A stretch of DNA of 64,000 bases from Melioribacteraceae bacterium (GTDB lineage: Bacteria > Bacteroidota > Ignavibacteria > Ignavibacteriales > Melioribacteraceae), in contig CP129490.1 in assembly GCA_030584085.1 (NCBI GenBank), forward strand, positions 3,505,511 through 3,569,510, written 5' to 3'. Below the pieces are notes generated by a model, which worked only from the letters and a program-made list of their open reading frames with translations, made no database searches and was not told where the DNA came from. The translations under genes were made by a program, and so were the position numbers. Of this stretch, positions 1-64,000 are shown piece after piece. Within the stretch, counting starts at the first letter, position 1. The number at the start of each line of letters is the position of its first letter.

Positions 1-34
1 TTGAATCTTTTCATAAATCAAAACATCAAATTGG

Positions 35-607
35 ATGAGCGAAGAACTACTAATTGAGAAAGCTCAAAACGGAGATAGAGCCGCATTATCTCAGCTCGTA
101 AAAAATTACGAGCAGACGGTATATAATTTTTCGTTTAAGATTTGCCGAAATAAAGAACGAGCCGAACATACCATGCAAGAAACTTTTATGAGTATGGTAA
201 AAAACATCGGTCAGTTCAGCGGAAAATCTAAACTCTCGACTTGGCTTTATACCGTTGTTTCAAATCATTGTATGATGCTTGCTCGTTCACAAAAGAAACA
301 TGAACACGGTTCAATTTCTATTGATGATGATGAAGGTTTGATTTCGGAAAATAATATTGCCGATTGGAAAATTACCCCCGATCAAATTTCCGAAAACAAT
401 GAACTGCGGGAAATGCTTGACGAAGCAATTAAAAAATTACCAGCGGATTATAGAGTTGTTTTTTTGCTGCGTGATGTCGAAGGTTTATCAACAGAAGAAA
501 CCGGAAAGGTTACCGATCTCTCTATTGCTGCTGTTAAATCCAGACTTCATAGAGCGAGAGCTTTTTTAAGAAATGAATTAAATGCAAAACTAAGTTATGA
601 AAACTGA
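35..607 (+). CDS. ECF-type RNA polymerase sigma factor
   Basis: This is a 190-residue sigma-70 family protein of the extracytoplasmic-function size class. Region 2 lies at about residues 10-85, with YNFSFKICRNKERAEHTMQETFM and the region 2.4-like KSKLSTWLYTVV. Region 4 lies at about residues 130-180, with KLPADYRVVFLLRDVEGLS and the helix-turn-helix stretch AAVKSRLHRAR. It would direct RNA polymerase to a small stress regulon. Its last 11 bases overlap the next gene, which encodes a small zinc-type anti-sigma factor, so the two are translationally coupled and probably control each other. The ATG at 35 is close to the window edge and has no strong ribosome-binding site, but the protein is full length for the family. 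Confidence 0.9.
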   Translation: MSEELLIEKAQNGDRAALSQLVKNYEQTVYNFSFKICRNKERAEHTMQETFMSMVKNIGQFSGKSKLSTWLYTVVSNHCMMLARSQKKHEHGSISIDDDEGLISENNIADWKITPDQISENNELREMLDEAIKKLPADYRVVFLLRDVEGLSTEETGKVTDLSIAAVKSRLHRARAFLRNELNAKLSYEN

Positions 608-833
608 AAAAGTCAGCTGCAAAGAAGTAATGAATCACATTTGTGATAATCTTGGTGAAGACCTCGATTCACCGAGATGCGTTGCGATAAAATCACATTT
701 GGATAATTGCGATAGCTGTCAAAAATATTTTAAGAGTGTCGATACGACAATTCAGTTTTATAAAAAGTATAATGTTGAAGTTGATGATGATACACACAAA
801 CGATTACTTGATTTTTTAGGACTTGACGAATAA
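597..833 (+). CDS. small soluble zinc-finger anti-sigma factor
   Basis: This 78-residue protein overlaps the 3' end of the ECF sigma gene by 11 bases. It carries the H-x3-C-x2-C signature (HLDNCDSC, about residues 34-41), preceded by two more cysteines and a histidine (near MNHIC and SPRC). This is the ZAS zinc-binding anti-sigma motif. It has no membrane segment, so it should hold the sigma factor in the cytoplasm. In ZAS proteins such as RsrA, oxidation of the zinc thiols releases the sigma factor. A redox role here is an inference, supported by the OsmC-type gene that follows 54 bases later. Confidence 0.75.
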   Translation: MKTEKVSCKEVMNHICDNLGEDLDSPRCVAIKSHLDNCDSCQKYFKSVDTTIQFYKKYNVEVDDDTHKRLLDFLGLDE

Positions 834-887
834 CCATCCGCATTAATACCACAATAAATTTTAATACAATAAAACCGGAGTAAATAA

Positions 888-1322
888 ATGGATAACGTAC
901 ATTATTATAATACGACTGTTAGATGGACCGAAGGAAGAAAAGGTGAATTGATTGAGCCGACAATGCCGACAATTGAAGTTGCAACTCCTCCCGAGTTTCC
1001 AAAAGGAGTTCCAAATACATGGTCGCCTGAACATTTATATGTAGCGTCTGCAAATATTTGTTTGATGACAACATTTTTAGCAATTGCAGAAAATTCCAAG
1101 TTAGATTTTAAGAGTTTCGAATGCGACGGAGTTGGCAAGATGGAAAAAGTTGATGGTCGTTTTATGATTTCCGAAATTGTGTTAAAGCCAAAAGTTGTTG
1201 TTACGGAAGAAAAAGATATTGAACGCGCACAACGAATAGTGGAAAAAGCAGAAAATCATTGTTTGATTTCCAATTCGATGAAGACAAATATAAAATTAGA
1301 GATGAATGTAGTAGCAGAATAA
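888..1322 (+). CDS. OsmC/Ohr family thiol peroxidase-like protein
   Basis: This 144-residue protein has the OsmC fold pattern: an N-terminal beta meander with TVRWTEGRKGELIEP, then WSPEHLYVASANICLMTTFLAIAE, where the first conserved cysteine sits (about residue 58). A second conserved cysteine lies in AENHCLISNS (about residue 125). In OsmC/Ohr proteins these two cysteines reduce organic hydroperoxides. A ribosome-binding site CCGGAG precedes the ATG at 888. The gene follows an ECF sigma / ZAS anti-sigma pair on the same strand with a 54-base gap, so it may be co-transcribed with them or be their target. The exact substrate cannot be told. Confidence 0.85.
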   Translation: MDNVHYYNTTVRWTEGRKGELIEPTMPTIEVATPPEFPKGVPNTWSPEHLYVASANICLMTTFLAIAENSKLDFKSFECDGVGKMEKVDGRFMISEIVLKPKVVVTEEKDIERAQRIVEKAENHCLISNSMKTNIKLEMNVVAE

Positions 1323-1329
1323 ATGTTTT

Positions 1330-1357
1330 GTAGAGACTTGATTAATCAAGTCTCTAC
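1330..1357. repeat. dispersed palindrome, family A copy 1 (perfect 28 bp)
   Basis: This is a perfect palindrome with arm GTAGAGACTTGATT. It sits between two convergent genes (OsmC and DUF4097) and could act as a bidirectional terminator. Related copies occur at 5228-5275, 14547-14574, 14698-14725, 43929-43976 and 44028-44056, so it is a repeat family and not a one-off terminator. Confidence 0.85.
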
Positions 1358-1364
1358 GAAGGAT

Positions 1365-2480
1365 TTATGATTTTTTGAGGTAAACTTTTCCGTGTACCGT
1401 AGTTATTTTTATTTTATTTGACCCGGAACCAGTTACTCCGGTAGCGACAAGTTTATTATCGTGACTCTTCCATTTGCTTCCGGCATCTTCAACTTTTTCG
1501 GATAAGTTGAAATCACTTATAACATCAACATCATCTTCATCACCGTCATCGTAAATAATTTCAATTTCTATGTCCATTGAAAGATCGGCGGGAACATATA
1601 ATGTAATATCGCCGCTCATCGAAGAAAGTTTTACATCTCGTTTGCCTTCTGTTCCGACAACAGTAACTTCAACATCACCGCCCATTGTTGAGGCATCAAC
1701 CCAGCCTGCAATTTCTTTAATTAAAACACTTCCGCCCATAGTGGAAGCTTTTACATATTCGGCAGCTTTGTTTACCCTTACACTTCCTCCCATTGTACTT
1801 ACATTGGCACCGTTTATCGCTTCATCAACATTAATTGATCCGCCCATACTTTTCATTTTTACTTCTTTACCGGTTGAACCTTTACTGCTCTTTACATTTT
1901 TTTGAGTTACTGTTCCTCCCATAGTTGAAGCATCAACATCACCGATAACGTTTTCAACAAGAACACTTCCGCCCATGGTACTAACTTCACCGTCAACTTC
2001 GGAATCGATTAGTTCAATAGAACCGCCCATCGTTTTCAGTTCGAGATCACCTTTTAGATTTTTTAAGGAAAGAGAACCGCCCATGGTTGTTCCGGTTAAA
2101 TTTCCTTCAACATTTTCGATAGATATTCCACCGCCGGTAGTTTTGAGTTTAAGATCAAACTTATAAGGAACTTTTACTTTCACTTTTCCTTTGGTTGAAT
2201 TATTATGTGTTCTTGTTTCGAATTCGGTTGTTACTAAAACTCCGTTTGATGTTTCCGAAATGTCAACGATAACATCGTCAGCGTCTCTTCCGGTAATATC
2301 GACATCAACTTCAACAATGTTTTTATCCCAGCCTTCAATTTCAATACCCGCACCGGTTTTAAGATTAACTTCGAGTTTTTGTCCCGCTTTTACATTAATC
2401 TCTTTCTTTACTTGCGGATACGCAAAGATTACAGAAAGTGAGAACAGGATTGTTAATACAGCAAGTTTAGTTTGTTTCAT
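1365..2480 (-). CDS. exported DUF4097 beta-helix repeat protein (first of two)
   Basis: This 371-residue protein begins with a signal peptide (MKQTKLAVLTILFSLSVIF, cleavage probably after AYPQ). From about residue 110 to 290 it is built from short repeats of roughly 18-23 residues. Each carries T/S-M-G-G followed by S/D/T-hydrophobic, and eight MGG units are visible. This is the DUF4097 right-handed beta-solenoid, often annotated as a putative adhesin. The cell location is periplasm or surface. It is the last gene of a minus-strand operon after sigma, HEAT/anti-sigma and another DUF4097 gene, 18 bases from the latter. No catalytic residues are evident and the biochemical role of the family is unknown. 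Confidence 0.85.
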   Translation of the reverse strand: MKQTKLAVLTILFSLSVIFAYPQVKKEINVKAGQKLEVNLKTGAGIEIEGWDKNIVEVDVDITGRDADDVIVDISETSNGVLVTTEFETRTHNNSTKGKVKVKVPYKFDLKLKTTGGGISIENVEGNLTGTTMGGSLSLKNLKGDLELKTMGGSIELIDSEVDGEVSTMGGSVLVENVIGDVDASTMGGTVTQKNVKSSKGSTGKEVKMKSMGGSINVDEAINGANVSTMGGSVRVNKAAEYVKASTMGGSVLIKEIAGWVDASTMGGDVEVTVVGTEGKRDVKLSSMSGDITLYVPADLSMDIEIEIIYDDGDEDDVDVISDFNLSEKVEDAGSKWKSHDNKLVATGVTGSGSNKIKITTVHGKVYLKKS

Positions 2481-2498
2481 TTTTCCCCCAATGGTTAA

Positions 2499-3608
2499 TT
2501 ACTTTTTGTTGATTTGGATTTCACCTAAGTTGGTTTTCAAATTAATTTTTGCTCCGCCGCCGTTTATTAAAAATTCACCGACTACTCTACTGCGTTTATC
2601 TTCAATCTTACCCGGGAAGTCCGATCTGATAATTCTACTCTTATCTTTATTCCAATCGACGGTTGTAGCTTCGGCATCGATTGTTGCTTTTACATTTGAA
2701 GAAATTATTAATCTAATATCACCGGAGAATGCTTTTAAGTCCGATTCTTTGTTAGAAAGTGATAAGATTTCCGCTTCGATATTTCCCGCGGAAGTTTTTG
2801 CTTTAATGTTACCTGAAATTTGTTTTAGTTCGATATTTCCCGCACCTGTGTTAACGTCCACATCGCCGTTAGCTTTACCGACATAAATATTTCCGCCGTA
2901 TGTTTTTGCTTTAACACTGTTTTGTCCGGCAGTTAATCTTATATTGCCGCCGAAGGTTGTAAGTTCAACATCACCGGTTGATTCTTTGACGTCAATATTA
3001 CCGCCGAAGGTTGTAACCTTTTTAACATTATTAATTTTATTGAGACGAATATCTCCGCCCATCGTTTTTAATTCGGAAGATGATCCTTTAATATTTCCAC
3101 CTGAAAGATTTCCGCCTTGAGAAGAAATTTTTACATCGCCCGAAATATCTCTAAAAGTAATATCTCCCCCCATTGTTTCAAGCTGAGCGTTGCCGTTGAT
3201 ATTATGAACTTCTATATCACCGCCCATTGTATTTACTTTTACATTCCCGGTTAAATCATTTTGTATTTCGATATCACCGCCGGTTGTAAGCAGAGACAAA
3301 TTCATTTCGGAAGGAACGGTTATAAAATAATCAGCACTTCCACCCCATCCGTATTTACTGTTATATTTTACTGTAATTATATCACCGGATGACTTTACTT
3401 CGAGATACTCTGCTTCATTTTTGTCGAGTCCGTCAACTTTAAGAAGTACTTCGTTCTTGTTCCAAGTCTTAATGAAGATATCACCGGGATTAGCTTCCAA
3501 CTCAAGTGTTCCGCCCCTTTTTGCTTCTATGGTTTTTGTTACAACATCTCTCTGTGCAAAAACGACGGAAGCAAGCAACAGCATTAATATTGTTATCGAT
3601 TTATTCAT
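2499..3608 (-). CDS. exported DUF4097 beta-helix repeat protein (second of two)
   Basis: This is a paralogue of the neighbouring DUF4097 protein, with signal peptide MNKSITILMLLLASVVFA. The repeats from about residue 105 to 290 use T-M-G-G, T-F-G-G, S-Q-G-G and then A-G-N units, so they are less uniform than in the neighbour. The start is set at the ATG at 3608. A ribosome-binding site GAGGAG lies just upstream, inside the last codons of the preceding HEAT gene, and the longer reading from a GTG would include this site. Only one base separates it from the stop of the HEAT gene, which indicates translational coupling. It is probably a periplasmic or surface solenoid of unknown function. Confidence 0.85.
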   Translation of the reverse strand: MNKSITILMLLLASVVFAQRDVVTKTIEAKRGGTLELEANPGDIFIKTWNKNEVLLKVDGLDKNEAEYLEVKSSGDIITVKYNSKYGWGGSADYFITVPSEMNLSLLTTGGDIEIQNDLTGNVKVNTMGGDIEVHNINGNAQLETMGGDITFRDISGDVKISSQGGNLSGGNIKGSSSELKTMGGDIRLNKINNVKKVTTFGGNIDVKESTGDVELTTFGGNIRLTAGQNSVKAKTYGGNIYVGKANGDVDVNTGAGNIELKQISGNIKAKTSAGNIEAEILSLSNKESDLKAFSGDIRLIISSNVKATIDAEATTVDWNKDKSRIIRSDFPGKIEDKRSRVVGEFLINGGGAKINLKTNLGEIQINKK

Positions 3609-3609
3609 T

Positions 3610-4569
3610 TTAAAACTCCTCACGAATTAATGAAGCGGCTTTAAGTTTTATATATTCTTCATCGCCGTTTCCTAATTCATTATCAATAATATTTTTAAGT
3701 TCGTTATCTATAGATCTGCCTTGCAGTTTTAATTCTGCCAAGGCATTTATTGCCGCTACTTTAAGTCCGGGATTTGAATCGTTCGTAAGTGTGAACAAAT
3801 AAGCGTCTCTTATATCATCATCATACGGAAATTTCATTAACGCGTTTAAGGCTTCTCTTCTTACACCTGCGTTCTGATCTGTTTTGAGTGCATTTATTAA
3901 AGCTTGCTTAACTTTCGGATCCATTAAAGTTGATTGTGATGTTTGAGATGAAAGTGTATTTACTGACCTGATTCTTAAACCGGGATTATCGGAAGAAGTG
4001 AGAGCTGCAGCTAATAATCTTTGGATTCTCGGATCACTCGCGTCTCCTTTATAAGATATCGGTTTAACCGCGTCAAATTTAATTTCGATTTCTCCTTCAT
4101 CAGAAAAAGGATTTGCAAAACGAATGTTTGAAATGTTTATTTCGTTGTTGTCTATCGCATCAAGATCAACTTCGTTTTGATTCTTAGCCGGAATTGTTTG
4201 TGTATGCGATGAACTGAAAATTATATAACCGAGAAAGAAACCAACCAGCAAAGTTGTTGCCATCGCGAATGCCGGTTTGTAACTACCTACAAAAAGTTTT
4301 TCCCAAATCGATATTGATTTCTTTACGAATTTTTCTTTTTCGATTTCAATTTTGTTAAGCAATTCTTTTCTAAAATTTTGCAATGTATGTTCATTTACCG
4401 GAGATGGTTTTACATCTTGAACAGACGAATAGAATTTTTTTAATGATTCATATTCTTTTTTATATTCATCGGATTCAAGAATTTTATTTTCAATCAATTC
4501 TCTTTCTTCTTGATTAAGTTCATCAAGAACATATAACTCAATCATTTCCAGAATCTTTTCATGTTTCAT
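3610..4569 (-). CDS. membrane anti-sigma-like protein with HEAT repeats
   Basis: Three parts are visible in about 319 residues. The N-terminal helical region, about 1-60 (MIELYVLDELNQEERELIENKI), resembles the sigma-binding domain of anti-sigma factors but lacks the zinc-finger cysteines. One membrane segment lies near 95-115 (AFAMATTLLVGFFLGYIIF). The C-terminal region, about 175-310, has two or three HEAT-like helical repeats (DPKVKQALINALKTDQNAGVRREALNALMKF and the following unit). It lies directly behind an ECF sigma gene: the sigma stop TGA is followed by one base and then the ATG at 4569. I infer a membrane-anchored regulator whose HEAT domain senses a partner across the membrane. The sensing role is not shown by the sequence. 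Confidence 0.75.
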   Translation of the reverse strand: MKHEKILEMIELYVLDELNQEERELIENKILESDEYKKEYESLKKFYSSVQDVKPSPVNEHTLQNFRKELLNKIEIEKEKFVKKSISIWEKLFVGSYKPAFAMATTLLVGFFLGYIIFSSSHTQTIPAKNQNEVDLDAIDNNEINISNIRFANPFSDEGEIEIKFDAVKPISYKGDASDPRIQRLLAAALTSSDNPGLRIRSVNTLSSQTSQSTLMDPKVKQALINALKTDQNAGVRREALNALMKFPYDDDIRDAYLFTLTNDSNPGLKVAAINALAELKLQGRSIDNELKNIIDNELGNGDEEYIKLKAASLIREEF

Positions 4570-4570
4570 T

Positions 4571-5149
4571 TCAAACCTCAATTACACCTTTTAATTGGCT
4601 GCGCATTTTTTGTGACGCATTAAATAAATATCTTTTAACCGTTCCCTCTGCGCACTGCATCATTTCTGCAATTTCTTTTATTTTATATCCGTCAAAGTAT
4701 TTTAATGTAAATGCCATTTTTTGTTGAACAGGAAGTTGTTCCAATGCGTCGTTTATATATTTTTGGTTTTCATTACTCTCGGTTTCTTTTGCCAATGAAA
4801 TCTCAGATTCGATCATATCTCCTCTGGTTCTTATATCTTCTTCATTGTTATTCAATTCTTCATCCAATGATTTATGCATGCTTCTTTCTTTTCTCTCTTT
4901 GTGTGTTATGCAGACATTCGTTGTTATTCTAAAGAGCCAAGTTGAAAATTCACTTTTGAATTGGAAATTTTTTAATCCTCTAAAAACTCTTATAAAAACT
5001 TCTTGATAAATATCTTTTGCATCATCCTCATTGTTTCGGAACGACATTGCAATATTTATAACTTGACGGTCATAACGATAAACCAATTGTTCAAAAGCCA
5101 ATTGATCGCCTTTTTGTGCTTGTTTAATTAATTTAAAATCTTCTTGCAT
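4571..5149 (-). CDS. ECF-type RNA polymerase sigma factor
   Basis: This is a 192-residue sigma factor. Region 2 is at about residues 12-85 (FEQLVYRYDRQVINIAMSF, DIYQEVFIRVFRGLKNF, FSTWLFRITTNVCI). Region 4 is at about residues 130-185 (LPVQQKMAFTLKYFDGYKIKEIAEMMQCAEGTVKRYLFNASQKM). It opens a four-gene minus-strand operon: sigma, HEAT/anti-sigma, DUF4097, DUF4097. Very short junctions between the first three genes imply a single transcript and coupled translation. It is probably autoregulated and held inactive by the membrane protein encoded next to it. Confidence 0.92.
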   Translation of the reverse strand: MQEDFKLIKQAQKGDQLAFEQLVYRYDRQVINIAMSFRNNEDDAKDIYQEVFIRVFRGLKNFQFKSEFSTWLFRITTNVCITHKERKERSMHKSLDEELNNNEEDIRTRGDMIESEISLAKETESNENQKYINDALEQLPVQQKMAFTLKYFDGYKIKEIAEMMQCAEGTVKRYLFNASQKMRSQLKGVIEV

Positions 5150-5227
5150 AATTGTCGTCTCTTTACAATTAGACTAAGAAATTATAGAAAGGTTGTAGGG
5201 AAATATGTAGAAATTTACTGATTTTTT

Positions 5228-5275
5228 GTAGAGATTTGATCGCGCCATGGGCGGACAAGTTAATCAAATCTCTAC
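5228..5275. repeat. dispersed palindrome, family A copy 2 (long form)
   Basis: Arms of 13 bp (GTAGAGATTTGAT and its complement, 5228-5240 and 5263-5275) enclose an insert of 22 bases. The insert contains its own small hairpin, CGCC-ATG-GGCG, followed by GACAAGTT. The copy at 43929-43976 has nearly the same insert. The repeat lies between the thioesterase 3' end and the start of the ECF sigma operon. Confidence 0.8.
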
Positions 5276-5280
5276 GAAGT

Positions 5281-5751
5281 TTATTTTTGAAGCAAAATTT
5301 CCGGTATTTTAACCGCAATCACTTCACCTTTTGCACAGAGTTGCTCATCCGCAAAAAGTTCTACATCTACAATTACTTTTTTCCCTTTTACTTCACGAAT
5401 CTTTCCCTTTAGAATTAGCTCGGGACCGAGTGGAGTTGGTTTTAAATAAGTTACATTCAATTGTGCAGTTACAAATCGTAACGGCGGATCTGTATCCATT
5501 TCTCTGTTTTCATGTTTGTACATTGCCGCTGCAGCAGATCCTGTTCCGTGACAATCAATAAGCGAGGCAATTAATCCGCCGTAAACAAAACCCGGAATTG
5601 CGGTATGATAATCCTTTGGTGTGAATCTGGTAACAGTTTCTTCACCATCCCAATAAGTTTTTATTTGATGACCGCGATCGTTAAGTTTACCGCAGCCGTA
5701 ACAATGTGCCACGTCATCAGGATAGAAATCTTGAAATGCAAGTTTATTCAT
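5281..5751 (-). CDS. PaaI-family hotdog thioesterase
   Basis: This 156-residue protein has the hotdog-fold pattern of PaaI/YiiD-type acyl-CoA thioesterases. It shows HCYGCGKLNDRGHQIKTYW near the N-terminus, then the helix FVYGGLIASLIDCHGTGSAAAA (about residues 55-77), which holds the Asp used in the active site. The core strands VTAQLNVTYLKPTPLG and KVIVDVELFADEQLCAKGEVIAVKI follow. The N-terminal CYGCG stretch is typical of a subgroup annotated as PaaI family thioesterase. The acyl-CoA substrate cannot be predicted. It is monocistronic, flanked by a palindromic repeat and a small unknown gene. Confidence 0.8.
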   Translation of the reverse strand: MNKLAFQDFYPDDVAHCYGCGKLNDRGHQIKTYWDGEETVTRFTPKDYHTAIPGFVYGGLIASLIDCHGTGSAAAAMYKHENREMDTDPPLRFVTAQLNVTYLKPTPLGPELILKGKIREVKGKKVIVDVELFADEQLCAKGEVIAVKIPEILLQK

Positions 5752-5860
5752 AATTTTCTTTTGTGATTAGTTGAGATAAAATTTAAGAAATTTGCTGATG
5801 ATTGAAAACTTATAGTTTTTCGATTGTGAGTTTTAATGTAATCGGGATTTTAAGAATCGA

Positions 5861-6220
5861 CTACTCATTTAACCATTGATTGGCAGTTTCTAAATCGATA
5901 AAAAGCTTTACTTTCGCACCTCTGTTTCGACCAGTATTTTCCCAGAGTCTAATTTTTTCCAATTGTTTTTTATTAGTCACTATCGCCATCTTAATAATTG
6001 CGGGCATTATATGCGATTGATATTCCGCTAGCTCAAACAACTCAAAATCACTGAGATTATTTTCTTGTAATCTATCATCAGCCAATATTTTATCACAGCT
6101 ATTTCTCAAACACAGTTCGAACATTGTGTGACTGAATTGTTTTACATCATCAAGATTGTTGTTTACCCCCTCCGTGGTAATATAGAGGGTCTTGTTTTCT
6201 ATTCGATAATTTGATTCCAT
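5861..6220 (-). CDS. hypothetical protein, STAS/SpoIIAA-like
   Basis: This 119-residue cytoplasmic protein has no signal peptide or membrane segment. The alternation of strands and helices (YRIENKTLYITTEG, CDKILADDRLQ, IKMAIVTNKKQLEKIRLWENTGRNRGAKVKLFIDLETANQWL) resembles small STAS/SpoIIAA-like proteins. In those, a strand followed by ENTGRNRG and an FxDxxxAxxWL end is common. The function is unknown. It stands alone between a thioesterase and the giant secreted protein. The start ATG at 6220 is preceded by an AGAGG-type ribosome-binding site. Confidence 0.6.
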   Translation of the reverse strand: MESNYRIENKTLYITTEGVNNNLDDVKQFSHTMFELCLRNSCDKILADDRLQENNLSDFELFELAEYQSHIMPAIIKMAIVTNKKQLEKIRLWENTGRNRGAKVKLFIDLETANQWLNE

Positions 6221-6360
6221 AATAACCTCTCGATGTCTAAATTAAGATATGGAAAAAGTAAGATCATTGAAATAGAATTTTATGAAATGAGAAAATTTAT
6301 TGCTAGCAGTCACAAGATATTAGAACAATATATCTTGTAAAGTTATTGAAAGAAGATATA

Positions 6361-6387
6361 AAAAAAGGGAGTCCGTAGACTCCCTTT
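6361..6387 (-). terminator. rho-independent terminator of the giant type IX cargo gene
   Basis: A perfect 10-bp stem (AAAGGGAGTC, 6364-6373, with its complement at 6378-6387) has a 4-base loop. On the minus strand it is followed by a run of T (6366-6361). It lies 19 bases beyond the stop of the minus-strand gene that ends at 6406. Confidence 0.9.
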
Positions 6388-6405
6388 CCAGCCAAATGGA
6401 GGATG

Positions 6406-9400
6406 TTATTTTATCAACAACATCTTCCGGGAAAGATTAACATTCTCACCTTCCAGACTATAGATATAAATTCCGGAGGCGAGATTAGCACCATCAAAAA
6501 CCGACGAATGATAACCTGCTTGTAATTGTCCTTCTACAAGTGTCATCATCTTTTGTCCAAGAATATTATAAACATTCAAATGATAGTAGCCGGCTTTAGG
6601 AACGGCAAATTTAATTATCGTTGTGGGATTAAAAGGATTCGGATAATTTTGTGATAATTCATACTTGATAGGGATTTCATTATCGTCTTCCTTTACATCA
6701 GTAATTGTTCCGTTGCCAATCGATAATAAATTACTTCCTGATGCTTTACCGTTATTCAACTTATACGTTGATGAGATTTTGGAATTTGTATTGTTGGTTA
6801 GTTTCTTAAATTTAACAGCTCCAATATTTCCGTTTTGTATTTCTTGAGTACTAACACCGACAACCGTAACCTTACCATCCTTAACGGCTGTCTTTAGATT
6901 TGCATTCCCGGTTAATTCTGAATTTGTATTTATATACTCAAACTCGATCGGATTAAATTCAAAAGTAACTTCAGCCGATTGAACATTAGTTGAGTTTGCC
7001 AAATCAATAGGTATGGTTATCATTTCAGAGTTTTCAAATGACGCTCCTCCTAAAGCAATACTACTGCTTGGAGAAACGCTTGGGAATACAAAATCCCAAT
7101 CATGCAGATAGATGAAGAATATAATTCGTAAGTAATCGTCAATATCTACATTGCCGTCAAAATCAGCATCCGCATTTATAAACGCTTGTCCGCTTAATGG
7201 ATATAAACCAATCCAATGATAAATAACAGCGAGCGCATCGAATACGTCAACAATATAATTTAATGTAGCGTCGCCTCTATTAGTCGATGTACCTGAACCT
7301 GCGCTATATGCAACGGTTCCATTTACAACTGTCAAAGGATATTCCAGAACATCTACCGGGAATTCTGAAGTTGATGAAGTTAAATCTGTACTTCCGGCAT
7401 TTGCATCAATCACTTGGAATGTTAAGTAGAATAATGTTCCGTTTGCATTTATTGGAGTATTTCCCGAAAGAATTATATCAACTGTTCCGGGGAATGCGGA
7501 ATAAAATGTTCCGTTCCAAGCAAAATCGTTTACCAGCATACCTGGATCATATCCGCCGTATAAGAATTTCAATTTACTTGCGTTGAAATGAATTTTACCT
7601 TGCAGTAAATAATCGATTTTGAATCCGGTCGGTGCTGTCAGATCAATAGGAATTGTAACATAAGAACCGGCAACTGTTGTTGCGGATCCGATTGTAATGG
7701 TCGGATCAGTAACAGTATAATTTATTGTAAAGGAAGCATCACTGATATCAAAAGTGTTTGCATCATCGGTATCACTTACTCTTATTAAACATTCATTTGA
7801 ACTAATATTTGGAACAGCCCAAGCAAATGTACCTGTTGAAGCGTCAACCGAAGTTGCAACAGTATTCCAATTAGAGCCATTGTCTGATGAGAATTCAATA
7901 TTTACGTTTGTTACATCTGTGCTTGTCCATGTAATATTTTGTGTTGAACTACCTGCCCAAATTTCTCCGCCGTTAGGTGAAGTAACTTCAACAAAACTGC
8001 ATGAAGGAATTGGATCATTAGTGTTTCTGAAATATTCAGCTTCAACCGTAAATGCAGGATTTGGATTATGGTTAGCACCATATAGTCCAACTTCAGATAC
8101 TGCAACAGGAATTGTTCTTGTGACGATGTTTGTCCAGGTTGATCCGTCATAAGAATAATCAAATGCAAAATCATCACCTGTTCTAATAACGCGTAAGTAT
8201 GCGGGAATAGGTCCACCAATTGCTTGATTAATAGCAGCACCGAATGCAGCCCCATAACCGTTTGCGTAAAAATAATTCTGCCCGCCAAAGTATGTTTCGA
8301 ATCTTAATCTATAACCTGTTCCTTGAACAATTATTCCCTGCATCTGATATTGCACCGATGGAACTGAATTAAATTTAACCTCAACTCCGAAATCATCATC
8401 GAGAATTGTTTGTAAGATTCTTGGCGAGGAATTAGAAGCTAAATCATGCGAAACCCCGCTAGGGATTGATATTTCCAATACTCCATCGTTAATACCAAAC
8501 GTGGATTCTCCAGCTTGGTTTTCGTAAGGATCATAAATAGTCCAGTACGATTCAATATCCGGTCCACAGAATTGATCCGAAAATGGAAGTGAGCTTGCAT
8601 CTGGAGTTACAGTAATAGTAAAGTTTTGCTCGGCAGTTTCACCGTTTCCGTCATCTACTAAAAGTTGAACAGAATGTGTTCCCAAATTAGCGCTCGTAGG
8701 AGTTCCGGATAAAGTAGCACTGCCATTTCCATTATCTATAAAAGTTAACCAGCTTGGTAATGTTGGGGCAGTAATTGTAAGAATATCTCCGGCATTCGGA
8801 TCCGAAGCTGTAATGTTATAATTATAAGCTTGATCAACTTGTGCATTTGTAATCGGAGAACTTGTAAATTGTGGTGTAAAATTCCCACTCAACGGTTCTA
8901 TCGAAATTGTTCCCCAAGTTACATCAGCCATATGTGTTATTAAAAGTACTGAACCGTTTCTATCCGCTATATCCGCCGAAATCATATAGCTCGCAGGTTC
9001 GGTATCGCCATCTGCCCAAATCTTAACGGAAAATTTACTTTGTCCACCACCGATATCTTCGGACTTAGCTTTTAATAAATATTTTGTATTGTAACTCATA
9101 GAATAACTCTGTGATGCAACAATACCTGAAGTATACGTGAGAATTCTTAATGAATTAAAATTTCTGATCCAGCCGATTGCTTCAAGCGGCCATTGAGTTC
9201 TTGGAGAGGCTGTTCCGGTATGACCTTGCCAACCGATTGCAAAACCAACACCTGATCCACTTGTAGTAGAATGAATAGTCATTTCGGCTGTAACTTCATA
9301 GTTGGTTGTCCAGGATTCATCACCCAAAACAATTAATCTATCATAACCTGACTCTGTAGTACGAATTCCATTGGGAGTTAATTCCCATAAACCGTCAACT

Positions 9401-11427
9401 ATATTTGCGATATTATTTACATCGCCTAAAGTTGTAATAGTTGACCAATCGGCAGTATACGGAAGAGGCCAAATATTACCGGCTTCATAATTTAAGGTAA
9501 CCGATTCAGTTGCTTGCGCACCTAAAGCATCGGTTGCAGTAAATTCAACTGTATTTATTCCATTGCTTAAGTCAGCGCGGTCTATTTCTGTTACGAAATC
9601 TCCTGCACTAAGTAAACGAGTTCCGTTTGGTCCGATGTTTAATGAAACTGAAGATCCTCCGTTCAACTTGTAGGATAAACTTGCTACTCCGTTATCATCC
9701 GAAACTCTTCCCAAAATATTTACCCATTGCTGTGGATTGCCAAGATTGCCGAATGTTTGATTATCTCCGTACCAAACTTCGATTGTTGGTGGATCTGTAT
9801 TTTGTGTATCGGTGTCGGTTATCGGATCATCGCTGCTCATAAAATAATCAGCGCTTGCTGTATAAGGAGGGTTGCTGCCTGCATTGCCTCCGTAAAAACC
9901 AACTTGGTTTACCGTAAAAGCTTGAGTAAAAGATGATGCGGTATTCCAATTATTTCCATCGCTTGAATACTCATATAACCAGTCATTGCCTGTACGAGTT
10001 ACTCTTAAATATGGAGGAGAACTGGAAATTGTAGCAACCGAAGGAGTTTGAAGAATATTCGAACCATCAATAACCGCTACATACAATTTTAATCCGTTGC
10101 CATAATAATGTCCAAGTCGTATAAAAGTATCATTATCTTCTTGAACAATTAACCCTTGCATCTGATAAGTTGAAGAAGGAACGGATTCAAATTTTACTTC
10201 AATTTGAAAATCGGTATCGGGTGCTACTTGAAGTAAGCGAGGCGCATTATTACTAGTTCCTGTATAAAGATTATGATCGGTTCCGCCCGGAATTTCTATA
10301 TTAGCATTTGTCCCGGTCATGTCTAGAGTAACATCACCTACGGGATCATAATATGTCCAAAAGCTTTGCAATATAGTTTCGGGATTAAAATCATCCGAAA
10401 TAATTGAAGGACCTGCCACGTATTCATAAGCTCCTATATCAACAGTGCTTTCTAAAATTCTGTCGTTACCGTCAAGATCGTAAACTCCCGTCATCCAGGC
10501 TTGATTTGTACCGGCATTAATTAAAGTAGAGCTCGATGTCAAATGAAAATCATTAGAGGCTACGTTTTCAAATAACGGGTCATCAGTTGTATTGCCTGTG
10601 CCCAACGGTAAAGCCGGTGTTGTGCAATTATTAGTATAAGTTTTACCCGAAGTTTCAGCAGTAACTACATTATCTCCGTTATTAAAGTAAGAAATTGTGT
10701 TTCTCATAACCGCCGTACCTCGGTTTCTAATACCCGCTCCGTTTGGACCGGTATTATCAACTACAGTACAATTTTCAATTGTTCCAGCCGCCCAAATATT
10801 AATACCTCCACCAAGTCCGACTGAAGTATTTCCGTAGACAAGACAATTTCTTGCCGTTCCACCGTTCAATAAACGAATACCACCGCCATAACCGCTTCCT
10901 GAATTATTATCGGCAAGGTTATTGGTTAGGATACAATTATAAACTAAACCGTTATTATCGACAGCGACACCGCCGCCATCACGTGCTTGTCCACCTGTAA
11001 TAAAACAATTCTGAACAGTGCCTCCACTAACAATGTTAACATTACCGCCGAAACTTCCGGGGTTGTAACCGTTCTGAATTGTAAAACCATCCAGCACAGC
11101 ATCAACGTGATCGATGTAAAAACATCTTGTTGTATTGTTGCCATCAACTATGGATGCTGAATAACCGTTTACACTTTTTACAGTGATTCCTTTGGTGATG
11201 GAAATATTTGTTGATAAAGCGTACATGCCATCGTCAACAAGTACTAAATCTCCAGTGCTTGCGGCATTAACAGCAGTTTGAATGTCGGTTGCTGCATCAT
11301 CCCAACTGGAATATGGTGCAATGTTCCCTCCCGTTGGTGATACATATAAAGTTGCTTGTGCAAACATCGTCGCTTGCGATATATATAAAAGTGCGACGAT
11401 GAAAAACAGAGTGAATCTGGTTTTCAT
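6406..11427 (-). CDS. giant multidomain type IX-secreted protein (beta-helix, lectin-like, cohesin- and dockerin-like)
   Basis: This 1673-residue protein has the following parts, in order. A signal peptide (about 1-23). A right-handed beta-helix resembling pectate-lyase/choice-of-anchor proteins (about 25-340; repeats with GGGI and NCxxxxN, ending DIGAYEY). A concanavalin/DUF1349-like domain (about 345-535, with YQMQGLIVQEDNDTFIRLG). An Ig-like segment (about 545-650). A second lectin-like region (about 660-845). A putative Ig domain (about 855-945, LPSWLTFIDNGNGSATLSGTPT). A second DUF1349-like copy (about 950-1130). An FN3-like ITWTSTDV segment (about 1140-1215). A cohesin-like domain (about 1220-1365). 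A dockerin-like pair of DxDxDGxxD-type loops (about 1375-1440). A second cohesin-like module (about 1450-1570). Finally a type IX sorting domain (about 1595-1673, YPNPFNP, LASGIYIYSLEG). It is probably surface-attached or released. No catalytic site is recognised; polysaccharide binding or adhesion is an inference. Confidence 0.85.
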   Translation of the reverse strand: MKTRFTLFFIVALLYISQATMFAQATLYVSPTGGNIAPYSSWDDAATDIQTAVNAASTGDLVLVDDGMYALSTNISITKGITVKSVNGYSASIVDGNNTTRCFYIDHVDAVLDGFTIQNGYNPGSFGGNVNIVSGGTVQNCFITGGQARDGGGVAVDNNGLVYNCILTNNLADNNSGSGYGGGIRLLNGGTARNCLVYGNTSVGLGGGINIWAAGTIENCTVVDNTGPNGAGIRNRGTAVMRNTISYFNNGDNVVTAETSGKTYTNNCTTPALPLGTGNTTDDPLFENVASNDFHLTSSSTLINAGTNQAWMTGVYDLDGNDRILESTVDIGAYEYVAGPSIISDDFNPETILQSFWTYYDPVGDVTLDMTGTNANIEIPGGTDHNLYTGTSNNAPRLLQVAPDTDFQIEVKFESVPSSTYQMQGLIVQEDNDTFIRLGHYYGNGLKLYVAVIDGSNILQTPSVATISSSPPYLRVTRTGNDWLYEYSSDGNNWNTASSFTQAFTVNQVGFYGGNAGSNPPYTASADYFMSSDDPITDTDTQNTDPPTIEVWYGDNQTFGNLGNPQQWVNILGRVSDDNGVASLSYKLNGGSSVSLNIGPNGTRLLSAGDFVTEIDRADLSNGINTVEFTATDALGAQATESVTLNYEAGNIWPLPYTADWSTITTLGDVNNIANIVDGLWELTPNGIRTTESGYDRLIVLGDESWTTNYEVTAEMTIHSTTSGSGVGFAIGWQGHTGTASPRTQWPLEAIGWIRNFNSLRILTYTSGIVASQSYSMSYNTKYLLKAKSEDIGGGQSKFSVKIWADGDTEPASYMISADIADRNGSVLLITHMADVTWGTISIEPLSGNFTPQFTSSPITNAQVDQAYNYNITASDPNAGDILTITAPTLPSWLTFIDNGNGSATLSGTPTSANLGTHSVQLLVDDGNGETAEQNFTITVTPDASSLPFSDQFCGPDIESYWTIYDPYENQAGESTFGINDGVLEISIPSGVSHDLASNSSPRILQTILDDDFGVEVKFNSVPSVQYQMQGIIVQGTGYRLRFETYFGGQNYFYANGYGAAFGAAINQAIGGPIPAYLRVIRTGDDFAFDYSYDGSTWTNIVTRTIPVAVSEVGLYGANHNPNPAFTVEAEYFRNTNDPIPSCSFVEVTSPNGGEIWAGSSTQNITWTSTDVTNVNIEFSSDNGSNWNTVATSVDASTGTFAWAVPNISSNECLIRVSDTDDANTFDISDASFTINYTVTDPTITIGSATTVAGSYVTIPIDLTAPTGFKIDYLLQGKIHFNASKLKFLYGGYDPGMLVNDFAWNGTFYSAFPGTVDIILSGNTPINANGTLFYLTFQVIDANAGSTDLTSSTSEFPVDVLEYPLTVVNGTVAYSAGSGTSTNRGDATLNYIVDVFDALAVIYHWIGLYPLSGQAFINADADFDGNVDIDDYLRIIFFIYLHDWDFVFPSVSPSSSIALGGASFENSEMITIPIDLANSTNVQSAEVTFEFNPIEFEYINTNSELTGNANLKTAVKDGKVTVVGVSTQEIQNGNIGAVKFKKLTNNTNSKISSTYKLNNGKASGSNLLSIGNGTITDVKEDDNEIPIKYELSQNYPNPFNPTTIIKFAVPKAGYYHLNVYNILGQKMMTLVEGQLQAGYHSSVFDGANLASGIYIYSLEGENVNLSRKMLLIK

Positions 11428-11576
11428 CTTTACCTCTTTTTATGGTCGATATTTTTAACAAAGAGTAAGAGGCAAAAGTGATACCAGTATTTTGCTTTGA
11501 TTTTAGTTGATAATAGGTCTTTTTAAAATTATGGAATGTATCAAAATGAAAGGATTGCTTGAATTGATGCATTTAT

Positions 11577-11659
11577 AAATCCCCGGGATTTTTCTATAGT
11601 AATAACTGTATCCTAAACTTCCTTTATTACTTTTTAAGCTTGCAAATCCCGGGGATTTG
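11577..11659. repeat. paired CCCGGG palindromes (family B), about 80 bp apart end to end
   Basis: AAATCCCCGGGATTT (11577-11591) and its exact reverse complement AAATCCCGGGGATTT (11644-11658) flank 52 bases of AT-rich sequence. The unit lies downstream of cydB and upstream of the giant secreted gene, both on the minus strand. A second pair with almost the same spacing occurs at 40069-40149 before valS. It could be a small inverted-repeat element or a regulatory or terminator structure. Confidence 0.65.
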
Positions 11660-11664
11660 GTATA

Positions 11665-12693
11665 TCAATAACTCATCGCATTCAGTTTTACTTTTCCTCT
11701 GAATACCCAATAAATGCTAATCGTATAAGCAAGAACAAAAGGGATTCCTATAATTGCCATAATCAACATAATGTTTAGAGTCTTTTGTGATGATGCCGCA
11801 TTGTAAATGTTTAGTGAAAATTCCGGATTGGGATTCGATAAAACTATATTTGGAAATAAGCCAAGAGCAAACAATGCCAGCAATGCAGCAATACTTGCCG
11901 CAGAAGAAAGAAAAGCTCTGAACTCTCTTTTGTGATGTATCTCCCTCGGAATATTTGCTATTGCAAGCATGTTTAGTATTGCTACCAGAAACAAAGCAGG
12001 CGAATCTTTAAAGTGATCAATCATATGCGGATAATAAATCAACGTAGCCATTGTTGTTGTTACATACATTATTACAAAAAATATGATTGTATTATTAACC
12101 CATCCGCTTAATCTTTTTTGAAGTTCACCTTCTGTTTTTAGTACTGCATATATTGAGCCGTGCATCATAAATAATGCGACTGTAGTTATACCAACCATAA
12201 CGGTGTAAGGATTAATTAATGACCAAAAGTTTCCGGCAAATTCTTTATCGGCGCCAAGCGGAACACCGGTGATAATATTTCCAAGTGCAACACCCATCAG
12301 CAATGCAATCAAAATACTTGATACACTAAAAGCGATATCCCAAGCGTTTCTCCAACGTTTGCTAGGTCTTTTACTTCTGAATTCGATAGCGACCGCCCGG
12401 AAAATTAATCCCGCCAGAAGTAACATAAACGCAGTATAAAACCCGGAAAATACTGTTGCATAAACATGCGGAAATGCAGCAAACAAAGCTCCGCCGCCTG
12501 TAACAAGCCAAACTTCGTTTCCATCCCAAACCGGACCGATTGAATTTATCATCAATCTTCTTTCTGTGTCATCCTTAACGAGAAGATGTAGTGAACCGAC
12601 TCCCAAATCAAAGCCATCAAGAATTGCATAGCCGGTCAGCAATACCCCTATTAATATGAACCAAATTGTATTTAAGTCAAATGTGAATTCCAT
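11665..12693 (-). CDS. cydB: cytochrome bd quinol oxidase subunit II
   Basis: This 342-residue integral membrane protein has the CydB hallmarks: an N-terminal TIWFILIGVLLTGYAILDGFDLGVGSLHLL, then INSIGPVWDGNEVWLVTGGGALFAAFPHVYATVFSGFY (about residues 50-90). At least eight hydrophobic segments are visible. With CydA it forms the quinol:O2 oxidoreductase that reduces oxygen at low concentration without pumping protons. It starts 20 bases after the cydA stop, and the upstream Rrf2 gene completes the operon. No CydX-like small subunit was seen downstream. Confidence 0.95.
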   Translation of the reverse strand: MEFTFDLNTIWFILIGVLLTGYAILDGFDLGVGSLHLLVKDDTERRLMINSIGPVWDGNEVWLVTGGGALFAAFPHVYATVFSGFYTAFMLLLAGLIFRAVAIEFRSKRPSKRWRNAWDIAFSVSSILIALLMGVALGNIITGVPLGADKEFAGNFWSLINPYTVMVGITTVALFMMHGSIYAVLKTEGELQKRLSGWVNNTIIFFVIMYVTTTMATLIYYPHMIDHFKDSPALFLVAILNMLAIANIPREIHHKREFRAFLSSAASIAALLALFALGLFPNIVLSNPNPEFSLNIYNAASSQKTLNIMLIMAIIGIPFVLAYTISIYWVFRGKVKLNAMSY

Positions 12694-12713
12694 TATTTCC
12701 TCTACTTTAATTT

Positions 12714-14084
12714 TTAGTGATTTAAAACTTCTTTTTGCTTTTCATATTCAGATGCAATTGTATCGGGTTGTTCAGGTCCGTGTTGAATTTTTTCATTCAA
12801 CAAGTAAATGAACAATACAAACAGCAAAGAATAGATTACAAAAAAGAGAATTAATGAAAATATCACTTGATTAGCTTCAACAACTTTTGAAAGTGCGTCA
12901 GCAGTTCTTAACAATCCATAAACGATCCAAGGTTGTCTCCCTACTTCTGCTGCAATCCAACCAATTTGATTAGCAATTTGAGGACCGAGTACCGAGAAAA
13001 CCAAAATCCATAAGAGCCATTTTGTTTCGAATAATTTTTTTCGCTTCCAATAAAATATACTTACTATACTAATTGCGATTAAGAAGAAACCAATTGCAAC
13101 CATAATGTGATATGCTTGAAATACAATATTAACAGGCGGTCTGTCCTCCGGTCTAAATGCGTTTAATCCCATAACTTCTTTACTTGCATCTCCATAGATC
13201 AAATAACTTAACAATCCGGGAATCGCGATTCCGTATTTAACTTCTTGCTTCTTATCATCAACCCATCCAAATAAATATAATGGTGCAACGGCTGAAGAAT
13301 CATAATGTCCTTCAAAGGCAGCCATTTTAGCCGGTTGATTTTCGCTAACACCAATCGCACTTTGATGCCCGGTAAACAATTGAAATAGTGAAGCGAATAA
13401 TGCAACCACTAAAGCAATTTTAATTGACTGTTGTGCAAATTCAATATGTTTTTTTCTTATAAGATAATATGCACTCACGCTTATAACTAAAAAAGCACCG
13501 GCAAGCCAGGCTCCGGAAAGTACGTGAGACAATCTTTCCATCGAGGACGGATTAAAAACCATCGCCCAAAAGTCGGTAATTTCGGCTCTCATGTTTAGTC
13601 CTTCACCCACAAGATGATAACCTGCGGGAGTTTGCTGCCATGAGTTTGCAACAACAATCCAAACTGCACTTAACATCGAACCGAGCGAAACCATTATTGT
13701 TGAGAAGAAGTGTGTTTTAGGACCAACTTTATCCCAGCCAAAAACTAATATTGCCAAGAATCCGGATTCGAGAAAGAATGCAAAAATTCCTTCGGCTGCC
13801 AGGGCGCTACCAAAAACATCTCCGACAAATCTTGAGTACGTTGCCCAGTTAGTACCAAACTCAAATTCCATAACAATACCGCTGGCAACACCGATGGCAA
13901 AAGTTAATGCGAATACTTTTACCCAAAATTTTGTCATTCGCTCATAAAGAGGATTTTTCGTTTTGAAATACATCCCTTCCATTATAACTAGAATTACACC
14001 AAGCCCAATACTTAATGGCGGAAAGATATAATGGAAGGCAATTGTAAATGCAAATTGAATACGCGCAAGTATTTCAACATCCAT
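12714..14084 (-). CDS. cydA: cytochrome bd quinol oxidase subunit I
   Basis: This 456-residue subunit carries the haems and the quinol site. The N-terminal segment [25 protein letters not shown] contains the haem b595 histidine. [16 protein letters not shown], the conserved [15 protein letters not shown] of the Q-loop (about residues 245-260) and [16 protein letters not shown] (about residues 385-400) are all present. The Q-loop is short compared with the E. coli enzyme, which is the common form outside proteobacteria. It lies between a likely redox-responsive Rrf2 regulator (38-base gap) and cydB (20-base gap), an arrangement suited to oxygen or nitric-oxide control of respiration. Confidence 0.95.
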
Positions 14085-14122
14085 TTAATTATTCTCCATA
14101 GTTTAGTTGAATAAAATAAATT

Positions 14123-14527
14123 TTAGATCACAAATTCAGAGATCATTTTTTGCTTCATCTTTTCATGAAGTTTTTTTTCTTCTTCATCAAAGAATAAGTG
14201 GAACAAACATTTATTTGAAAACTCACAAGGGAATCTTTCATCAAGACATTGATTTAATTTTGTTTTGAAACCAATAGTTTCTAGAACTTCATAAACGGAA
14301 AGTTTATCGGCTTGTTTTTTTAATGAAACTCCGCCATACTTCCCTTGCGTTGTTGAAAGGATTCCGTTCTTTGCTAGTTTATGAACAATACGTGCAGCAA
14401 AATTTTTTGAAATGTATAATCGTTTTGAAAGTTCGCTTACCGGGAGTTGATCGTTTTTATTAAGTGCGGCTAAAGCTGAAGTGATTCGAAGTGCATAATC
14501 TTGTTCGCGTGTGATGTAAGTTTGCAT
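14123..14527 (-). CDS. Rrf2-family regulator with three cysteines, first gene of the cyd operon
   Basis: This 134-residue Rrf2-type winged-helix regulator has the DNA-binding part YALRITSALAAL...LPVSELSKRLYISKNFAARIVHKLAKNGILSTTQGKYGGVSL (residues about 10-70). The effector region has three cysteines in CLDERFPCEFSNKC (about residues 96-109), in the position where IscR and NsrR bind an iron-sulphur cluster. It is followed after 38 bases by cydA and cydB, so it is probably an autoregulated sensor of NO, O2 or Fe-S status controlling the bd oxidase. Which signal it senses cannot be told. A family A palindrome lies 20 bases upstream of its start. Confidence 0.85.
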   Translation of the reverse strand: MQTYITREQDYALRITSALAALNKNDQLPVSELSKRLYISKNFAARIVHKLAKNGILSTTQGKYGGVSLKKQADKLSVYEVLETIGFKTKLNQCLDERFPCEFSNKCLFHLFFDEEEKKLHEKMKQKMISEFVI

Positions 14528-14546
14528 CTGTTATTAGTGATCCTAC

Positions 14547-14574
14547 GTAGAGATTTGATTAATCAAATCTCTAT
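14547..14574. repeat. dispersed palindrome, family A copy 3
   Basis: Arms GTAGAGATTTGATT and AATCAAATCTCTAT make a 28-base palindrome with one mismatch at the outer end. It lies 20 bases upstream of the Rrf2 start, in the leader or promoter zone of the rrf2-cydAB operon. Confidence 0.8.
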
Positions 14575-14697
14575 AATAACCTGACAAGTAATGTATTATT
14601 TGAGAGATAATATATATAAAGAGGATATTCGAGTCAACTTTAAGATGTTATGTCTGATTTCTATTCTTAGGATTTGTCAAATTTTATTTGTGTTGTC

Positions 14698-14725
14698 GTA
14701 GCGATTTGATTAATCAAATCTCTAC
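14698..14725. repeat. dispersed palindrome, family A copy 4
   Basis: Arms GTAGCGATTTGATT and AATCAAATCTCTAC form a 28-base palindrome with one mismatch (C for A at position 5). It lies only 123 bases from copy 3, so two copies sit in one intergenic region. Confidence 0.8.
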
Positions 14726-14811
14726 AAAAAAATTTGTCAAGTTTTTCTTTTTATTTTGTGCTTTTGATTTGTTTAGAAATTCGAACTTAGAATTTAGGAT
14801 TTGCTTTAAAA

Positions 14812-14854
14812 TAAAAGACCGGCTCAGGAGACCCCACGAACTCCATAAGCCGGT
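14812..14854 (-). terminator. probable terminator after the small secreted protein gene
   Basis: On the minus strand, ACCGGCT (14854-14848) pairs with AGCCGGT (14824-14818), and an inner GGAG/CTCC pairing adds to the stem. A TCTTTTATTTT run follows. It lies 27 bases past the stop of the gene ending at 14882. Confidence 0.65.
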
Positions 14855-14881
14855 ACAGGGAGGATGGAACTTTACTTATTA

Positions 14882-15286
14882 TTAGTTAGAAACCAACAAT
14901 GAATTTTCTAATTTTGATGAAATCATTCTGAATATATCAGATTGATTTTCTTTGTAATCTTCCAATCGTAATTCTTCATTTGAATAATTTGTGATGTAAA
15001 GAACCGCTAATTGCGCTTTATATCTTAATACGGGATTTATTGATGAAATTGCTATTTCATTCAATTCATCAAGTACTTTTTCAATGTTGGCATCCGGATA
15101 ATATTTACTCAAGAACAATGTGTTATATATTGATGCTTCAACTACTCCATCTACATTGTGATTTAACGAGTGAATAAGATTTTCAGTTACAACGTTTGAG
15201 AAGTTTGCCGGTTTTTGTGCATAAATACTTACCGTACTAAAAATCATCATTGCAAAAACTATTATGTATATTTTGATCGTTTTCAT
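14882..15286 (-). CDS. small exported protein of unknown function, possible sigma-54 target
   Basis: This protein of about 134 residues has a signal peptide (MKTIKIYIIVFAMMIFSTVSIYA). The mature part is mostly helical (LIHSLNHNVDGVVEASIYNTLFLSKYYPD, VLDELNEIAISSINPVLRYKAQLAVLYIT), reminiscent of HEAT-like armadillo helices in short exported proteins. The start is placed at the ATG at 15286, not the upstream in-frame ATG, because AAAGGAG lies six bases before it and the signal peptide then begins properly. A sigma-54-like promoter sits 38 bases upstream. The kinase / NtrC-type regulator pair is encoded just upstream on the same strand and may control it. Confidence 0.7.
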   Translation of the reverse strand: MKTIKIYIIVFAMMIFSTVSIYAQKPANFSNVVTENLIHSLNHNVDGVVEASIYNTLFLSKYYPDANIEKVLDELNEIAISSINPVLRYKAQLAVLYITNYSNEELRLEDYKENQSDIFRMISSKLENSLLVSN

Positions 15287-15323
15287 TATTGCTCCTTTCT
15301 TCTGATCAACTACACTCCTATTA

Positions 15324-15340
15324 TACAAAGTGGGTGCCAA
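15324..15340 (-). promoter_or_regulatory. candidate sigma-54 promoter (-24/-12)
   Basis: On the minus strand the sequence reads TTGGCACCCACTTTGTA. It matches the sigma-54 consensus TTGGCACNNNNNTTGCA at all fixed positions except the -12 C, which is T. GG and GT are separated by ten bases as required. The ATG of the small exported protein lies about 38 bases downstream. An NtrC-type activator gene is adjacent and rpoN is in the same window. Confidence 0.5.
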
Positions 15341-15415
15341 AGACAATACATATTTATAAGTTATTATTTTATAATCAGTTAGAGGAATTCACATCCAAAT
15401 CGATCATCTTAGATG

Positions 15416-15524
15416 GGTGCCACAAAATGGTAAGATTATTTTCAAACACGAGGTTAAGTTATTGATTTATAAGGGATTAGAGAAATGCCACAAAATAAAT
15501 GTGTGAAAAAATGTGGCACTCACT
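15416..15524. promoter_or_regulatory. cluster of TGTGGCA motifs, possible activator-binding sites
   Basis: TTTTGTGGCA occurs on the minus strand at 15427-15418 and again at 15495-15486. A plus-strand TGTGGCAC at 15512-15519 forms an inverted pair with the second (19 bases between half-sites). The cluster is 75-200 bases upstream of the candidate sigma-54 promoter, where an NtrC-type enhancer site would be expected. Confidence 0.35.
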
Positions 15525-15551
15525 AGAGGATGGGATGTCTTATTATACGTT

Positions 15552-16970
15552 TTAATTCTTCTTTCTTTGTAATCTATTGTTTAAAGCTCGTCTTGAGATA
15601 CCAAGCAGATCGGCAGCAATTGTTTGATTTCCGTCAGCTCGTTTCAACGCTTCATTTATTAATTCTTCCTCGGATTCTTTTAACGAAGGAAATCTTCCCG
15701 TTATTAAAATTGTAGAATCTTCGATATCGTTACCGTTCTTTTCGACTTTCTGTTTTGCGAAAGGTTCATCTGAAAGTTTTGATCGAATTAACTCGAGTGA
15801 AAGGATTCCGGATTTATGAAAACTTACGGCATCATAGATTATTCCCTCAAGTTCTCTAACATTTCCCGGGAAATGATAATTACTTAATAATGTATAAAGT
15901 TCTTTCGGTGGTCGCGGTTTCTTTTTATTTAAATCTTGAGATGCTTTTATTAAAAAGTAATCGATCAAATAAGGAATATCTTTTTTTCTTTCACGCAGCG
16001 GAGGTATATGTATGTGATGTGAGCGTAAACGATAGTATAAATCTTGCCTGAATTTATTACTGCCTTGCATTGATTTAATATCACGATTAGTTGCTACAAT
16101 AATTCTAGCATTTGAAAGCTTTGCAATATCCGAACCAAGCGGATAATACTGTCCGCCCTGAAGTAGTCTTAACAGCTTAACTTGCGATTCTATATTTAAG
16201 TCCCCGATCTCATCAAGAAAAAGAGTTCCGTCTTCAGCTTGTTCAATCAAACCTTTTCTGTCAATCTCAGCACCGGTAAATGCTCCTTTCTTATGTCCGA
16301 ACAAAGTATCGGAAAATAAATTATCATCCACACCGGCAACGTTAACAGGTACAAGATTTCCTTTTCTTCCACTTACTAAGTGAATTGCATTTGCAATTAA
16401 CTCTTTGCCAGTGCCGGTTTCACCGGTTATTAAAACAGGCAAGTTTGTCTTTGCAATTGCTTCTATATATCTGAATATCGCTCTTAAAGCACCGCTTCTT
16501 GTAATTATGCTTTCAAAAGCTTCCGGATGTTCTAATTTTTCTTTTAATAAAGATTGCTTAAGCAACTCATTTTCATTTCTAATTTCGGTAAACTCTAATC
16601 CGCGTTTTATAGTTGCTATTAATCTTGTATCATCCACCGGTTTTACTACGTAATCAAATGCACCGTCTTTCATCGATTGAACAGCATTCTCAACACTGTT
16701 GACAGCAGTTAATACAATAACCGGAATATGCGGATACTTTTTTACTATTTGAGGAAGCAATTCACTGCCGGATATATTCGGCATATTAATATCAAGTACT
16801 ACAAGAGAGTAATCTTTTTTAGAGAGAAGGCTTAAAACATTTCTTGAGTCTTTGCATGTTTCAGTATTCTTTATTCCGTTGGATGAAAAAGTAAGTTCAG
16901 CACTAAGCAAAAAGTGCTCTTCGTCATCGATTAATAGAATTGGTTTTTCCGGTGTAATGTTTGGTTTCAT
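15552..16970 (-). CDS. sigma-54-dependent response regulator (NtrC family)
   Basis: This 472-residue regulator has three domains. The receiver domain is at residues about 10-125; the phospho-acceptor Asp is in VVLDINMPNISG, and the conserved Thr and Lys follow in VLTAVNS and VVKPVDD. The AAA+ domain is at about 150-385, with Walker A TGETGTGKE, the sigma-54 contact loop GAFTGA (in KKGAFTGAEIDRKG) and Walker B GTLFLDEIGDL. The C-terminal Fis-type helix-turn-helix is LINEALKRADGNQTIAADLLGISRRALNNRLQRKK. It starts three bases after the stop of the sensor kinase gene, so the two form a two-component operon. It activates RpoN-dependent promoters. Confidence 0.95.
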   Translation of the reverse strand: MKPNITPEKPILLIDDEEHFLLSAELTFSSNGIKNTETCKDSRNVLSLLSKKDYSLVVLDINMPNISGSELLPQIVKKYPHIPVIVLTAVNSVENAVQSMKDGAFDYVVKPVDDTRLIATIKRGLEFTEIRNENELLKQSLLKEKLEHPEAFESIITRSGALRAIFRYIEAIAKTNLPVLITGETGTGKELIANAIHLVSGRKGNLVPVNVAGVDDNLFSDTLFGHKKGAFTGAEIDRKGLIEQAEDGTLFLDEIGDLNIESQVKLLRLLQGGQYYPLGSDIAKLSNARIIVATNRDIKSMQGSNKFRQDLYYRLRSHHIHIPPLRERKKDIPYLIDYFLIKASQDLNKKKPRPPKELYTLLSNYHFPGNVRELEGIIYDAVSFHKSGILSLELIRSKLSDEPFAKQKVEKNGNDIEDSTILITGRFPSLKESEEELINEALKRADGNQTIAADLLGISRRALNNRLQRKKN

Positions 16971-16973
16971 ATT

Positions 16974-18155
16974 TTATTTATCTACAGGTAAAGTTACGGT
17001 TGCCGTTGTACCTTTTCCAAAATCACTTAATAAAGATAACTCTCCGCCATGATTTTTAACAATGTTATATGAGATTGACAATCCAAGTCCTGTCCCGCCG
17101 CTGTCTCTCCTAGTTGTAAAAAACGGATCCATAATATGTTTAAGATCTTTTTCTTTTATACCGCGTCCTTTGTCCTTCACAACTATCCTAATAGATTTTT
17201 TGTCATCGCTCAATTCAGTTCTTAAATTAATTGACGAATCTTTTTTCTTTAATGAATGACAAGCATTAGTAAGCAAGTTTATTACAACTTGTTCTAATTG
17301 TTGAGAGTTCCCCTTTATTGTTGGAAGAGACGAATCTAGTTCTACTTTAAAATTATTTGTCGATTGTTTGATTAAGTTGCTGGTAATTGTAATCGCCATA
17401 TCAACTATTTTATTTATATCGACATCGCTTTCAATTTGTCCGCTATCAATTTTTGCATAATCGGTTAAGGTATTTACAATTTTTCTAATTCGCTCCGACC
17501 CGTTAAGAATACCTTCCAACGATTGATTGATTTTGCTTGATGCACGACTATACAACATCCCGGCAAGCACAAAGTCTCCGTTTTCTTTAAAGTAATCTTC
17601 CAGAATAGGGAGAACGTCTTTCCAAATTTTTTGAAAGAGTTGAATGTTTAGTAAAATAAAATTATTCGGATTGTTTATTTCGTGCGCAATACCGGAAATT
17701 AAAACTCCGAGCGAAGCCATTTTATCTGCTTGTAATAATTGCTGTTGTCTAATTTCGGCTTCTTTCTCAGCGGCTTTAAGATTTGTAATATCATTTATTA
17801 ATCCGTCATAATAAATCGGTTTGCCTAAATGATCTCGCGTAATAATGATGCTGTTTCTTACCCATCGTATTGATCCGTCGCGGTGAATTATTCTGTGTTC
17901 GACCGGTTCAACATCTTCACCAACCAGAGCTCTTCTTGCCTGGTCAAGAACTTTTTTGCTATCCTTTTCATGAACCATCCTATACCAAAGCTCGGGATCA
18001 CTTTTATAATCTTCGGAATTATAGCCGGTAACATTAACACATCCGGGACCGTGAAAAGTGTCCACAACTTTCCCGTCATCAATTTTTACCGTGTATATGT
18101 AGTCGGTTAGGAAATTGATTAAGCGTTCGTATCTTTTTTCTATTTGTAAATCCAT
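16974..18155 (-). CDS. PAS-domain sensor histidine kinase
   Basis: This 393-residue soluble kinase has no membrane segment. An N-terminal PAS domain (about residues 10-130, with a PAC-like GSIRWVRNSIIITRDHLGKPIYYDGLINDIT) senses an intracellular signal. The H-box is SGIAHEINNPNNFILLNIQLF (His near residue 159). The ATPase domain ends with the G1 box DKGRGIKEKDLKHIMDPFF and the G2 box GGTGLGLSISYNIVKNHGG. It is directly followed by its probable partner, the NtrC-type regulator. NtrB-like use of a cytoplasmic PAS suggests sensing of redox, ligand or nitrogen status; the signal is unknown. Confidence 0.9.
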   Translation of the reverse strand: MDLQIEKRYERLINFLTDYIYTVKIDDGKVVDTFHGPGCVNVTGYNSEDYKSDPELWYRMVHEKDSKKVLDQARRALVGEDVEPVEHRIIHRDGSIRWVRNSIIITRDHLGKPIYYDGLINDITNLKAAEKEAEIRQQQLLQADKMASLGVLISGIAHEINNPNNFILLNIQLFQKIWKDVLPILEDYFKENGDFVLAGMLYSRASSKINQSLEGILNGSERIRKIVNTLTDYAKIDSGQIESDVDINKIVDMAITITSNLIKQSTNNFKVELDSSLPTIKGNSQQLEQVVINLLTNACHSLKKKDSSINLRTELSDDKKSIRIVVKDKGRGIKEKDLKHIMDPFFTTRRDSGGTGLGLSISYNIVKNHGGELSLLSDFGKGTTATVTLPVDK

Positions 18156-18211
18156 CCGGCAAAGTTAACAACTTAACCAACAAAAAGTGTCTTGATGATT
18201 TTTGAAATTAA

Positions 18212-19630
18212 CTACTTACTTAGCTCTTTTACTTTTTCTTTTGCGGATGGCATTTCATGATTTAGCTCGAGTGCTTTTTTGTAGTTTTTTAATGCTTCTT
18301 CTCGATCTCCTTTTTCCAATAAAGCTTCACCTAGACTATCATAACAGTTGGCAATATTGGGAAACAATTCAACATTCAATTGAAAAGCTTCTATTGCTTT
18401 ATCAATTTGTCCGTCAAAAAGAAATGTATAACCAACTTGATTGAGTATTAAATCCTTAGGGTCTGATGGATGAAAGTTTTTTGTCAGTTCCTCAAAATTT
18501 TCTCTTACATAGTGTGGTGATCTTTCAACTAAAGTACGATATATATTTTGGATTGCCGGTAAAGCCGGTTCACCGGGTTCTTTGCCTCTAACAATTGCAA
18601 GTATTCCTGCTCCAAGTTGTTCAGCAACAGGCTCATCCATATTTGCAAATACAATAATTGATATTTGATCCCGGAGTACTTCGTAAATAACTGTATTCGC
18701 TCCTTCGAATCCCCCTGCTTGCGGAATTGCTCCTTCGGTTTTTCTTACTTCATCGTAATAGTTAAATTCATCAAGTGAATTTTTTATTTCGTCACTTAAT
18801 AATTTATTTCCGTAAAAGTATTCTTGATAAAATTTTAAAATATCTGATGTGGTTGATTGAAAACCTCCGTCCGGCTTGGGTATTTCTAAAAACCCTTCAT
18901 TGTTTTGGATTTCTCCTTTTGCATTCTTAAAATAACCAACTGCTCTTGCCTGTACTGAGTGCTTATTCTCGACATAAGTTTCGGTGAGTTCAAGTGGCTT
19001 TACAATTCGTTCTTTCACGTTTTCATGATATGATTTTCCGGTTATCTTCTCAATTATTGCTCCAAGTAGAATATAACCGGCATTGCTGTATTGCTGATCT
19101 GTACCTGGATGAAAAAGCAACGGCATCTTTTTAATTCTTTCAACTAATTGAGAAATTCTCTTTTCTTCTTTCGGTGAATCAAAGTAATCGGGAGAATGAT
19201 AATCCCCATATCCCGATTGATGATGTAATAGCATATTAATTGTAATACTCTCAGCTGCTTCTTTTGGAAATCCTTCTAGATAATTTCCTAGCTTATCATC
19301 AAGTTTTAACCTGTCTTCTTGCATTAATTGATAAACAACAACTTTTGTAAATGTTTTATTCATGGAGCCAATATCGAACTTGGTATTTATTGTATTGGGA
19401 ATATTCTCATCTCTATTTGCTAAACCAAATGCTTTCTGATAAAACGGTCTTCCATTTTCAGCGAGAAGAACAACTCCTGAAAATATATCCAAATCCGTAT
19501 ATTTTTTAATCAGTTGATCGGATTCATTAGAAATTCTGGATTTTGCTGTCTCACTTAGCTCTGCAGCATGAGCTGAACTCAAAGATAATGTAAGTAGAAG
19601 TATTAGAATAGTATTAAAAAATGTATTCAT
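18212..19630 (-). CDS. exported serine beta-lactamase-like hydrolase with TPR tail
   Basis: About 472 residues. The signal peptide is MNTFFNTILILLLTLSLSSAHA. The class C beta-lactamase / esterase fold (about residues 30-350) has the SxxK motif in DIGSMNKTF, the Tyr-x-Asn motif in DQQYSNAGYILLG and a conserved HHQSGYGDY. A C-terminal stretch (about 385-470) has TPR-like units (ILNQVGYTFLFDGQIDKAIEAFQLNVELFP, NCYDSLGEALLEKGDREEALKNYKKALEL). The start is set at ATG 19630 because the signal peptide begins there. It probably acts on peptides, esters or peptidoglycan in the periplasm. True beta-lactam resistance is unlikely to be its job, but the sequence does not settle the substrate. Confidence 0.85.
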   Translation of the reverse strand: MNTFFNTILILLLTLSLSSAHAAELSETAKSRISNESDQLIKKYTDLDIFSGVVLLAENGRPFYQKAFGLANRDENIPNTINTKFDIGSMNKTFTKVVVYQLMQEDRLKLDDKLGNYLEGFPKEAAESITINMLLHHQSGYGDYHSPDYFDSPKEEKRISQLVERIKKMPLLFHPGTDQQYSNAGYILLGAIIEKITGKSYHENVKERIVKPLELTETYVENKHSVQARAVGYFKNAKGEIQNNEGFLEIPKPDGGFQSTTSDILKFYQEYFYGNKLLSDEIKNSLDEFNYYDEVRKTEGAIPQAGGFEGANTVIYEVLRDQISIIVFANMDEPVAEQLGAGILAIVRGKEPGEPALPAIQNIYRTLVERSPHYVRENFEELTKNFHPSDPKDLILNQVGYTFLFDGQIDKAIEAFQLNVELFPNIANCYDSLGEALLEKGDREEALKNYKKALELNHEMPSAKEKVKELSK

Positions 19631-19728
19631 TACGGCTCTCTGTTTTTGTAAATAATTAAACAAATAATAATTTTTTGAATATAGAGAACCAAGTTAAATA
19701 CTGTGAAGAAATGTTAAGAAATGTTAAA

Positions 19729-20454
19729 TCACTTAATCTTTTTCTGACACTCTATTATTACATCTTTAATATAAACCGAGGGCGATAAACTTAGCAGCCA
19801 ATTTATTGTTTTCAATATATCAATCGGTTGAATCATTTCATCGGGACCGAGTGTTGGTCCGACTTCTTCCGCCATGTCAGTATTCACATAAGACGGACAG
19901 AGTGCAGTGACTTTGATATTATATTCGGCAAGTTCACGATAAAGCGATTCGCTCATTCCTTTTATTGCGAATTTTGAAGAGACATAAGAACCGGATTTTG
20001 GAAATCCGTATGTTCCCCCGCGTGATGAAATATTAAAAATGTATCCGCTTTTTTGTTTTTTCATTTGTGGAATTACTTCTTGAAGAATTATGTATGGTGC
20101 GACAAGGTTTACATCTAAAAGTTCTTTGTATTCATCAACCGGCAGGTCAACTGAGCCATCACGCCAAATTCCGGCATTGTTTACAAGTATATCTATTCTA
20201 TTATGTTTGTCTAAAACTTTTCGGATTACATCTTTTACTTTAACAAAGTCAGATAGATCAATAGAGTGTACTTCTGCTTCCAATTCTCTTTTCTCGCCAA
20301 TAATTTTTTGTATTTCATTTTTTGTTTCGATTAATTTTACTTCATTCCGTGCAAAAAGAATTGTTTTATATCCCTCCTGTGCCAAACCAATTGCAATTGA
20401 TTTACCTATTCCTCTGCTTGCACCGGTGATGATTGCTGTTTTTACTTTATTCAA
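19729..20454 (-). CDS. short-chain dehydrogenase/reductase
   Basis: This 241-residue Rossmann-fold protein has the cofactor motif TGASRGIGKS (residues about 10-19), NNAG in ILVNNAGIW, catalytic Ser in FNISSRGG, and YVSSKFAIKG for the Tyr-x3-Lys pair (about residues 157-161). It probably oxidises or reduces an alcohol or ketone with NAD(P)H. The start is a TTG that overlaps the TGA stop of the upstream glycosylase gene (TTGA), with GAAGG nine bases before it, so translation is coupled. The substrate is unknown. Confidence 0.88.
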   Translation of the reverse strand: MNKVKTAIITGASRGIGKSIAIGLAQEGYKTILFARNEVKLIETKNEIQKIIGEKRELEAEVHSIDLSDFVKVKDVIRKVLDKHNRIDILVNNAGIWRDGSVDLPVDEYKELLDVNLVAPYIILQEVIPQMKKQKSGYIFNISSRGGTYGFPKSGSYVSSKFAIKGMSESLYRELAEYNIKVTALCPSYVNTDMAEEVGPTLGPDEMIQPIDILKTINWLLSLSPSVYIKDVIIECQKKIK

Positions 20455-21122
20455 TTGCTAACCTTCCGAAGAATTTTTGTGTAATTGTCTAAGTATTCAT
20501 CCAACTTTTTCAATTGATATTGCATAATAAAACGCGGATGATCAAAAATAATTATCTCCTTAAAAAACTTTATCTCATCATTAATTTCTTTAAGATAATC
20601 TGCGTTCTTTTTACCGAATGAGATAACATATTTATCGTTTGCACTAAATTCAATTTGCTGCTTGAATGTTTTTATGATTTGTGGTTTTAATGCTTTATAT
20701 ACTTTTTGTGAGTCGTAATAATTATAATTTTTACCGTCTTTGATTAATGCTAAAGGGTAAAGTGCGGTAATAAAATATCTGGAATAGAATTTTTTAATTC
20801 CGCCAAACTCATCAATTAGTTTGTAGACAAACTGACTTGAGAGTTCTCGCTTTTTGTCCAACTTATTATTAATACCACATTTTTCTTGGAGATTTACCGG
20901 ATCTGTAAAAGCAATACCGGTTAAACCACCGCCGAATCTACCGGGATTAATTCCGACTAAAAAAGTTCTTTTGTTTTTATCATTAAAAAATTTTTTGTAA
21001 AACTTTGTGACAAGTTGAACTGTTTCTTCAGAATCATACGGATTCATTATCGCAACATGATCCGGTAATTTTTCGGGCAACGTTAGATTAAGAAAAAAGT
21101 TAATAGCTCTTTCTGAAAACAA
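20451..21122 (-). CDS. SMUG2-like uracil-DNA glycosylase (DUF4918)
   Basis: This 223-residue protein matches the SMUG2/DUF4918 branch of the uracil-DNA glycosylase superfamily. The water-activating motif GINPGRFGGGLTGIAFTDP lies at about residues 57-75, the YPLALIKDGKNYNYYD segment follows, and the DNA-contact motif DHPRFIMQY is near the C-terminus (about 195-203). Members remove deaminated bases, mainly uracil and sometimes hydroxymethyluracil or xanthine, from DNA. The start is a TTG at 21122 supported by AAAGGA five bases upstream; it begins two bases after the preceding stop codon. It overlaps the SDR downstream by four bases, so glsB-like, glycosylase and SDR genes form one transcript. 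Confidence 0.8.
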   Translation of the reverse strand: MFSERAINFFLNLTLPEKLPDHVAIMNPYDSEETVQLVTKFYKKFFNDKNKRTFLVGINPGRFGGGLTGIAFTDPVNLQEKCGINNKLDKKRELSSQFVYKLIDEFGGIKKFYSRYFITALYPLALIKDGKNYNYYDSQKVYKALKPQIIKTFKQQIEFSANDKYVISFGKKNADYLKEINDEIKFFKEIIIFDHPRFIMQYQLKKLDEYLDNYTKILRKVSN

Positions 21123-21124
21123 AA

Positions 21125-21364
21125 TTATCCTTTGATTTTTCTAACAACCCAAACCAAAACAATACCGCCAACAACGGCAACAACAATTTGACCGACCCAA
21201 CTGGTTGCTTCCAATCCAAATAAGCCTGCTAAAAATCCGCCCACAACGGCACCCAGTAAACCAATTGCTAAATCACCCAAAAGTCCGTAACCGGAACCTT
21301 TCATTATTTTTCCGGTTAACCAACCGGCAAGTATTCCGCTGAGAATCCAAATAATAAAGTTCAT
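21125..21364 (-). CDS. GlsB/YeaQ/YmgE family stress membrane protein
   Basis: This 79-residue membrane protein has three hydrophobic segments. It carries the family pattern IIWILSGILAGWLTGKIMKGSGYGLLGDLAIGLLGAVVGGFLAGLFGL and VVAVVGGIVLVWVVRKIKG. Members are small inner-membrane proteins induced by general stress; their molecular role is unknown. It is the first of a short run with the SMUG2-like glycosylase and the SDR. Confidence 0.9.
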   Translation of the reverse strand: MNFIIWILSGILAGWLTGKIMKGSGYGLLGDLAIGLLGAVVGGFLAGLFGLEATSWVGQIVVAVVGGIVLVWVVRKIKG

Positions 21365-21431
21365 CTATTTTTATCTCCTATTTTACTTTTGATGTTTTTT
21401 AAGATGCGGAAAATGAATGATATATCAAATT

Positions 21432-21469
21432 AAAAAAAAAGAAAAGGCAAGTTAAAAACTTGCCTTTTC
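21432..21469 (-). terminator. terminator of the DUF4382 lipoprotein gene
   Basis: A perfect 12-bp stem (GAAAAGGCAAGT at 21441-21452 with its complement at 21458-21469) is followed on the minus strand by nine T residues (21440-21432). It lies 28 bases after the stop of the gene ending at 21498. Confidence 0.9.
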
Positions 21470-21497
21470 ATCCAGTCATATATTTAGATAATTCTAT

Positions 21498-22352
21498 CTA
21501 CAACGATAATTCAAAATTGACTTCTGTTTCAGATGAGGCACTTACAACAACACCTTCTACAGATCCGGTCATGAAGTCAGCAACTTCAGCATAAACATTG
21601 TAAGTTCCTGATGGCAGGCCAATAATTCTATACGAGCCGTCAATCTCGGTATAAGTGCTCGATATTACCGAATCCTGTTCAACCCAAACGTGCGAATTTG
21701 CTAGAATATTTCCGTCTGCATCAAACACTTTACCGTAAATTGTTCCGGCTTCAGAAAGATTAACTGCTCTAATTACAGGTTTAAAAATAAACCCGTTTAT
21801 ACCGGCTGGTGTATTTGGATTCCCTTGTACCACAAATGATTTTGTTAAATCGACATCAAGAAGAACTTCGTATGTTACATCCGGGTTTACTTGTAAAAAC
21901 GGATTTATATAAACTTTTAATCCGGATTCAGCTCCGCTTGGTACTTTCAAATCATATGTTGTACCATCTATCAATTCGATTTTTGCATCAGCTATGTAAA
22001 GCCGCACTTGATCATAATTTCCGGCTGAGACAATTATATCCGGCAAATCTGTTGTTAATCCGTTTCTAAAATCGATTAAGTTTATTGTTTGTGGTTCATC
22101 CAAAACAATGTAGGTTCTATGACCATCGTCCGAACCTGTCTCGGATACACTTCTTATATCAATCTTATCAATTGTAATTTCTGCTTTAGCTACTAAATCA
22201 ATTGGGAACGGTGCATCCCCCATTTTCATTGAAATTGTGCCTGATCCTTCGGCTTTGGTAATATTATCGTCATCTTCGCATCCGTTTCCAATAAATAGAA
22301 TTACGAGAAGCACGGTAAAAAATGCTAATAAAGACTTTTTTGTTGCTAACAT
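21498..22352 (-). CDS. DUF4382 lipoprotein with carboxypeptidase-regulatory-like domain
   Basis: This 284-residue lipoprotein has signal peptide LLAFFTVLLVILFIGNGC with the lipid cysteine near residue 25. Residues about 35-195 form a DUF4382 domain (GTISMKMGDAPFPIDLVAKAEITIDKIDI and VSAGNYDQVRLYIADAKIEL are typical). Residues about 205-284 form a small beta-sandwich like the carboxypeptidase regulatory domain (GTIYGKVFDADGNILANSHVWV, GSYRIIGLPSGTYNVYAE). It is probably anchored in the outer or inner membrane and exposed to the periplasm or surface. The function of DUF4382 is not known. A strong terminator follows. Confidence 0.85.
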   Translation of the reverse strand: MLATKKSLLAFFTVLLVILFIGNGCEDDDNITKAEGSGTISMKMGDAPFPIDLVAKAEITIDKIDIRSVSETGSDDGHRTYIVLDEPQTINLIDFRNGLTTDLPDIIVSAGNYDQVRLYIADAKIELIDGTTYDLKVPSGAESGLKVYINPFLQVNPDVTYEVLLDVDLTKSFVVQGNPNTPAGINGFIFKPVIRAVNLSEAGTIYGKVFDADGNILANSHVWVEQDSVISSTYTEIDGSYRIIGLPSGTYNVYAEVADFMTGSVEGVVVSASSETEVNFELSL

Positions 22353-22612
22353 TGTTTTCTCCTCCTGTTGTGATAAGTATTTGAAATATTTTCAAAACTT
22401 CATCTTGAAAATATTTCTTTGAAAAGGTAATAGGTAGAACGATTATATTGATTTTATTCTGGTTATAAATTGAAATGTTGTGTGGTCGAATTAACTACAG
22501 AACCATAACAACCTACAATTTTCCTTTTTTTACATTTTCTTTGATGAAGTTCAACTTCAAAGCACAAAGAATTACAATTAATATTATCTTTAAATAATAA
22601 GTTATAGCATAC

Positions 22613-23764
22613 ATGAGCACAGAATACAATCATCCAATAATAAGCGAAGATGAAAAAATAATTCGTCCGACTAAAGTTGAAGTCGATCTATCAATTCTTA
22701 AAAAGAATTTCGACGCAATAAAGAATTATGTCTCCCCGGCAAAAATTAATATCGTTCTTAAAGCCAATGCATACGGACATGGTTTAGTTAGAGTGGCAAA
22801 ATTATTGGAAGAAATTGGTGCCGATTGTTTAAGCGTTGCTGTTGTTGAAGAAGGAATTCTATTACGTAAGTCCGGTATTAAAATACCAATTCTTGTCCTC
22901 GGCGGTGTTTGGGGAAATCAAGTCCCGTTATTTATAAAGTATGATTTAAATATTACCGCATCTTCGATAGAGAAAGTTAGACAAATTGATGAAACTGCAT
23001 CTCAACTAAAAAAGAAAGCAAAGGTTCACATCAAGATTGATACCGGGATGGAGCGCATTGGTGTTCATTACTATAATTCCGAAAAATTTTTAGAAACCGT
23101 TTATAAATACAAAAATATTTTAGTGGAAGGAATATATTCTCACTTTGCAAATGCGGATACAACAGACCTATCACATACAAAGCTGCAACTTGAAAGATTT
23201 CATGAATCACTATTATTTTTTGATAAACATTCAATTGAAACACCTGTTCGTCATATTGCAAACTCAGGCGCATTACTTCAATTACCGGAAACTTATTTGG
23301 ATATGGTTCGCCCGGGAATATTATTTTACGGTGTTTATCCCTCAAAGGAATTACCACGGACTATATCTGTTCAACCTGCTTTAACATGGAAATCATTAGT
23401 TGTTTATTTTAAAGTAATTAAAGCTGATCATCCGGTTGGATATGGTCTAAAATGGCAAAGTAAAGAGAATGTGAGAGCTGTTACTGTTCCGGTCGGATAT
23501 GGTGATGGTTACTTAAGAAGTATGTCGCACAAAGCTCGCGTTTTATTGAACGAAAATATTCACCCGGTAATCGGAACAATTTCTATGGATCAAATAATTG
23601 TAAATATTGGTAATGAAAGCGCTTACAATGGTGATGAAGTAATTCTTTTAGGAAACGATGGAAAGAGATCCATAACCGCAGAAGATTTAGCTGAATGGTC
23701 CGGGACAATTCCTTATGAAATTCTAACTAACATTAACACACGCGTTCCACGTATTTATAAGTAA
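22613..23764 (+). CDS. alr: alanine racemase
   Basis: This 383-residue PLP enzyme interconverts L- and D-alanine for peptidoglycan. The N-terminal barrel has VEVDLSILKKNFDAIKNYV and the PLP lysine in KINIVLKANAYGHGLVRVA (about residue 52). IDTGMERIGV, NSGALLQLPETYLDMVRPGILFYG and the C-terminal VPVGYGDGYLRSMSHKA (catalytic Tyr region), ISMDQIIVNI and YEILTNINTRVPRIY motifs are all present. Length and motifs are standard. It begins a plus-strand pair with msrAB, separated by about 80 bases. Confidence 0.95.
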   Translation: MSTEYNHPIISEDEKIIRPTKVEVDLSILKKNFDAIKNYVSPAKINIVLKANAYGHGLVRVAKLLEEIGADCLSVAVVEEGILLRKSGIKIPILVLGGVWGNQVPLFIKYDLNITASSIEKVRQIDETASQLKKKAKVHIKIDTGMERIGVHYYNSEKFLETVYKYKNILVEGIYSHFANADTTDLSHTKLQLERFHESLLFFDKHSIETPVRHIANSGALLQLPETYLDMVRPGILFYGVYPSKELPRTISVQPALTWKSLVVYFKVIKADHPVGYGLKWQSKENVRAVTVPVGYGDGYLRSMSHKARVLLNENIHPVIGTISMDQIIVNIGNESAYNGDEVILLGNDGKRSITAEDLAEWSGTIPYEILTNINTRVPRIYK

Positions 23765-23845
23765 GAAATAAATTTCCCCAACTTAATTGCAACTTTATCC
23801 CCGATATTTTGTTTTAAAGGACAGAATAACTTATTTGAGATTGTC

Positions 23846-24928
23846 ATGAAGAATTTAACAATTTTCGTTCTACTATTCACTTTTTTCACAGGATGCAGCG
23901 AGGGAAACATGCAAGACACAAAAATGATTAATAAAGAAATCAAGTCTATAAGCGGTAAAGTTGAAATTGCCACGCTTGCCGGTGGATGCTTCTGGTGTGT
24001 TGAAGCTCCGTTCGAATCGATTGATGGTGTCTTAAAAGTAGTTTCGGGGTATTCAGGTGGAGCGGTTGAAAACCCGACTTATGAGCAAGTGACAAGTGGT
24101 ACAACGGGGCATAAAGAAGCGGTTCAAGTTTTCTTTGATCCGGAATTAATTAGTTACTCAGAAATTCTCGATGTGTTTTGGAGACAGTTCGATCCGACAG
24201 ATGAAGGCGGTTCATTTTATGATAGAGGTTCGCAATATGAGTCGGGTATTTTTTATCATGACGACAAACAGAAAATGGTTGCCGAAAAATCTAAAAATGA
24301 TTTAGATCGATCCGGAATTTTTGATAAACCTATTGTGACAAAAATTGAAAAGTTCACAAACTTTTATGAAGCTGAAGAATATCATCAAGATTATGCTGAG
24401 AAAAATCCTCTTCACTACAGCAATTATAAAAAAGGTTCGGGAAGAGAATCATTTATTAAAGCTGTTTGGGGAGATGAAAATGTCGATCAATATATTCGTA
24501 ATGCTAAAGATGAAAGCAGAAAAGAAAGTTTAACGGAACTGCAATATAGTGTTACACAAAAGAGTGCGACTGAACCTCCGTTTAATAATGAATTTTGGGA
24601 TCATGATGAAGAAGGAATTTATGTTGATATTGTTTCCGGTGAACCTTTGTTCAGTTCAAAAGACAGATTTGAGTGCGGTAGCGGATGGGTTAGTTTCACA
24701 AAACCAATCGATACAAGATTCACTCAGAAAAAAGAAGATACTTCCCATGGAATGAATAGAATAGAAGTGAGAAGTAAAATTGCTGATTCCCATTTAGGAC
24801 ATGTTTTTAATGATGGTCCGGAACCGACAGGATTAAGATACTGCATCAACTCCGCCTCACTAAAATTTATACCGAAGGATAAAATGAAAGAACTGGGTTA
24901 CGATGAATATTTGTGGGTGATTGAATAG
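23846..24928 (+). CDS. msrAB: lipoprotein-type MsrA/MsrB fusion methionine sulfoxide reductase
   Basis: This 360-residue bifunctional repair enzyme has a lipoprotein signal ([14 protein letters not shown], cysteine near residue 17), so it acts in the periplasm. MsrA (about 40-195) has the active site [12 protein letters not shown] and the YHQDY region. MsrB (about 215-350) has [15 protein letters not shown] and the catalytic [13 protein letters not shown]. MsrA repairs the S-sulfoxide and MsrB the R-sulfoxide of methionine. The structural-zinc CxxC pairs found in many MsrB domains are not present, as in several other MsrAB fusions. The gene is followed by a palindromic terminator shared with the convergent phosphoesterase. 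Confidence 0.93.
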
Positions 24929-24936
24929 TATGTTTG

Positions 24937-24969
24937 AAACCCCGGGATTTCAAAAACCCCGGGGTTTTT
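24937..24969. terminator. bidirectional terminator between msrAB and the phosphoesterase gene
   Basis: A perfect 18-base palindrome AAAAACCCCGGGGTTTTT (24952-24969) is preceded by an imperfect copy, AAACCCCGGGATTT (24937-24950). The outer AAACCCC/GGGGTTT can also pair. T runs on both strands suit a bidirectional terminator. The core resembles the family B CCCGGG palindromes elsewhere in the window. Confidence 0.75.
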
Positions 24970-24972
24970 CAA

Positions 24973-26442
24973 TCAAACGTTTTCCTCAAAAACTCTTCCC
25001 CATCTATCAGTTACTTTAACAGATAACTTCATTGCGCTTTTACTCGGCTTTGCATAAAACATGTGATCATTTTTAACCGGATTAACCCAGGTGCGTTTTA
25101 CGGGTTTGTCGTCACCATCATGTAATGTAACTGAAAAAGGATCAAAACCAATTCGATTTTCCATTTCACCTTTTAATACACCGTCTTCATACCATTCGAC
25201 TTTCCAATGTTTATCGTATCCCCAAACGTTGGCTATTAGCTCGTCGGTTGTATTATGTTCACTATTAGGTTTATATATTCTTAATTGATGTGAAAGAGGC
25301 AATCCGGTTGATTTGTACTGCCAGCTAATTTTGTCTCCGTTGATTTTGTAAATTGAATATCCGTTTGGAGTACCGTCATAACAAATTGGTCCGGTCCACC
25401 ATCCGCCGCAAACTGCACCACAAACATGAACTTCAGAATTTCCATCGGTTATGTACTGGCTTTCATGTGTATGTCCGCAAACAAAAATTGATTTATAGGG
25501 TTTCAGTAAATCATAAAGAAGTTCCTTGTTAACAACTCGGATTGCATTTACTTCTTCGTCCAATTCATATCGTTTTGAATAAGTTGTATGAGGCGGAATG
25601 TGCGTAAAAATAATTACCGATCTGCCTTCTTCAACAAATGCTAAATCTCGTTTTAACCAATCAAGCATTTTTTGATTTACATAACCTATGTACTCGCCGA
25701 ACCAAAAAATATCATCCAGAACAACATAATGAACTCTACCTCTATTGAAAGAAAAATAAGTCGGACCAAAATGATTTTCGAATGTAGTTACACTTTGTTC
25801 GTCGGTTTGGGTTGTTTCAATTACATCATGATTACCGAGCACCTGAAAAAATGGTATTCCCATTTTCTTAACTGCTTCTTCATATTTGGGATACAGTTCC
25901 AATTGGTCATACATTATATCGCCATCAGAAAGACCGAAAACATTTTTAAGGTTTTCATCCTTTAACAATTTTTGAAGGTCGGGAATAGTTTCGTTGTGAA
26001 ATTTTTGCATATCTTCTTCATCTTCGGTTTGGGGATCGGCAAATAATATAAATGAATGTTCAGTATCGTCAACGGATTTTTCTAATTCAAAAGGATAGAA
26101 AGCCATTTTCTTTCTTTTGTCTATCTCCCTATAAAAGAGTGCTGTCCCGGTATCGTTTTGTGGAATTTTATATCCGGACGGAATTGAAATAAATACAAAT
26201 CTGTTTTTTGTAATAAATTCATATTTGCCTTCATCGTCAGTTGCCACAACTGTTTCACCGTCACTTACAACAACATCTTTAAGTGGTTTTCCATTAGCAG
26301 AAACAACTCCGTTAATTCTAATATAAAGACTGCTTAACAGATCAGCTTGATCTAATTGCGGTTCGGAGAATGTAACTTGAGGTAAAACTAATGCAGCAGA
26401 CGAAAACGCAGCAGTTTTAAGAAATGCTCTTCTTTTAATCAC
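24973..26442 (-). CDS. exported calcineurin-like metallophosphoesterase
   Basis: This 489-residue protein has an N-terminal signal with an RR-like start (MIKRRAFLKTAAFSSAALVLP), perhaps Tat-dependent. Residues about 40-125 are a small beta-domain (MetallophosN type: RINGVVSANGKPLKDVVVSDG, DDEGKYEF). The central phosphoesterase (about 125-345) shows GDIMYD, LGNHD, FTHIPPH and CGHTHE for the two-metal site. The first motif reads FADPQ, not the usual D-x-H. A C-terminal beta domain (about 360-489) follows. The start is GTG with AGAGG six bases upstream. The substrate may be a phosphodiester or sugar phosphate; it is not predictable. Confidence 0.85.
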   Translation of the reverse strand: MIKRRAFLKTAAFSSAALVLPQVTFSEPQLDQADLLSSLYIRINGVVSANGKPLKDVVVSDGETVVATDDEGKYEFITKNRFVFISIPSGYKIPQNDTGTALFYREIDKRKKMAFYPFELEKSVDDTEHSFILFADPQTEDEEDMQKFHNETIPDLQKLLKDENLKNVFGLSDGDIMYDQLELYPKYEEAVKKMGIPFFQVLGNHDVIETTQTDEQSVTTFENHFGPTYFSFNRGRVHYVVLDDIFWFGEYIGYVNQKMLDWLKRDLAFVEEGRSVIIFTHIPPHTTYSKRYELDEEVNAIRVVNKELLYDLLKPYKSIFVCGHTHESQYITDGNSEVHVCGAVCGGWWTGPICYDGTPNGYSIYKINGDKISWQYKSTGLPLSHQLRIYKPNSEHNTTDELIANVWGYDKHWKVEWYEDGVLKGEMENRIGFDPFSVTLHDGDDKPVKRTWVNPVKNDHMFYAKPSKSAMKLSVKVTDRWGRVFEENV

Positions 26443-26563
26443 AAGTAACCTCTACTTTGTTAAATTTTAAAAACAAAATAGTAATTAACTAAAGTGGAAG
26501 GCAAGTTAAAGAATTGTGAATTTTCGTTGTGGATTATTACTGAATAGAAATCATTTGTAGGAA

Positions 26564-27004
26564 CTATTTATTGAATTGGGTCATAAACACTTCAGTTTCG
26601 TCCTCACGTCTTTGTTTTTCTAATAAATATTGCAGCCTCGATCTTCTCTCACGCATCCAATTATTAACTTCCAATCGAAGTAGAAAACAATAGAAATAAA
26701 ACACAACCAGAACAATTAAATACCATGGGAAAACAAATGAAACGGTGAAATGAAAAATTGTGGACAAGATAAACGGAATTACTACTAATATAATAAAGAA
26801 GACTATCCAACCATTTTTATTTTCTTTGTATAACACATAAAGCATAAACGGAGTGAAAATAATAGCAGCAATCGTAACTAAAAAAATGAAGCCAAAGCTT
26901 AAAAAAGATAAAACAAATAAACCGACTGTGGAGATTTGATAGTTAAGGTATTTGCTTAACCGGGTAAGATTGTTATTCGATAAATGTTGATCAATTTCAT
27001 TCAT
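26564..27004 (-). CDS. hypothetical membrane protein
   Basis: This protein of about 146 residues has three or four hydrophobic segments (VGLFVLSFLSFGFIFLVTIAAIIF, WIVFFIILVVIPFIL, FPWYLIVLVVFYFYCFLL). It ends in a charged, probably coiled tail (MRERRSRLQYLLEKQRREDE). No family is recognised. The start is placed at ATG 27004; an ATG four codons upstream (27016) lies next to the arm of the 27015-27064 hairpin repeat. The AAGGAT of the repeat arm may serve as its ribosome-binding site. Confidence 0.6.
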   Translation of the reverse strand: MNEIDQHLSNNNLTRLSKYLNYQISTVGLFVLSFLSFGFIFLVTIAAIIFTPFMLYVLYKENKNGWIVFFIILVVIPFILSTIFHFTVSFVFPWYLIVLVVFYFYCFLLRLEVNNWMRERRSRLQYLLEKQRREDETEVFMTQFNK

Positions 27005-27014
27005 ATTATAAATC

Positions 27015-27064
27015 ATCCTTCAAGATTGGAAGCCTGTTTAACAGGTTACGCAACCTTGAAGGAT
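27015..27064. repeat. 50-bp compound hairpin repeat
   Basis: The outer arms ATCCTTCAAG (27015-27024) and CTTGAAGGAT (27055-27064) match perfectly. An inner palindrome, CCTGTTTAACAGG, lies at 27033-27045. It lies between the M3 peptidase stop and the start of the membrane protein on the minus strand. It may serve as a terminator or mRNA processing site; no second copy was noticed in this window. Confidence 0.65.
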
Positions 27065-27079
27065 AAATTCTATTATATA

Positions 27080-29176
27080 TTATTTCAATCCACGTTTTAC
27101 TAACAATGGTTCAATTGTAGGATCTTGTCCGCGAAATGATCTGTAAAGTTTCATTGAATCATCCGTTCCGCCTTTCGAAAGAATGAATTCTCTGTATTTA
27201 TTTGCAAGTTCTTGATTGTAAACATCACCGGATTCTTGAAAAGCCGCAAATGCATCCGCATCTAAAACTTCAGACCAAATGTAGCTATAATAACCGGCAG
27301 AATATCCGCCCGCAAAAATGTGATTGAAATATGTACTTCTATATCTCGGCACAATTTGTTTGATCAAACTAATTTTATTCATTGATGCGTTTTCAAATTC
27401 TATCGCATCATGCTCAACCGGCTCGGTTAATGTATGCCAATCCATATCTAAAAATGAAGCTGCTAAATATTCTACTGTTGCAAAGCCTTGATTAAACTTT
27501 CCGGAATTTTTAATCTTTTGAATTAATTCATCTGGAATCGGTTCGCCGGTTTTATAATGGAACGCATAATTTTTCAGAACTTCAGGATGCATACACCAGT
27601 TTTCCATTACTTGTGATGGAAACTCGACAAAGTCACGCGGTGTTGATGTTCCAGATAATGTCGGATAAACAGTATTTGATAACAAACCATGAAGTGCATG
27701 ACCGAATTCATGGAATAACGTATTTACGTTATCAAGTGAAAGTAAAGCCGGTTTATCTGCAGTGGGTTTAGAGAAGTTACCGACATTATAAATTATCGGT
27801 GTTTGATATTCGCCTTCCTTATTAACATGCTGTTTGCGGAAAGAGCTCATCCAAGCGCCGCCTCTTTTACTTGCGCGTGGAAAATAATCTGTGTAAAGAA
27901 TTCCGATATGACTTCCGTCGCCGTCTTTTACTTCAAATGTTCTCACTTCCGGATGATATTTTGTAATTCCGTCAATCTCTTCAAATGTAATTCCCCATAG
28001 CCTTGTTGAAAGATCGAACACTCCTTTAATTACATTTGTAACTTCAAAGTAAGGACGAAGTTCTTCTTCATCTAAATCATATTTAGCTTTCTTTACTTTC
28101 TCTGCATAATACCACCAATCCCAAGATTCTAATTCGAAATCATTTCCTTCATCATAAATCATTTTCTGCATATCATCACGTTCTTGTTTTGCTACATTTA
28201 GTGCGGGTTCCCAAAGTTTATTTAATAGTTCATAAACAGCTTCGGGAGTTTTTGCCATTCTTTCTTCCAATACAAAATCGGCATGAGTTTCATAACCAAG
28301 TAATTTAGCGCGTTCAACTCTTAAAGCCGCCATTCTTGAGAGAATTTTTTTGTTATCGTACTCGTCATTGTTATCGCCCTTTAAGATATAACCTTTGTAA
28401 AGTTTTTCTCTTAAATCACGGCGAGTTGAATAAGTTAAGAACGGATATAAACTTGTTCGCTGAATTGTATAAACATATTTGCCTTCATAACCCTTCGTTT
28501 TTGCTTCGTCGGCACCGATTGCAATTACACTTTCGGGTAAACCATCGAGATCATCTTTTTCTAAAACGAGTTCGAATTTATTTGTTTCCTTTAAAACATT
28601 CTCGCCAAAATCTAAAGACAGAATTGAAAGCTCTTCGTTAATTTTTCTGAATTTTTCTTTTGCTTCGTCGGAAAGATTAGCACCTCCTCTTACGAAGTTT
28701 TTATAATATTTATCAAGAAGAATATCCTGCTCGGTATTCAAACCAAATTTATCTTTGTTATCATAAACAGATTTAATTCGTTTAAATAATTCCGGATTGA
28801 GATTAATATCATCACTTTGTTTTGAAAGCATCGGAGAAATTTTCTTTGCAAGTGCTTGAACTTCATCGTTTGACATTGACCCGGTCATTGCAAAAAAAAC
28901 GTTTGAAACTTTTGTTAATAATCCATCGCTGTATTCCAATTCTACAATTGTATTTTCGAAAGTTGGTTCATCTGAATTGTTCACAATAGATTCAATAACG
29001 GCATTTTGTTCTTCAATACCTTTTTCAAATGCAGGCAAATAATGATCTAAAGAAATTTTATCAAACGGCGGAGTGCCGAATGGCGTATCCCATTTTTCGA
29101 AAAACGGATTACTGTTTTGTGCAAAACTCATAAAAAATACTCCCGTAATAAGAATAAATAAAGCTAGTTTGTTCAT
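27080..29176 (-). CDS. exported M3-family zinc metallopeptidase (peptidyl-dipeptidase Dcp type)
   Basis: This 698-residue oligopeptidase has a signal peptide (MNKLALFILITGVFFMSFA). The thermolysin-like zinc site is HEFGHALHGLL at about residue 465, with the downstream Glu in FVEFPSQVMENW. The whole protein follows the Dcp/oligopeptidase A layout, with PFDKISLDHYLPAFEKGI at the start and GGYSAGYYSYIWSEVLDADAF near the end. It releases dipeptides or short fragments from peptides in the periplasm. Length is normal for the family. Confidence 0.93.
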   Translation of the reverse strand: MNKLALFILITGVFFMSFAQNSNPFFEKWDTPFGTPPFDKISLDHYLPAFEKGIEEQNAVIESIVNNSDEPTFENTIVELEYSDGLLTKVSNVFFAMTGSMSNDEVQALAKKISPMLSKQSDDINLNPELFKRIKSVYDNKDKFGLNTEQDILLDKYYKNFVRGGANLSDEAKEKFRKINEELSILSLDFGENVLKETNKFELVLEKDDLDGLPESVIAIGADEAKTKGYEGKYVYTIQRTSLYPFLTYSTRRDLREKLYKGYILKGDNNDEYDNKKILSRMAALRVERAKLLGYETHADFVLEERMAKTPEAVYELLNKLWEPALNVAKQERDDMQKMIYDEGNDFELESWDWWYYAEKVKKAKYDLDEEELRPYFEVTNVIKGVFDLSTRLWGITFEEIDGITKYHPEVRTFEVKDGDGSHIGILYTDYFPRASKRGGAWMSSFRKQHVNKEGEYQTPIIYNVGNFSKPTADKPALLSLDNVNTLFHEFGHALHGLLSNTVYPTLSGTSTPRDFVEFPSQVMENWCMHPEVLKNYAFHYKTGEPIPDELIQKIKNSGKFNQGFATVEYLAASFLDMDWHTLTEPVEHDAIEFENASMNKISLIKQIVPRYRSTYFNHIFAGGYSAGYYSYIWSEVLDADAFAAFQESGDVYNQELANKYREFILSKGGTDDSMKLYRSFRGQDPTIEPLLVKRGLK

Positions 29177-29266
29177 GTATAACCTCTGATTTTATTTGGT
29201 TCTAATAAAGTAAGGCAAGTTAAAAAATTTTGGGGAAAGTACTTAGAAAAACCCTCATGAGTATAA

Positions 29267-30418
29267 TTAAAAATTAATCTCAACCTCAAATTTTGCAATT
29301 GTTTGCTTTCGCCACTCATCTGAGAAAAGATGACTGTCGGCTATTGATAACCCGCAATTGAATAGAGAAATTTGATAATTAATACCTGCTAATAAATAAA
29401 TGGCTCTTAATTTTTCATTAAGTCCCAATATATTTTCTTCATAGTTACGGTCTGTTGTAAAAAAACCGAAAGAGGCTTTAAGGTTTTTATCAATAGAATA
29501 TAATCCAGTACAGGAAAATTCTATTTGATTTTTCAGATTTGAAATTGCATCATTCCATAATAGATAATTAACAGTAGAATACAAGCTAATATTATTAATA
29601 ACGTTAGCCGATAAGTCCAAGCTAACCTTAGCAGGAAAGTTTGCAGAATAGATTAATGAAAATTGAGAAAACGAAAAGTTCGGATTTACGTTTAAGTTTT
29701 GATCCGAATGAACTATAGTCTCATTCATCTTATTATTGCTCTCGTAAAAAACTCCTACCGAAAATGATTTTTTGATATCAAAAACATGATTAAATAAAAC
29801 ACCAAAAACCCAATTATAATTATTGGAATTAGCATCAAAAGAATAGCTTAACAGTTCTTCGCGATAATCTAAACTGTTTCTTGTTAATCGGGCACCAAAT
29901 GCTAAAGAAGAATTCTCAAGAACAAAATTTTCGAATTGATAAGAAGCTGATACCGAATAGCTTAGAACTATTGTTTCCATTATCGGTTTATAATACTCAC
30001 CAGTCCCGTCGGGGAATTCGGAAGTTGTTATTGGAACTCTGTCAAACTCGGCGGATGAATTATATTTTTGATTAAATGCTATACCGAGTCTAAAATTTTG
30101 ATAAGGAAAAACTATCCCTAGTGATTGTGGCAACTCCTTTGAAATTCTTTTATGACCAATACTTGCAAGATATGCTTCTTCAATATTAGTTTCGAAGTGA
30201 TAACTTCCACCAATACCTATCTTATCAAAATAAATCATTGCGGAAGGGTTGATTGTTCCGATATTTGATACTGAATTCTTAATATTTGAAATCCCCAATG
30301 AATTCAAATTTGTTAAAACAAATCCTTGAGATAGATATAAAACATGGTTTTCTTGGATTTCGGTTTGGCTATATATTAAACTATTGAGTAATAATACAAT
30401 GGCAAAAAGCTTTCTCAT
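29267..30418 (-). CDS. outer-membrane beta-barrel protein (PorV/OMPP1-like), function unknown
   Basis: This 383-residue protein has a signal peptide (MRKLFAIVLLLNSLIYS). The alternating hydrophobic strands end in an aromatic residue (FEVEINF), as outer-membrane barrels do. N-terminal features such as NIGTINPSAMIYFDKIGIGGSYHF and GIVFPYQNFRLGIAFNQKY resemble PorV/long-chain-fatty-acid-porin-like proteins of the FCB group. No substrate can be named. It stands alone between the peptidase and the esterase-like gene. Confidence 0.65.
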   Translation of the reverse strand: MRKLFAIVLLLNSLIYSQTEIQENHVLYLSQGFVLTNLNSLGISNIKNSVSNIGTINPSAMIYFDKIGIGGSYHFETNIEEAYLASIGHKRISKELPQSLGIVFPYQNFRLGIAFNQKYNSSAEFDRVPITTSEFPDGTGEYYKPIMETIVLSYSVSASYQFENFVLENSSLAFGARLTRNSLDYREELLSYSFDANSNNYNWVFGVLFNHVFDIKKSFSVGVFYESNNKMNETIVHSDQNLNVNPNFSFSQFSLIYSANFPAKVSLDLSANVINNISLYSTVNYLLWNDAISNLKNQIEFSCTGLYSIDKNLKASFGFFTTDRNYEENILGLNEKLRAIYLLAGINYQISLFNCGLSIADSHLFSDEWRKQTIAKFEVEINF

Positions 30419-30531
30419 GTTCGACTTCCCGGCTTAATGAGAGAAAAACATCTCATTCAAACTAATAAATTATACTTTAAATTTCTATGTATTATTTTGG
30501 TGTTGAATATAGTTGTGGGACAAATTTTTGG

Positions 30532-31500
30532 CTATTTCTCGAATCTTCTCAAAAACTTCCAAGCTTCAACTACCGCTTCTAAATCACGGTTTTGATTACC
30601 GAGAATTTTAAGAAGTTGTGAATCTCCAAGTCCATATTTAATTGAAGGAACAACATGTCCGGCATTAATAATTACATTAAAAACTACGGGTGGGTTTTCA
30701 AGCGGACGATCAAATTCATTTTTGATTATGCGGGAGTTATCATTGGGATTTATATCGTCAAATAATTTTGTTGTGCGTTTTTGTGTGTTGAGATGATTTA
30801 AGCTGACCCAATAATTTAAAGTGGCTTCTGCTGAACTTATTTTTCCTTTATCACCCGCCAACATCCCACCTTCATAAGGAACCAAGGGATCATCTTTGCT
30901 ATTCATAATAAAAATGGGAATTGGAATTTCGCTTGATGTGCATTCCGAATCTTTCGGCATATTTGCAAAAAATACTGCGGCCCCGGCAATTTTTTCTCCC
31001 AGTTCAAGCATAAGTCTGTAAACCATCATTCCGCCGTTTTCTATTCCGGAGATATAAACTCTATTTTCGTTTATATCCAAGTTCTCTTGCGACCAATCAA
31101 TTAATTCTTCTACGAATTGTACATCATTTGTTTCAGGTAGTTCTTCGGGTTTCTTTCTGCAATCATTCCATTTTTGATTACTGCCTAAAGTTTCACCGTT
31201 AACCGGATTAACTCCATTTGGTGCAATAATTATAAATTTTTCTCTTTCGGCAAGATTTGGCCATTCATTGAATCCATCACCCGTATTAAATACATTTTCC
31301 ATTCCGCTGTTAGATGAATGAAAAATAAAAAGTATCGGAGCCCTGTTTGGCAATTCACGCGGAATAAAAATTCTGAAGTGTCTTTCGAGATGATCTATTT
31401 TAATTGATTCAGTATGCCATCCGAAGGAATAATTGCGTTGGGCGAGCACAGTTGAAACCGATATTAGAATTAAACAAAATAATTTTATGATTATATTCAT
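30532..31500 (-). CDS. exported PHB-depolymerase-like alpha/beta hydrolase lacking the nucleophile serine
   Basis: This 322-residue protein has a signal peptide (MNIIIKLFCLILISVSTVLA). It has the layout of the LpqC/PHB-depolymerase esterase family: RHFRIFIPRELPNRAPILFIFHSS, then a long loop, VYISGIENGGMMVYRLM (about residue 157), DDPLVPYEGG (Asp region) and NAGHVVPS (His region). The elbow, usually G-x-S-x-G (typically GLSNGG), reads G-I-E-N-G: the serine codon is replaced by GAA (Glu). The rest of the fold and the Asp/His elements look intact. It may be a pseudoenzyme or binding protein, or may use another residue; calling it an active esterase would be unsafe. Confidence 0.75.
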   Translation of the reverse strand: MNIIIKLFCLILISVSTVLAQRNYSFGWHTESIKIDHLERHFRIFIPRELPNRAPILFIFHSSNSGMENVFNTGDGFNEWPNLAEREKFIIIAPNGVNPVNGETLGSNQKWNDCRKKPEELPETNDVQFVEELIDWSQENLDINENRVYISGIENGGMMVYRLMLELGEKIAGAAVFFANMPKDSECTSSEIPIPIFIMNSKDDPLVPYEGGMLAGDKGKISSAEATLNYWVSLNHLNTQKRTTKLFDDINPNDNSRIIKNEFDRPLENPPVVFNVIINAGHVVPSIKYGLGDSQLLKILGNQNRDLEAVVEAWKFLRRFEK

Positions 31501-31573
31501 TTGTTCAGACTAATTTTAGTTGAAAGATATTACTCAACACCTAAATATGATATACCCAGTTTGGGTAGTTATC

Positions 31574-32329
31574 CTAATTAACTTTCCTTACAACAAAAAA
31601 CGAATACCCATAATAGGCAGAATATTTTTTATGCATTTCCATTTCAAGTGATTCGTTTTCTAAAACTTGCATGGCTTTCGGATCGTTTGCGTATTTTTTC
31701 TTCAGTTCATTAATTCTGTTTGTAAGTGGAGTATAATAATTATCCCACCATGCATTATCAGGTAATACAAAACTGCCTATGAATTTATAATCAGTATTAG
31801 ATAAAAACTTTATTACCGAATCGATTGTTTTTATTTCTCCGTAAAATGAATTCCAATAATTTTCAATTTCTTCGGGACGATCATTTCTTAACCAGCACAA
31901 TTCACTAAAGACTATGTAACCGTTTGTTTTAAGAAACCGTTTCCAAAGTGATAACGCTTTACCGATACCCATTTGATAGACGGAACCTTCAGCCCAGATA
32001 ACATCAAATGTGTTTTCATCAAATTGAAGATTGTTCATATCTCCAACTTGTCCGGAAACTCTTGATGATAAGTTAAGTTCAGCAGCCATTTCATTAAGTT
32101 TATCAATGTATGGTTTGTGATTATCAACTGCGATAATTTGTCCATGTGAAATGTTTGCAAGATCAAGCGTTTGCTTCCCGGGTCCGCATCCTACATCAAG
32201 AATGATCAGTTTTTCGGACAGTTCGGTTAATAATGAATATGCCGCTTTAGTCGATTCAAAATTACCGGGACCTTCGCGCGGTGTGTCGGTGTGAATTTCG
32301 AAAAAAATTTGTTCTTGATTTGAGGTCAT
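31574..32329 (-). CDS. class I SAM-dependent methyltransferase
   Basis: This protein of about 251 residues has the methyltransferase motif I IILDVGCGPGKQTLDLANI (about residues 45-60), motif II AVDNHKPYIDKL and the post-motif NTFDVIWAEGSVYQMG. The sequence resembles the Methyltransf_11/25 group acting on small molecules. The start is set at ATG 32329; an in-frame TTG three codons upstream is possible. Neither has a good ribosome-binding site. The substrate is unknown. Its promoter region contains the terminator of the upstream outer-membrane protein gene. Confidence 0.8.
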   Translation of the reverse strand: MTSNQEQIFFEIHTDTPREGPGNFESTKAAYSLLTELSEKLIILDVGCGPGKQTLDLANISHGQIIAVDNHKPYIDKLNEMAAELNLSSRVSGQVGDMNNLQFDENTFDVIWAEGSVYQMGIGKALSLWKRFLKTNGYIVFSELCWLRNDRPEEIENYWNSFYGEIKTIDSVIKFLSNTDYKFIGSFVLPDNAWWDNYYTPLTNRINELKKKYANDPKAMQVLENESLEMEMHKKYSAYYGYSFFVVRKVN

Positions 32330-32360
32330 TAATATCAAATTAATTATTTAGTAAAATAAT

Positions 32361-32396
32361 AAAAAAACCCCGAAGGTAGCAGTATCTTCGGGGTTT
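32361..32396 (-). terminator. terminator of the outer-membrane barrel gene
   Basis: A perfect 11-bp stem (AAACCCCGAAG at 32365-32375 with its complement at 32386-32396) and a ten-base loop are followed on the minus strand by seven T residues. It lies 23 bases beyond the stop at 32419. Confidence 0.9.
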
Positions 32397-32418
32397 CATT
32401 TCAAGTAGCATTCTAATT

Positions 32419-33051
32419 TTAGACGAAATAAAAAACAAAGCCCCAATAAATTGTTGTATAAGTCCCGCGACCACCTAATAAAATACTGTATTCATCATCA
32501 AGATTGGAATTTAGTTTCAATCCTATTTCAGTTCCGAAATTCTGTGTAATTTCATGTGTAATTCCAAGTCCAACACCATAAGAAACTAGTACTTTATTTT
32601 CTTCTCTTTGATTAATTCTATCAAATTGAACAAGTTCACCCGTATCCGGATGATATCTTGGAATAATATCACCTTTCTGGAAATTGTATATAGAAGCACC
32701 GAGTTCAACTTCAATAAACGGATGCCATGAAGATTCATTCACGGCTGTATATCTTCCGCCGAATAATATTGGTATAACTTCGTGATCTAATTCATCAGCA
32801 ATTCTTTTTCTTTCGTGATCAATTTCATAATTAAGATAATATTCGCCATAGGATAAATAACCCGACTGAAAATAAAGAGAAAATTGCCTATCAAAATTGT
32901 ACTGAGCTTTCCCTAATATTGATCCGCCCCTCTTGGAATTAAAGGGAGAGACCAAACCTCCTGAAATATGAAAGTGTAAATTTTCTTGGGCACTAATTGA
33001 TAATAAAATAATTGAAAAAAACAGAATTGATGAAAGCCTTGAATACTTCAT
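32419..33051 (-). CDS. outer-membrane beta-barrel protein, function unknown
   Basis: This 210-residue protein has a signal peptide (MKYSRLSSILFFSIILLSISA). Amphipathic strands fit an eight- or ten-strand barrel (HFHISGGLVSPF, YFQSGYLSYGEYY, HPFIEVELGASIYNF, SYGVGLGITHEITQNFGTEIGLKL), with the last strand ending in YFV. It resembles OmpA/porin-type OMP_b-brl proteins. The ribosome-binding site GGAGGTAAA precedes the ATG. No partner gene indicates a role. Confidence 0.7.
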   Translation of the reverse strand: MKYSRLSSILFFSIILLSISAQENLHFHISGGLVSPFNSKRGGSILGKAQYNFDRQFSLYFQSGYLSYGEYYLNYEIDHERKRIADELDHEVIPILFGGRYTAVNESSWHPFIEVELGASIYNFQKGDIIPRYHPDTGELVQFDRINQREENKVLVSYGVGLGITHEITQNFGTEIGLKLNSNLDDEYSILLGGRGTYTTIYWGFVFYFV

Positions 33052-33234
33052 TTTACCTCCGTTGTTGTTGTGAGAAAGAAGTAAAAAAGTGTTCTAAGGT
33101 CTCCTAATAAATGTGAAAAGTTGAAATTAAATTATTTATAAAATTCAGATTAATCAATGCTAAAAGTCAGTTGTTTTTATTAAAATAATAGTTGATGTCT
33201 GCTTTTGTAGTAATTGTAATTGAATTTAACTTCT

Positions 33235-34002
33235 TCAGCGTACTTTCATCCGCTTCGCAAAAAACCCATAAACTCTACTGGGCAAAATTCCACCGAGCCA
33301 TGATGCAAATACTATCGGTATTGGAAATGCAATTACAGGTTTTTCTTTTTCAATTCCATTTAAAATTATATCGGCAGCTTTCTCAGGTTTCATTAATAGC
33401 GGCATTTTAAATTTATTTTTTGATGTCATCGGAGTTTCTACAAAACCCGGTTTAACAGTTATTACTTTTATATTATATGGATGTAATTCAACTCGCAATC
33501 CTTCAAGAATTTTTGTAGCTGCGGCTTTACTTGCACAATAGAATTCACTTTTAGCATGACCGCGACTATCGGCTAGACTTGAGACGCCGACAATCATTCC
33601 ATTTTTACGATTCATCATTTCTGGGAGCAACTGTTCAACCCAATAAATAATTCCCATTACATTCACACCGAAAATTTCTTCGGCATGTTTGGAATTAAAT
33701 TCGGTTATATCCGTTCTGTAACTTATTCCCGCATTAAGTATGGCAATGTCTAAATCATTCTTGATCTTACTCTTAATCTTAATCATACTCTCATTAACAG
33801 ATTTTTTATTCGAAACATCACATTCTAAAACAATTGTTTCAGCACGTTTAAGATTAATCTCGGAGAGATATTCTTCAATCAGATTTGTTCTTCGTGCTAA
33901 TAAAATTAAAGTACAGTCAATCTGGATAAGTTTTTTGACAATTTCCTTCCCAATTCCTGTTGAAGCTCCCGTGAGCAAAATTGTTTTGTTTTTGAATTCC
34001 AT
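33235..34002 (-). CDS. short-chain dehydrogenase/reductase
   Basis: This protein of about 255 residues has the cofactor motif LLTGASTGIGKEIV, LNAGISY (in place of NNAG), a catalytic Ser in VGVSSLADSRG and YCASKAAATKI (Tyr and Lys near residues 152-156). The C-terminal hydrophobic stretch AFPIPIVFASWLGGILPS resembles SDRs of the DltE / YqjQ group that attach to membranes. The start is taken at ATG 34002, with AAAAGG seven bases upstream. The substrate is unknown. Confidence 0.85.
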   Translation of the reverse strand: MEFKNKTILLTGASTGIGKEIVKKLIQIDCTLILLARRTNLIEEYLSEINLKRAETIVLECDVSNKKSVNESMIKIKSKIKNDLDIAILNAGISYRTDITEFNSKHAEEIFGVNVMGIIYWVEQLLPEMMNRKNGMIVGVSSLADSRGHAKSEFYCASKAAATKILEGLRVELHPYNIKVITVKPGFVETPMTSKNKFKMPLLMKPEKAADIILNGIEKEKPVIAFPIPIVFASWLGGILPSRVYGFFAKRMKVR

Positions 34003-34096
34003 ATTCACCTTTTATCAAATCGATTATATAAAATGCTAATTTCTTTCTAAACAAACGCAAAATTGTTATCTTTCGCCACAATTTTTAATTAGGACA

Positions 34097-34663
34097 ATGA
34101 GACGAAATTTTATAGAAATAGATGACGTAATTTTGAACCCGGAAATTTTTGAGACGAAATTTACTTGCGATCTTGAAAAATGCAAAGGCGCGTGCTGTAC
34201 CATGGAAAGCGAATATGGCGCACCGATAAAACAAGAAGAAATTGATAAAATTAACGGGAAATTGCATATTATTAAGGAATATTTACCAAAACGGCATGTC
34301 GATGAAATTGAAACAAGCGGATTTTGGGTGGAAAAATATGGTCAATTAATGACTCAAAGTATTGACAATAAGGCTTGTGTATTTGTTTATTTCGATAATG
34401 AAATTGCACGATGTGGAATTGAAAAAGCATACGAAGAGGGAAAAATAAATTTTCAAAAACCGATTTCATGTCACCTTTTTCCAATACGTGTTTCAGAGTT
34501 TGGTGGTGATATTTTGCGTTTCGAAGAGTATTCGGAATGCCAACCTGCATTACAAAAGGGTGAAGAAACTAAATTAACCGTGTTAGAATTTTGCAAAGAT
34601 TCGCTGAAAAGACTTTACGGATCTCAGTGGTTTGAAAAAGCAAAGCATTACTTGGGCAATTAA
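34097..34663 (+). CDS. DUF3109 cysteine-rich protein
   Basis: This 188-residue protein is of the DUF3109 family, related to YkgJ-type metal-binding proteins. The cysteine cluster TCDLEKCKGACCTMES is near the N-terminus (about residues 24-39). Further cysteines occur in NKACVFVYF, ARCGIEKAY, ISCHLFPIRV and SECQPALQKG, an arrangement that suggests a bound metal or Fe-S cluster. The family's function is unknown. It lies three bases before rpoN on the same strand, and the pair are likely co-transcribed. Confidence 0.85.
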   Translation: MRRNFIEIDDVILNPEIFETKFTCDLEKCKGACCTMESEYGAPIKQEEIDKINGKLHIIKEYLPKRHVDEIETSGFWVEKYGQLMTQSIDNKACVFVYFDNEIARCGIEKAYEEGKINFQKPISCHLFPIRVSEFGGDILRFEEYSECQPALQKGEETKLTVLEFCKDSLKRLYGSQWFEKAKHYLGN

Positions 34664-34665
34664 TC

Positions 34666-36117
34666 ATGTTATCATTACAGCAAAAATTTTCATTACAACA
34701 AAAACTTTCTCCTCAGCAGATTCAATATCAGAAATTGCTGCAGCTGAATACATTAGCTCTTGAGCAACGGATTAAAACCGAACTTGAATTGAACCCGATT
34801 CTGGAAGAAATCCTTGATGAAGAATTAGAGTTAAAAGAAGAACAAGACGATCCGGAAGATGCTTTAGATACCGAAGAAGAATACGACAGCGCCGATGACG
34901 AGTTTGATATTGAAGACTACATGAATGACGAGCAGTTAGATAATGATCGAATGAATAGAAGTCCCGATGAAGAACACACCCAACCGATTGCTCCACAACG
35001 TACCACTTTAAAAGAACTGCTTGTTGAACAACTTCATATGCTTGATTTGACTGAAGAAGAACTTATAATTGGGGAGAATATAATCGGCAGTTTGAGTAGA
35101 GAAGGTTACTTTAAAGATAATCTTGAAAAGATTGTAAAAGAACTAAAACTCTTCGAAGAGCTTGATATTACTTATGAACAAGCCGAAAGAGTTCTAGCCA
35201 TTGTTCAAACTTTAGAACCGGTTGGAATTGGTGCGCGTGATCTTCAAGAATGTTTACTTCTTCAAATAAGAAATTCTTCTTACGATCCTTATTATTCCTA
35301 CCTAGCCGAAAAGATCTTGACCAATCATTATAAAGAATTCGTTAATAAGCGGTTTGATATAATTGAAAAGGAAATGAATCTTACCCGCGAAACACTTCGG
35401 ACAACTTTGGATTTGATTCAACACTTAAATCCAAAACCGGGCGAAGGAAATATTGAAGAAGAAGAATCTAATCAAATTACACCTGATTTCTTAATTGAAA
35501 AAGTTGATAATAACTATATAGTTACGCTTAACGATAAAACAATGCCTTCGCTTACAATCAGCCAGACTTATCTTGAAATGATTGATACAAATAAGCGAAG
35601 AAGAAAAATGAATGAGCGCGATAAAGAAACTCATAAATTTCTTCGTGAAAAATTTGAATCAGCAAAATGGTTTATCGCTTCAATTCAGCAACGCCGTCAT
35701 ACTTTAATGAAAATTATGCGCGCAATTCTGGAAAAACAATATCACTTTTTTGAAAGCGGTCCCAAACACTTAAAACCGATGATCTATAAAGATATTGCCG
35801 ATGAAATCGGTATGGATATTTCAACGATAAGTCGTGTCGTAAATGGTAAGTATGTACAAAGTCCGCAAGGTATTCATGAATTGAAATATTTCTTTAGCGA
35901 AGGACTTTCAACCGATTCCGGTGATGAAATTTCCAACAAACACATTAAAGAACTTATTAAAGAAATAATTGACAGTGAATCAAAGAAATCTCCTTTCAGC
36001 GACGAAAAAATTTCCAAAATGCTTCAAGATAAAGGAATTCATATAGCACGACGTACAGTTGCAAAATATAGAGAGCAGTTAAAACTCCCCGTTGCCCGTC
36101 TGCGAAAAGAGTTATGA
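34666..36117 (+). CDS. rpoN: RNA polymerase sigma-54 factor
   Basis: This 483-residue factor has the glutamine-rich activator-contact region I (QQKFSLQQKLSPQQIQYQKLLQLNTLALEQRIKTELELNPIL) and an acidic region II (about 55-110). The core-binding region is about 120-300. The DNA-binding part includes the helix-turn-helix YKDIADEIGMDISTISRVVNGKYVQ and the RpoN box ARRTVAKYREQLKLP near the C-terminus. It would serve promoters activated by NtrC-type proteins such as the one at 15552-16970. It lies in a run with DUF3109 upstream and a membrane protein overlapping its stop by four bases (ATGA). Confidence 0.97.
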   Translation: MLSLQQKFSLQQKLSPQQIQYQKLLQLNTLALEQRIKTELELNPILEEILDEELELKEEQDDPEDALDTEEEYDSADDEFDIEDYMNDEQLDNDRMNRSPDEEHTQPIAPQRTTLKELLVEQLHMLDLTEEELIIGENIIGSLSREGYFKDNLEKIVKELKLFEELDITYEQAERVLAIVQTLEPVGIGARDLQECLLLQIRNSSYDPYYSYLAEKILTNHYKEFVNKRFDIIEKEMNLTRETLRTTLDLIQHLNPKPGEGNIEEEESNQITPDFLIEKVDNNYIVTLNDKTMPSLTISQTYLEMIDTNKRRRKMNERDKETHKFLREKFESAKWFIASIQQRRHTLMKIMRAILEKQYHFFESGPKHLKPMIYKDIADEIGMDISTISRVVNGKYVQSPQGIHELKYFFSEGLSTDSGDEISNKHIKELIKEIIDSESKKSPFSDEKISKMLQDKGIHIARRTVAKYREQLKLPVARLRKEL

Positions 36118-36743
36118 CACTTCTTCTGGATACTTTAATAATAGTTGTTCTATTCCTATTGTTTGGTTACTCTCATTCTCTTCTCGCATCAAACAAAGTC
36201 AAAAGAAAGCTTGCTGAACAAATCGGTGATAAAATAGCTTTCTATAGATTGTTTTATAATTTTACTTCGGTGCTTACTTTTTTCCTTATCTATGTATTAT
36301 CGCCCAAACCCGATCTAATTATTTATGATTTAATTTATCCGTGGGATATTGTTATTTTTGTAGTTCAGCTTTTTGCGTTAATCGGATTTTTATGGGCTGC
36401 GTCGGCAGTTAATGCTTCCGAGTTTTTTGGTATTGCTCAAATTAAGAGATACCTAAACGGCTCTTATAATCCGAGTGAACTTGATGAAAGATATGAATTG
36501 AAAAAGATCGGAGCTTTTAAGTATTCACGTCAACCGATTTATTTTTTCTCTATCCTGTTTCTGGGTTTAAGACCAACTATGGATTTCTTTTATCTTGTGT
36601 TCTTTTTATGCTTAACGATTTACTTCATAGTTGGTTCAATTTATGAAGAGAAAAAATTAACAGAACTTTTTGGTGATGAGTATGTTCAATATCAAAAAGA
36701 AACACCGTGGATGGTGCCAATAAAATTTTTTAAAAGATCATAA
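36114..36743 (+). CDS. membrane protein of the isoprenylcysteine-methyltransferase/NnrU-like type
   Basis: This 209-residue protein has about five membrane segments (LDTLIIVVLFLLFGYSHSLLA, LTFFLIYVLSP, IVIFVVQLFALIGFLWAASA, PIYFFSILFLGLRPTMDFFYLVFFLCLTIYFIVG). The C-terminal YEEKKLTELFGDEYVQYQKETPWMVPI is typical of ICMT/PEMT-like phospholipid or prenylcysteine methyltransferase folds, and LASNKVKRKL near the start is typical of NnrU-like proteins. It overlaps the rpoN stop by four bases, so it is translationally coupled. The activity is uncertain. Confidence 0.65.
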   Translation: MTLLLDTLIIVVLFLLFGYSHSLLASNKVKRKLAEQIGDKIAFYRLFYNFTSVLTFFLIYVLSPKPDLIIYDLIYPWDIVIFVVQLFALIGFLWAASAVNASEFFGIAQIKRYLNGSYNPSELDERYELKKIGAFKYSRQPIYFFSILFLGLRPTMDFFYLVFFLCLTIYFIVGSIYEEKKLTELFGDEYVQYQKETPWMVPIKFFKRS

Positions 36744-36835
36744 TGAGTCATAATCATCTTAAAGATCTGTGTTCCATTTTCAATGCATCGGAACGAAGCT
36801 TTATACAGATAGTAATGATTTACTAAGATATTTGA

Positions 36836-36842
36836 TGGGAGA
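36836..36842 (+). promoter_or_regulatory. ribosome-binding site that decides the hslV start
   Basis: TGGGAGA ends four bases before ATG 36847. This supports the short form of HslV over the reading that starts 78 bases upstream, because family members begin close to the catalytic TT-I. Confidence 0.75.
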
Positions 36843-36846
36843 ATAT

Positions 36847-37389
36847 ATGAGTAACAAAATTAGATCAACAACAATTCTTGGAATAATTCACAACGGAGTT
36901 GCTGCGATTGGCGGTGATGGACAAGTATCGCTTGGTAATACGGTAATGAAACACAACTCCATGAAAATTAGAAAGTTAATGAATGGTCAAGTTGTATGCG
37001 GATTTGCGGGTTCAGCCGCCGATGCATTTACATTGCTTGGCAGATTTGAAGAAAAGTTGGAACAATATAACGGAAATGTAAGCCGTTCGGTAGTTGAACT
37101 TGCTAAGGATTGGCGAACCGATAAATATTTAAGAAGATTAGAAGCAATGTTGGCGGTCGTTTCAAAAGATAAAACATTTGTTGTGTCTGGGACAGGCGAT
37201 GTAATTGAACCGGATGATAATATTGTCGCAATCGGTTCCGGTGGAATGTATGCACTAGCCGCGGCAAAAATGTTAAAGAAATACAGTAATCTTTCCGCAA
37301 AAGAAATAGTTGAAGAAGCTTTAAACACAGCGGCTGATATCTGTGTTTATACAAACAATCATATAAACGTTGAAGTAATAGAAGGATAA
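36847..37389 (+). CDS. hslV: ATP-dependent protease subunit HslV
   Basis: This 180-residue threonine peptidase forms a dodecameric core with HslU hexamers. The mature N-terminus should be the TTILGI of [13 protein letters not shown], so a seven-residue propeptide is removed. [39 protein letters not shown] and [14 protein letters not shown] are canonical. An in-frame upstream extension is rejected because the ribosome-binding site and family length point to ATG 36847. hslU starts three bases after its stop. Confidence 0.95.
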
Positions 37390-37391
37390 GT

Positions 37392-38780
37392 ATGTCTAAC
37401 AAATTAGATTTAATGAAAAATTTAACACCATCTCAAATTGTAACCGAATTAGATAAATATATAATTGGTCAAGGCGATGCAAAACGTGCAGTTGCGATTG
37501 CATTAAGGAACAGATGGCGAAGACAGCAAGTTGATGAAGCAATTAGAGAAGAAATTGTTCCGAACAATATAATTCTAATAGGTCCGACCGGTGTAGGCAA
37601 AACAGAAATAGCAAGAAGATTGGCAAAGTTAGCAGGCGCTCCATTTATAAAAGTTGAAGCTTCCAAGTTTACCGAAGTCGGTTATGTTGGTCGTGATGTT
37701 GAATCAATGATACGAGACTTAACCGAACTTGCAGTTAATATGGTTCGCGCAGAAAAAACAGAAGAAGTTCAGGAAAAAGCCGAAGCACTTGCCGAAGAAA
37801 GAATACTTGATATTTTAATTCCTCCGGTAAAGAAACCAAATCAACCATCCAATACTTCGGTTTCAACAAACGTAACCGATGAAAACGAAGCACTTCAGAA
37901 TGAAAAAACACGCGAGTGGATGCGAAAAAAATTAGAAGCTGGTGAACTCGATGAACGAATGATTGAATTTGATTCGACTCAACCCGCGGTTGGTATGCAG
38001 GTTCTTGGTCCGGTTGGATTTGATGATATGGGTATTAATATTCAAGAACTTATGAGCAGTATGATGCCTAAGAAAAAGAAAAAAAGAAAAACCTCAATAA
38101 AAGATGCAAAGAAAATTTTAGCTCAAGAAGAAGCAGCAAAATTAATTGACATGGAAGCTGTGCAGCGTGAAGCAGTAAAACGAGTTCAAGAATCCGGAAT
38201 AGTTTTTATTGATGAGATTGATAAAATTGCGGGAGCCAAAAGCCAGCAAGGTCCAGATGTATCTCGCGAAGGTGTTCAACGTGATCTTCTTCCTATTGTC
38301 GAAGGTTCATCCGTAAATACAAAATACGGGGTTGTTAAAACCGATCATATTTTATTTATTGCATCCGGAGCATTTCATGTTTCTAAACCATCTGATTTAA
38401 TTCCCGAACTTCAAGGAAGGTTTCCAATCAGAGTCGAACTTAGCAGCTTAAACGAAGAAGACTTTATTAAAATTCTTACTCTTCCTCAAAACGCATTACT
38501 TAAGCAATACACAGCAATGTTGAATACCGAAGATGTTGAAATAATTTTTAAAGAAGATGCAATAAAAGAAGTTGCGAGAACTGCAGCACATGTTAATACC
38601 GAAGTCGAGAATATTGGCGCTAGAAGACTTCATACAATTCTCACAACTTTATTGGAAGATATTTTATTCGATGTGCCGGATAAAAACACAGAAAAGAAAT
38701 TTGAAATTACAGGTAAACTAGTCTTTGATAAACTCGATTCAATTGTTAAAGACAGAGATCTTAGTAAATATATTCTTTAA
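37392..38780 (+). CDS. hslU: ATP-dependent protease ATPase subunit HslU
   Basis: This 462-residue AAA+ unfoldase feeds HslV. It has [34 protein letters not shown], Walker [18 protein letters not shown], the pore-loop region [19 protein letters not shown], the I-domain (about 120-250, with a lysine-rich KKKKKRKTS stretch), Walker [11 protein letters not shown] and the C-terminal DRDLSKYIL needed to activate HslV. It is translated immediately after hslV (two intergenic bases). A terminator follows at 38811-38833. Confidence 0.97.
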
Positions 38781-38810
38781 TTGAGATTTTAGATTTGCGG
38801 ATTTAGAATT

Positions 38811-38833
38811 AGGGCTGTTTATGCAGCCCTTTC
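38811..38833 (+). terminator. terminator after hslU
   Basis: The AGGGCTG (38811-38817) and CAGCCCT (38824-38830) stem with a six-base loop is followed by TTTCTTATCT. It lies 30 bases past the hslU stop and ends the rpoN-hslUV run. Confidence 0.75.
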
Positions 38834-38855
38834 TTATCTAATACAGGAGGATATA

Positions 38856-39491
38856 ATGAAAAAATTTATCTTAATAATCATACCATTAATATTCTTTGGA
38901 TGCAGTTCCACCGAAGTTGTGAATTTAGATACTGCCAAAATGATAGTCCAAGATTATTATGAAAACGGTCAATATGATAAAGAAGTTGACGAAATAATAA
39001 ATGACGCAATAAAAGAACTAAGTCGACAAACCTTCCCGGAAAACTCTTTGGCAATATTTGACGTTGACGAAACAATGCTTTCAAACTATGCACATACAAA
39101 AGAGATCGGTTTTGGATTTGAATGGAAACTCTGGGGCGAATGGATTCAACGCGCAGATTGCGAAGTGATTCCTCAATCAAGAAAATTATATGATTGGCTT
39201 CAGGAACGAGGTGTAAAAATTGCATTTTTAACAGGCAGAAAACCTTATGAATATGAAGCTACTATAAAAAATCTAAGTCAAGTTGGAATAATTACTTATG
39301 ATACGTTAATCACACGAACTGATAAAACAAAAGATATGCTTGCCGAAGATTTCAAAGATTATGAAAGAAAATTATTAGCCGAAAAAGGTTACAACATAGT
39401 GGTTTGCGTTGGTGATCAGTGGAGTGATTTGGAAGGAAGTAATACAGGATTGACAGTGAAGTTACCGAATTATCTTTATTTGATAGATTAG
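38856..39491 (+). CDS. HAD-family acid phosphatase lipoprotein (class B-like / e(P4) type)
   Basis: This 211-residue lipoprotein has a short signal with lipobox FFGCSS (Cys near residue 16). HAD motif I is IFDVDETMLSNYAH (about 64-77), motif II IAFLTGRKPYE (about 122-132) and the C-terminal VCVGDQWSDLEGS (motif IV). This is the pattern of the HAD acid phosphatases of the class B/C type. It probably removes phosphate from nucleotides or other organic phosphates in the periplasm or on the outer membrane. A classic AGGAGG ribosome-binding site precedes the ATG. Confidence 0.87.
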   Translation: MKKFILIIIPLIFFGCSSTEVVNLDTAKMIVQDYYENGQYDKEVDEIINDAIKELSRQTFPENSLAIFDVDETMLSNYAHTKEIGFGFEWKLWGEWIQRADCEVIPQSRKLYDWLQERGVKIAFLTGRKPYEYEATIKNLSQVGIITYDTLITRTDKTKDMLAEDFKDYERKLLAEKGYNIVVCVGDQWSDLEGSNTGLTVKLPNYLYLID

Positions 39492-39500
39492 TAAAATTGT

Positions 39501-39572
39501 AAAGCGATCATCCTTGATCGCTTTGTATTGGACTTACAAAAAATTAAGGTGAGCGACGAAGGATCGTCGCTC
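39501..39572. repeat. two adjacent GC-rich hairpins
   Basis: AAAGCGATCA-TCCT-TGATCGCTTT (39501-39524) and GAGCGACGA-AGGA-TCGTCGCTC (39551-39572) are perfect stems of 10 and 9 bp. The loops are TCCT and AGGA, reverse complements of each other. They lie between convergent genes (phosphatase and DUF5362) and may act as a bidirectional terminator, though neither has a long T run. Confidence 0.6.
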
Positions 39573-39582
39573 TACATATAAA

Positions 39583-39984
39583 TTAATAAGAATTAAAATC
39601 CCCACCGCTGAAAGCACTAAATAATGCTGCACCAAAACTTAAAAATCCGATTACGGCAAATATTAACGAGATCAACAATAGAATTCCTTGTATCATAAAG
39701 TACATCTTGAACTTCTGCATCATTGTAACTAAGTGATAATAATTTCTGCTGATTCTTGCTTCAGTAATTTGATTACCTGCTTGGAAGAGTAAAACCCCAA
39801 GCCAAATCGGAAGCCATGCAACAATAATCCCGATAATACTTAGTGCGACAAAAACTCCCATAATAATATTTACAACCCCGAGAAACTTAAGCCAGCCGAC
39901 CATATTTTCGCCAACCGCTGCCATTTCGCTTAAATGTCGTGATGCATCATCTTGTTGAGTATGAGTCTGTTCGTTAAAGTCCAT
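39583..39984 (-). CDS. DUF5362-type membrane protein
   Basis: This protein of about 133 residues has three membrane segments (FLGVVNIIMGVFVALSIIGIIVAWLPIWLGVLLFQA and YFMIQGILLLISLIFAVIGFLSFG). The start is placed at ATG 39984, with AGGAGG seven bases upstream. The longer reading would include 19 residues of unlikely sequence. The family has no known function. Confidence 0.7.
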   Translation of the reverse strand: MDFNEQTHTQQDDASRHLSEMAAVGENMVGWLKFLGVVNIIMGVFVALSIIGIIVAWLPIWLGVLLFQAGNQITEARISRNYYHLVTMMQKFKMYFMIQGILLLISLIFAVIGFLSFGAALFSAFSGGDFNSY

Positions 39985-40068
39985 TTTACCTCCTGTTTGT
40001 AAATGGATTAATTGTCGTAAAGAATTTATGGAATTAATCATTTACTATGCAAGAAAAACCTTCCGAAA

Positions 40069-40149
40069 AAATCCCCGGGATTTGTCCAAAACAAATGTAT
40101 TTCAAAGAATAAATTATGGAATTTTTTTTCTGAAAAATCCCTGGGATTT
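40069..40149. repeat. paired CCCGGG palindromes (family B), second unit
   Basis: AAATCCCCGGGATTT (40069-40083) and AAATCCCTGGGATTT (40135-40149) flank 51 AT-rich bases. Their spacing is nearly the same as in the unit at 11577-11659. The pair lies in the leader region of valS, which starts 77 bases later. Confidence 0.65.
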
Positions 40150-40226
40150 ACATGGGGTCTTGCTTAATACACTCCACAAATTTCCTTATATTTGTCCTTT
40201 CAATTTTTTCAGAATAAAGGCAAGAA

Positions 40227-42848
40227 ATGAAGGTTAAGAATTTATCCGATATCCCAAAAGCATATAATCCGAGTGAAGTTGAAGACAAATGGTTTAAGTA
40301 TTGGGAAGATCACAAATTATATCATTCGGAAGTTGATGAATCAAAAGAACCCTATACTGTTGTAATTCCCCCCCCGAATGTAACCGGAATGCTAACACTC
40401 GGTCACGTTTTAAATAATACAATCCAAGATGTTTTTGTTCGTTACAAAAGAATGCTTGGTTACAACGCTTGCTGGGTTCCGGGAATGGATCATGCTTCAA
40501 TTGCAACCGAAACTAAAGTTGTAAACTTCTTAAAAGAAAAAGGAATTGATAAACATTCGCTTAGTCGTGAGGAATTCTTAAAACATTGCTGGGAGTGGAC
40601 TGAAAAGTACGGCGGTATTATTATCAAGCAATTAAAAAAACTTGGTGTAAGCTGCGATTGGGAACGTGAACGTTTTACAATGGATAATCATTACCACAAA
40701 AAAGTAATTGAAGCATTTGTAAAACTATATAAGCAAGGATTGATTTATCGTGGTTATAGAATGGTAAATTGGGATCCCGCATCTAAATCAGCAATCTCCG
40801 ATGAAGAAGTAATTTTCAGACAAGTAAACGGAAAACTTTGGTATTTCCAATATCCGGTTAAGGATAGCGATATTAAACTTGTTGTCGCAACAACCCGTCC
40901 CGAAACAATGCTTGGTGATACCGGGGTTGCTGTTAATCCAAGCGATGAACGTTATAAAGATTTGATCGGAAAGAAAGTTATTCTTCCAATTGTAGGAAGA
41001 GAAATACCGATTTTTGCAGACGAATATGTCGATAAAGAATTTGGAACCGGTGTTGTAAAAGTAACTCCCGCTCATGATATAAATGATTACGAAATGGGTC
41101 AGCGACATAATCTTGAAATGATTAACATCTTTAATGAAGACGCTACAACCAATAATAATGTTCCTGATGATTTACGTAATCTTGATAGATACGAAGTGCG
41201 AAAAAGAGTTGTTGCTAAATTTGAGGAACTCGGTCTACTTGAAAAGATTGAAGACTACACAAACAATGTCGGTTATTCAGAACGGGGCGGTGTACCGATC
41301 GAACCTTATCTTTCCGAACAATGGTTCATGAAAATGGACGAACTTTCAGCAGCGGCTTTAAATGTAGTCGATGACGGCAAAGTTAATTTCCATCCAAACC
41401 ATTGGATAAAAACTTACAAACACTGGATGGAAAACATAAAAGATTGGTGTATATCACGTCAACTTTATTGGGGACATCGAATTCCGGTTTGGTATCACAA
41501 AGAAACAAAAGAAATTTATTGCGAAGTTAATCCACCCAAGGACATTGAAAATTGGATTCAAGATGAAGATGTACTAGATACTTGGGCTTCAAGTTGGATT
41601 TGGGCACAAGATGTTTTTACAAATGAACGAGATCAAAATTATTACTATCCGACCAACTTACTTGTTACCGGACCCGATATAATTTTCTTTTGGGTTGCCA
41701 GAATGATAATGGCCGGAATGCATTTTAAAAACGATATTCCTTTTAAGGATGTTTACTTCACAAGTATCATTCGTGACGAAAAAGGAAGAAAGATGAGCAA
41801 GTCACTCGGCAATTCTCCAGATCCGCTCGAAGTTATTGATCAATACGGTGCCGATGCTTTACGATTTACGATAAACTATATTGCTCCGCTTGGACAAGAT
41901 GTACTCTTCTCAACCGATAAATGTGAAATTGGAAGAAACTTTGCTAACAAAATTTGGAACGCGGCTCGCTTCTTATTAATGAATACACAAGATATTGAAC
42001 TTGATGAATCTCTAATCAATAAACACATTGATTTTTCTGATAAGTGGATTGAATCACGTTTTAATAGCACAATAAAATCATACAAATCCGCGCTAGATAA
42101 ATTTGATATCAATGGTGCACATAAAATTATTTATGGATTTATTTGGAATGATTTCTGTGATTGGTACCTTGAAATGTCCAAGAACAGAATCTATTCCGAT
42201 GATAAAGAAATTAAATCTGCTGTATTAACACGTTCAATAAATCTATTTGCCGAAATGATGAAATTACTTCATCCGATGATGCCTTATATAACTGAAGAAA
42301 TTTGGCAATTACTAGGGGAAAGAAAAGAGGGTGAAAGTATCTCGACTTCAAATTTCCCCGAAGCAGATGAAAGTAAAATTGATAGAACTGCCGAAGAAGA
42401 GATTGAATTTATGCAAAGTGTAGTAAACGCAATCAGAAATATTCGTGGGGAGATGAACATTGCTCCGTCAAAACAAATTGACATTTACTTAAAAGCCGAT
42501 AAAATTACAGAAGTTCAAAAGCGTTACATAAAATCATTAGTTAAAGTAAATAACTTGAACGTTGGTGCAAATATTGAAAAACCAAAAGCAAGTGCTTCAT
42601 CGGTTGTTAAAGGATGCGATATTTATATTCCTTTGGAAGGATTAATTGATCTCGATGTTGAACGTCAAAGAATAGAAAAGGAAATTTCTCGTTTGGAAGG
42701 ATTGTTTAATTCGGTTTCAAAAAAACTATCTAACGAAAAATTTGTAAACAATGCTCCGGTCGATGTTGTTGAAAAAGAAAAAGCAAAACAACATGACTGG
42801 TCTGAATCAATAGAAAAACTGAAGAAAATTTTGGAAGATTTAAAATAG
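40227..42848 (+). CDS. valS: valyl-tRNA synthetase
   Basis: This 873-residue class Ia synthetase charges tRNA-Val. It has the HIGH-type motif PPPNVTGMLTLGHV, the editing domain (TTRPETMLGDTGVAVNPSDERY, GTGVVKVTPAHDINDYEMG), the KMSKS loop GRKMSKSLGNSPDP, the anticodon-binding domain (IWNAARFLL, LLHPMMPYITEEIWQLL) and a C-terminal coiled coil (EGLIDLDVERQRIEKEISRLEGLF). Length and motif order are normal. The start is ATG 40227 with AGGCAAG upstream. Confidence 0.97.
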   Translation: MKVKNLSDIPKAYNPSEVEDKWFKYWEDHKLYHSEVDESKEPYTVVIPPPNVTGMLTLGHVLNNTIQDVFVRYKRMLGYNACWVPGMDHASIATETKVVNFLKEKGIDKHSLSREEFLKHCWEWTEKYGGIIIKQLKKLGVSCDWERERFTMDNHYHKKVIEAFVKLYKQGLIYRGYRMVNWDPASKSAISDEEVIFRQVNGKLWYFQYPVKDSDIKLVVATTRPETMLGDTGVAVNPSDERYKDLIGKKVILPIVGREIPIFADEYVDKEFGTGVVKVTPAHDINDYEMGQRHNLEMINIFNEDATTNNNVPDDLRNLDRYEVRKRVVAKFEELGLLEKIEDYTNNVGYSERGGVPIEPYLSEQWFMKMDELSAAALNVVDDGKVNFHPNHWIKTYKHWMENIKDWCISRQLYWGHRIPVWYHKETKEIYCEVNPPKDIENWIQDEDVLDTWASSWIWAQDVFTNERDQNYYYPTNLLVTGPDIIFFWVARMIMAGMHFKNDIPFKDVYFTSIIRDEKGRKMSKSLGNSPDPLEVIDQYGADALRFTINYIAPLGQDVLFSTDKCEIGRNFANKIWNAARFLLMNTQDIELDESLINKHIDFSDKWIESRFNSTIKSYKSALDKFDINGAHKIIYGFIWNDFCDWYLEMSKNRIYSDDKEIKSAVLTRSINLFAEMMKLLHPMMPYITEEIWQLLGERKEGESISTSNFPEADESKIDRTAEEEIEFMQSVVNAIRNIRGEMNIAPSKQIDIYLKADKITEVQKRYIKSLVKVNNLNVGANIEKPKASASSVVKGCDIYIPLEGLIDLDVERQRIEKEISRLEGLFNSVSKKLSNEKFVNNAPVDVVEKEKAKQHDWSESIEKLKKILEDLK

Positions 42849-42858
42849 TTTTATAAAC

Positions 42859-42890
42859 AGCAAGAATTAGTAAGCTTGCTAATTCTTGCT
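42859..42890. terminator. bidirectional hairpin between valS and the desaturase
   Basis: The arms AGCAAGAATTAG (42859-42870) and CTAATTCTTGCT (42879-42890) match perfectly, with an eight-base loop. It lies between two convergent stops and probably serves both genes, though the T runs are short. Confidence 0.65.
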
Positions 42891-42909
42891 TTAAAATATT
42901 ATCGAAGAT

Positions 42910-43860
42910 TTAAGACGCTGCGCTCACCTTCCTCGCCATTCTTGAATAAAGAGATAACTTAGGATCAAACAACCACCTCAACCATAATAAGAACCATGAT
43001 TTGTGATAATGCAAATTATTATAAAATTCCGGAGCAATTTCTCTCAGCTTAGGTAACTTGTTCCAAGGAATTGATGGAAAATCATGATGTTCGTTATGAT
43101 AACCAACATTCAAAGCAAGAATGTTTAACGGACCATAATAACTATATGTTTCCTGCGGTGGATATGTAAGAAAATGTTCTTGTATCCATCTGGCGCCAAG
43201 CGGATGAAATCCGATTGAAAAGAAAAATGAAAAAACTAAATAGAGAAATGAAATCCAACCGAAGAAGTAAATTATTACAAAATCAAAAGCGAAGACGAAG
43301 AACCAATTTATAAATGTCCACGCATCAGCAAATTTAATATTGAGTCTTGGAGGACGCAGCGCTTGAAATACCGGGAAGAACAATAACCACAAACTTTTTC
43401 CAAAAAAATTACTTCCGATTAATTTCGCTTCCCACATACTTGCCAGATCCGCATCAAGTTTATAATCCCCTTGATGTGAATGATGCTGCAAATGATAGGT
43501 TCTAAATGAAATACTGCTCGGGACTATGTTGGGCAAATCTGCAATAATTCCGATTAATTTGTTTAGCGTTCTGCTCTTAAAAATCAAATTGTGAGTTGCT
43601 TCGTGAATTAAGACAAACAATGAGTGATTAGCAAATGCACCGATCACAAATGCGGTAATTAAAGCCATCCACCAAGCTTGTGCACTTAATAAAATTGCAA
43701 TAATAATCTGCAATGCAACAACTCCGATTATTATAACACCACTCATTGGAGTTCGTGAAATTAATTCTCTTACTTCGGGATGTGCTTTTAGAATATCTCT
43801 TGTTCTTTGTTTATGAGGTTCAGGTTGATCGGAATAAACAAAATCTTTTTGATGAGACAT
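42910..43860 (-). CDS. DEGS-like sphingolipid (dihydroceramide) delta-4 desaturase homologue
   Basis: This is a membrane desaturase of about 316 residues. Its three histidine boxes are HEATH (about residue 96), HLQHH (about 130) and HNEHH (about 240). It resembles the eukaryotic dihydroceramide desaturase DEGS1 all along its length. The N-terminus YSDQPEPHKQRTRDILKAHPEV parallels the DEGS [20 protein letters not shown], and ETYSYYGPLN, NVGYHNEHHDFP-IP and LHYHKSW near the end are nearly identical. DEGS enzymes introduce the 4,5 double bond of sphingosine in ceramide. The start is ATG 43860 because GGAGG lies seven bases before it. Whether this bacterium makes sphingolipids is not shown in the window. 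Confidence 0.85.
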   Translation of the reverse strand: MSHQKDFVYSDQPEPHKQRTRDILKAHPEVRELISRTPMSGVIIIGVVALQIIIAILLSAQAWWMALITAFVIGAFANHSLFVLIHEATHNLIFKSRTLNKLIGIIADLPNIVPSSISFRTYHLQHHSHQGDYKLDADLASMWEAKLIGSNFFGKSLWLLFFPVFQALRPPRLNIKFADAWTFINWFFVFAFDFVIIYFFGWISFLYLVFSFFFSIGFHPLGARWIQEHFLTYPPQETYSYYGPLNILALNVGYHNEHHDFPSIPWNKLPKLREIAPEFYNNLHYHKSWFLLWLRWLFDPKLSLYSRMARKVSAAS

Positions 43861-43928
43861 ATTCATTCCTCCGTTGGAGTTTTTCCTTAAACAAAAATAT
43901 AAAATTCTACTAAAAGTATTCACCTAAA

Positions 43929-43976
43929 GTAGAGACTTGATCACGCCACAGGCGGACAAGTTCATCAAGTCTCTGC
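43929..43976. repeat. dispersed palindrome, family A copy 5 (long form)
   Basis: The arms GTAGAGACTTGAT and ATCAAGTCTCTGC (one mismatch) enclose an insert with CGCC-ACA-GGCG and GACAAGTT, nearly the same as the insert of the copy at 5228-5275. It lies upstream of the desaturase start. Confidence 0.8.
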
Positions 43977-44027
43977 TATAGTTCAAGCAATTAAAATAAC
44001 AAATCCCTTTTGAGTACTCTTATTCGG

Positions 44028-44056
44028 GTGAGAGATTTAATGAATTAAATCTCTAC
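44028..44056. repeat. dispersed palindrome, family A copy 6, overlapping a stop codon
   Basis: GTGAGAGATTTAAT and AATTAAATCTCTAC form an imperfect palindrome. The right arm contains the TAG stop (44055-44053, minus strand) of the DinB-like gene, so the repeat overlaps the coding end. Confidence 0.65.
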
Positions 44057-44502
44057 GGGAGTAAACCAAATTGTGTGAGGTGGTGAGTTAAATGTTTGAT
44101 ATGAAAATTTTCCCACTCTCCTCTATTTAATTCACCGAAGGTAGGGTTTATCAATTTAGCATCCGGCTTCTTATCAAAAAACTTATAATAATCTTCGACT
44201 TCTTTTAATAGATTTGACTTCGCAATTTCTATTGTTTGAAATTGATATCCTTGCGGAACTAATTCGTTTGCCGGACTCTTAAACTCACGTGGCAATTCCT
44301 TATCGCTGGATAAAAATCTTTTTAGAATCGGAAGTTTTCTTTCTTCCGTGAAGCATTCTATTTCCAATTTGCCGGAAGATATTCTGAATGTATTTATTAA
44401 ATGCTCGACCATTTTTTGTGCGGTCATTGTTCCCCATTGCGGTATGGTTTTGTCATCGAGTTTTTCGATTTTACTAATTAACTCGTCAATTTTTGTATTC
44501 AT
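44053..44502 (-). CDS. DinB-like / DUF1569 family protein
   Basis: This 149-residue protein has the DUF1569/DinB-type helical-bundle pattern: an N-terminal helix KIDELISKIEKLDD, WGTMTAQKMVEHLINTFRIS with the first His, and the C-terminal HIKHLTHHLTQFGLLP with further histidines. DinB-fold proteins often bind a metal with three histidines and act as thiol-dependent transferases; the substrate is unknown. It begins six bases after the stop of the Rieske gene on the same strand. Its TAG stop is formed by a palindromic repeat. Confidence 0.75.
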   Translation of the reverse strand: MNTKIDELISKIEKLDDKTIPQWGTMTAQKMVEHLINTFRISSGKLEIECFTEERKLPILKRFLSSDKELPREFKSPANELVPQGYQFQTIEIAKSNLLKEVEDYYKFFDKKPDAKLINPTFGELNRGEWENFHIKHLTHHLTQFGLLP

Positions 44503-44508
44503 TATGAC

Positions 44509-45018
44509 CTATCTAGTGATTGTAATAATATTCCCTTCTAAAACTGCAGTGTATCTTCGTAACGATGACGCTGCCGGTCCGGTTACAACATTACCCAGTT
44601 GATTATATTGGCTTCCATGACAGGGGCATGTTGCAATATTATTCGAAGCGAAGGAACCGACTTGGCATCTTTCATGTGTGCACTCTCTGCTGAATGCAAT
44701 GACCGAAGATTCGCTTTGACGGTAAATAAAAATTCCCCGCGGATCAATATCATTTGCACCAAGTGTGAGCAGCCCGCCAACAGTTTGAAGCGATGAATTT
44801 TGAGCCGATGATATATCTACGGTTAATTGAACTGTTCCGCCCCCGTTACCATTTCCGTTTGGTGAAGTCGGTGATGAATCATCGCCTGAACATGCATTGA
44901 TAAATGTAACAACAAAAGAACCGACTGCTATACCGCCAATTGTCTTGGCAGATTTATTTATAAAATCACGCCTGCTTATATCGCAGCCCAGTTTATGCAA
45001 TTCAATATCCGTTAACAT
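44509..45018 (-). CDS. Rieske [2Fe-2S] lipoprotein
   Basis: This protein of about 169 residues has the signal region SRRDFINKSAKTIGGIAVGSFVVTFINAC, combining a Tat-like SRRDF motif with a lipobox-like INAC. A low-complexity Gly/Asn linker follows (about 60-70). The C-terminal Rieske domain (about 75-169) has CTHERC and CPCHGSQYN; these give the two Cys and two His ligands, with the extra Cys pair that can form the disulfide of bc1-type proteins. It should be an electron carrier outside the cytoplasmic membrane. No cytochrome b gene is adjacent, so its partner is unknown. The start at ATG 45018 has GAGG upstream. Confidence 0.85.
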   Translation of the reverse strand: MLTDIELHKLGCDISRRDFINKSAKTIGGIAVGSFVVTFINACSGDDSSPTSPNGNGNGGGTVQLTVDISSAQNSSLQTVGGLLTLGANDIDPRGIFIYRQSESSVIAFSRECTHERCQVGSFASNNIATCPCHGSQYNQLGNVVTGPAASSLRRYTAVLEGNIITITR

Positions 45019-45246
45019 ACTAGCCTCGCTATTAATTAATGTATTTATGATACACAACAATAACAGGACGGCAGCTCTTATTTACGAAATGCGGGATTTA
45101 ACATCAAGGAATAATTTTATGCAAGTCCACTTTCTGTAAAATAGATGAATTTAATTACGATAAAACCCGATTATTGAAAAACAAAGGAGTATTACATTTA
45201 ATTCTGCATTTTTTATATTTGCCTTAACTATATAGAAAGGCTGACT

Positions 45247-46239
45247 TTGTTAGAGTTACTACAGAATGCATTCCTCAACATAAAATCACCAGCAATATTA
45301 TTTTTTATACTAGGTTTTTTTGCGTCAATTATAAAATCCGATTTAAAGATACCTGAATCGATAGCAAAAATATTATCAATCTATTTAATGATGGCTATCG
45401 GTTTCAGAGGCGGAGTCGAAATTGAACATAGCGGTTTGAGCCCTGGTCTGTTAAGTTCAATCGGGATAACGATATTTGTCGGTATTCTTATTCCTCTAAT
45501 TAGTTTTATAATATTAAAAAAAGTAAATAAGCTTGATACAATTAATGCCGGAGCAATTGCTGCTCACTACGGTTCGGTAAGTGTTATAACATTTGTTACT
45601 GCCGTCACGTTTTTAGAAAGAGAGATTGTTATATACGACGGGTTTATGGTTGGTATGATGGCATTAATGGAATCTCCTGCTATTTTCATCTCCTTACTGC
45701 TTGTTGCATATCTCACAAAAAAGAAATCTGCATCAACTCAATTTCATATAAATGAAGTTATTCGCGAATCACTTTTTAACGGCAGCGTTATTCTTCTATT
45801 CGGAAGCATGTTAATTGGATTTACAACAGGTGAACAGGGCTACGAAATTACGGAACACTTTTTTGTTTCACCATTTCAGGGAATATTAACTTTGTTTTTG
45901 CTTGAAATGGGAATGCTTGCCGGAAAGCGAATCGATGAATTCAGAGAAGTTGGAATTTCTCTTGGGTTATTTGGGCTTTTAATGCCAATTTTTAATGGAA
46001 TTCTTGGTGCAATATTGGCAACTGCAATAGGATTGACTGTTGGAAGTGTTACACTTTTTGCCGTTTTAACAGCAAGCGCATCCTATATTGCAGCACCGGC
46101 TGCAGTACGATTAGCATTGCCTTCGGCTAATCCTTCTTATTATATTACAATGTCGTTGGCGATTACATTCCCTTTTAATATCGTTTTCGGAATCCCACTC
46201 TATTATTCGATCGCAGGTTTTTTACAAAATATTATGTGA
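45247..46239 (+). CDS. SbtA-like sodium-dependent bicarbonate transporter
   Basis: This 330-residue protein has about ten membrane segments and the DUF897/SbtA pattern: IKSPAILFFILGFFASIIKSDLKIPESIAKILSIYLMMAIGFRGGVEI, AAHYGSVSVITFVTA, FMVGMMALMESPAIFISLLL and ASASYIAAPAAVRLALPSANPSYYITMSLAITFPFNI. SbtA takes up HCO3- with Na+. The start is a TTG with AGAAAGG seven bases upstream; no ATG near the N-terminus fits better. It is followed eight bases later by a SbtB-like PII protein, which supports the assignment. Confidence 0.9.
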   Translation: MLELLQNAFLNIKSPAILFFILGFFASIIKSDLKIPESIAKILSIYLMMAIGFRGGVEIEHSGLSPGLLSSIGITIFVGILIPLISFIILKKVNKLDTINAGAIAAHYGSVSVITFVTAVTFLEREIVIYDGFMVGMMALMESPAIFISLLLVAYLTKKKSASTQFHINEVIRESLFNGSVILLFGSMLIGFTTGEQGYEITEHFFVSPFQGILTLFLLEMGMLAGKRIDEFREVGISLGLFGLLMPIFNGILGAILATAIGLTVGSVTLFAVLTASASYIAAPAAVRLALPSANPSYYITMSLAITFPFNIVFGIPLYYSIAGFLQNIM

Positions 46240-46246
46240 ATATAAA

Positions 46247-46528
46247 ATGAAAAAGTTAGAGATAATAATTGGCAGCTACGAGTTAAATAAGGTAATCGAT
46301 ATACTTGAAGACAGTGAGGCTTTAGGCTATACGGTTATTGCAGATGCCGCAGGCAGAGGGAAAAATGGTAAACGGGTAAAGGATGAAATAACAGAAGTGA
46401 ACCGTAGAAATGTAATTATGTGTATCGACAATGAGGAAAAGATTAAAACCATAATTGAAAAATTGAAAATACTGAAAGAACGTTATTCGTTAAAAGCTTT
46501 TGTAAGTGATGTAAGTATGGAGTTGTAA
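46247..46528 (+). CDS. SbtB-like PII regulator of the bicarbonate transporter
   Basis: This 93-residue PII-superfamily protein starts KKLEIIIGSYELNKVIDILEDSEALGYTVIADAAGRGKNGKR, with the short T-loop seen in SbtB, and ends LKAFVSDVSMEL. SbtB binds adenine nucleotides such as cAMP or ADP and closes SbtA when carbon is sufficient. The C-terminal CxxxC redox loop found in some cyanobacterial SbtB is not present. The gene is directly downstream of the transporter, as in other SbtAB operons. Confidence 0.85.
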   Translation: MKKLEIIIGSYELNKVIDILEDSEALGYTVIADAAGRGKNGKRVKDEITEVNRRNVIMCIDNEEKIKTIIEKLKILKERYSLKAFVSDVSMEL

Positions 46529-46919
46529 ATAATAAATGGAGACAATTTTATTGCATGACCTTACAAATATCAATTAGTCCTCTTAATTAATATTCTGTTC
46601 CGACAATTCAGCAGCGGCTGTTTCAAATCACCGATCTTCAGTTTTTATTAACAGACCCATTCAATTATAATAATAGGAATGCTACTTCGCTAATATTTAT
46701 GTTATTTGTTTAATTTCCATAGAATTCACTTTTTTGCAACCGTAGATTTATAATATTGCCATTCACTCGAATTGGACGGGAAAATGAATTTTCGTTTGTA
46801 GGCAGTAATAATAATTCATTGCTTGATTCTCTCTGTTAATTAGGACAAAATGTATTATATTCACCTGTAATATTGCAAAGCAAAAAATATCATATAAATT
46901 TTTTAGAGAGGAGTTAGTA
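46529..46919. other. 391-base intergenic region
   Basis: No open reading frame, repeat or RNA structure is supported here. The only clear element is the strong ribosome-binding site AGAGAGGAG just before the next gene's ATG at 46920. The AT-rich middle probably holds that gene's promoter. Confidence 0.5.
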
Positions 46920-47867
46920 ATGGATAAAAAGATAATTGCCGTACTTGGCGCTACCGGGGCTCAAGGCGGTGGATTAGCTAACACTATATTATCCGATAAA
47001 AACAGTGAGTTTTCCGTAAGAGCAATTACGAGAGATGTAAATTCCGATAAAGCGAAAGCTCTTACCGATAAAGGAGCCGAAGTTGTAAAAGCTGATGTTG
47101 ATGATGCTAATATCATTACAAATGCATTCAAAGGTGCATACGGAGTGTTTGCAGTTACTTTCTTCTGGGAACATTTTTCACCTGAAAAAGAATTAAATCA
47201 GGCTAAGATATTTGCCCAAGCGGCAAAGGATACCGGGGTTAAACATTTGATTTGGTCAACTCTGGAAGATACTAGAAATTGGATTCCGCTTGATGATGAT
47301 AGAATGCCGACACTTGGCGGAAAATATAAAGTCCCTCACTATGATGCCAAAGGAGAATCAAATAAATTTTTTGAAGAAGCGAATGTTCCTACTACTTATT
47401 TGAATACATCTTTTTACTGGGATAATTTTATTTACTTTGGTATGGGTCCTAAAAAGGGTGACGACGGTAATTATTATTTTGCATTCCCGATGGATGATAA
47501 AAAATTACCGGGAATTGCCGCGGAGGATATCGGTAAATGTGCATACGGGATTTTTAAGAATTATGATAAGTATGTAAACAAATCGGTTGGAATTGCTGGT
47601 GGACATTTAACGGGCTATCAAATGGCAGATGCTATGAGTCAAGCTCTCAATAAGCCAATAAAATACAATCCCGTTTCACCTGAAGTTTATCGAGGTTTCG
47701 GTTTTCCGGGTGCCGATGACTTAGGTAACATGTTCCAATTTAAAAGAGATTTTGAAGCTGAATATTGCTCTGCAAGAAATCTGGATGAATCCCGCTCGCT
47801 TAATCCCGAACTTCTCACATTCGATGCATGGCTTGCAAAATATAAAGAAAGAATACCGTTGGATTAA
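46920..47867 (+). CDS. NmrA-like NAD(P)-binding protein
   Basis: This 315-residue protein is of the atypical SDR/NmrA group. The nucleotide-binding motif is VLGATGAQGGGLANTIL (residues about 7-23). VVKADVDDANIITNAFKGAYGVFAVTFFWE and VKHLIWSTLEDTRNW match the NmrA pattern in which the catalytic Tyr-x3-Lys is lost. Such proteins sense the redox state of NAD(P) or act as regulators or reductases. It is monocistronic with a terminator after it. Confidence 0.85.
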   Translation: MDKKIIAVLGATGAQGGGLANTILSDKNSEFSVRAITRDVNSDKAKALTDKGAEVVKADVDDANIITNAFKGAYGVFAVTFFWEHFSPEKELNQAKIFAQAAKDTGVKHLIWSTLEDTRNWIPLDDDRMPTLGGKYKVPHYDAKGESNKFFEEANVPTTYLNTSFYWDNFIYFGMGPKKGDDGNYYFAFPMDDKKLPGIAAEDIGKCAYGIFKNYDKYVNKSVGIAGGHLTGYQMADAMSQALNKPIKYNPVSPEVYRGFGFPGADDLGNMFQFKRDFEAEYCSARNLDESRSLNPELLTFDAWLAKYKERIPLD

Positions 47868-47878
47868 AAAACAATTTT

Positions 47879-47935
47879 AGGGGCTGTCACAATGTTAAAA
47901 TTATCATTACACTTATTCCTACAGCCCCTTTTTTT
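47879..47935 (+). terminator. terminator after the NmrA-like gene
   Basis: AGGGGCTGT (47879-47887) pairs with ACAGCCCCT (47921-47929) across a 33-base loop and runs into seven T. The long loop makes it unusual, but position and T run fit a terminator. Confidence 0.7.
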
Positions 47936-48064
47936 ATTGAATTTTGCTCTTCGTTAGTATTAGACACAATTGTGCAACCCTTATTATTCCTTATATATAA
48001 TTTTACCCCGCATTTATTATTTAAGAATGTTGAAATATAATTATATCATCATTATATTAGCATT

Positions 48065-48355
48065 ATGAGTAAAATTCGTTTTCAATGGGATTCTCTTAAA
48101 AACAGTGTAAATATTAAAAAGCACAAAGTCTCTTTTGAAGAAGCGAAATCAGTATTTTTTGATGAAAATGCACGATTAATATCAGATCATGAACATTCGA
48201 GCGATGAAGAACGTTATATCATTTTGGGTTTATCAAATAAATTAAGACTTCTTGTAGTCGTTCATACGTACAGAGAGAATGACGAAATTATTAGGTTAAT
48301 CTCAGCAAGAAAAGCAACAAAATCTGAAAGCAAATATTATCACGAGGTGAATTAA
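48065..48355 (+). CDS. brnT: BrnT-family toxin (ribonuclease)
   Basis: This 96-residue protein matches BrnT: FQWDSLKNSVNIKKHKVSFEEAKSVFFDENARLI and the later RYIILGLSNKLRLLVVVHTYRENDEIIRLISARKATKSESKYYHE. BrnT is an RNase of the RelE-like fold that blocks translation until bound by BrnA. The antitoxin gene begins one base after its stop, as is usual for type II pairs. It lies alone between an NmrA-like gene and a convergent protease, typical of a mobile accessory module. Confidence 0.92.
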   Translation: MSKIRFQWDSLKNSVNIKKHKVSFEEAKSVFFDENARLISDHEHSSDEERYIILGLSNKLRLLVVVHTYRENDEIIRLISARKATKSESKYYHEVN

Positions 48356-48565
48356 ATGAAGAAAGAATATGATTTTTCGAATTCAAAAAAAAATCCTTAT
48401 ACAAAAAAGTTAAAGAAGCAGATATCGATTCGAATTGAAAATGATACCATTGAGTACTTTAAGGAATTGGCATCCGAGACTGATATCCCTTATCAAAATT
48501 TGATGAACCTTTATTTAAGAGCTTGTGCAGAAAAAAACATTAAGCCAAATATTAAATGGGAGTAG
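48356..48565 (+). CDS. brnA: BrnA-family antitoxin
   Basis: This 69-residue protein has a ribbon-helix-helix DNA-binding end (KKQISIRIENDTIEYFKELASETDIPYQNLMNLYLRACAEKNIKP). The N-terminal strand probably wraps the toxin. BrnA neutralises BrnT and represses the shared promoter upstream of brnT. The start ATG directly follows the brnT TAA, so the two are translationally coupled. Confidence 0.88.
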   Translation: MKKEYDFSNSKKNPYTKKLKKQISIRIENDTIEYFKELASETDIPYQNLMNLYLRACAEKNIKPNIKWE

Positions 48566-48656
48566 ATGAACACACTTAAGTTAAGAGGGTGCGCCTTAAT
48601 GTATCTTAAAATGGGGGTTGAGGTAAATATTGGTCGCTTATTGAAAATATGAAGTT

Positions 48657-48683
48657 AAGGGAAGGCAATCTTCGCCTTCCCTT
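48657..48683. terminator. hairpin between brnA and the tricorn-like gene
   Basis: The AAGGGAAGGC (48657-48666) and GCCTTCCCTT (48674-48683) arms match perfectly, with a seven-base loop. It lies 12 bases beyond the stop of the minus-strand protease gene. T runs are weak on both strands. Confidence 0.65.
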
Positions 48684-48695
48684 TAATAAAATAAA

Positions 48696-51600
48696 TTACT
48701 TCCCATCAATCTGTTTCAACAATTCATTAACTGCAGCTCTAAGCTGTGGATCATCACCTTTAGCTTTTGAATCAGGAGCATCGTCAATTATAATATCCGG
48801 TACTGCAGGTACAAAATCCATGTTTTTATCATCTGCTTTTACGTACCAACCGCGACCGGGTAATCTTACATATGATCCGTCAACCAAACCTTGAGCACCT
48901 GTTGAAATAACAGCACCGAATGTCGGAATTCCAACCAATGTACCGATTCCTAATTGTTTGTATGCATGTGAGAAAATTTCTGCATTAGAATAACTGTTTT
49001 GATTACACAATGCAATTGAAGGTTTTATCCAAGCAGCGAAAGGTAATCTTTCACCGAGAGGATAATAATCACGGAATTTAGTTTTCTCTTTTTCTAAATC
49101 TTCAGCTGCGCCTCTAGGAATAGTATAAGCATGTTGTTTGTAATTTAAGATTGTCATCAAGTAATCTGTTGTCCAGCCTCCGCCGTTAAATCTAACATCA
49201 ATCACAATACCTTCTTTACCGAGACCGCTTGCTGTAAGTTCACGCTCGAAAACTTCAAAACTCGGCATGCTCATTCCTCGTATATGTAAGTAACCTAATC
49301 TTCCATTCGAATATTCTTCCGTTAATTTTCTTCTATCATCAACCCATTCTTCATAAAGATCGTTGTTAACGGAATTAGTCGGACGAATAACAACTTCACG
49401 TTCACCGTCTTTTCCTTTTACTGTTAGAAGAACTTTTTCATCTGCTTTGTTATTAAAGTAACTGAAGAAGTTAACTTTGTTATCAATTTTATTTCCGTCA
49501 ACGGAAGTTATTACATCATCGACAAATAGTTTGCTTCTTTCTTTATCAGCCGGAGTGTTAGGAACAACACGAAGAACTTTTATACCGTCATCAACTGGTT
49601 CAATCTCAATTCCGAGTAAACCGGTTCTATCTTTTTGAGTTTCAGCTCTATCGGGAACTCCGTACAACCCCATATGACTTGCGTTAATTTGTCCGAGCAT
49701 TTCATTATAAACTGTTTGGAAATCCTGCTTGGTGGAAGTTCGCATTGCCCATGGTTTATATTTCTTTTTTAGAGCTTCGAAATCTCTTCCGTGAAAATCG
49801 GGATCGTAGAAATTAAGATCGAGAGCGCGCCAAGCTTCATCAAATACTTGATCTTGTTCGGCATAGTAATCAACTTTAAGATCAGCTTTGTAAGGAAGTG
49901 ATTCATCTTTTGAAGCGCCTACATCAAATCTTCCGATCGATCCGCCGCGTTTCATGAAATACATGTATTTACCTTCGGGATCAAGATAAAATCCGGACGG
50001 ACTTTTACCGCCGCCCATAACAACTTTAAGATCTTTCCCATCCCATTTAACACTGTAAAGATCGGTTCCGTTATCGGTTTTGCTGTCACCGGTAAATAAG
50101 AAAGTTTCGCCGTCATTTGAAATAACAAAATTACTTTCATCGCCTGTCATCGAGGTAACTTGAGTAAGTCTTCTGTGAATATTTTCAAAATCGATTACAA
50201 TCGGTTCAACTTCATCTTTCTTTTCATCTTTGTCGTCGCCTTTCTTTTTATCTTTTTTATTATCACCATCGTCATCTTTTTCTTTCCAATCATCTTTTGT
50301 TTTTTCGAAATCTTCTTTCTTTAACCAAGTAAACCAAACATCATAGTTGCTGTTGTTTCGGGCGGAAGAGAAACCAAGTTTTGAGCCGTCTTTACTCCAG
50401 AATGGACTGTAATCACCTCTCGGATGCATACTAACATTAACCGGATCTTTGCTTCCGTCAACCGCGTGAATATAAATTTCAGAATTGAAATAGAGATCCG
50501 AAAGTTGATAAGCTAACCATTTGCTATCGGGACTCCATGCAATACTTCCCGGTGTATCCCATCCATCTAATAAAGTTTTCGAATTACTTAATTTTCCATC
50601 CGCGGAAATATCAGCAACAATTAATTCTCCTCTTCCGACAACATAAGCAATCTTTTTTAAGTCGGGTGAAATTACCGGATTTCTCTCTTCACCATCGGTG
50701 CTTGTTAATCTTTCAATTTTATGCTTAAGCGATTTGAAAAGATTAGGTTGTTTTTCCTCGGCTGAACGAATCATGAATAAATCATTTTGATCATATTTGT
50801 CGCTTACAAATATTAGAGTAGAGTCATTTAAGAAAGTAACCATTTGATCACGTGAACCGGGATCGTTTGTAAGATTTTTACTTTTACTTTCTTCTTTATC
50901 AACTTCTTTTATAAATACATCACCGCGAACGACAAATGCCATCAATTTTCCGTTTGGTGAAACCGCATATTCACTTGCGCCTGAAGTTTCTGATTTGTAT
51001 TCAACGGGATCAAATCTGTAATCTGCTGAGATATTTACATTAACTTTTTGAGGTGTGCCGCCGTTTGTTTTCATTACATAAATATCAGATTGACGTGAGA
51101 ATGTCGCGGTTGATCCGTCACGGCTTACAGATAAATATCTTAATCCGTCTTCTTTAAAATTAGTGAGCTGTTCGTTGCTTCCAACGGCTTTACCGTTATC
51201 ATCGATTTTTAATCTGTGTACATTATAAATTCCGCTTTGTGCGCTGATATAATAAACAGTTCTTGAATCACCCCACTGCGGCATCCAATCATGACCTTCA
51301 AAATCGGTGAGTTTATTGTGTGTGTCATTCTTCGTATCGTAAACCCAAACATTATAATTTGCCGAACCTGTGTAAGCTTCTCGTGTTGGTCTGTATCCTC
51401 TTACATAAGCGATGAATCTTGAATCGGGACTCATAACCGCCATATCACCAACTGCATTAAGAATTCTTCTTTCCGTTCCGCCGTTTGCTGAAATTGCCTG
51501 GATTTCGTTATTCCATTCAATTTGTTTGAATTCTCTGTTGGTTGTAAAAATTAAATCGTTTGATGAAGTCCAATCCGATAACACATCCGAGATCGAATGA

Positions 51601-51911
51601 TATGTAAGTCGTTTGGAAGTTCCGCCGGTTGAAGGAATTACGAAAATATCATTGTTACCATAACGGTCACTCGAAAAAGCGATCATAGAATTATCGGGAC
51701 TCCATTTCGGATTCCCCTCGTATGCTTCGTGAATTGTTAATCTTACCGCATTGTTTCCATCAGCATCCGATACCCAAACATCACCTTGATAAGAAAAAGC
51801 GATTTTTGATCCATCTGAGTTTAAAGAAGGATTAAAAACGAAAGGTGAATCTTGAGCAAATAGAAATGATGTTAAAACTAAGATTGAAATGATAAGTTTC
51901 AGCTTCTGCAT
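48696..51911 (-). CDS. exported tricorn-like S41 protease
   Basis: This 1071-residue protein has a signal peptide (MQKLKLIISILVLTSFLFA). The first two thirds carry beta-propeller blades of the PD40/TolB type (NPSLNSDGSKIAFSYQGDVWVSD, GNPKWSPDNSMIAFSSDRYGNNDIFV and later copies). An acidic, lysine-rich linker (about 555-590) follows. The tricorn core C1 region, PDZ domain (LLGIEIEPVDDGIKVLRVVPNTPADKERSKLFVDD) and S41 catalytic part (about 890-1050) come last, with GIVIDVRFNGGG and the nucleophile region NQNSYSNAEIFSHAY. It is probably a large periplasmic oligopeptidase; the archaeal tricorn itself is cytoplasmic. Confidence 0.9.
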   Translation of the reverse strand: MQKLKLIISILVLTSFLFAQDSPFVFNPSLNSDGSKIAFSYQGDVWVSDADGNNAVRLTIHEAYEGNPKWSPDNSMIAFSSDRYGNNDIFVIPSTGGTSKRLTYHSISDVLSDWTSSNDLIFTTNREFKQIEWNNEIQAISANGGTERRILNAVGDMAVMSPDSRFIAYVRGYRPTREAYTGSANYNVWVYDTKNDTHNKLTDFEGHDWMPQWGDSRTVYYISAQSGIYNVHRLKIDDNGKAVGSNEQLTNFKEDGLRYLSVSRDGSTATFSRQSDIYVMKTNGGTPQKVNVNISADYRFDPVEYKSETSGASEYAVSPNGKLMAFVVRGDVFIKEVDKEESKSKNLTNDPGSRDQMVTFLNDSTLIFVSDKYDQNDLFMIRSAEEKQPNLFKSLKHKIERLTSTDGEERNPVISPDLKKIAYVVGRGELIVADISADGKLSNSKTLLDGWDTPGSIAWSPDSKWLAYQLSDLYFNSEIYIHAVDGSKDPVNVSMHPRGDYSPFWSKDGSKLGFSSARNNSNYDVWFTWLKKEDFEKTKDDWKEKDDDGDNKKDKKKGDDKDEKKDEVEPIVIDFENIHRRLTQVTSMTGDESNFVISNDGETFLFTGDSKTDNGTDLYSVKWDGKDLKVVMGGGKSPSGFYLDPEGKYMYFMKRGGSIGRFDVGASKDESLPYKADLKVDYYAEQDQVFDEAWRALDLNFYDPDFHGRDFEALKKKYKPWAMRTSTKQDFQTVYNEMLGQINASHMGLYGVPDRAETQKDRTGLLGIEIEPVDDGIKVLRVVPNTPADKERSKLFVDDVITSVDGNKIDNKVNFFSYFNNKADEKVLLTVKGKDGEREVVIRPTNSVNNDLYEEWVDDRRKLTEEYSNGRLGYLHIRGMSMPSFEVFERELTASGLGKEGIVIDVRFNGGGWTTDYLMTILNYKQHAYTIPRGAAEDLEKEKTKFRDYYPLGERLPFAAWIKPSIALCNQNSYSNAEIFSHAYKQLGIGTLVGIPTFGAVISTGAQGLVDGSYVRLPGRGWYVKADDKNMDFVPAVPDIIIDDAPDSKAKGDDPQLRAAVNELLKQIDGK

Positions 51912-52031
51912 GATCTCCCCAATTTGTTTGAATGGTATTTAATAAATGAATTTCTAAAGATACGAAAACAAGTAGCTATTTTAGAAATTATTAGACGCCA
52001 ACATCTTCGAAAAGTTGGGTAGATAATTCAA

Positions 52032-52736
52032 CTAAAGCCCTTCAAACAAATCCGTAATTGGTGGATCAAAATTTTCTTGAAATAATTCGAATACGGACTC
52101 TTTTTTGAGCAATCCTTTTATATTGGATTGTTCAATGACGGATTTATATGATTCATAACAATCGAGTGCATCGTGCAAAGCCTTCATATCTTGATCGTCA
52201 ACGGTAACAATGCAGTCAATCTCTTCTTCTTTTGAGAAGTTTAATTTAAAGTGCGGACTTTCTTTTGATGTTTGTTCATCAACCGTTACCATTGCAAATC
52301 TTTTCGGATAACCGGCAGTCTCTTTCAATCTGCAGAAAACACTTTTTACAACAGCATGAGAAACTAAGTGATCGTGAAATCCGCTTATACCGTGAACAGC
52401 GTATGTCGCGACAACATCCGGTTTTATTTTGTGAATATGTTCTTCTACAATTTTTTCAATTTCGCGAGGATCCATTTCTTTTAATCCGCTGTCGGGTAAA
52501 TTCAAAACCGTCATGCCTGTAAGTTTCAGAGTTTTTTCAACACAGAGCATTTCTTTGTAACGGACTTCTCCCATTTCTTCAATTGAAAGATTGAGATCAA
52601 AACGTTTTTTTGTTGCACCGCCTTTTGTTAATGTGAGAAGATAAACTTCATGACCTTCTCTAATTTGTTTGTGCATTACATGTGCCGGTCCGAATGATTC
52701 ATCATCCGGGTGTGGATATATGTATAATATTTTCAT
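52032..52736 (-). CDS. PIG-L family deacetylase
   Basis: This 234-residue protein has the PIG-L metal motif YIYPHPDDESFGPAHVM (HPDDE, about residues 8-14) and a second metal His in HGISGFHDHLVSHAVV. The family deacetylates N-acetylglucosamine-type groups in glycolipids, mycothiol, bacillithiol or antibiotics. The substrate is unknown. The start is ATG 52736. A small inverted-repeat cassette begins about 45 bases upstream. Confidence 0.87.
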   Translation of the reverse strand: MKILYIYPHPDDESFGPAHVMHKQIREGHEVYLLTLTKGGATKKRFDLNLSIEEMGEVRYKEMLCVEKTLKLTGMTVLNLPDSGLKEMDPREIEKIVEEHIHKIKPDVVATYAVHGISGFHDHLVSHAVVKSVFCRLKETAGYPKRFAMVTVDEQTSKESPHFKLNFSKEEEIDCIVTVDDQDMKALHDALDCYESYKSVIEQSNIKGLLKKESVFELFQENFDPPITDLFEGL

Positions 52737-52820
52737 TGAGTCTCCTGTTATTACGGTTTATATAAAAGAAAAACCAAGGCAACCACCCCCGCCTGCGTCG
52801 GGCAAGCCCGCCTTCGGCGA

Positions 52821-52841
52821 CCCCTCCTTTTCAAGGAGGGG
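52821..52841. repeat. left hairpin of the DUF559 cassette
   Basis: The arms CCCCTCCTT and AAGGAGGGG are perfect, with loop TTC. The same stem occurs at 53254-53274 on the other side of the nuclease remnant. Confidence 0.8.
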
Positions 52842-52875
52842 ATTTTTTAAAAATGTTTTTTTAATTTAAGTGAAA

Positions 52876-53237
52876 ATGAGGATCCATAATAAAAAATATT
52901 TGAAAGAAAACCGAAAGCAACTAAGAAATAATTCTACCGAGGCTGAAATTTTATTATGGTTGGAATTAAAACAGAGCAAGTTGGATGGCAGAAAATTCAG
53001 AAGACAGCATAGTATCGGGACTATATTGTTGATTTTTATTGTCCTTCGGAAAAATTAGCAGTTGAATTAGGTGGTGAAATTCATTTTCAAGAAGAACAAA
53101 TTAAATATGATAAGAGTAGAGATGCTTATATAAATTCGTTAGGAATAAAAGTAATCAGATTTGAAAACCAAGATGTAATTTACGGAATTGAAGAAGTTTT
53201 AAAACAGATATCAAAAAAATTTAAGAAATCCAAATAA
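52876..53237 (+). pseudogene. DUF559 endonuclease-like gene, frameshifted
   Basis: The first frame encodes RKQLRNNSTEAEILLWLELK and FRRQHSIG, the typical DUF559 (very-short-patch-repair-like) start, and runs into a stop at 53058. In the -1-shifted frame the family sequence continues with YIVDFYCPSEKLAVEL, GGEIHFQEEQIKYDKSRDAY and LGIKVIRFENQDVIYGIEEVL, ending at 53237. The shift lies near 53023, right after the IG of FRRQHSIG, and looks like the loss of one base. The usual catalytic ELDGE reads ELGGE (Asp to Gly), so the gene is damaged twice. A sequencing error could explain the frameshift but not the substitution. Confidence 0.8.
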
Positions 53238-53253
53238 TCAAAAGCACACTGTT

Positions 53254-53274
53254 CCCCTCCTTGTGAAGGAGGGG
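53254..53274. repeat. right hairpin of the DUF559 cassette
   Basis: The arms CCCCTCCTT and AAGGAGGGG are perfect, with loop GTG. It matches the left hairpin and is followed by GAAGAAGGGGTGGT to the cassette end. Confidence 0.8.
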
Positions 53275-53286
53275 AAGAAGGGGTGG

Positions 53287-54672
53287 TCACTTTCGATACT
53301 TTGAAATAAACTCCTCAACCTCCGGCAGTCCGCCTTGATAAATTAAATAACCGTTACTTGGTTCGCGTTCAGTTGTTTCACCGTTAATTGGCGTGAGCAT
53401 GATCTCTTTAACTTTCTCAAGATCGTTTGTTTGACCGAGCGCCCAGCCAAGTTTTACATAAGCGACTTCGGGAAGCATATTGGCACAAGGGACAACGCCG
53501 AGATCAAGCATTTCTCGACCGGTTTCGTAAACATACATTTGAACGTATCCCCACAAAGTCTGTACTGTCATGTAAACTGCAATGCCTTTTTCCTGTGCTC
53601 GTTTTAATGCTGGATAAACAGGTTTGTTAACATGACCAAGTCCGGTTCCGGCGATTACAATTCCTTTATAACCGTTATCAATCATAGAGTCAATTATGTC
53701 AGGCTTCATGTTCGGATAGTAATAAACAATTCCTACTTTTTCTTCAAAGACGGGATTAACAATTACATTTTTATCTTTTCTTCTTTTCTTGTAATCTTTT
53801 CTTAAAAGAGTAATTTCATCTCGACTCACTTTTGCAATCGGTATATCTCCAATTGTTCTAAAAGTTGATCGATAAGAAGAATGCATTTTTCTTACTCGTG
53901 TTCCACGATGAAGTAAACCATAAATATCGGAAGTCGGACCAAACATGCAAACCATGACTTCGGCAATATCACTTTCTGCAGCTGTTTTAACCGCATGAAT
54001 TAAATTTAATGCCGCATCGGATGAAGGCCGATCACTTGATCTTTGCGAACCAACCATTACAATCGGCACGGGAGAATTCTGAACCATAAAAGAGAGTATT
54101 GCCGCAGTGTGATGCATTACATCCGTTCCATGTCCTATTACAATTCCTTCAACACCCTTCTCAATTTCGGCACCTATTGCTTTTGCGGTTCCGATCCATT
54201 GTTCTGGACCCATGTTCTCGCTGAATACACCGTAAAGTTTTTCTGTTTCTAAGTTACAGTAATCTGCAAGTTCAGGAACTGAGCCGTAAAGTTCACCCGG
54301 TGAAAATGCGGGAATCACCGCGCCGGTTCTGTAATCTAGTCTACTTGCAATTGTACCGCCGGTCCCAAAAAGTTTAACTCGTGGTTTTCCTTTGTCATAA
54401 GGAAATTCTTTTTCGGGAATCTTATAATGTGCTTCTTTTCTTCCGTTAATTTTTATTTTAGTAATATTTTCAACAGCAACGCCGATGTTATAACCGATTG
54501 GCATTTTTATTACTATATGTTCATCGTCAGCAGTTTCTGAACGAGGGAGAATTATTCCTTTATATTTCCCTTTTTCAGTTTGGATTACTACATCGCTCCA
54601 AACAAATGCATTAAAATTTTTTAATGTTGATAATGCTTTACCGCGGTAACCTTTGAAATCTGATATGCTCAT
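53287..54672 (-). CDS. gatD: archaeal-type glutamyl-tRNA(Gln) amidotransferase subunit D
   Basis: This 461-residue protein has an N-terminal Sm/tudor-like domain (about 1-90: FNAFVWSDVVIQTEKGKYKGIILPR) followed by a type I asparaginase-like domain. The latter has catalytic Thr in LFGTGGTIASRLDY (about residue 105) and GIVIGHGTDVMHHTAA (about residue 180), and Lys-region MVGSQRSSDRPSSDA. This layout, the extra N-terminal domain and the partner GatE next door mark GatD, not plain L-asparaginase. GatD releases ammonia from glutamine for the amidation of Glu-tRNA(Gln) by GatE. GatDE is the archaeal system; most bacteria use GatCAB. The stop codon abuts the DUF559 cassette. Confidence 0.88.
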   Translation of the reverse strand: MSISDFKGYRGKALSTLKNFNAFVWSDVVIQTEKGKYKGIILPRSETADDEHIVIKMPIGYNIGVAVENITKIKINGRKEAHYKIPEKEFPYDKGKPRVKLFGTGGTIASRLDYRTGAVIPAFSPGELYGSVPELADYCNLETEKLYGVFSENMGPEQWIGTAKAIGAEIEKGVEGIVIGHGTDVMHHTAAILSFMVQNSPVPIVMVGSQRSSDRPSSDAALNLIHAVKTAAESDIAEVMVCMFGPTSDIYGLLHRGTRVRKMHSSYRSTFRTIGDIPIAKVSRDEITLLRKDYKKRRKDKNVIVNPVFEEKVGIVYYYPNMKPDIIDSMIDNGYKGIVIAGTGLGHVNKPVYPALKRAQEKGIAVYMTVQTLWGYVQMYVYETGREMLDLGVVPCANMLPEVAYVKLGWALGQTNDLEKVKEIMLTPINGETTEREPSNGYLIYQGGLPEVEEFISKYRK

Positions 54673-54770
54673 TTTTACTCAAATTATGTTAGAAGGTGAA
54701 TGGAACGCAGATGCCGCCGAAAAAAGATTCACTCATATTAAATCTGTGAAAATCTTTTTCTTCTGTGTGT

Positions 54771-56684
54771 TCAGTGTTCCAAAGTTTTTATTTTCTCTGA
54801 GACTAATTTACCATCTATACTCATTTTAACATCTTCCATAACTAATCCCATCAATACTTTAATTCTTCTATCTTCAGTAGAGAAATTTATTTTCTTTAAT
54901 TCTTTTTTCTTTAGTGAAATGATACTCATTAGTTCGTCTTCAAGAATTGGTCTGGGAAGAAGTTCGGGATAAAATTTCCCATGTTGTAATGATTTTTTAA
55001 GAGCAATGAACATTCCCCATCTAGATAATAAACCGGATTTATAATTCAACAAAATTTCGGTCAACATTTCAACAGTAATCAATTCTGGATTAAAACCTAG
55101 TTTTTTCAATCGTTTTGGATACTGAATTAAAGCAACAGCAACGGTCGTAGGATTTAGTTTCCATTCGTTAATTGCCTGTTTAAAAAGATTAGCAAATTTT
55201 GAGATGGATAATTCTCTGATCGTATCTTTCGGAATTCCAAGTTCTTTATACCATTTTTCTCTTTTCCAGAATTGCTCGGGTAGGTCTTGGCTAAGTTTGT
55301 TTAATCTTGCCTTTGTAATTTTTTGTGGCGGTAAATCTGTATCGGGATACATCCTATCAGCGCCCGGTAAAATTCTTTCGAAGCCATTTGTTCCGTCACT
55401 TAACGCCTGTCTTGTTTCCGATGGAATTCCGATTGCGGCTTCTTTGGCGCGGATAATAATTTCTTTGCAAGCTGTACTCGTATCTCTTTCGTCACCCCAA
55501 ACCAATACAATCGTATCATCGTTAGAAGCTCCAACATGCTTTTTGATCTTTTGCCATTCGGCGGAGGTAATAGTATCACCCTTGCTGTCTGAATGAATAA
55601 TATTTGGAATTGTTGTCAGACATGCAATTACTCTAACACGGTCAGAAATTTCTCGAGAAAAATATGTATCTGTTTGAGTCTGCCAATGTAATAAATCTTT
55701 ATAGCCGCGAAGTACTACACATTTTATTTTGTTTCTCTTTTCAATTGCTTCTTGAAGAGGTAAATAGTGGGATGACTTTATTACACCGGTAATGTCTTCG
55801 GTTTTTGATTCGAATGTGCTTTCGGTAATTCCTCTTTTATGAAGTTCCTCTCGTAATCGAAGTAAATTCCACTGTCTCATTGCTTCATTATATGTAAGAA
55901 GTGGTATCATCGGAATTCTTGGAACACCTTTTATTTCGATTCTTGTTCCGCCATCAACGCTAACATTTACATCTTGTCTTGCCGCACCGATTCCTCTTCT
56001 TACATTACCAGAACTTCTTACAAGCGCGCTGCAAAGTAAATTTACTTCTGCAACTTCATGAGGCGTTCTCATATCCGGACCGGTAACAGTTTCAATTAAC
56101 GGCATTCCTAATCTATCTGTTAAATATGTTCGATAGTGACCGACATCGCTCACTTCTCTGCACGAATCCTCTTCGATTGACATTTGCACAATTTCAATAT
56201 TTCGATTCTTATATGGAATTAAACCGTCGAGAGCAAAAATAGCGGTTCGCTGAAATCCCGTTGGAATGCTGCCGTCTAAGTATTGTTTGCGTGCAATATG
56301 AAGTTCGTCAACAATATTGCAGTTATATAGCATCCCGACTTGAATAGCTATGTCTAAAGCTTGATCATTAATTAAGAACGGAGGAGTATCATCCATTTCA
56401 TAAGTGCAGACTGTTTCTCTCTTAATGCGATAAATTATCTCTTTTTTGGTCTTGAATTCCATCAACGCGGTACCGTCGTATTCACCAAGTTCGGAAAGGG
56501 TTGGACGCATGTGACGTAATATTTCGGCATCGTATTCTTCACTGTATTTCCCGGCGGGACACCGGCAGAATAGTTTTTTATCAGTTAATAATTGTTGATG
56601 AATTTCTAGTCCCGATTTAAAACCAACTTCAGCATAATCTTCGGGTGTCATTTCTTCGAAGGGTTTGAATATGAAGGATTTCAT
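54771..56684 (-). CDS. gatE: archaeal-type glutamyl-tRNA(Gln) amidotransferase subunit E
   Basis: This 637-residue protein matches GatE, the GatB paralogue found in archaea. It begins DYAEVGFKSGLEIHQQLLTDKKLFCRCP and continues TVCTYEMDDTPPFLINDQALDIAIQVG, YLDGSIPTGFQRT, RRGIGAARQDVNVSVDGGTRIEIKGVPRI. It then has an inserted AspRS-like GAD domain (about 290-415), lacking in GatB, and GADRMYPDTDLPP. The C-terminal helical YqeY-like tail (about 530-637) binds tRNA. It phosphorylates and amidates the Glu on tRNA-Gln using ammonia from GatD. gatD follows 98 bases downstream on the same strand. Its presence in a bacterial genome suggests transfer from an archaeon. Confidence 0.9.
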   Translation of the reverse strand: MKSFIFKPFEEMTPEDYAEVGFKSGLEIHQQLLTDKKLFCRCPAGKYSEEYDAEILRHMRPTLSELGEYDGTALMEFKTKKEIIYRIKRETVCTYEMDDTPPFLINDQALDIAIQVGMLYNCNIVDELHIARKQYLDGSIPTGFQRTAIFALDGLIPYKNRNIEIVQMSIEEDSCREVSDVGHYRTYLTDRLGMPLIETVTGPDMRTPHEVAEVNLLCSALVRSSGNVRRGIGAARQDVNVSVDGGTRIEIKGVPRIPMIPLLTYNEAMRQWNLLRLREELHKRGITESTFESKTEDITGVIKSSHYLPLQEAIEKRNKIKCVVLRGYKDLLHWQTQTDTYFSREISDRVRVIACLTTIPNIIHSDSKGDTITSAEWQKIKKHVGASNDDTIVLVWGDERDTSTACKEIIIRAKEAAIGIPSETRQALSDGTNGFERILPGADRMYPDTDLPPQKITKARLNKLSQDLPEQFWKREKWYKELGIPKDTIRELSISKFANLFKQAINEWKLNPTTVAVALIQYPKRLKKLGFNPELITVEMLTEILLNYKSGLLSRWGMFIALKKSLQHGKFYPELLPRPILEDELMSIISLKKKELKKINFSTEDRRIKVLMGLVMEDVKMSIDGKLVSEKIKTLEH

Positions 56685-56773
56685 TAATTGTCCTAATGTA
56701 TCAATAAAAGATAATGAAGTATGATAACTTACTCAGGTAAGATAAAATTAGCAAGAATTTGGAGAAAGATTAA

Positions 56774-58117
56774 CTACAACAAATTACTAGCAAGTTCTGC
56801 AAGTTCGGAGCGTTCGCCTTTTTCCAAGTTTACATGCGCGTATAGTTTTTGTCCCTTAAAGTGATCAATTAAATAAGACAATCCATTTGAAAGTGTATCG
56901 AGATAAGGATGATCTATTTGGTAAATGTCACCTGTTAGAACAATCTTTGCACCTTCCCCTGCACGAGTAATTATAGTTTTTATTTCATGCGGAGTTAAGT
57001 TTTGTGCTTCATCGACTATAAAATAAATACGCTGTAAACTTCTTCCGCGGATATAACTTAACGGTTCAACAACTAGTTTTTCTTCTTTAATCATTGTAGT
57101 AATTGCTTGATGATTCTTATCCGTTTCTTTGTATTGATCTTGAATAACTTTTAAGTTATCCCACAAAGGCTGCATGTATGGAGCGAGCTTACTTTCAACA
57201 TCACCGGGTAAATAACCGATATCTTTATTACTCAAAGGAATAATCGGGCGTGCAATATAAATTTGTCTATACTGCTTTCTAACAGCAAGTGCGCTTGCCA
57301 ATGCGAGCAAAGTTTTACCTGTACCGGCTTTACCGGTAAGTGAGACAAGCGGAATTTCGGGATCCATTAACGCATCTACAGCAAAAGTTTGCTCGGCATT
57401 TCTTGGCAGAATTCCATAAGTCGGTTGTTTATCTACCTTTCTAAATATTTCTTCTTCTTGGTTATATCTTGCTAACACTGATCTGTTTGAGTTTTTCAAT
57501 ATGAAATACTTATTTGCGACAATTTCTGTTTTAATTTTCTTAAATATATTTTTTGCAAGAACTTCAAAAGGAGATTGATAGAATTTCTGCAAGAGTTCAT
57601 CATCAAATGATTCAATAATTTCTTTACCGCTGTAAAGTTCGTCAATACTTCCAACTCTGTCTGTAGTATAATCCTCGGCTAGAATTCCTAACGCTTTTGC
57701 TTTCATCCGAAGATTTACATCTTTGGTAACAAGAATTATTTTCTCTTTAGCTTTGCTCGCTAATTGAATATCATACGCGGCACTTAATATTCTATGATCG
57801 GGATTATCTTCTTTAAATACCTGACGGATTTCCGCACTTAATCCTTTTGTAATTACGATACGGACTTTCCCTTTTCCTTTGCCGAGAGATATTCCGCCGT
57901 TGAATAAAGCACTTCCGGTAATATTATCAAGAGTTCTTGCAAATTCGCGGGCATTAATATTGATAACCTGACTTCCTCTTTTGAAGTGATCGATTTCTTC
58001 AATTACGGCAAGAGGTATGACTATGTTATTTTCTTGGAATTGATTTATGCATGTTGGATCGTGAAGAATTACGTTTGTGTCGAGTATGAAGGTTTTGGGA
58101 GATTTAGTTTTAGCCAT
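56774..58117 (-). CDS. PIN domain-PhoH ATPase fusion (PhoH2 type)
   Basis: This 447-residue protein has an N-terminal PIN nuclease domain (about 8-140): the acidic residues are in FILDTNVILHDP, VIEEIDHFKRG and ILVTKDVNLRMKAKALGILAEDY. The C-terminal PhoH ATPase (about 235-445) has Walker A LTGKAGTGKTLLALASA, Walker B IYFIVDEAQNLTPHEIK and TGDIYQIDHPYLD. Proteins of this build unwind and cleave RNA in an ATP-dependent way. It is a full-length, apparently intact stand-alone gene. Confidence 0.93.
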   Translation of the reverse strand: MAKTKSPKTFILDTNVILHDPTCINQFQENNIVIPLAVIEEIDHFKRGSQVININAREFARTLDNITGSALFNGGISLGKGKGKVRIVITKGLSAEIRQVFKEDNPDHRILSAAYDIQLASKAKEKIILVTKDVNLRMKAKALGILAEDYTTDRVGSIDELYSGKEIIESFDDELLQKFYQSPFEVLAKNIFKKIKTEIVANKYFILKNSNRSVLARYNQEEEIFRKVDKQPTYGILPRNAEQTFAVDALMDPEIPLVSLTGKAGTGKTLLALASALAVRKQYRQIYIARPIIPLSNKDIGYLPGDVESKLAPYMQPLWDNLKVIQDQYKETDKNHQAITTMIKEEKLVVEPLSYIRGRSLQRIYFIVDEAQNLTPHEIKTIITRAGEGAKIVLTGDIYQIDHPYLDTLSNGLSYLIDHFKGQKLYAHVNLEKGERSELAELASNLL

Positions 58118-58204
58118 AATGTACAGAACTGGTTAGTAAATGATCAATAGTTTATTTACATCTCAACTTAATAAATTTGAAAACGAATTTGAATAAATAT
58201 TTTC

Positions 58205-58561
58205 TTAAGACTTTCTTGCTTCAACAATAATTAAAATCCAACCAATTAAAAAGCTCACTCCGCCAAAAGGTGTAACCATTGCAAAAAATTTTATTCCCAT
58301 TACACTATATATGTATAGCGAAAATGAAAAAAGTAATATTCCGACTGTAATAAAAATAAATGAACGTATAAATTTATAATTCGATAAAGCCAAAACTAGC
58401 AATACAACCGAATGAATTAAGTGATATAAAACACCTGTTTTATAAGTCTCAAGCATATTTTCCGAAAGAGAATTACCTAAACCATGGGCACCGAAAGCTC
58501 CGAGTGCAACTCCAAGTAGACCCATTACAGCGGCAATTGCTATTTGTGATTTTTTGTTCAT
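58205..58561 (-). CDS. DUF423 family membrane protein
   Basis: This 118-residue inner-membrane protein has four hydrophobic segments and the DUF423 (YgdD) pattern: AIAAVMGLLGVALGAFGAHGL, YKTGVLYHLIHSVVLLVLAL and FAMVTPFGGVSFLIGWILIIVEA. The function is unknown. It lies between phoH-like and the aldehyde dehydrogenase, on the opposite strand to the latter. Confidence 0.9.
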   Translation of the reverse strand: MNKKSQIAIAAVMGLLGVALGAFGAHGLGNSLSENMLETYKTGVLYHLIHSVVLLVLALSNYKFIRSFIFITVGILLFSFSLYIYSVMGIKFFAMVTPFGGVSFLIGWILIIVEARKS

Positions 58562-58647
58562 ACATTAACTATTTGTTTACTATCAACTTTAGAAAATTAT
58601 TATATATTTTACAATACTGAATTTGATATGAAATGTAGGAGAGAATC

Positions 58648-60012
58648 ATGCCGCTCGAAACAATTAATCCAGCTACAGGTGAATTAGTAAAGTCTTTTAC
58701 AGAAATGACAAAGAAGGAAGTTGATGATATCATTGATCATTCTCACGATGCATTTTTGTCATGGCGAAAGGAAAATTATTCCGAAAAAAGTAAACTCATG
58801 TTGAATGCTGCATATGTTTTGAGAGAAAGAAAAGAAGAGTACGGGATAATTCTTACTTTAGAAATGGGTAAAACAATTAAGCAAGCAATTGCTGAAGTTG
58901 AAAAATGTGCTTGGGTTTGTGAATATTATGCAAAGAACACAGAAGAAATATTGAAGCAAGAAATAATAGAAACAGATGCTTCCGAAAGTTATGTGCAGTT
59001 TGATCCAATTGGAGTTGTCCTTGCGGTTATGCCTTGGAATTTCCCCTTCTGGCAAGTATTTAGATTTGCGGCTCCGGCGTTGATGGCTGGTAATGTGGGC
59101 ATTCTAAAACATGCATCAAATGTTCCAATGAGTGCTTTAGCAATCGAACAAATATTTTCGCTCGCCGGGTTTCCTCAGAATACTTTTAAAACATTATTAA
59201 TTGGTTCCTCGCAAGTAAGCGAAATTATTAAAAACCCCAAAGTGACGGCAGCTACGTTAACGGGAAGTGAACACGCAGGTAAAAAAGTTGCAAGCGATTG
59301 TGGAAATGAATTGAAAAAAACAGTTATGGAACTCGGCGGAAGTGATCCGTTTATCATTTTAAAAGACGCTAATCTTGATGAGGCAATTAATACTGCCGTG
59401 ACCGCAAGATTGATTAATAACGGACAAAGCTGTATTGCTGCAAAAAGATTTATTGTTGTTAAAGAAATCTATGATGAATTTGAAAAGAAGTTTGTCGAGA
59501 AAATGAAAAATGTAAAAATCGGTGATCCGATGAATGAAGAAACAGAACTCGGTCCGATGGCAAGAGAAGATTTATTAATTGAACTTGATGAACAAGTTAA
59601 GAAATCGGTAAAGTTGGGGGCAAAATTGCTTTGCGGTGGTGAAAGATTGAATCGACAGGGCTATTTCTATCCGGCGACTGTAATAGCAGATAGCAAACCC
59701 GGTATGCCCTCTTATGATGAAGAACTCTTTGGTCCGGTTGCCTCATTATTCAATGCAGCAGATGACGAAGATGCAATTAGAATTGCAAATGATTCACCTT
59801 TTGGTCTGGGTGCATCTTTATGGAGTAACAATTTAGAAAAAGCAAAAACCCTTGCAACAAAAATTGAATCGGGTTCTGTGTTTATAAATGGTATGGTAAA
59901 ATCAGATCCACGTTTACCATTTGGCGGAGTTAAAATTTCAGGTTACGGAAGAGAACTTTCTCATTACGGCATTAAAGAGTTTGTAAACATTAAAACGGTT
60001 TGGATAAAATAA
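58648..60012 (+). CDS. NAD(P)-dependent succinate-semialdehyde dehydrogenase-like enzyme
   Basis: This 454-residue ALDH superfamily protein begins with PLETINPATGELVKSFTEMT. It has the cofactor pocket VMPWNFPFWQVFRFAAPALMAGN, LTGSEHAGKKVA, the catalytic Glu in VMELGGSDPFI and the catalytic Cys in NNGQSCIAAKRF (about residue 268). Its length, slightly shorter than the usual 480-500, and the sequence NNGQSC-A-KR put it with short GabD/SSADH-like enzymes that oxidise succinate semialdehyde. The precise aldehyde remains uncertain. Confidence 0.87.
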   Translation: MPLETINPATGELVKSFTEMTKKEVDDIIDHSHDAFLSWRKENYSEKSKLMLNAAYVLRERKEEYGIILTLEMGKTIKQAIAEVEKCAWVCEYYAKNTEEILKQEIIETDASESYVQFDPIGVVLAVMPWNFPFWQVFRFAAPALMAGNVGILKHASNVPMSALAIEQIFSLAGFPQNTFKTLLIGSSQVSEIIKNPKVTAATLTGSEHAGKKVASDCGNELKKTVMELGGSDPFIILKDANLDEAINTAVTARLINNGQSCIAAKRFIVVKEIYDEFEKKFVEKMKNVKIGDPMNEETELGPMAREDLLIELDEQVKKSVKLGAKLLCGGERLNRQGYFYPATVIADSKPGMPSYDEELFGPVASLFNAADDEDAIRIANDSPFGLGASLWSNNLEKAKTLATKIESGSVFINGMVKSDPRLPFGGVKISGYGRELSHYGIKEFVNIKTVWIK

Positions 60013-60060
60013 ATAGTTATTTTAAAAGATCATGCGCGACTTCAATCCATAGGAATGTGT

Positions 60061-61806
60061 ATGAAACAAATATTGATACTTATATTATTATTTATCTCTA
60101 TAGAAGCACAAACTGTAACTTTAAAAATCATAGAAACGAGCGACATACACGGACAAGTTTTTCCGTATGATTTTATTAATGACAAACCTTCGCAAAGTTC
60201 ATTGGCTCAAATTTCCACATATGTAAAACAAGAACGGACAAAGGAAAACCAACATGTAATTCTACTGGATAACGGAGATATTCTTCAGGGACAACCGGTT
60301 GTATATTATTACAATTTTGAGCAGCCGGATACAACACACATTCTTGCAAGCATCATGAATTATATGAATTACGATGCAGCAACAATCGGCAATCATGATA
60401 TTGAAGCCGGTCATCATGTGTACGATAAACTTGTTGATGAATTTAACTTTCCGTGGCTCGCCGCTAATGCCGTTGATGAAGAAATCGATGAACCATATTT
60501 TAAGCCCTACAAAATAATTGAAAAAGAAGGGATTAAAATTGCCGTACTTGGTTTAATCACTCCTCACATTCCTCATTGGCTGCCTGAAAATATTTGGGAA
60601 GGAATGTACTTTGAAGATATGATTGAATCGGCTCAAAAGTGGGTGAATATAATCAAAGAAAAAGAAAATCCAGATTTACTTGTTGGACTTTTTCATGCCG
60701 GAATAGATTATACATATAATGGTGCAACCGCCGATACTTACAAAAACGAAAACGCATCACAGTTAGTTGCAGAAAAAGTAGATGGATTTGATATAATTTT
60801 TGTCGGGCATGATCATCAAGGATGGAATAAATTTGTTAAAAATAATTTCGGAAAAGAAGTTTTAATTCTCGGGACAAAAGGTTACGCTTCATCAATTGCA
60901 GAAGCAGTTGTTGAGATGAATTATAATAACGATTCAAAGCAATGGGAATCAACATTAGTCGGAAATATTGTTGAGACCAAAGATTACACACCCGATCCCG
61001 ATTTTATGAAAATGTTTGAATATGCTTACGATAAAACAAAGCAATACGTTTCAAAACGAATCGGAACAATTACAAAAACTATTTACGCGGAAGATGCTTT
61101 GTTCGGAGATTCGGATTTTTCTGATTTGATTCACACTATACAATTAGAACTTACCGAAGCAGATGTTTCCTTCACCGCTCCGTTATCAATGAGTTCGGAA
61201 ATCGATTCGGGTAAAATTTTTGTCAGAGATATGTTCAACTTATACAAGTACGAAAATCTTCTCTATACAATCACTCTAACCGGACAAGAGATAAAAGATT
61301 ATCTCGAGTATTCTTATTCAATTTGGTTCAATGAAATGAAGAATGAAGATGATCACTTACTGCTTTTTGAGAAAGATGAAACCGGTAAAATAATTTGGTC
61401 GGAAAGAAGCAACTCACCAATGCTGCAAAACCGATATTATAATTTTGACACCGCGGAAGGTATTGAGTATATAGTTGATGTATCAAAACCGGTTGGCAAT
61501 AGAGTAGAAATTATAAAATTTACTAACGGAAACATTTTTGAATTAGACAAAACTTATAAAGCAGCGGTTAATTCATATAGAGGTAACGGTGGAGGAAATC
61601 ATTTGACAAAAGGCGCCGGAATTGATCACGATAAATTGAGTGAACGTATAATTACTTCAACCGAAAAAGATCTCCGTTATTACTTAATGAAATGGATTGA
61701 GAAAAAAGTAATTGTAGAAATCAATAAAAATGATAATTGGAAAGTTGTTCCTGACAATTGGTATGAAGCCGCCAAGAAAAGAGATCGAGAAATTTTATTC
61801 CGCTAA
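60061..61806 (+). CDS. exported 5'-nucleotidase / UshA-like metallophosphatase
   Basis: This protein of about 581 residues has a signal peptide (MKQILILILLFISIEA). The metal-binding N-terminal domain includes LKIIETSDIHGQVFPYDF, LLDNGDILQGQP, IGNHDIEAG and FVGHDHQGW. The C-terminal 5_nucleotid_C domain (about 350-540) ends with NSYRGNGGGNHLTKGAGI, which holds the substrate-binding part. It hydrolyses nucleotides or 2',3'-cyclic nucleotides in the periplasm. The start is set at ATG 60061, six bases after AGGA; the ATG two codons upstream sits directly on the ribosome-binding site. Confidence 0.9.
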   Translation: MKQILILILLFISIEAQTVTLKIIETSDIHGQVFPYDFINDKPSQSSLAQISTYVKQERTKENQHVILLDNGDILQGQPVVYYYNFEQPDTTHILASIMNYMNYDAATIGNHDIEAGHHVYDKLVDEFNFPWLAANAVDEEIDEPYFKPYKIIEKEGIKIAVLGLITPHIPHWLPENIWEGMYFEDMIESAQKWVNIIKEKENPDLLVGLFHAGIDYTYNGATADTYKNENASQLVAEKVDGFDIIFVGHDHQGWNKFVKNNFGKEVLILGTKGYASSIAEAVVEMNYNNDSKQWESTLVGNIVETKDYTPDPDFMKMFEYAYDKTKQYVSKRIGTITKTIYAEDALFGDSDFSDLIHTIQLELTEADVSFTAPLSMSSEIDSGKIFVRDMFNLYKYENLLYTITLTGQEIKDYLEYSYSIWFNEMKNEDDHLLLFEKDETGKIIWSERSNSPMLQNRYYNFDTAEGIEYIVDVSKPVGNRVEIIKFTNGNIFELDKTYKAAVNSYRGNGGGNHLTKGAGIDHDKLSERIITSTEKDLRYYLMKWIEKKVIVEINKNDNWKVVPDNWYEAAKKRDREILFR

Positions 61807-61825
61807 ACGATAAAAATTACCTGGT

Positions 61826-63079
61826 TTAATTTCCGGCTTTACCTTCACTTTGCAGAAGTAGTTTTTGTTTAGATACTTTCGACATATAAACGAATATTAA
61901 ACTAACCAGACTAAAAAAGAATGATGCCGCCCATAAAATTGTTGGATTGAATTTATCATAAATAAATGTACCGACATACGGCGCAGCCATAAATGAAAGG
62001 CTGAACATCATCTGATAAAATCCCATGTACTCGCCTTTTCTTTTTTCCGGTGCAATTTCGGAAGCCATCGTCGCGGCACCGGGGAAAAATATCATCTCGC
62101 CGAATGTCCATATAACTATAGAAATAATTAGAATAGAAATTGTATCCGCAAATATTAAAGCACCAAAACCGATAGCGGTTAAAATTATTCCGAGATATAA
62201 TGAGTTTTCATCCTTCCAGCTTGTCATAGATGCGTTAAGCGGAAGTTCTATAAGAATTATTAGAACAGTATTTACCGCGATGAGTATTCCGAATGTAGAG
62301 TTTGAAAATCCTAAATGATCAACAACATATAGAGGAAGCGTTGACATTGACTGCATATAAACAATAGATACCGGAAGTGCGGCAATCAAAAAATATAGAA
62401 ATGATCTATTCGATAGCGCGGAGAAAAAAGCGGTTTTCTTCGGAACCAAATCGGTTGATTGAACTTCTGATTGAGGTTGACGTAAATCCCATTTAATGAC
62501 AACCAAAAAAATTCCCGCGATAAAACAAGTCCCAGCATCAACGTAAAAAAGTAAATCGTAACTAATTTCACTTAACATACCGCCGATAACCGGACCGATA
62601 CTCATTCCAAGATTTATTGCGAGTCGATATAGAGCAAAAGCTGTTTTTCTTTGAACCGATGAACTCTCGTTTGAAATAAATGATAAACTCGCAGGACGAA
62701 ATGCTTCGTTCACAATCGCCCATAAAAAACTTAGAAAAAGTATTAAATAATAATCATGTACAAAAGAGAAAATAAGCAGAAAGAAAGACGAACCGAAGAG
62801 AGAGATTTTCATCAATTGAATTTCACCGATTTTATCGCTTAGTCTTCCGACAAACGGAGCCGATATAAACGCCCCCAAACCATAAACGGCGACAACCAAA
62901 CCCGCTCGCGTCGCGCTCTCCTCCAAACTCTGTGAAACATACAGTGTAAGGAATATAATTACCATTGTACCGCTTCTATTAATCAGCGATGCAATTGATA
63001 TCAACCAAATGTTTTTGGGAAGACCCTTAATTCCTTTCCAAGGATTCACGTGAATATTTTTTAGTGAAATGAAAAACAA
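61826..63079 (-). CDS. MFS transporter, probable drug or metabolite efflux protein
   Basis: This 417-residue protein has about twelve membrane segments. The first half holds the MFS signature FVGRLSDKIGEIQLMKISLFG (loop 2-3), preceded by SATRAGLVVAVYGLGAFISAP. YRLAINLGMSIGPVIGGML lies in segment 5. The second half continues with ALPVSIVYMQSMSTLPLYVVDHLGFSNSTFGILIAVNTV. It most resembles the MdtH/YfcJ-type multidrug group. The start may be the TTG at 63079 or a GTG at 63049; no clear ribosome-binding site settles it. The substrate is unknown. Confidence 0.85.
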   Translation of the reverse strand: MFFISLKNIHVNPWKGIKGLPKNIWLISIASLINRSGTMVIIFLTLYVSQSLEESATRAGLVVAVYGLGAFISAPFVGRLSDKIGEIQLMKISLFGSSFFLLIFSFVHDYYLILFLSFLWAIVNEAFRPASLSFISNESSSVQRKTAFALYRLAINLGMSIGPVIGGMLSEISYDLLFYVDAGTCFIAGIFLVVIKWDLRQPQSEVQSTDLVPKKTAFFSALSNRSFLYFLIAALPVSIVYMQSMSTLPLYVVDHLGFSNSTFGILIAVNTVLIILIELPLNASMTSWKDENSLYLGIILTAIGFGALIFADTISILIISIVIWTFGEMIFFPGAATMASEIAPEKRKGEYMGFYQMMFSLSFMAAPYVGTFIYDKFNPTILWAASFFFSLVSLIFVYMSKVSKQKLLLQSEGKAGN

Positions 63080-63155
63080 ATATGTAATAATGATTTGACA
63101 AAGGAAAGAAGGTAAGTTCTAACCGGGTTTTTAGGCTTTAGCCTATTTTCCAAAG

Positions 63156-64000
63156 TCACTCAATTATAAAAAGATTGGAACCAACATAAATTTCTCGAAG
63201 TGTGGACTTACCTTTATACACAATCAACAAATCGAATTTGTGAGTTGAGGTTACGTTGAAAGCTAAATGACTATCACTTGGTTCAACAAGAAGACTTACT
63301 TTACCGTCAAGGTAATTCAAATTTTTTATACCATGCTTATCGCTTCTATCAATCCGCCAAGTTATCTTATTTTGCGGAACGTTCAATTCAATACCGATCA
63401 CATTTTCAATCAGCATAGCAATCGGACCGAGACCCGACCATCCCACAAAATCTTGTCGTGAATAAAAAGTATCATCCCATCTTGTAGCAGGTTCAGTATA
63501 TTCAGGCGAGTAACATTCCCAAATTGTTCTATAACCATCGGCGTATCTTTCCTCGAAAGCTATTTTATCTACACTTGGTTCAAAATCGAAATAGATTTCC
63601 GCCATTTTATAAAGATGATTTTCAACAATTTGATCTGCAAGCTCATGCTGCCCATAATTTTCCACACCTTTGATCACCATATAATTTGTCGGTGCCCAAA
63701 CTCCGCCAAGCCAATAATGACCACTCGAATCATACATCGGCTGGTTTGCGGCAAGTGCGGGTATCATATGCGATCGCCAAAACTCATCCGGATTTGCAAG
63801 ATGTTTAAATAATGCTTCTGCTCTATCGCGAGTAGCTGTTTCCGAAAGCAATGTCCAAAATCCACCTATGTGCATAACATCGCTCAGTTTTTTATCTTCT
63901 CTTAAATCATAATAAAATTGAGAATCTTCATCCCAGCAAAGTTGATTTATTAGTTTTGTTATGCGAGAATATTCATCCGTAAATTTTAAAACTGTTTTAT
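63156..64000 (-). CDS. partial GH63/MGH1-like glycosidase (5' end beyond the window)
   Basis: The reading frame stays open to the right edge, so only the C-terminal 281 residues are seen. The sequence upstream of the first internal Met reads on as LCWDEDSQFYYDLREDKKLS, confirming that the gene continues. Typical glucosidase-like segments are IGGFWTLLSETATRDRAEALF, NQPMYDSSGHYWLGGVWAPTNYMVIKG and TIWECYSPEY...FVGWSGLGPIAMLIENVIGI. These fit the (alpha/alpha)6 barrel of the GH63/trehalase-like MGH1 group. It probably releases glucose or mannose-type sugars from glycans; the exact substrate is unknown. Confidence 0.8.
   Translation of the reverse strand, partial: KTVLKFTDEYSRITKLINQLCWDEDSQFYYDLREDKKLSDVMHIGGFWTLLSETATRDRAEALFKHLANPDEFWRSHMIPALAANQPMYDSSGHYWLGGVWAPTNYMVIKGVENYGQHELADQIVENHLYKMAEIYFDFEPSVDKIAFEERYADGYRTIWECYSPEYTEPATRWDDTFYSRQDFVGWSGLGPIAMLIENVIGIELNVPQNKITWRIDRSDKHGIKNLNYLDGKVSLLVEPSDSHLAFNVTSTHKFDLLIVYKGKSTLREIYVGSNLFIIE

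Follow-up and report, generated by a model that had tools for sequence, protein, structure and literature searches.

The Ignavibacteria genome studied here encodes, side by side, both subunits of GatDE, the amidotransferase that in archaea converts Glu-tRNA(Gln) to Gln-tRNA(Gln) (PMC9499178). We infer its activity, substrate, and role, and put at about 0.55 the probability that this is a working GatDE of an old bacterial lineage providing an auxiliary or repair route from Glu-tRNA(Gln) to Gln-tRNA(Gln) beside glutaminyl-tRNA synthetase (GlnRS).

The gatE-gatD pair and its products

The window, the whole 64,000-nt stretch of DNA that was analyzed, corresponds to C1:3505511-3569510 of the host's single contig. 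The first-pass annotation had placed GatD and GatE next to each other in it, and this was confirmed: the two ORFs lie on the minus strand in the order gatE, gatD, with 98 bases between them, and both products exceed curated equivalog cut-offs.

53287..54672, minus strand: gatD, glutaminase/asparaginase-type subunit of GatDE, 461 aa (profile and domain matches)
53290..53364, minus strand: GatD C-terminal extension, residues 437-461, EPSNGYLIYQGGLPEVEEFISKYRK (regular expression and alignment)
53887..54363, minus strand: GatD catalytic stretch T104-G-G-T107, H181-G-T183-D184, K262 (residue alignment)
54451..54591, minus strand: GatD N-terminal domain, residues 28-74 (Pfam PF18195, GatD_N; E = 1.7e-14)
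54771..56684, minus strand: gatE, Glu-tRNA(Gln) kinase/amidotransferase subunit of GatDE, 637 aa (profile and model-fold matches)
54774..55277, minus strand: GatE C-terminal helical/YqeY tail, about residues 470-637 (predicted structure)
55416..55823, minus strand: GatE AspRS-type GAD insert, about residues 288-423 (predicted structure)

The host ORFs are genuine GatD and GatE. GatD scores 521.5 bits against NF003217 (cut-off, 310) and 520.1 bits against TIGR02153 (cut-off, 324), and the nearest solved chains by sequence, 1zq1_A and 2d6f_A, belong to archaeal GatDE complexes, with 46 to 51% identity to the archaeal GatDs. The extra N-terminal domain and the two asparaginase-type Thr motifs noticed at first reading are both present. 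Pfam identifies two asparaginase domains (PF00710 and PF17763), and the catalytic residues listed above, T107 and T183 among them, are invariant across 10 bacterial and 2 archaeal GatDs. They contain an asparaginase-type set of two Thr, Asp, and Lys (T107, T183, D184, and K262), whose catalytic roles we take to be those of bacterial asparaginases. The archaeal chains of the two structures (435 and 438 aa) stop 7 to 9 residues past the aligned region, whereas bacterial GatDs continue into a conserved extension of about 25 residues. A regular expression for its motif matched 91 of 99 complete bacterial GatDs, and the other 8 have the same tail with small changes.

GatE reaches 527.8 bits against NF003107 (cut-off, 456) and 460.5 bits against TIGR00134 (cut-off, 319.55). 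Plain GatB models score 55 to 130 bits, far under their cut-offs of 315 to 680, which together with the GatD scores disposes of the concern that the proteins might be a plain GatB and a plain asparaginase. Among solved structures, the archaeal GatDE complexes 1zq1 and 2d6f are closest in sequence (32 to 35% identity to their GatEs). The fold of an AlphaFold2 model (pLDDT, 82.4) is most similar to that of 2d6f_D (Z = 33.6), followed by 1zq1_C (Z = 30.4), with GatB chains lower (Z = 23 to 26). In this model the GAD insert that had been read from the sequence matches AspRS insertion domains with Z of about 11 to 13.5, and the Pfam profile PF02938 (GAD) gives 22.1 bits, slightly below its threshold of 23.4. 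The predicted tail resembles YqeY proteins (Z of about 9) and GlnRS N-terminal domains (Z = 8 to 10); in archaeal GatE the helical/YqeY tail is the tRNA-binding part. By equivalog cut-offs and predicted structure, the kinase domain, the GAD/AspRS-like insert, and the helical-YqeY tail are all present. GatE, chiefly its C-terminal part, diverges more than GatD, while catalytic residues are unchanged between bacterial and archaeal members of GatDE. In genus g68 of family f11 (G353 and G520; loci L157 and L162) GatE evolves fast (43% identity; stem branch, 1.16), and G353 also lacks GatB.

Conservation of the pair

In nearly all of 40 neighborhoods from the host's class gatE is followed by gatD, the exceptions being one contig that ends before gatD and one case of another ORF called between the genes, and the same order holds in most other neighborhoods. 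Most of 90 complete pairs overlap or abut. GatD and GatE distance matrices also agree (Spearman, 0.87), and the two genes thus sit side by side and are passed on jointly. They are under strong purifying selection, with dN/dS values of 0.005 to 0.074 for GatD and 0.02 to 0.14 for GatE in every measurable pair.

The host arrangement is phoH-gatE-gatD-PIG-L. Flanking genes are conserved among close relatives only; the phoH-like neighbor recurs there, while the PIG-L neighbor recurs in none of the neighborhoods from the class or the wider scan. Across about 100 neighborhoods we found no conserved third gene and only a handful of adjacent tRNA genes, none of them for Gln or Glu. No dispersed repeat from the gatE-gatD spacer was found within the window.

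Synthetases, amidotransferases, and tRNAs of the host

The host genome was searched family by family. It contains GatB and one amidase, identified as GatA; for these two subunits the absence of GatCAB, which had been named as possible support for an archaeal origin of the pair, was not observed. The search that the first-pass annotation had proposed also turned up glnS, which directly follows the gene for a single bacterial GluRS; the genome also has AspRS, LysRS, and AsnRS. At the position of Thermus thermophilus R358 the host GluRS has Arg, as does a Borrelia chain of the same search; Arg at this position is a mark associated with discriminating GluRS.

There are two tRNA-Gln genes (CUG and UUG) and three tRNA-Glu genes. 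Base pair 1-72, which had been singled out for inspection, is U1-A72 in both tRNA-Gln species, the same as in relatives and not the A1-U72 reported for archaea; the host tRNA-Asn also has U1-A72. The host tRNA-Gln(UUG) has a GUCU/GGAC D-stem and a four-base variable loop, as in tRNA-Glu, and this resemblance makes mischarging by GluRS plausible.

The same tRNA-Glu-type D-stem and variable loop are seen in tRNA-Gln(UUG) across much of the class (L038 and L086-L115), and the D-stem of tRNA-Gln(CUG) in the class is GUGU/ACAC; these sequences suggest separate origins for the two isoacceptors. Two weak tRNA-family matches in the host, L048 (C1:938615-938677; 35 bits) and L049 (C1:1987361-1987428; 32 bits), were called by ARAGORN in neither case. 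L049 is like a degenerate tRNA-Phe, and both are possibly tRNA remnants.

Action of the pair on a particular tRNA-Gln, another early suggestion, did not hold up: a Glu-like tRNA-Gln(UUG) occurs in 41 of 86 class genomes with GatE versus 103 of 227 without it (P = 0.8), and tRNA-Gln sequences compared by GatE status in the class showed no difference. We likewise rejected a specialization in which GatDE serves the Glu-like UUG species and GlnRS the CUG species, which is contradicted by this equal frequency, by tRNA sequences that are the same regardless of GatE, and by the occurrence of the CUG type without GlnRS.

Coexistence of GatDE with GlnRS and GatB

GlnRS is present in 78/86 GatE-containing class genomes versus 106/227 of those lacking GatE. 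Stratified by family, with kinship below that level uncorrected, the association has a Mantel-Haenszel odds ratio of 21 (P = 1e-6); in family f15, for example, GlnRS occurs in 9/10 genomes with GatE and 2/19 without. GlnRS was above cut-off in 43 of 50 further carriers from a wider scan, a few of which belong to the host's class. In eight class genomes with GatE no GlnRS was detected, and five of these eight are at least 94% complete.

The test for GatB covered 80 genomes. Within the host's order it is present in 23/25 genomes with GatE versus 36/40 without, and its loss is therefore not commoner where GatE occurs (2/25 versus 4/40); for the order, the idea of GatE as a stand-in for lost GatB was rejected. 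Three class genomes have GatE without GatB, and GatB is also missing from all five Bacteroidota carriers examined from outside the class. Carriers with GlnRS and no GatB include G116, G290, G353, and five Bacteroidota genomes, one of them Marinifilum flexuosum DSM 21950; both genomes tested that have GatE and lack GlnRS (G283 and G310) possess GatB. G597, from the host's family, gave two GatB matches (E = 1e-181 and 1e-109).

These counts indicate that bacterial GatDE substitutes neither for GlnRS nor, generally, for GatCAB. It had been suggested that the pair replaces or supplements GatCAB; replacement finds no support, given the GatB and GatA of the host and the GatB counts, and supplementation would be the best reading.

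Proposed function

In the proposed reaction GatD would release ammonia from glutamine or asparagine, and GatE would use ATP to phosphorylate the glutamyl moiety carried by a misacylated tRNA and then amidate it. The likely substrate would be Glu-tRNA(Gln), made when tRNA-Gln is charged by GluRS or by GlnRS misusing glutamate. Because almost every carrier also has GlnRS, Gln-tRNA(Gln) most likely does not come mainly from GatDE, which would instead act as a second or repair route. Given intact enzymes, tRNA-binding parts that have been kept, and the association with GlnRS, the simplest function would be amidation of Glu-tRNA(Gln). Where GlnRS is used, stray Glu-tRNA(Gln) would be an error, whereas cells reliant on GatCAB would amidate all Glu-tRNA(Gln) anyway, which may be why GlnRS favors GatDE.

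Our tentative proposal for bacterial GatDE as a whole, which we hold at slightly less than even odds, is that it is a dedicated amidating repair or back-up enzyme for Glu-tRNA(Gln) that reads U1-A72 tRNA-Gln and is selected because GlnRS is present, so that the cell has both routes to Gln-tRNA(Gln). With U1-A72 in place of A1-U72, bacterial GatE would have to recognize the tRNA differently. The role would also be dispensable, as the 106 class genomes with GlnRS and no GatE do without it, and GatCAB, where also present, could already repair Glu-tRNA(Gln).

It is unlikely, though worth weighing, that GatDE has been repurposed, for example for amide formation on another tRNA or within a special metabolic pathway, and has ceased to act on tRNA-Gln. 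Its redundancy with GlnRS, the lack of the archaeal A1-U72 pair, the likeness of tRNA-Gln in genomes with and without GatE, and the greater divergence of GatE, above all in its C-terminal part, would all fit such a change. A dedicated pathway would, however, be expected to leave a trace, and neither a partner gene nor a nearby tRNA gene is conserved across the neighborhoods; the association is with GlnRS specifically, which points to tRNA-Gln, and the predicted structure keeps the GatE tail and GAD insert.

We consider it improbable that GatDE is the main Gln-tRNA(Gln) route of the host, replacing GlnRS or GatCAB as in archaea. The enzyme does seem fully functional by cut-offs, catalytic residues, dN/dS, and predicted fold, and a few class genomes carry GatE without GatB or without detected GlnRS. 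Against this stand GlnRS in the great majority of carriers, inside the class and beyond it, and GatB in nearly all GatE-containing genomes of the order as well as in the two carriers without GlnRS that were tested.

Distribution and phylogeny of bacterial GatDE

Among 395 genomes of the host's phylum, all 29 matches above the GatE cut-off fall in one class, Ignavibacteria, in which GatE occurs in 86 of 313 genomes (84 above cut-off). The wider scan covered one genome per species, and its carriers are a lower bound: besides the host's class, GatDE occurs in at least ten other bacterial phyla. Carriers among the matches listed include Bacteroidales (with M. flexuosum DSM 21950), Aminicenantes, Planctomycetota, Cloacimonadota, Krumholzibacteriota, Fermentibacterota, Myxococcota, Gemmatimonadota, Acidobacteriota, KSB1, Zixibacteria, Caldisericia, and one Thermoplasmatota metagenome-assembled genome (MAG). 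Marinifilum, Planctomycetota, and Cloacimonadota members exceed both the GatD and the GatE cut-offs.

In the Thermoplasmatota MAG CSMAG_283 (G651), a GatE of the bacterial group (L275, 2257-3585) adjoins archaeal-type GlmU and GlmS. The same MAG has a GlnRS gene (L260; 622 bits), cut at the contig end and 62 to 70% identical to Bacteroidota GlnRS, on a contig that also holds a fragment of an archaeal-type nondiscriminating AspRS; contamination is possible.

We built a quick, unrooted GatE tree of 74 rows, some on long branches, with archaeal sampling confined to two PDB sequences, a Natrinema plasmid fragment with an interrupted reading frame, and the Thermoplasmatota MAG. The tree suggested earlier gave a clear split without a root: the three euryarchaeal GatEs are separated from the bacterial and Thermoplasmatota GatEs with full SH-aLRT support. 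Bacterial groups largely follow phyla, with Bacteroidales, Phycisphaerae, and the host's class each forming its own group. The Aminicenantes GatE falls inside the group of the host's class, which suggests some transfer.

The host pair is an old bacterial GatDE lineage, not a local recent import replacing GatCAB. The first-pass annotation had the pair acquired by the host from an archaeon, in keeping with reviews that describe GatDE as confined to archaea (PMC9499178, PMC8007984), but a recent acquisition by the host species or genus is largely refuted by the many carriers in the class, by the split between bacterial and euryarchaeal GatEs, by G+C and GC3 values of gatE-gatD equal to those of neighboring genes, and by the C-terminal extension shared among bacterial GatDs. 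Many wider-scan carriers are MAGs, but an assembly chimera or archaeal contamination can be dismissed, because the host assembly is one contig of 3,742,376 bases (99.35% complete, 0.08% contamination), other carriers are on single contigs (G128, G290, G408, G520, and CP054675.1), and M. flexuosum DSM 21950 is cultured.

Comparison with known systems

According to a review, archaea lack GlnRS altogether (PMC9499178), and a survey from 2014 knew of no bacterium with both Gln-tRNA(Gln) routes (PMC4206432). The sequences of cultured M. flexuosum and of several single-contig genomes combine GlnRS with an apparently functional GatDE. We found no report of bacterial GatDE in the open-access literature, subscription papers and preprints being outside the scope of the search; automatic annotation will already be naming such bacterial gatD and gatE genes. 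Should GatDE repair Glu-tRNA(Gln), amidation would represent a novel form of proofreading that bars glutamate from glutamine positions; if it does not, an archaeal-type translation enzyme would have acquired another substrate across a dozen phyla.

Bdellovibrio, Deinococcus, and Thermus, which have AsnRS, GlnRS, and GatCAB together, likewise keep direct synthetases beside a tRNA-dependent amidotransferase, and in these bacteria tRNA-dependent asparagine synthesis accounts for GatCAB (PMC4206432). That explanation is not transferable to GatDE, since the archaeal enzyme serves Gln-tRNA(Gln) only. Bacterial GatCAB shares with GatDE its overall chemistry and, in GatB, a homologous kinase/YqeY subunit, but GatE has the AspRS-type insert, and an asparaginase-type GatD partner replaces the amidase GatA plus GatC. 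With archaeal GatDE (Methanothermobacter, 2d6f; Pyrococcus, 1zq1) the host enzyme shares both subunits, all domains, the catalytic residues, and the overall predicted fold. It differs in the C-terminal extension of GatD, in the U1-A72 pair of the cell's tRNA-Gln, and in its setting: archaeal GatDE works in cells with a nondiscriminating GluRS and no GlnRS, whereas the host has GlnRS, and bacterial GatDE coexists with GlnRS and often with GatCAB.
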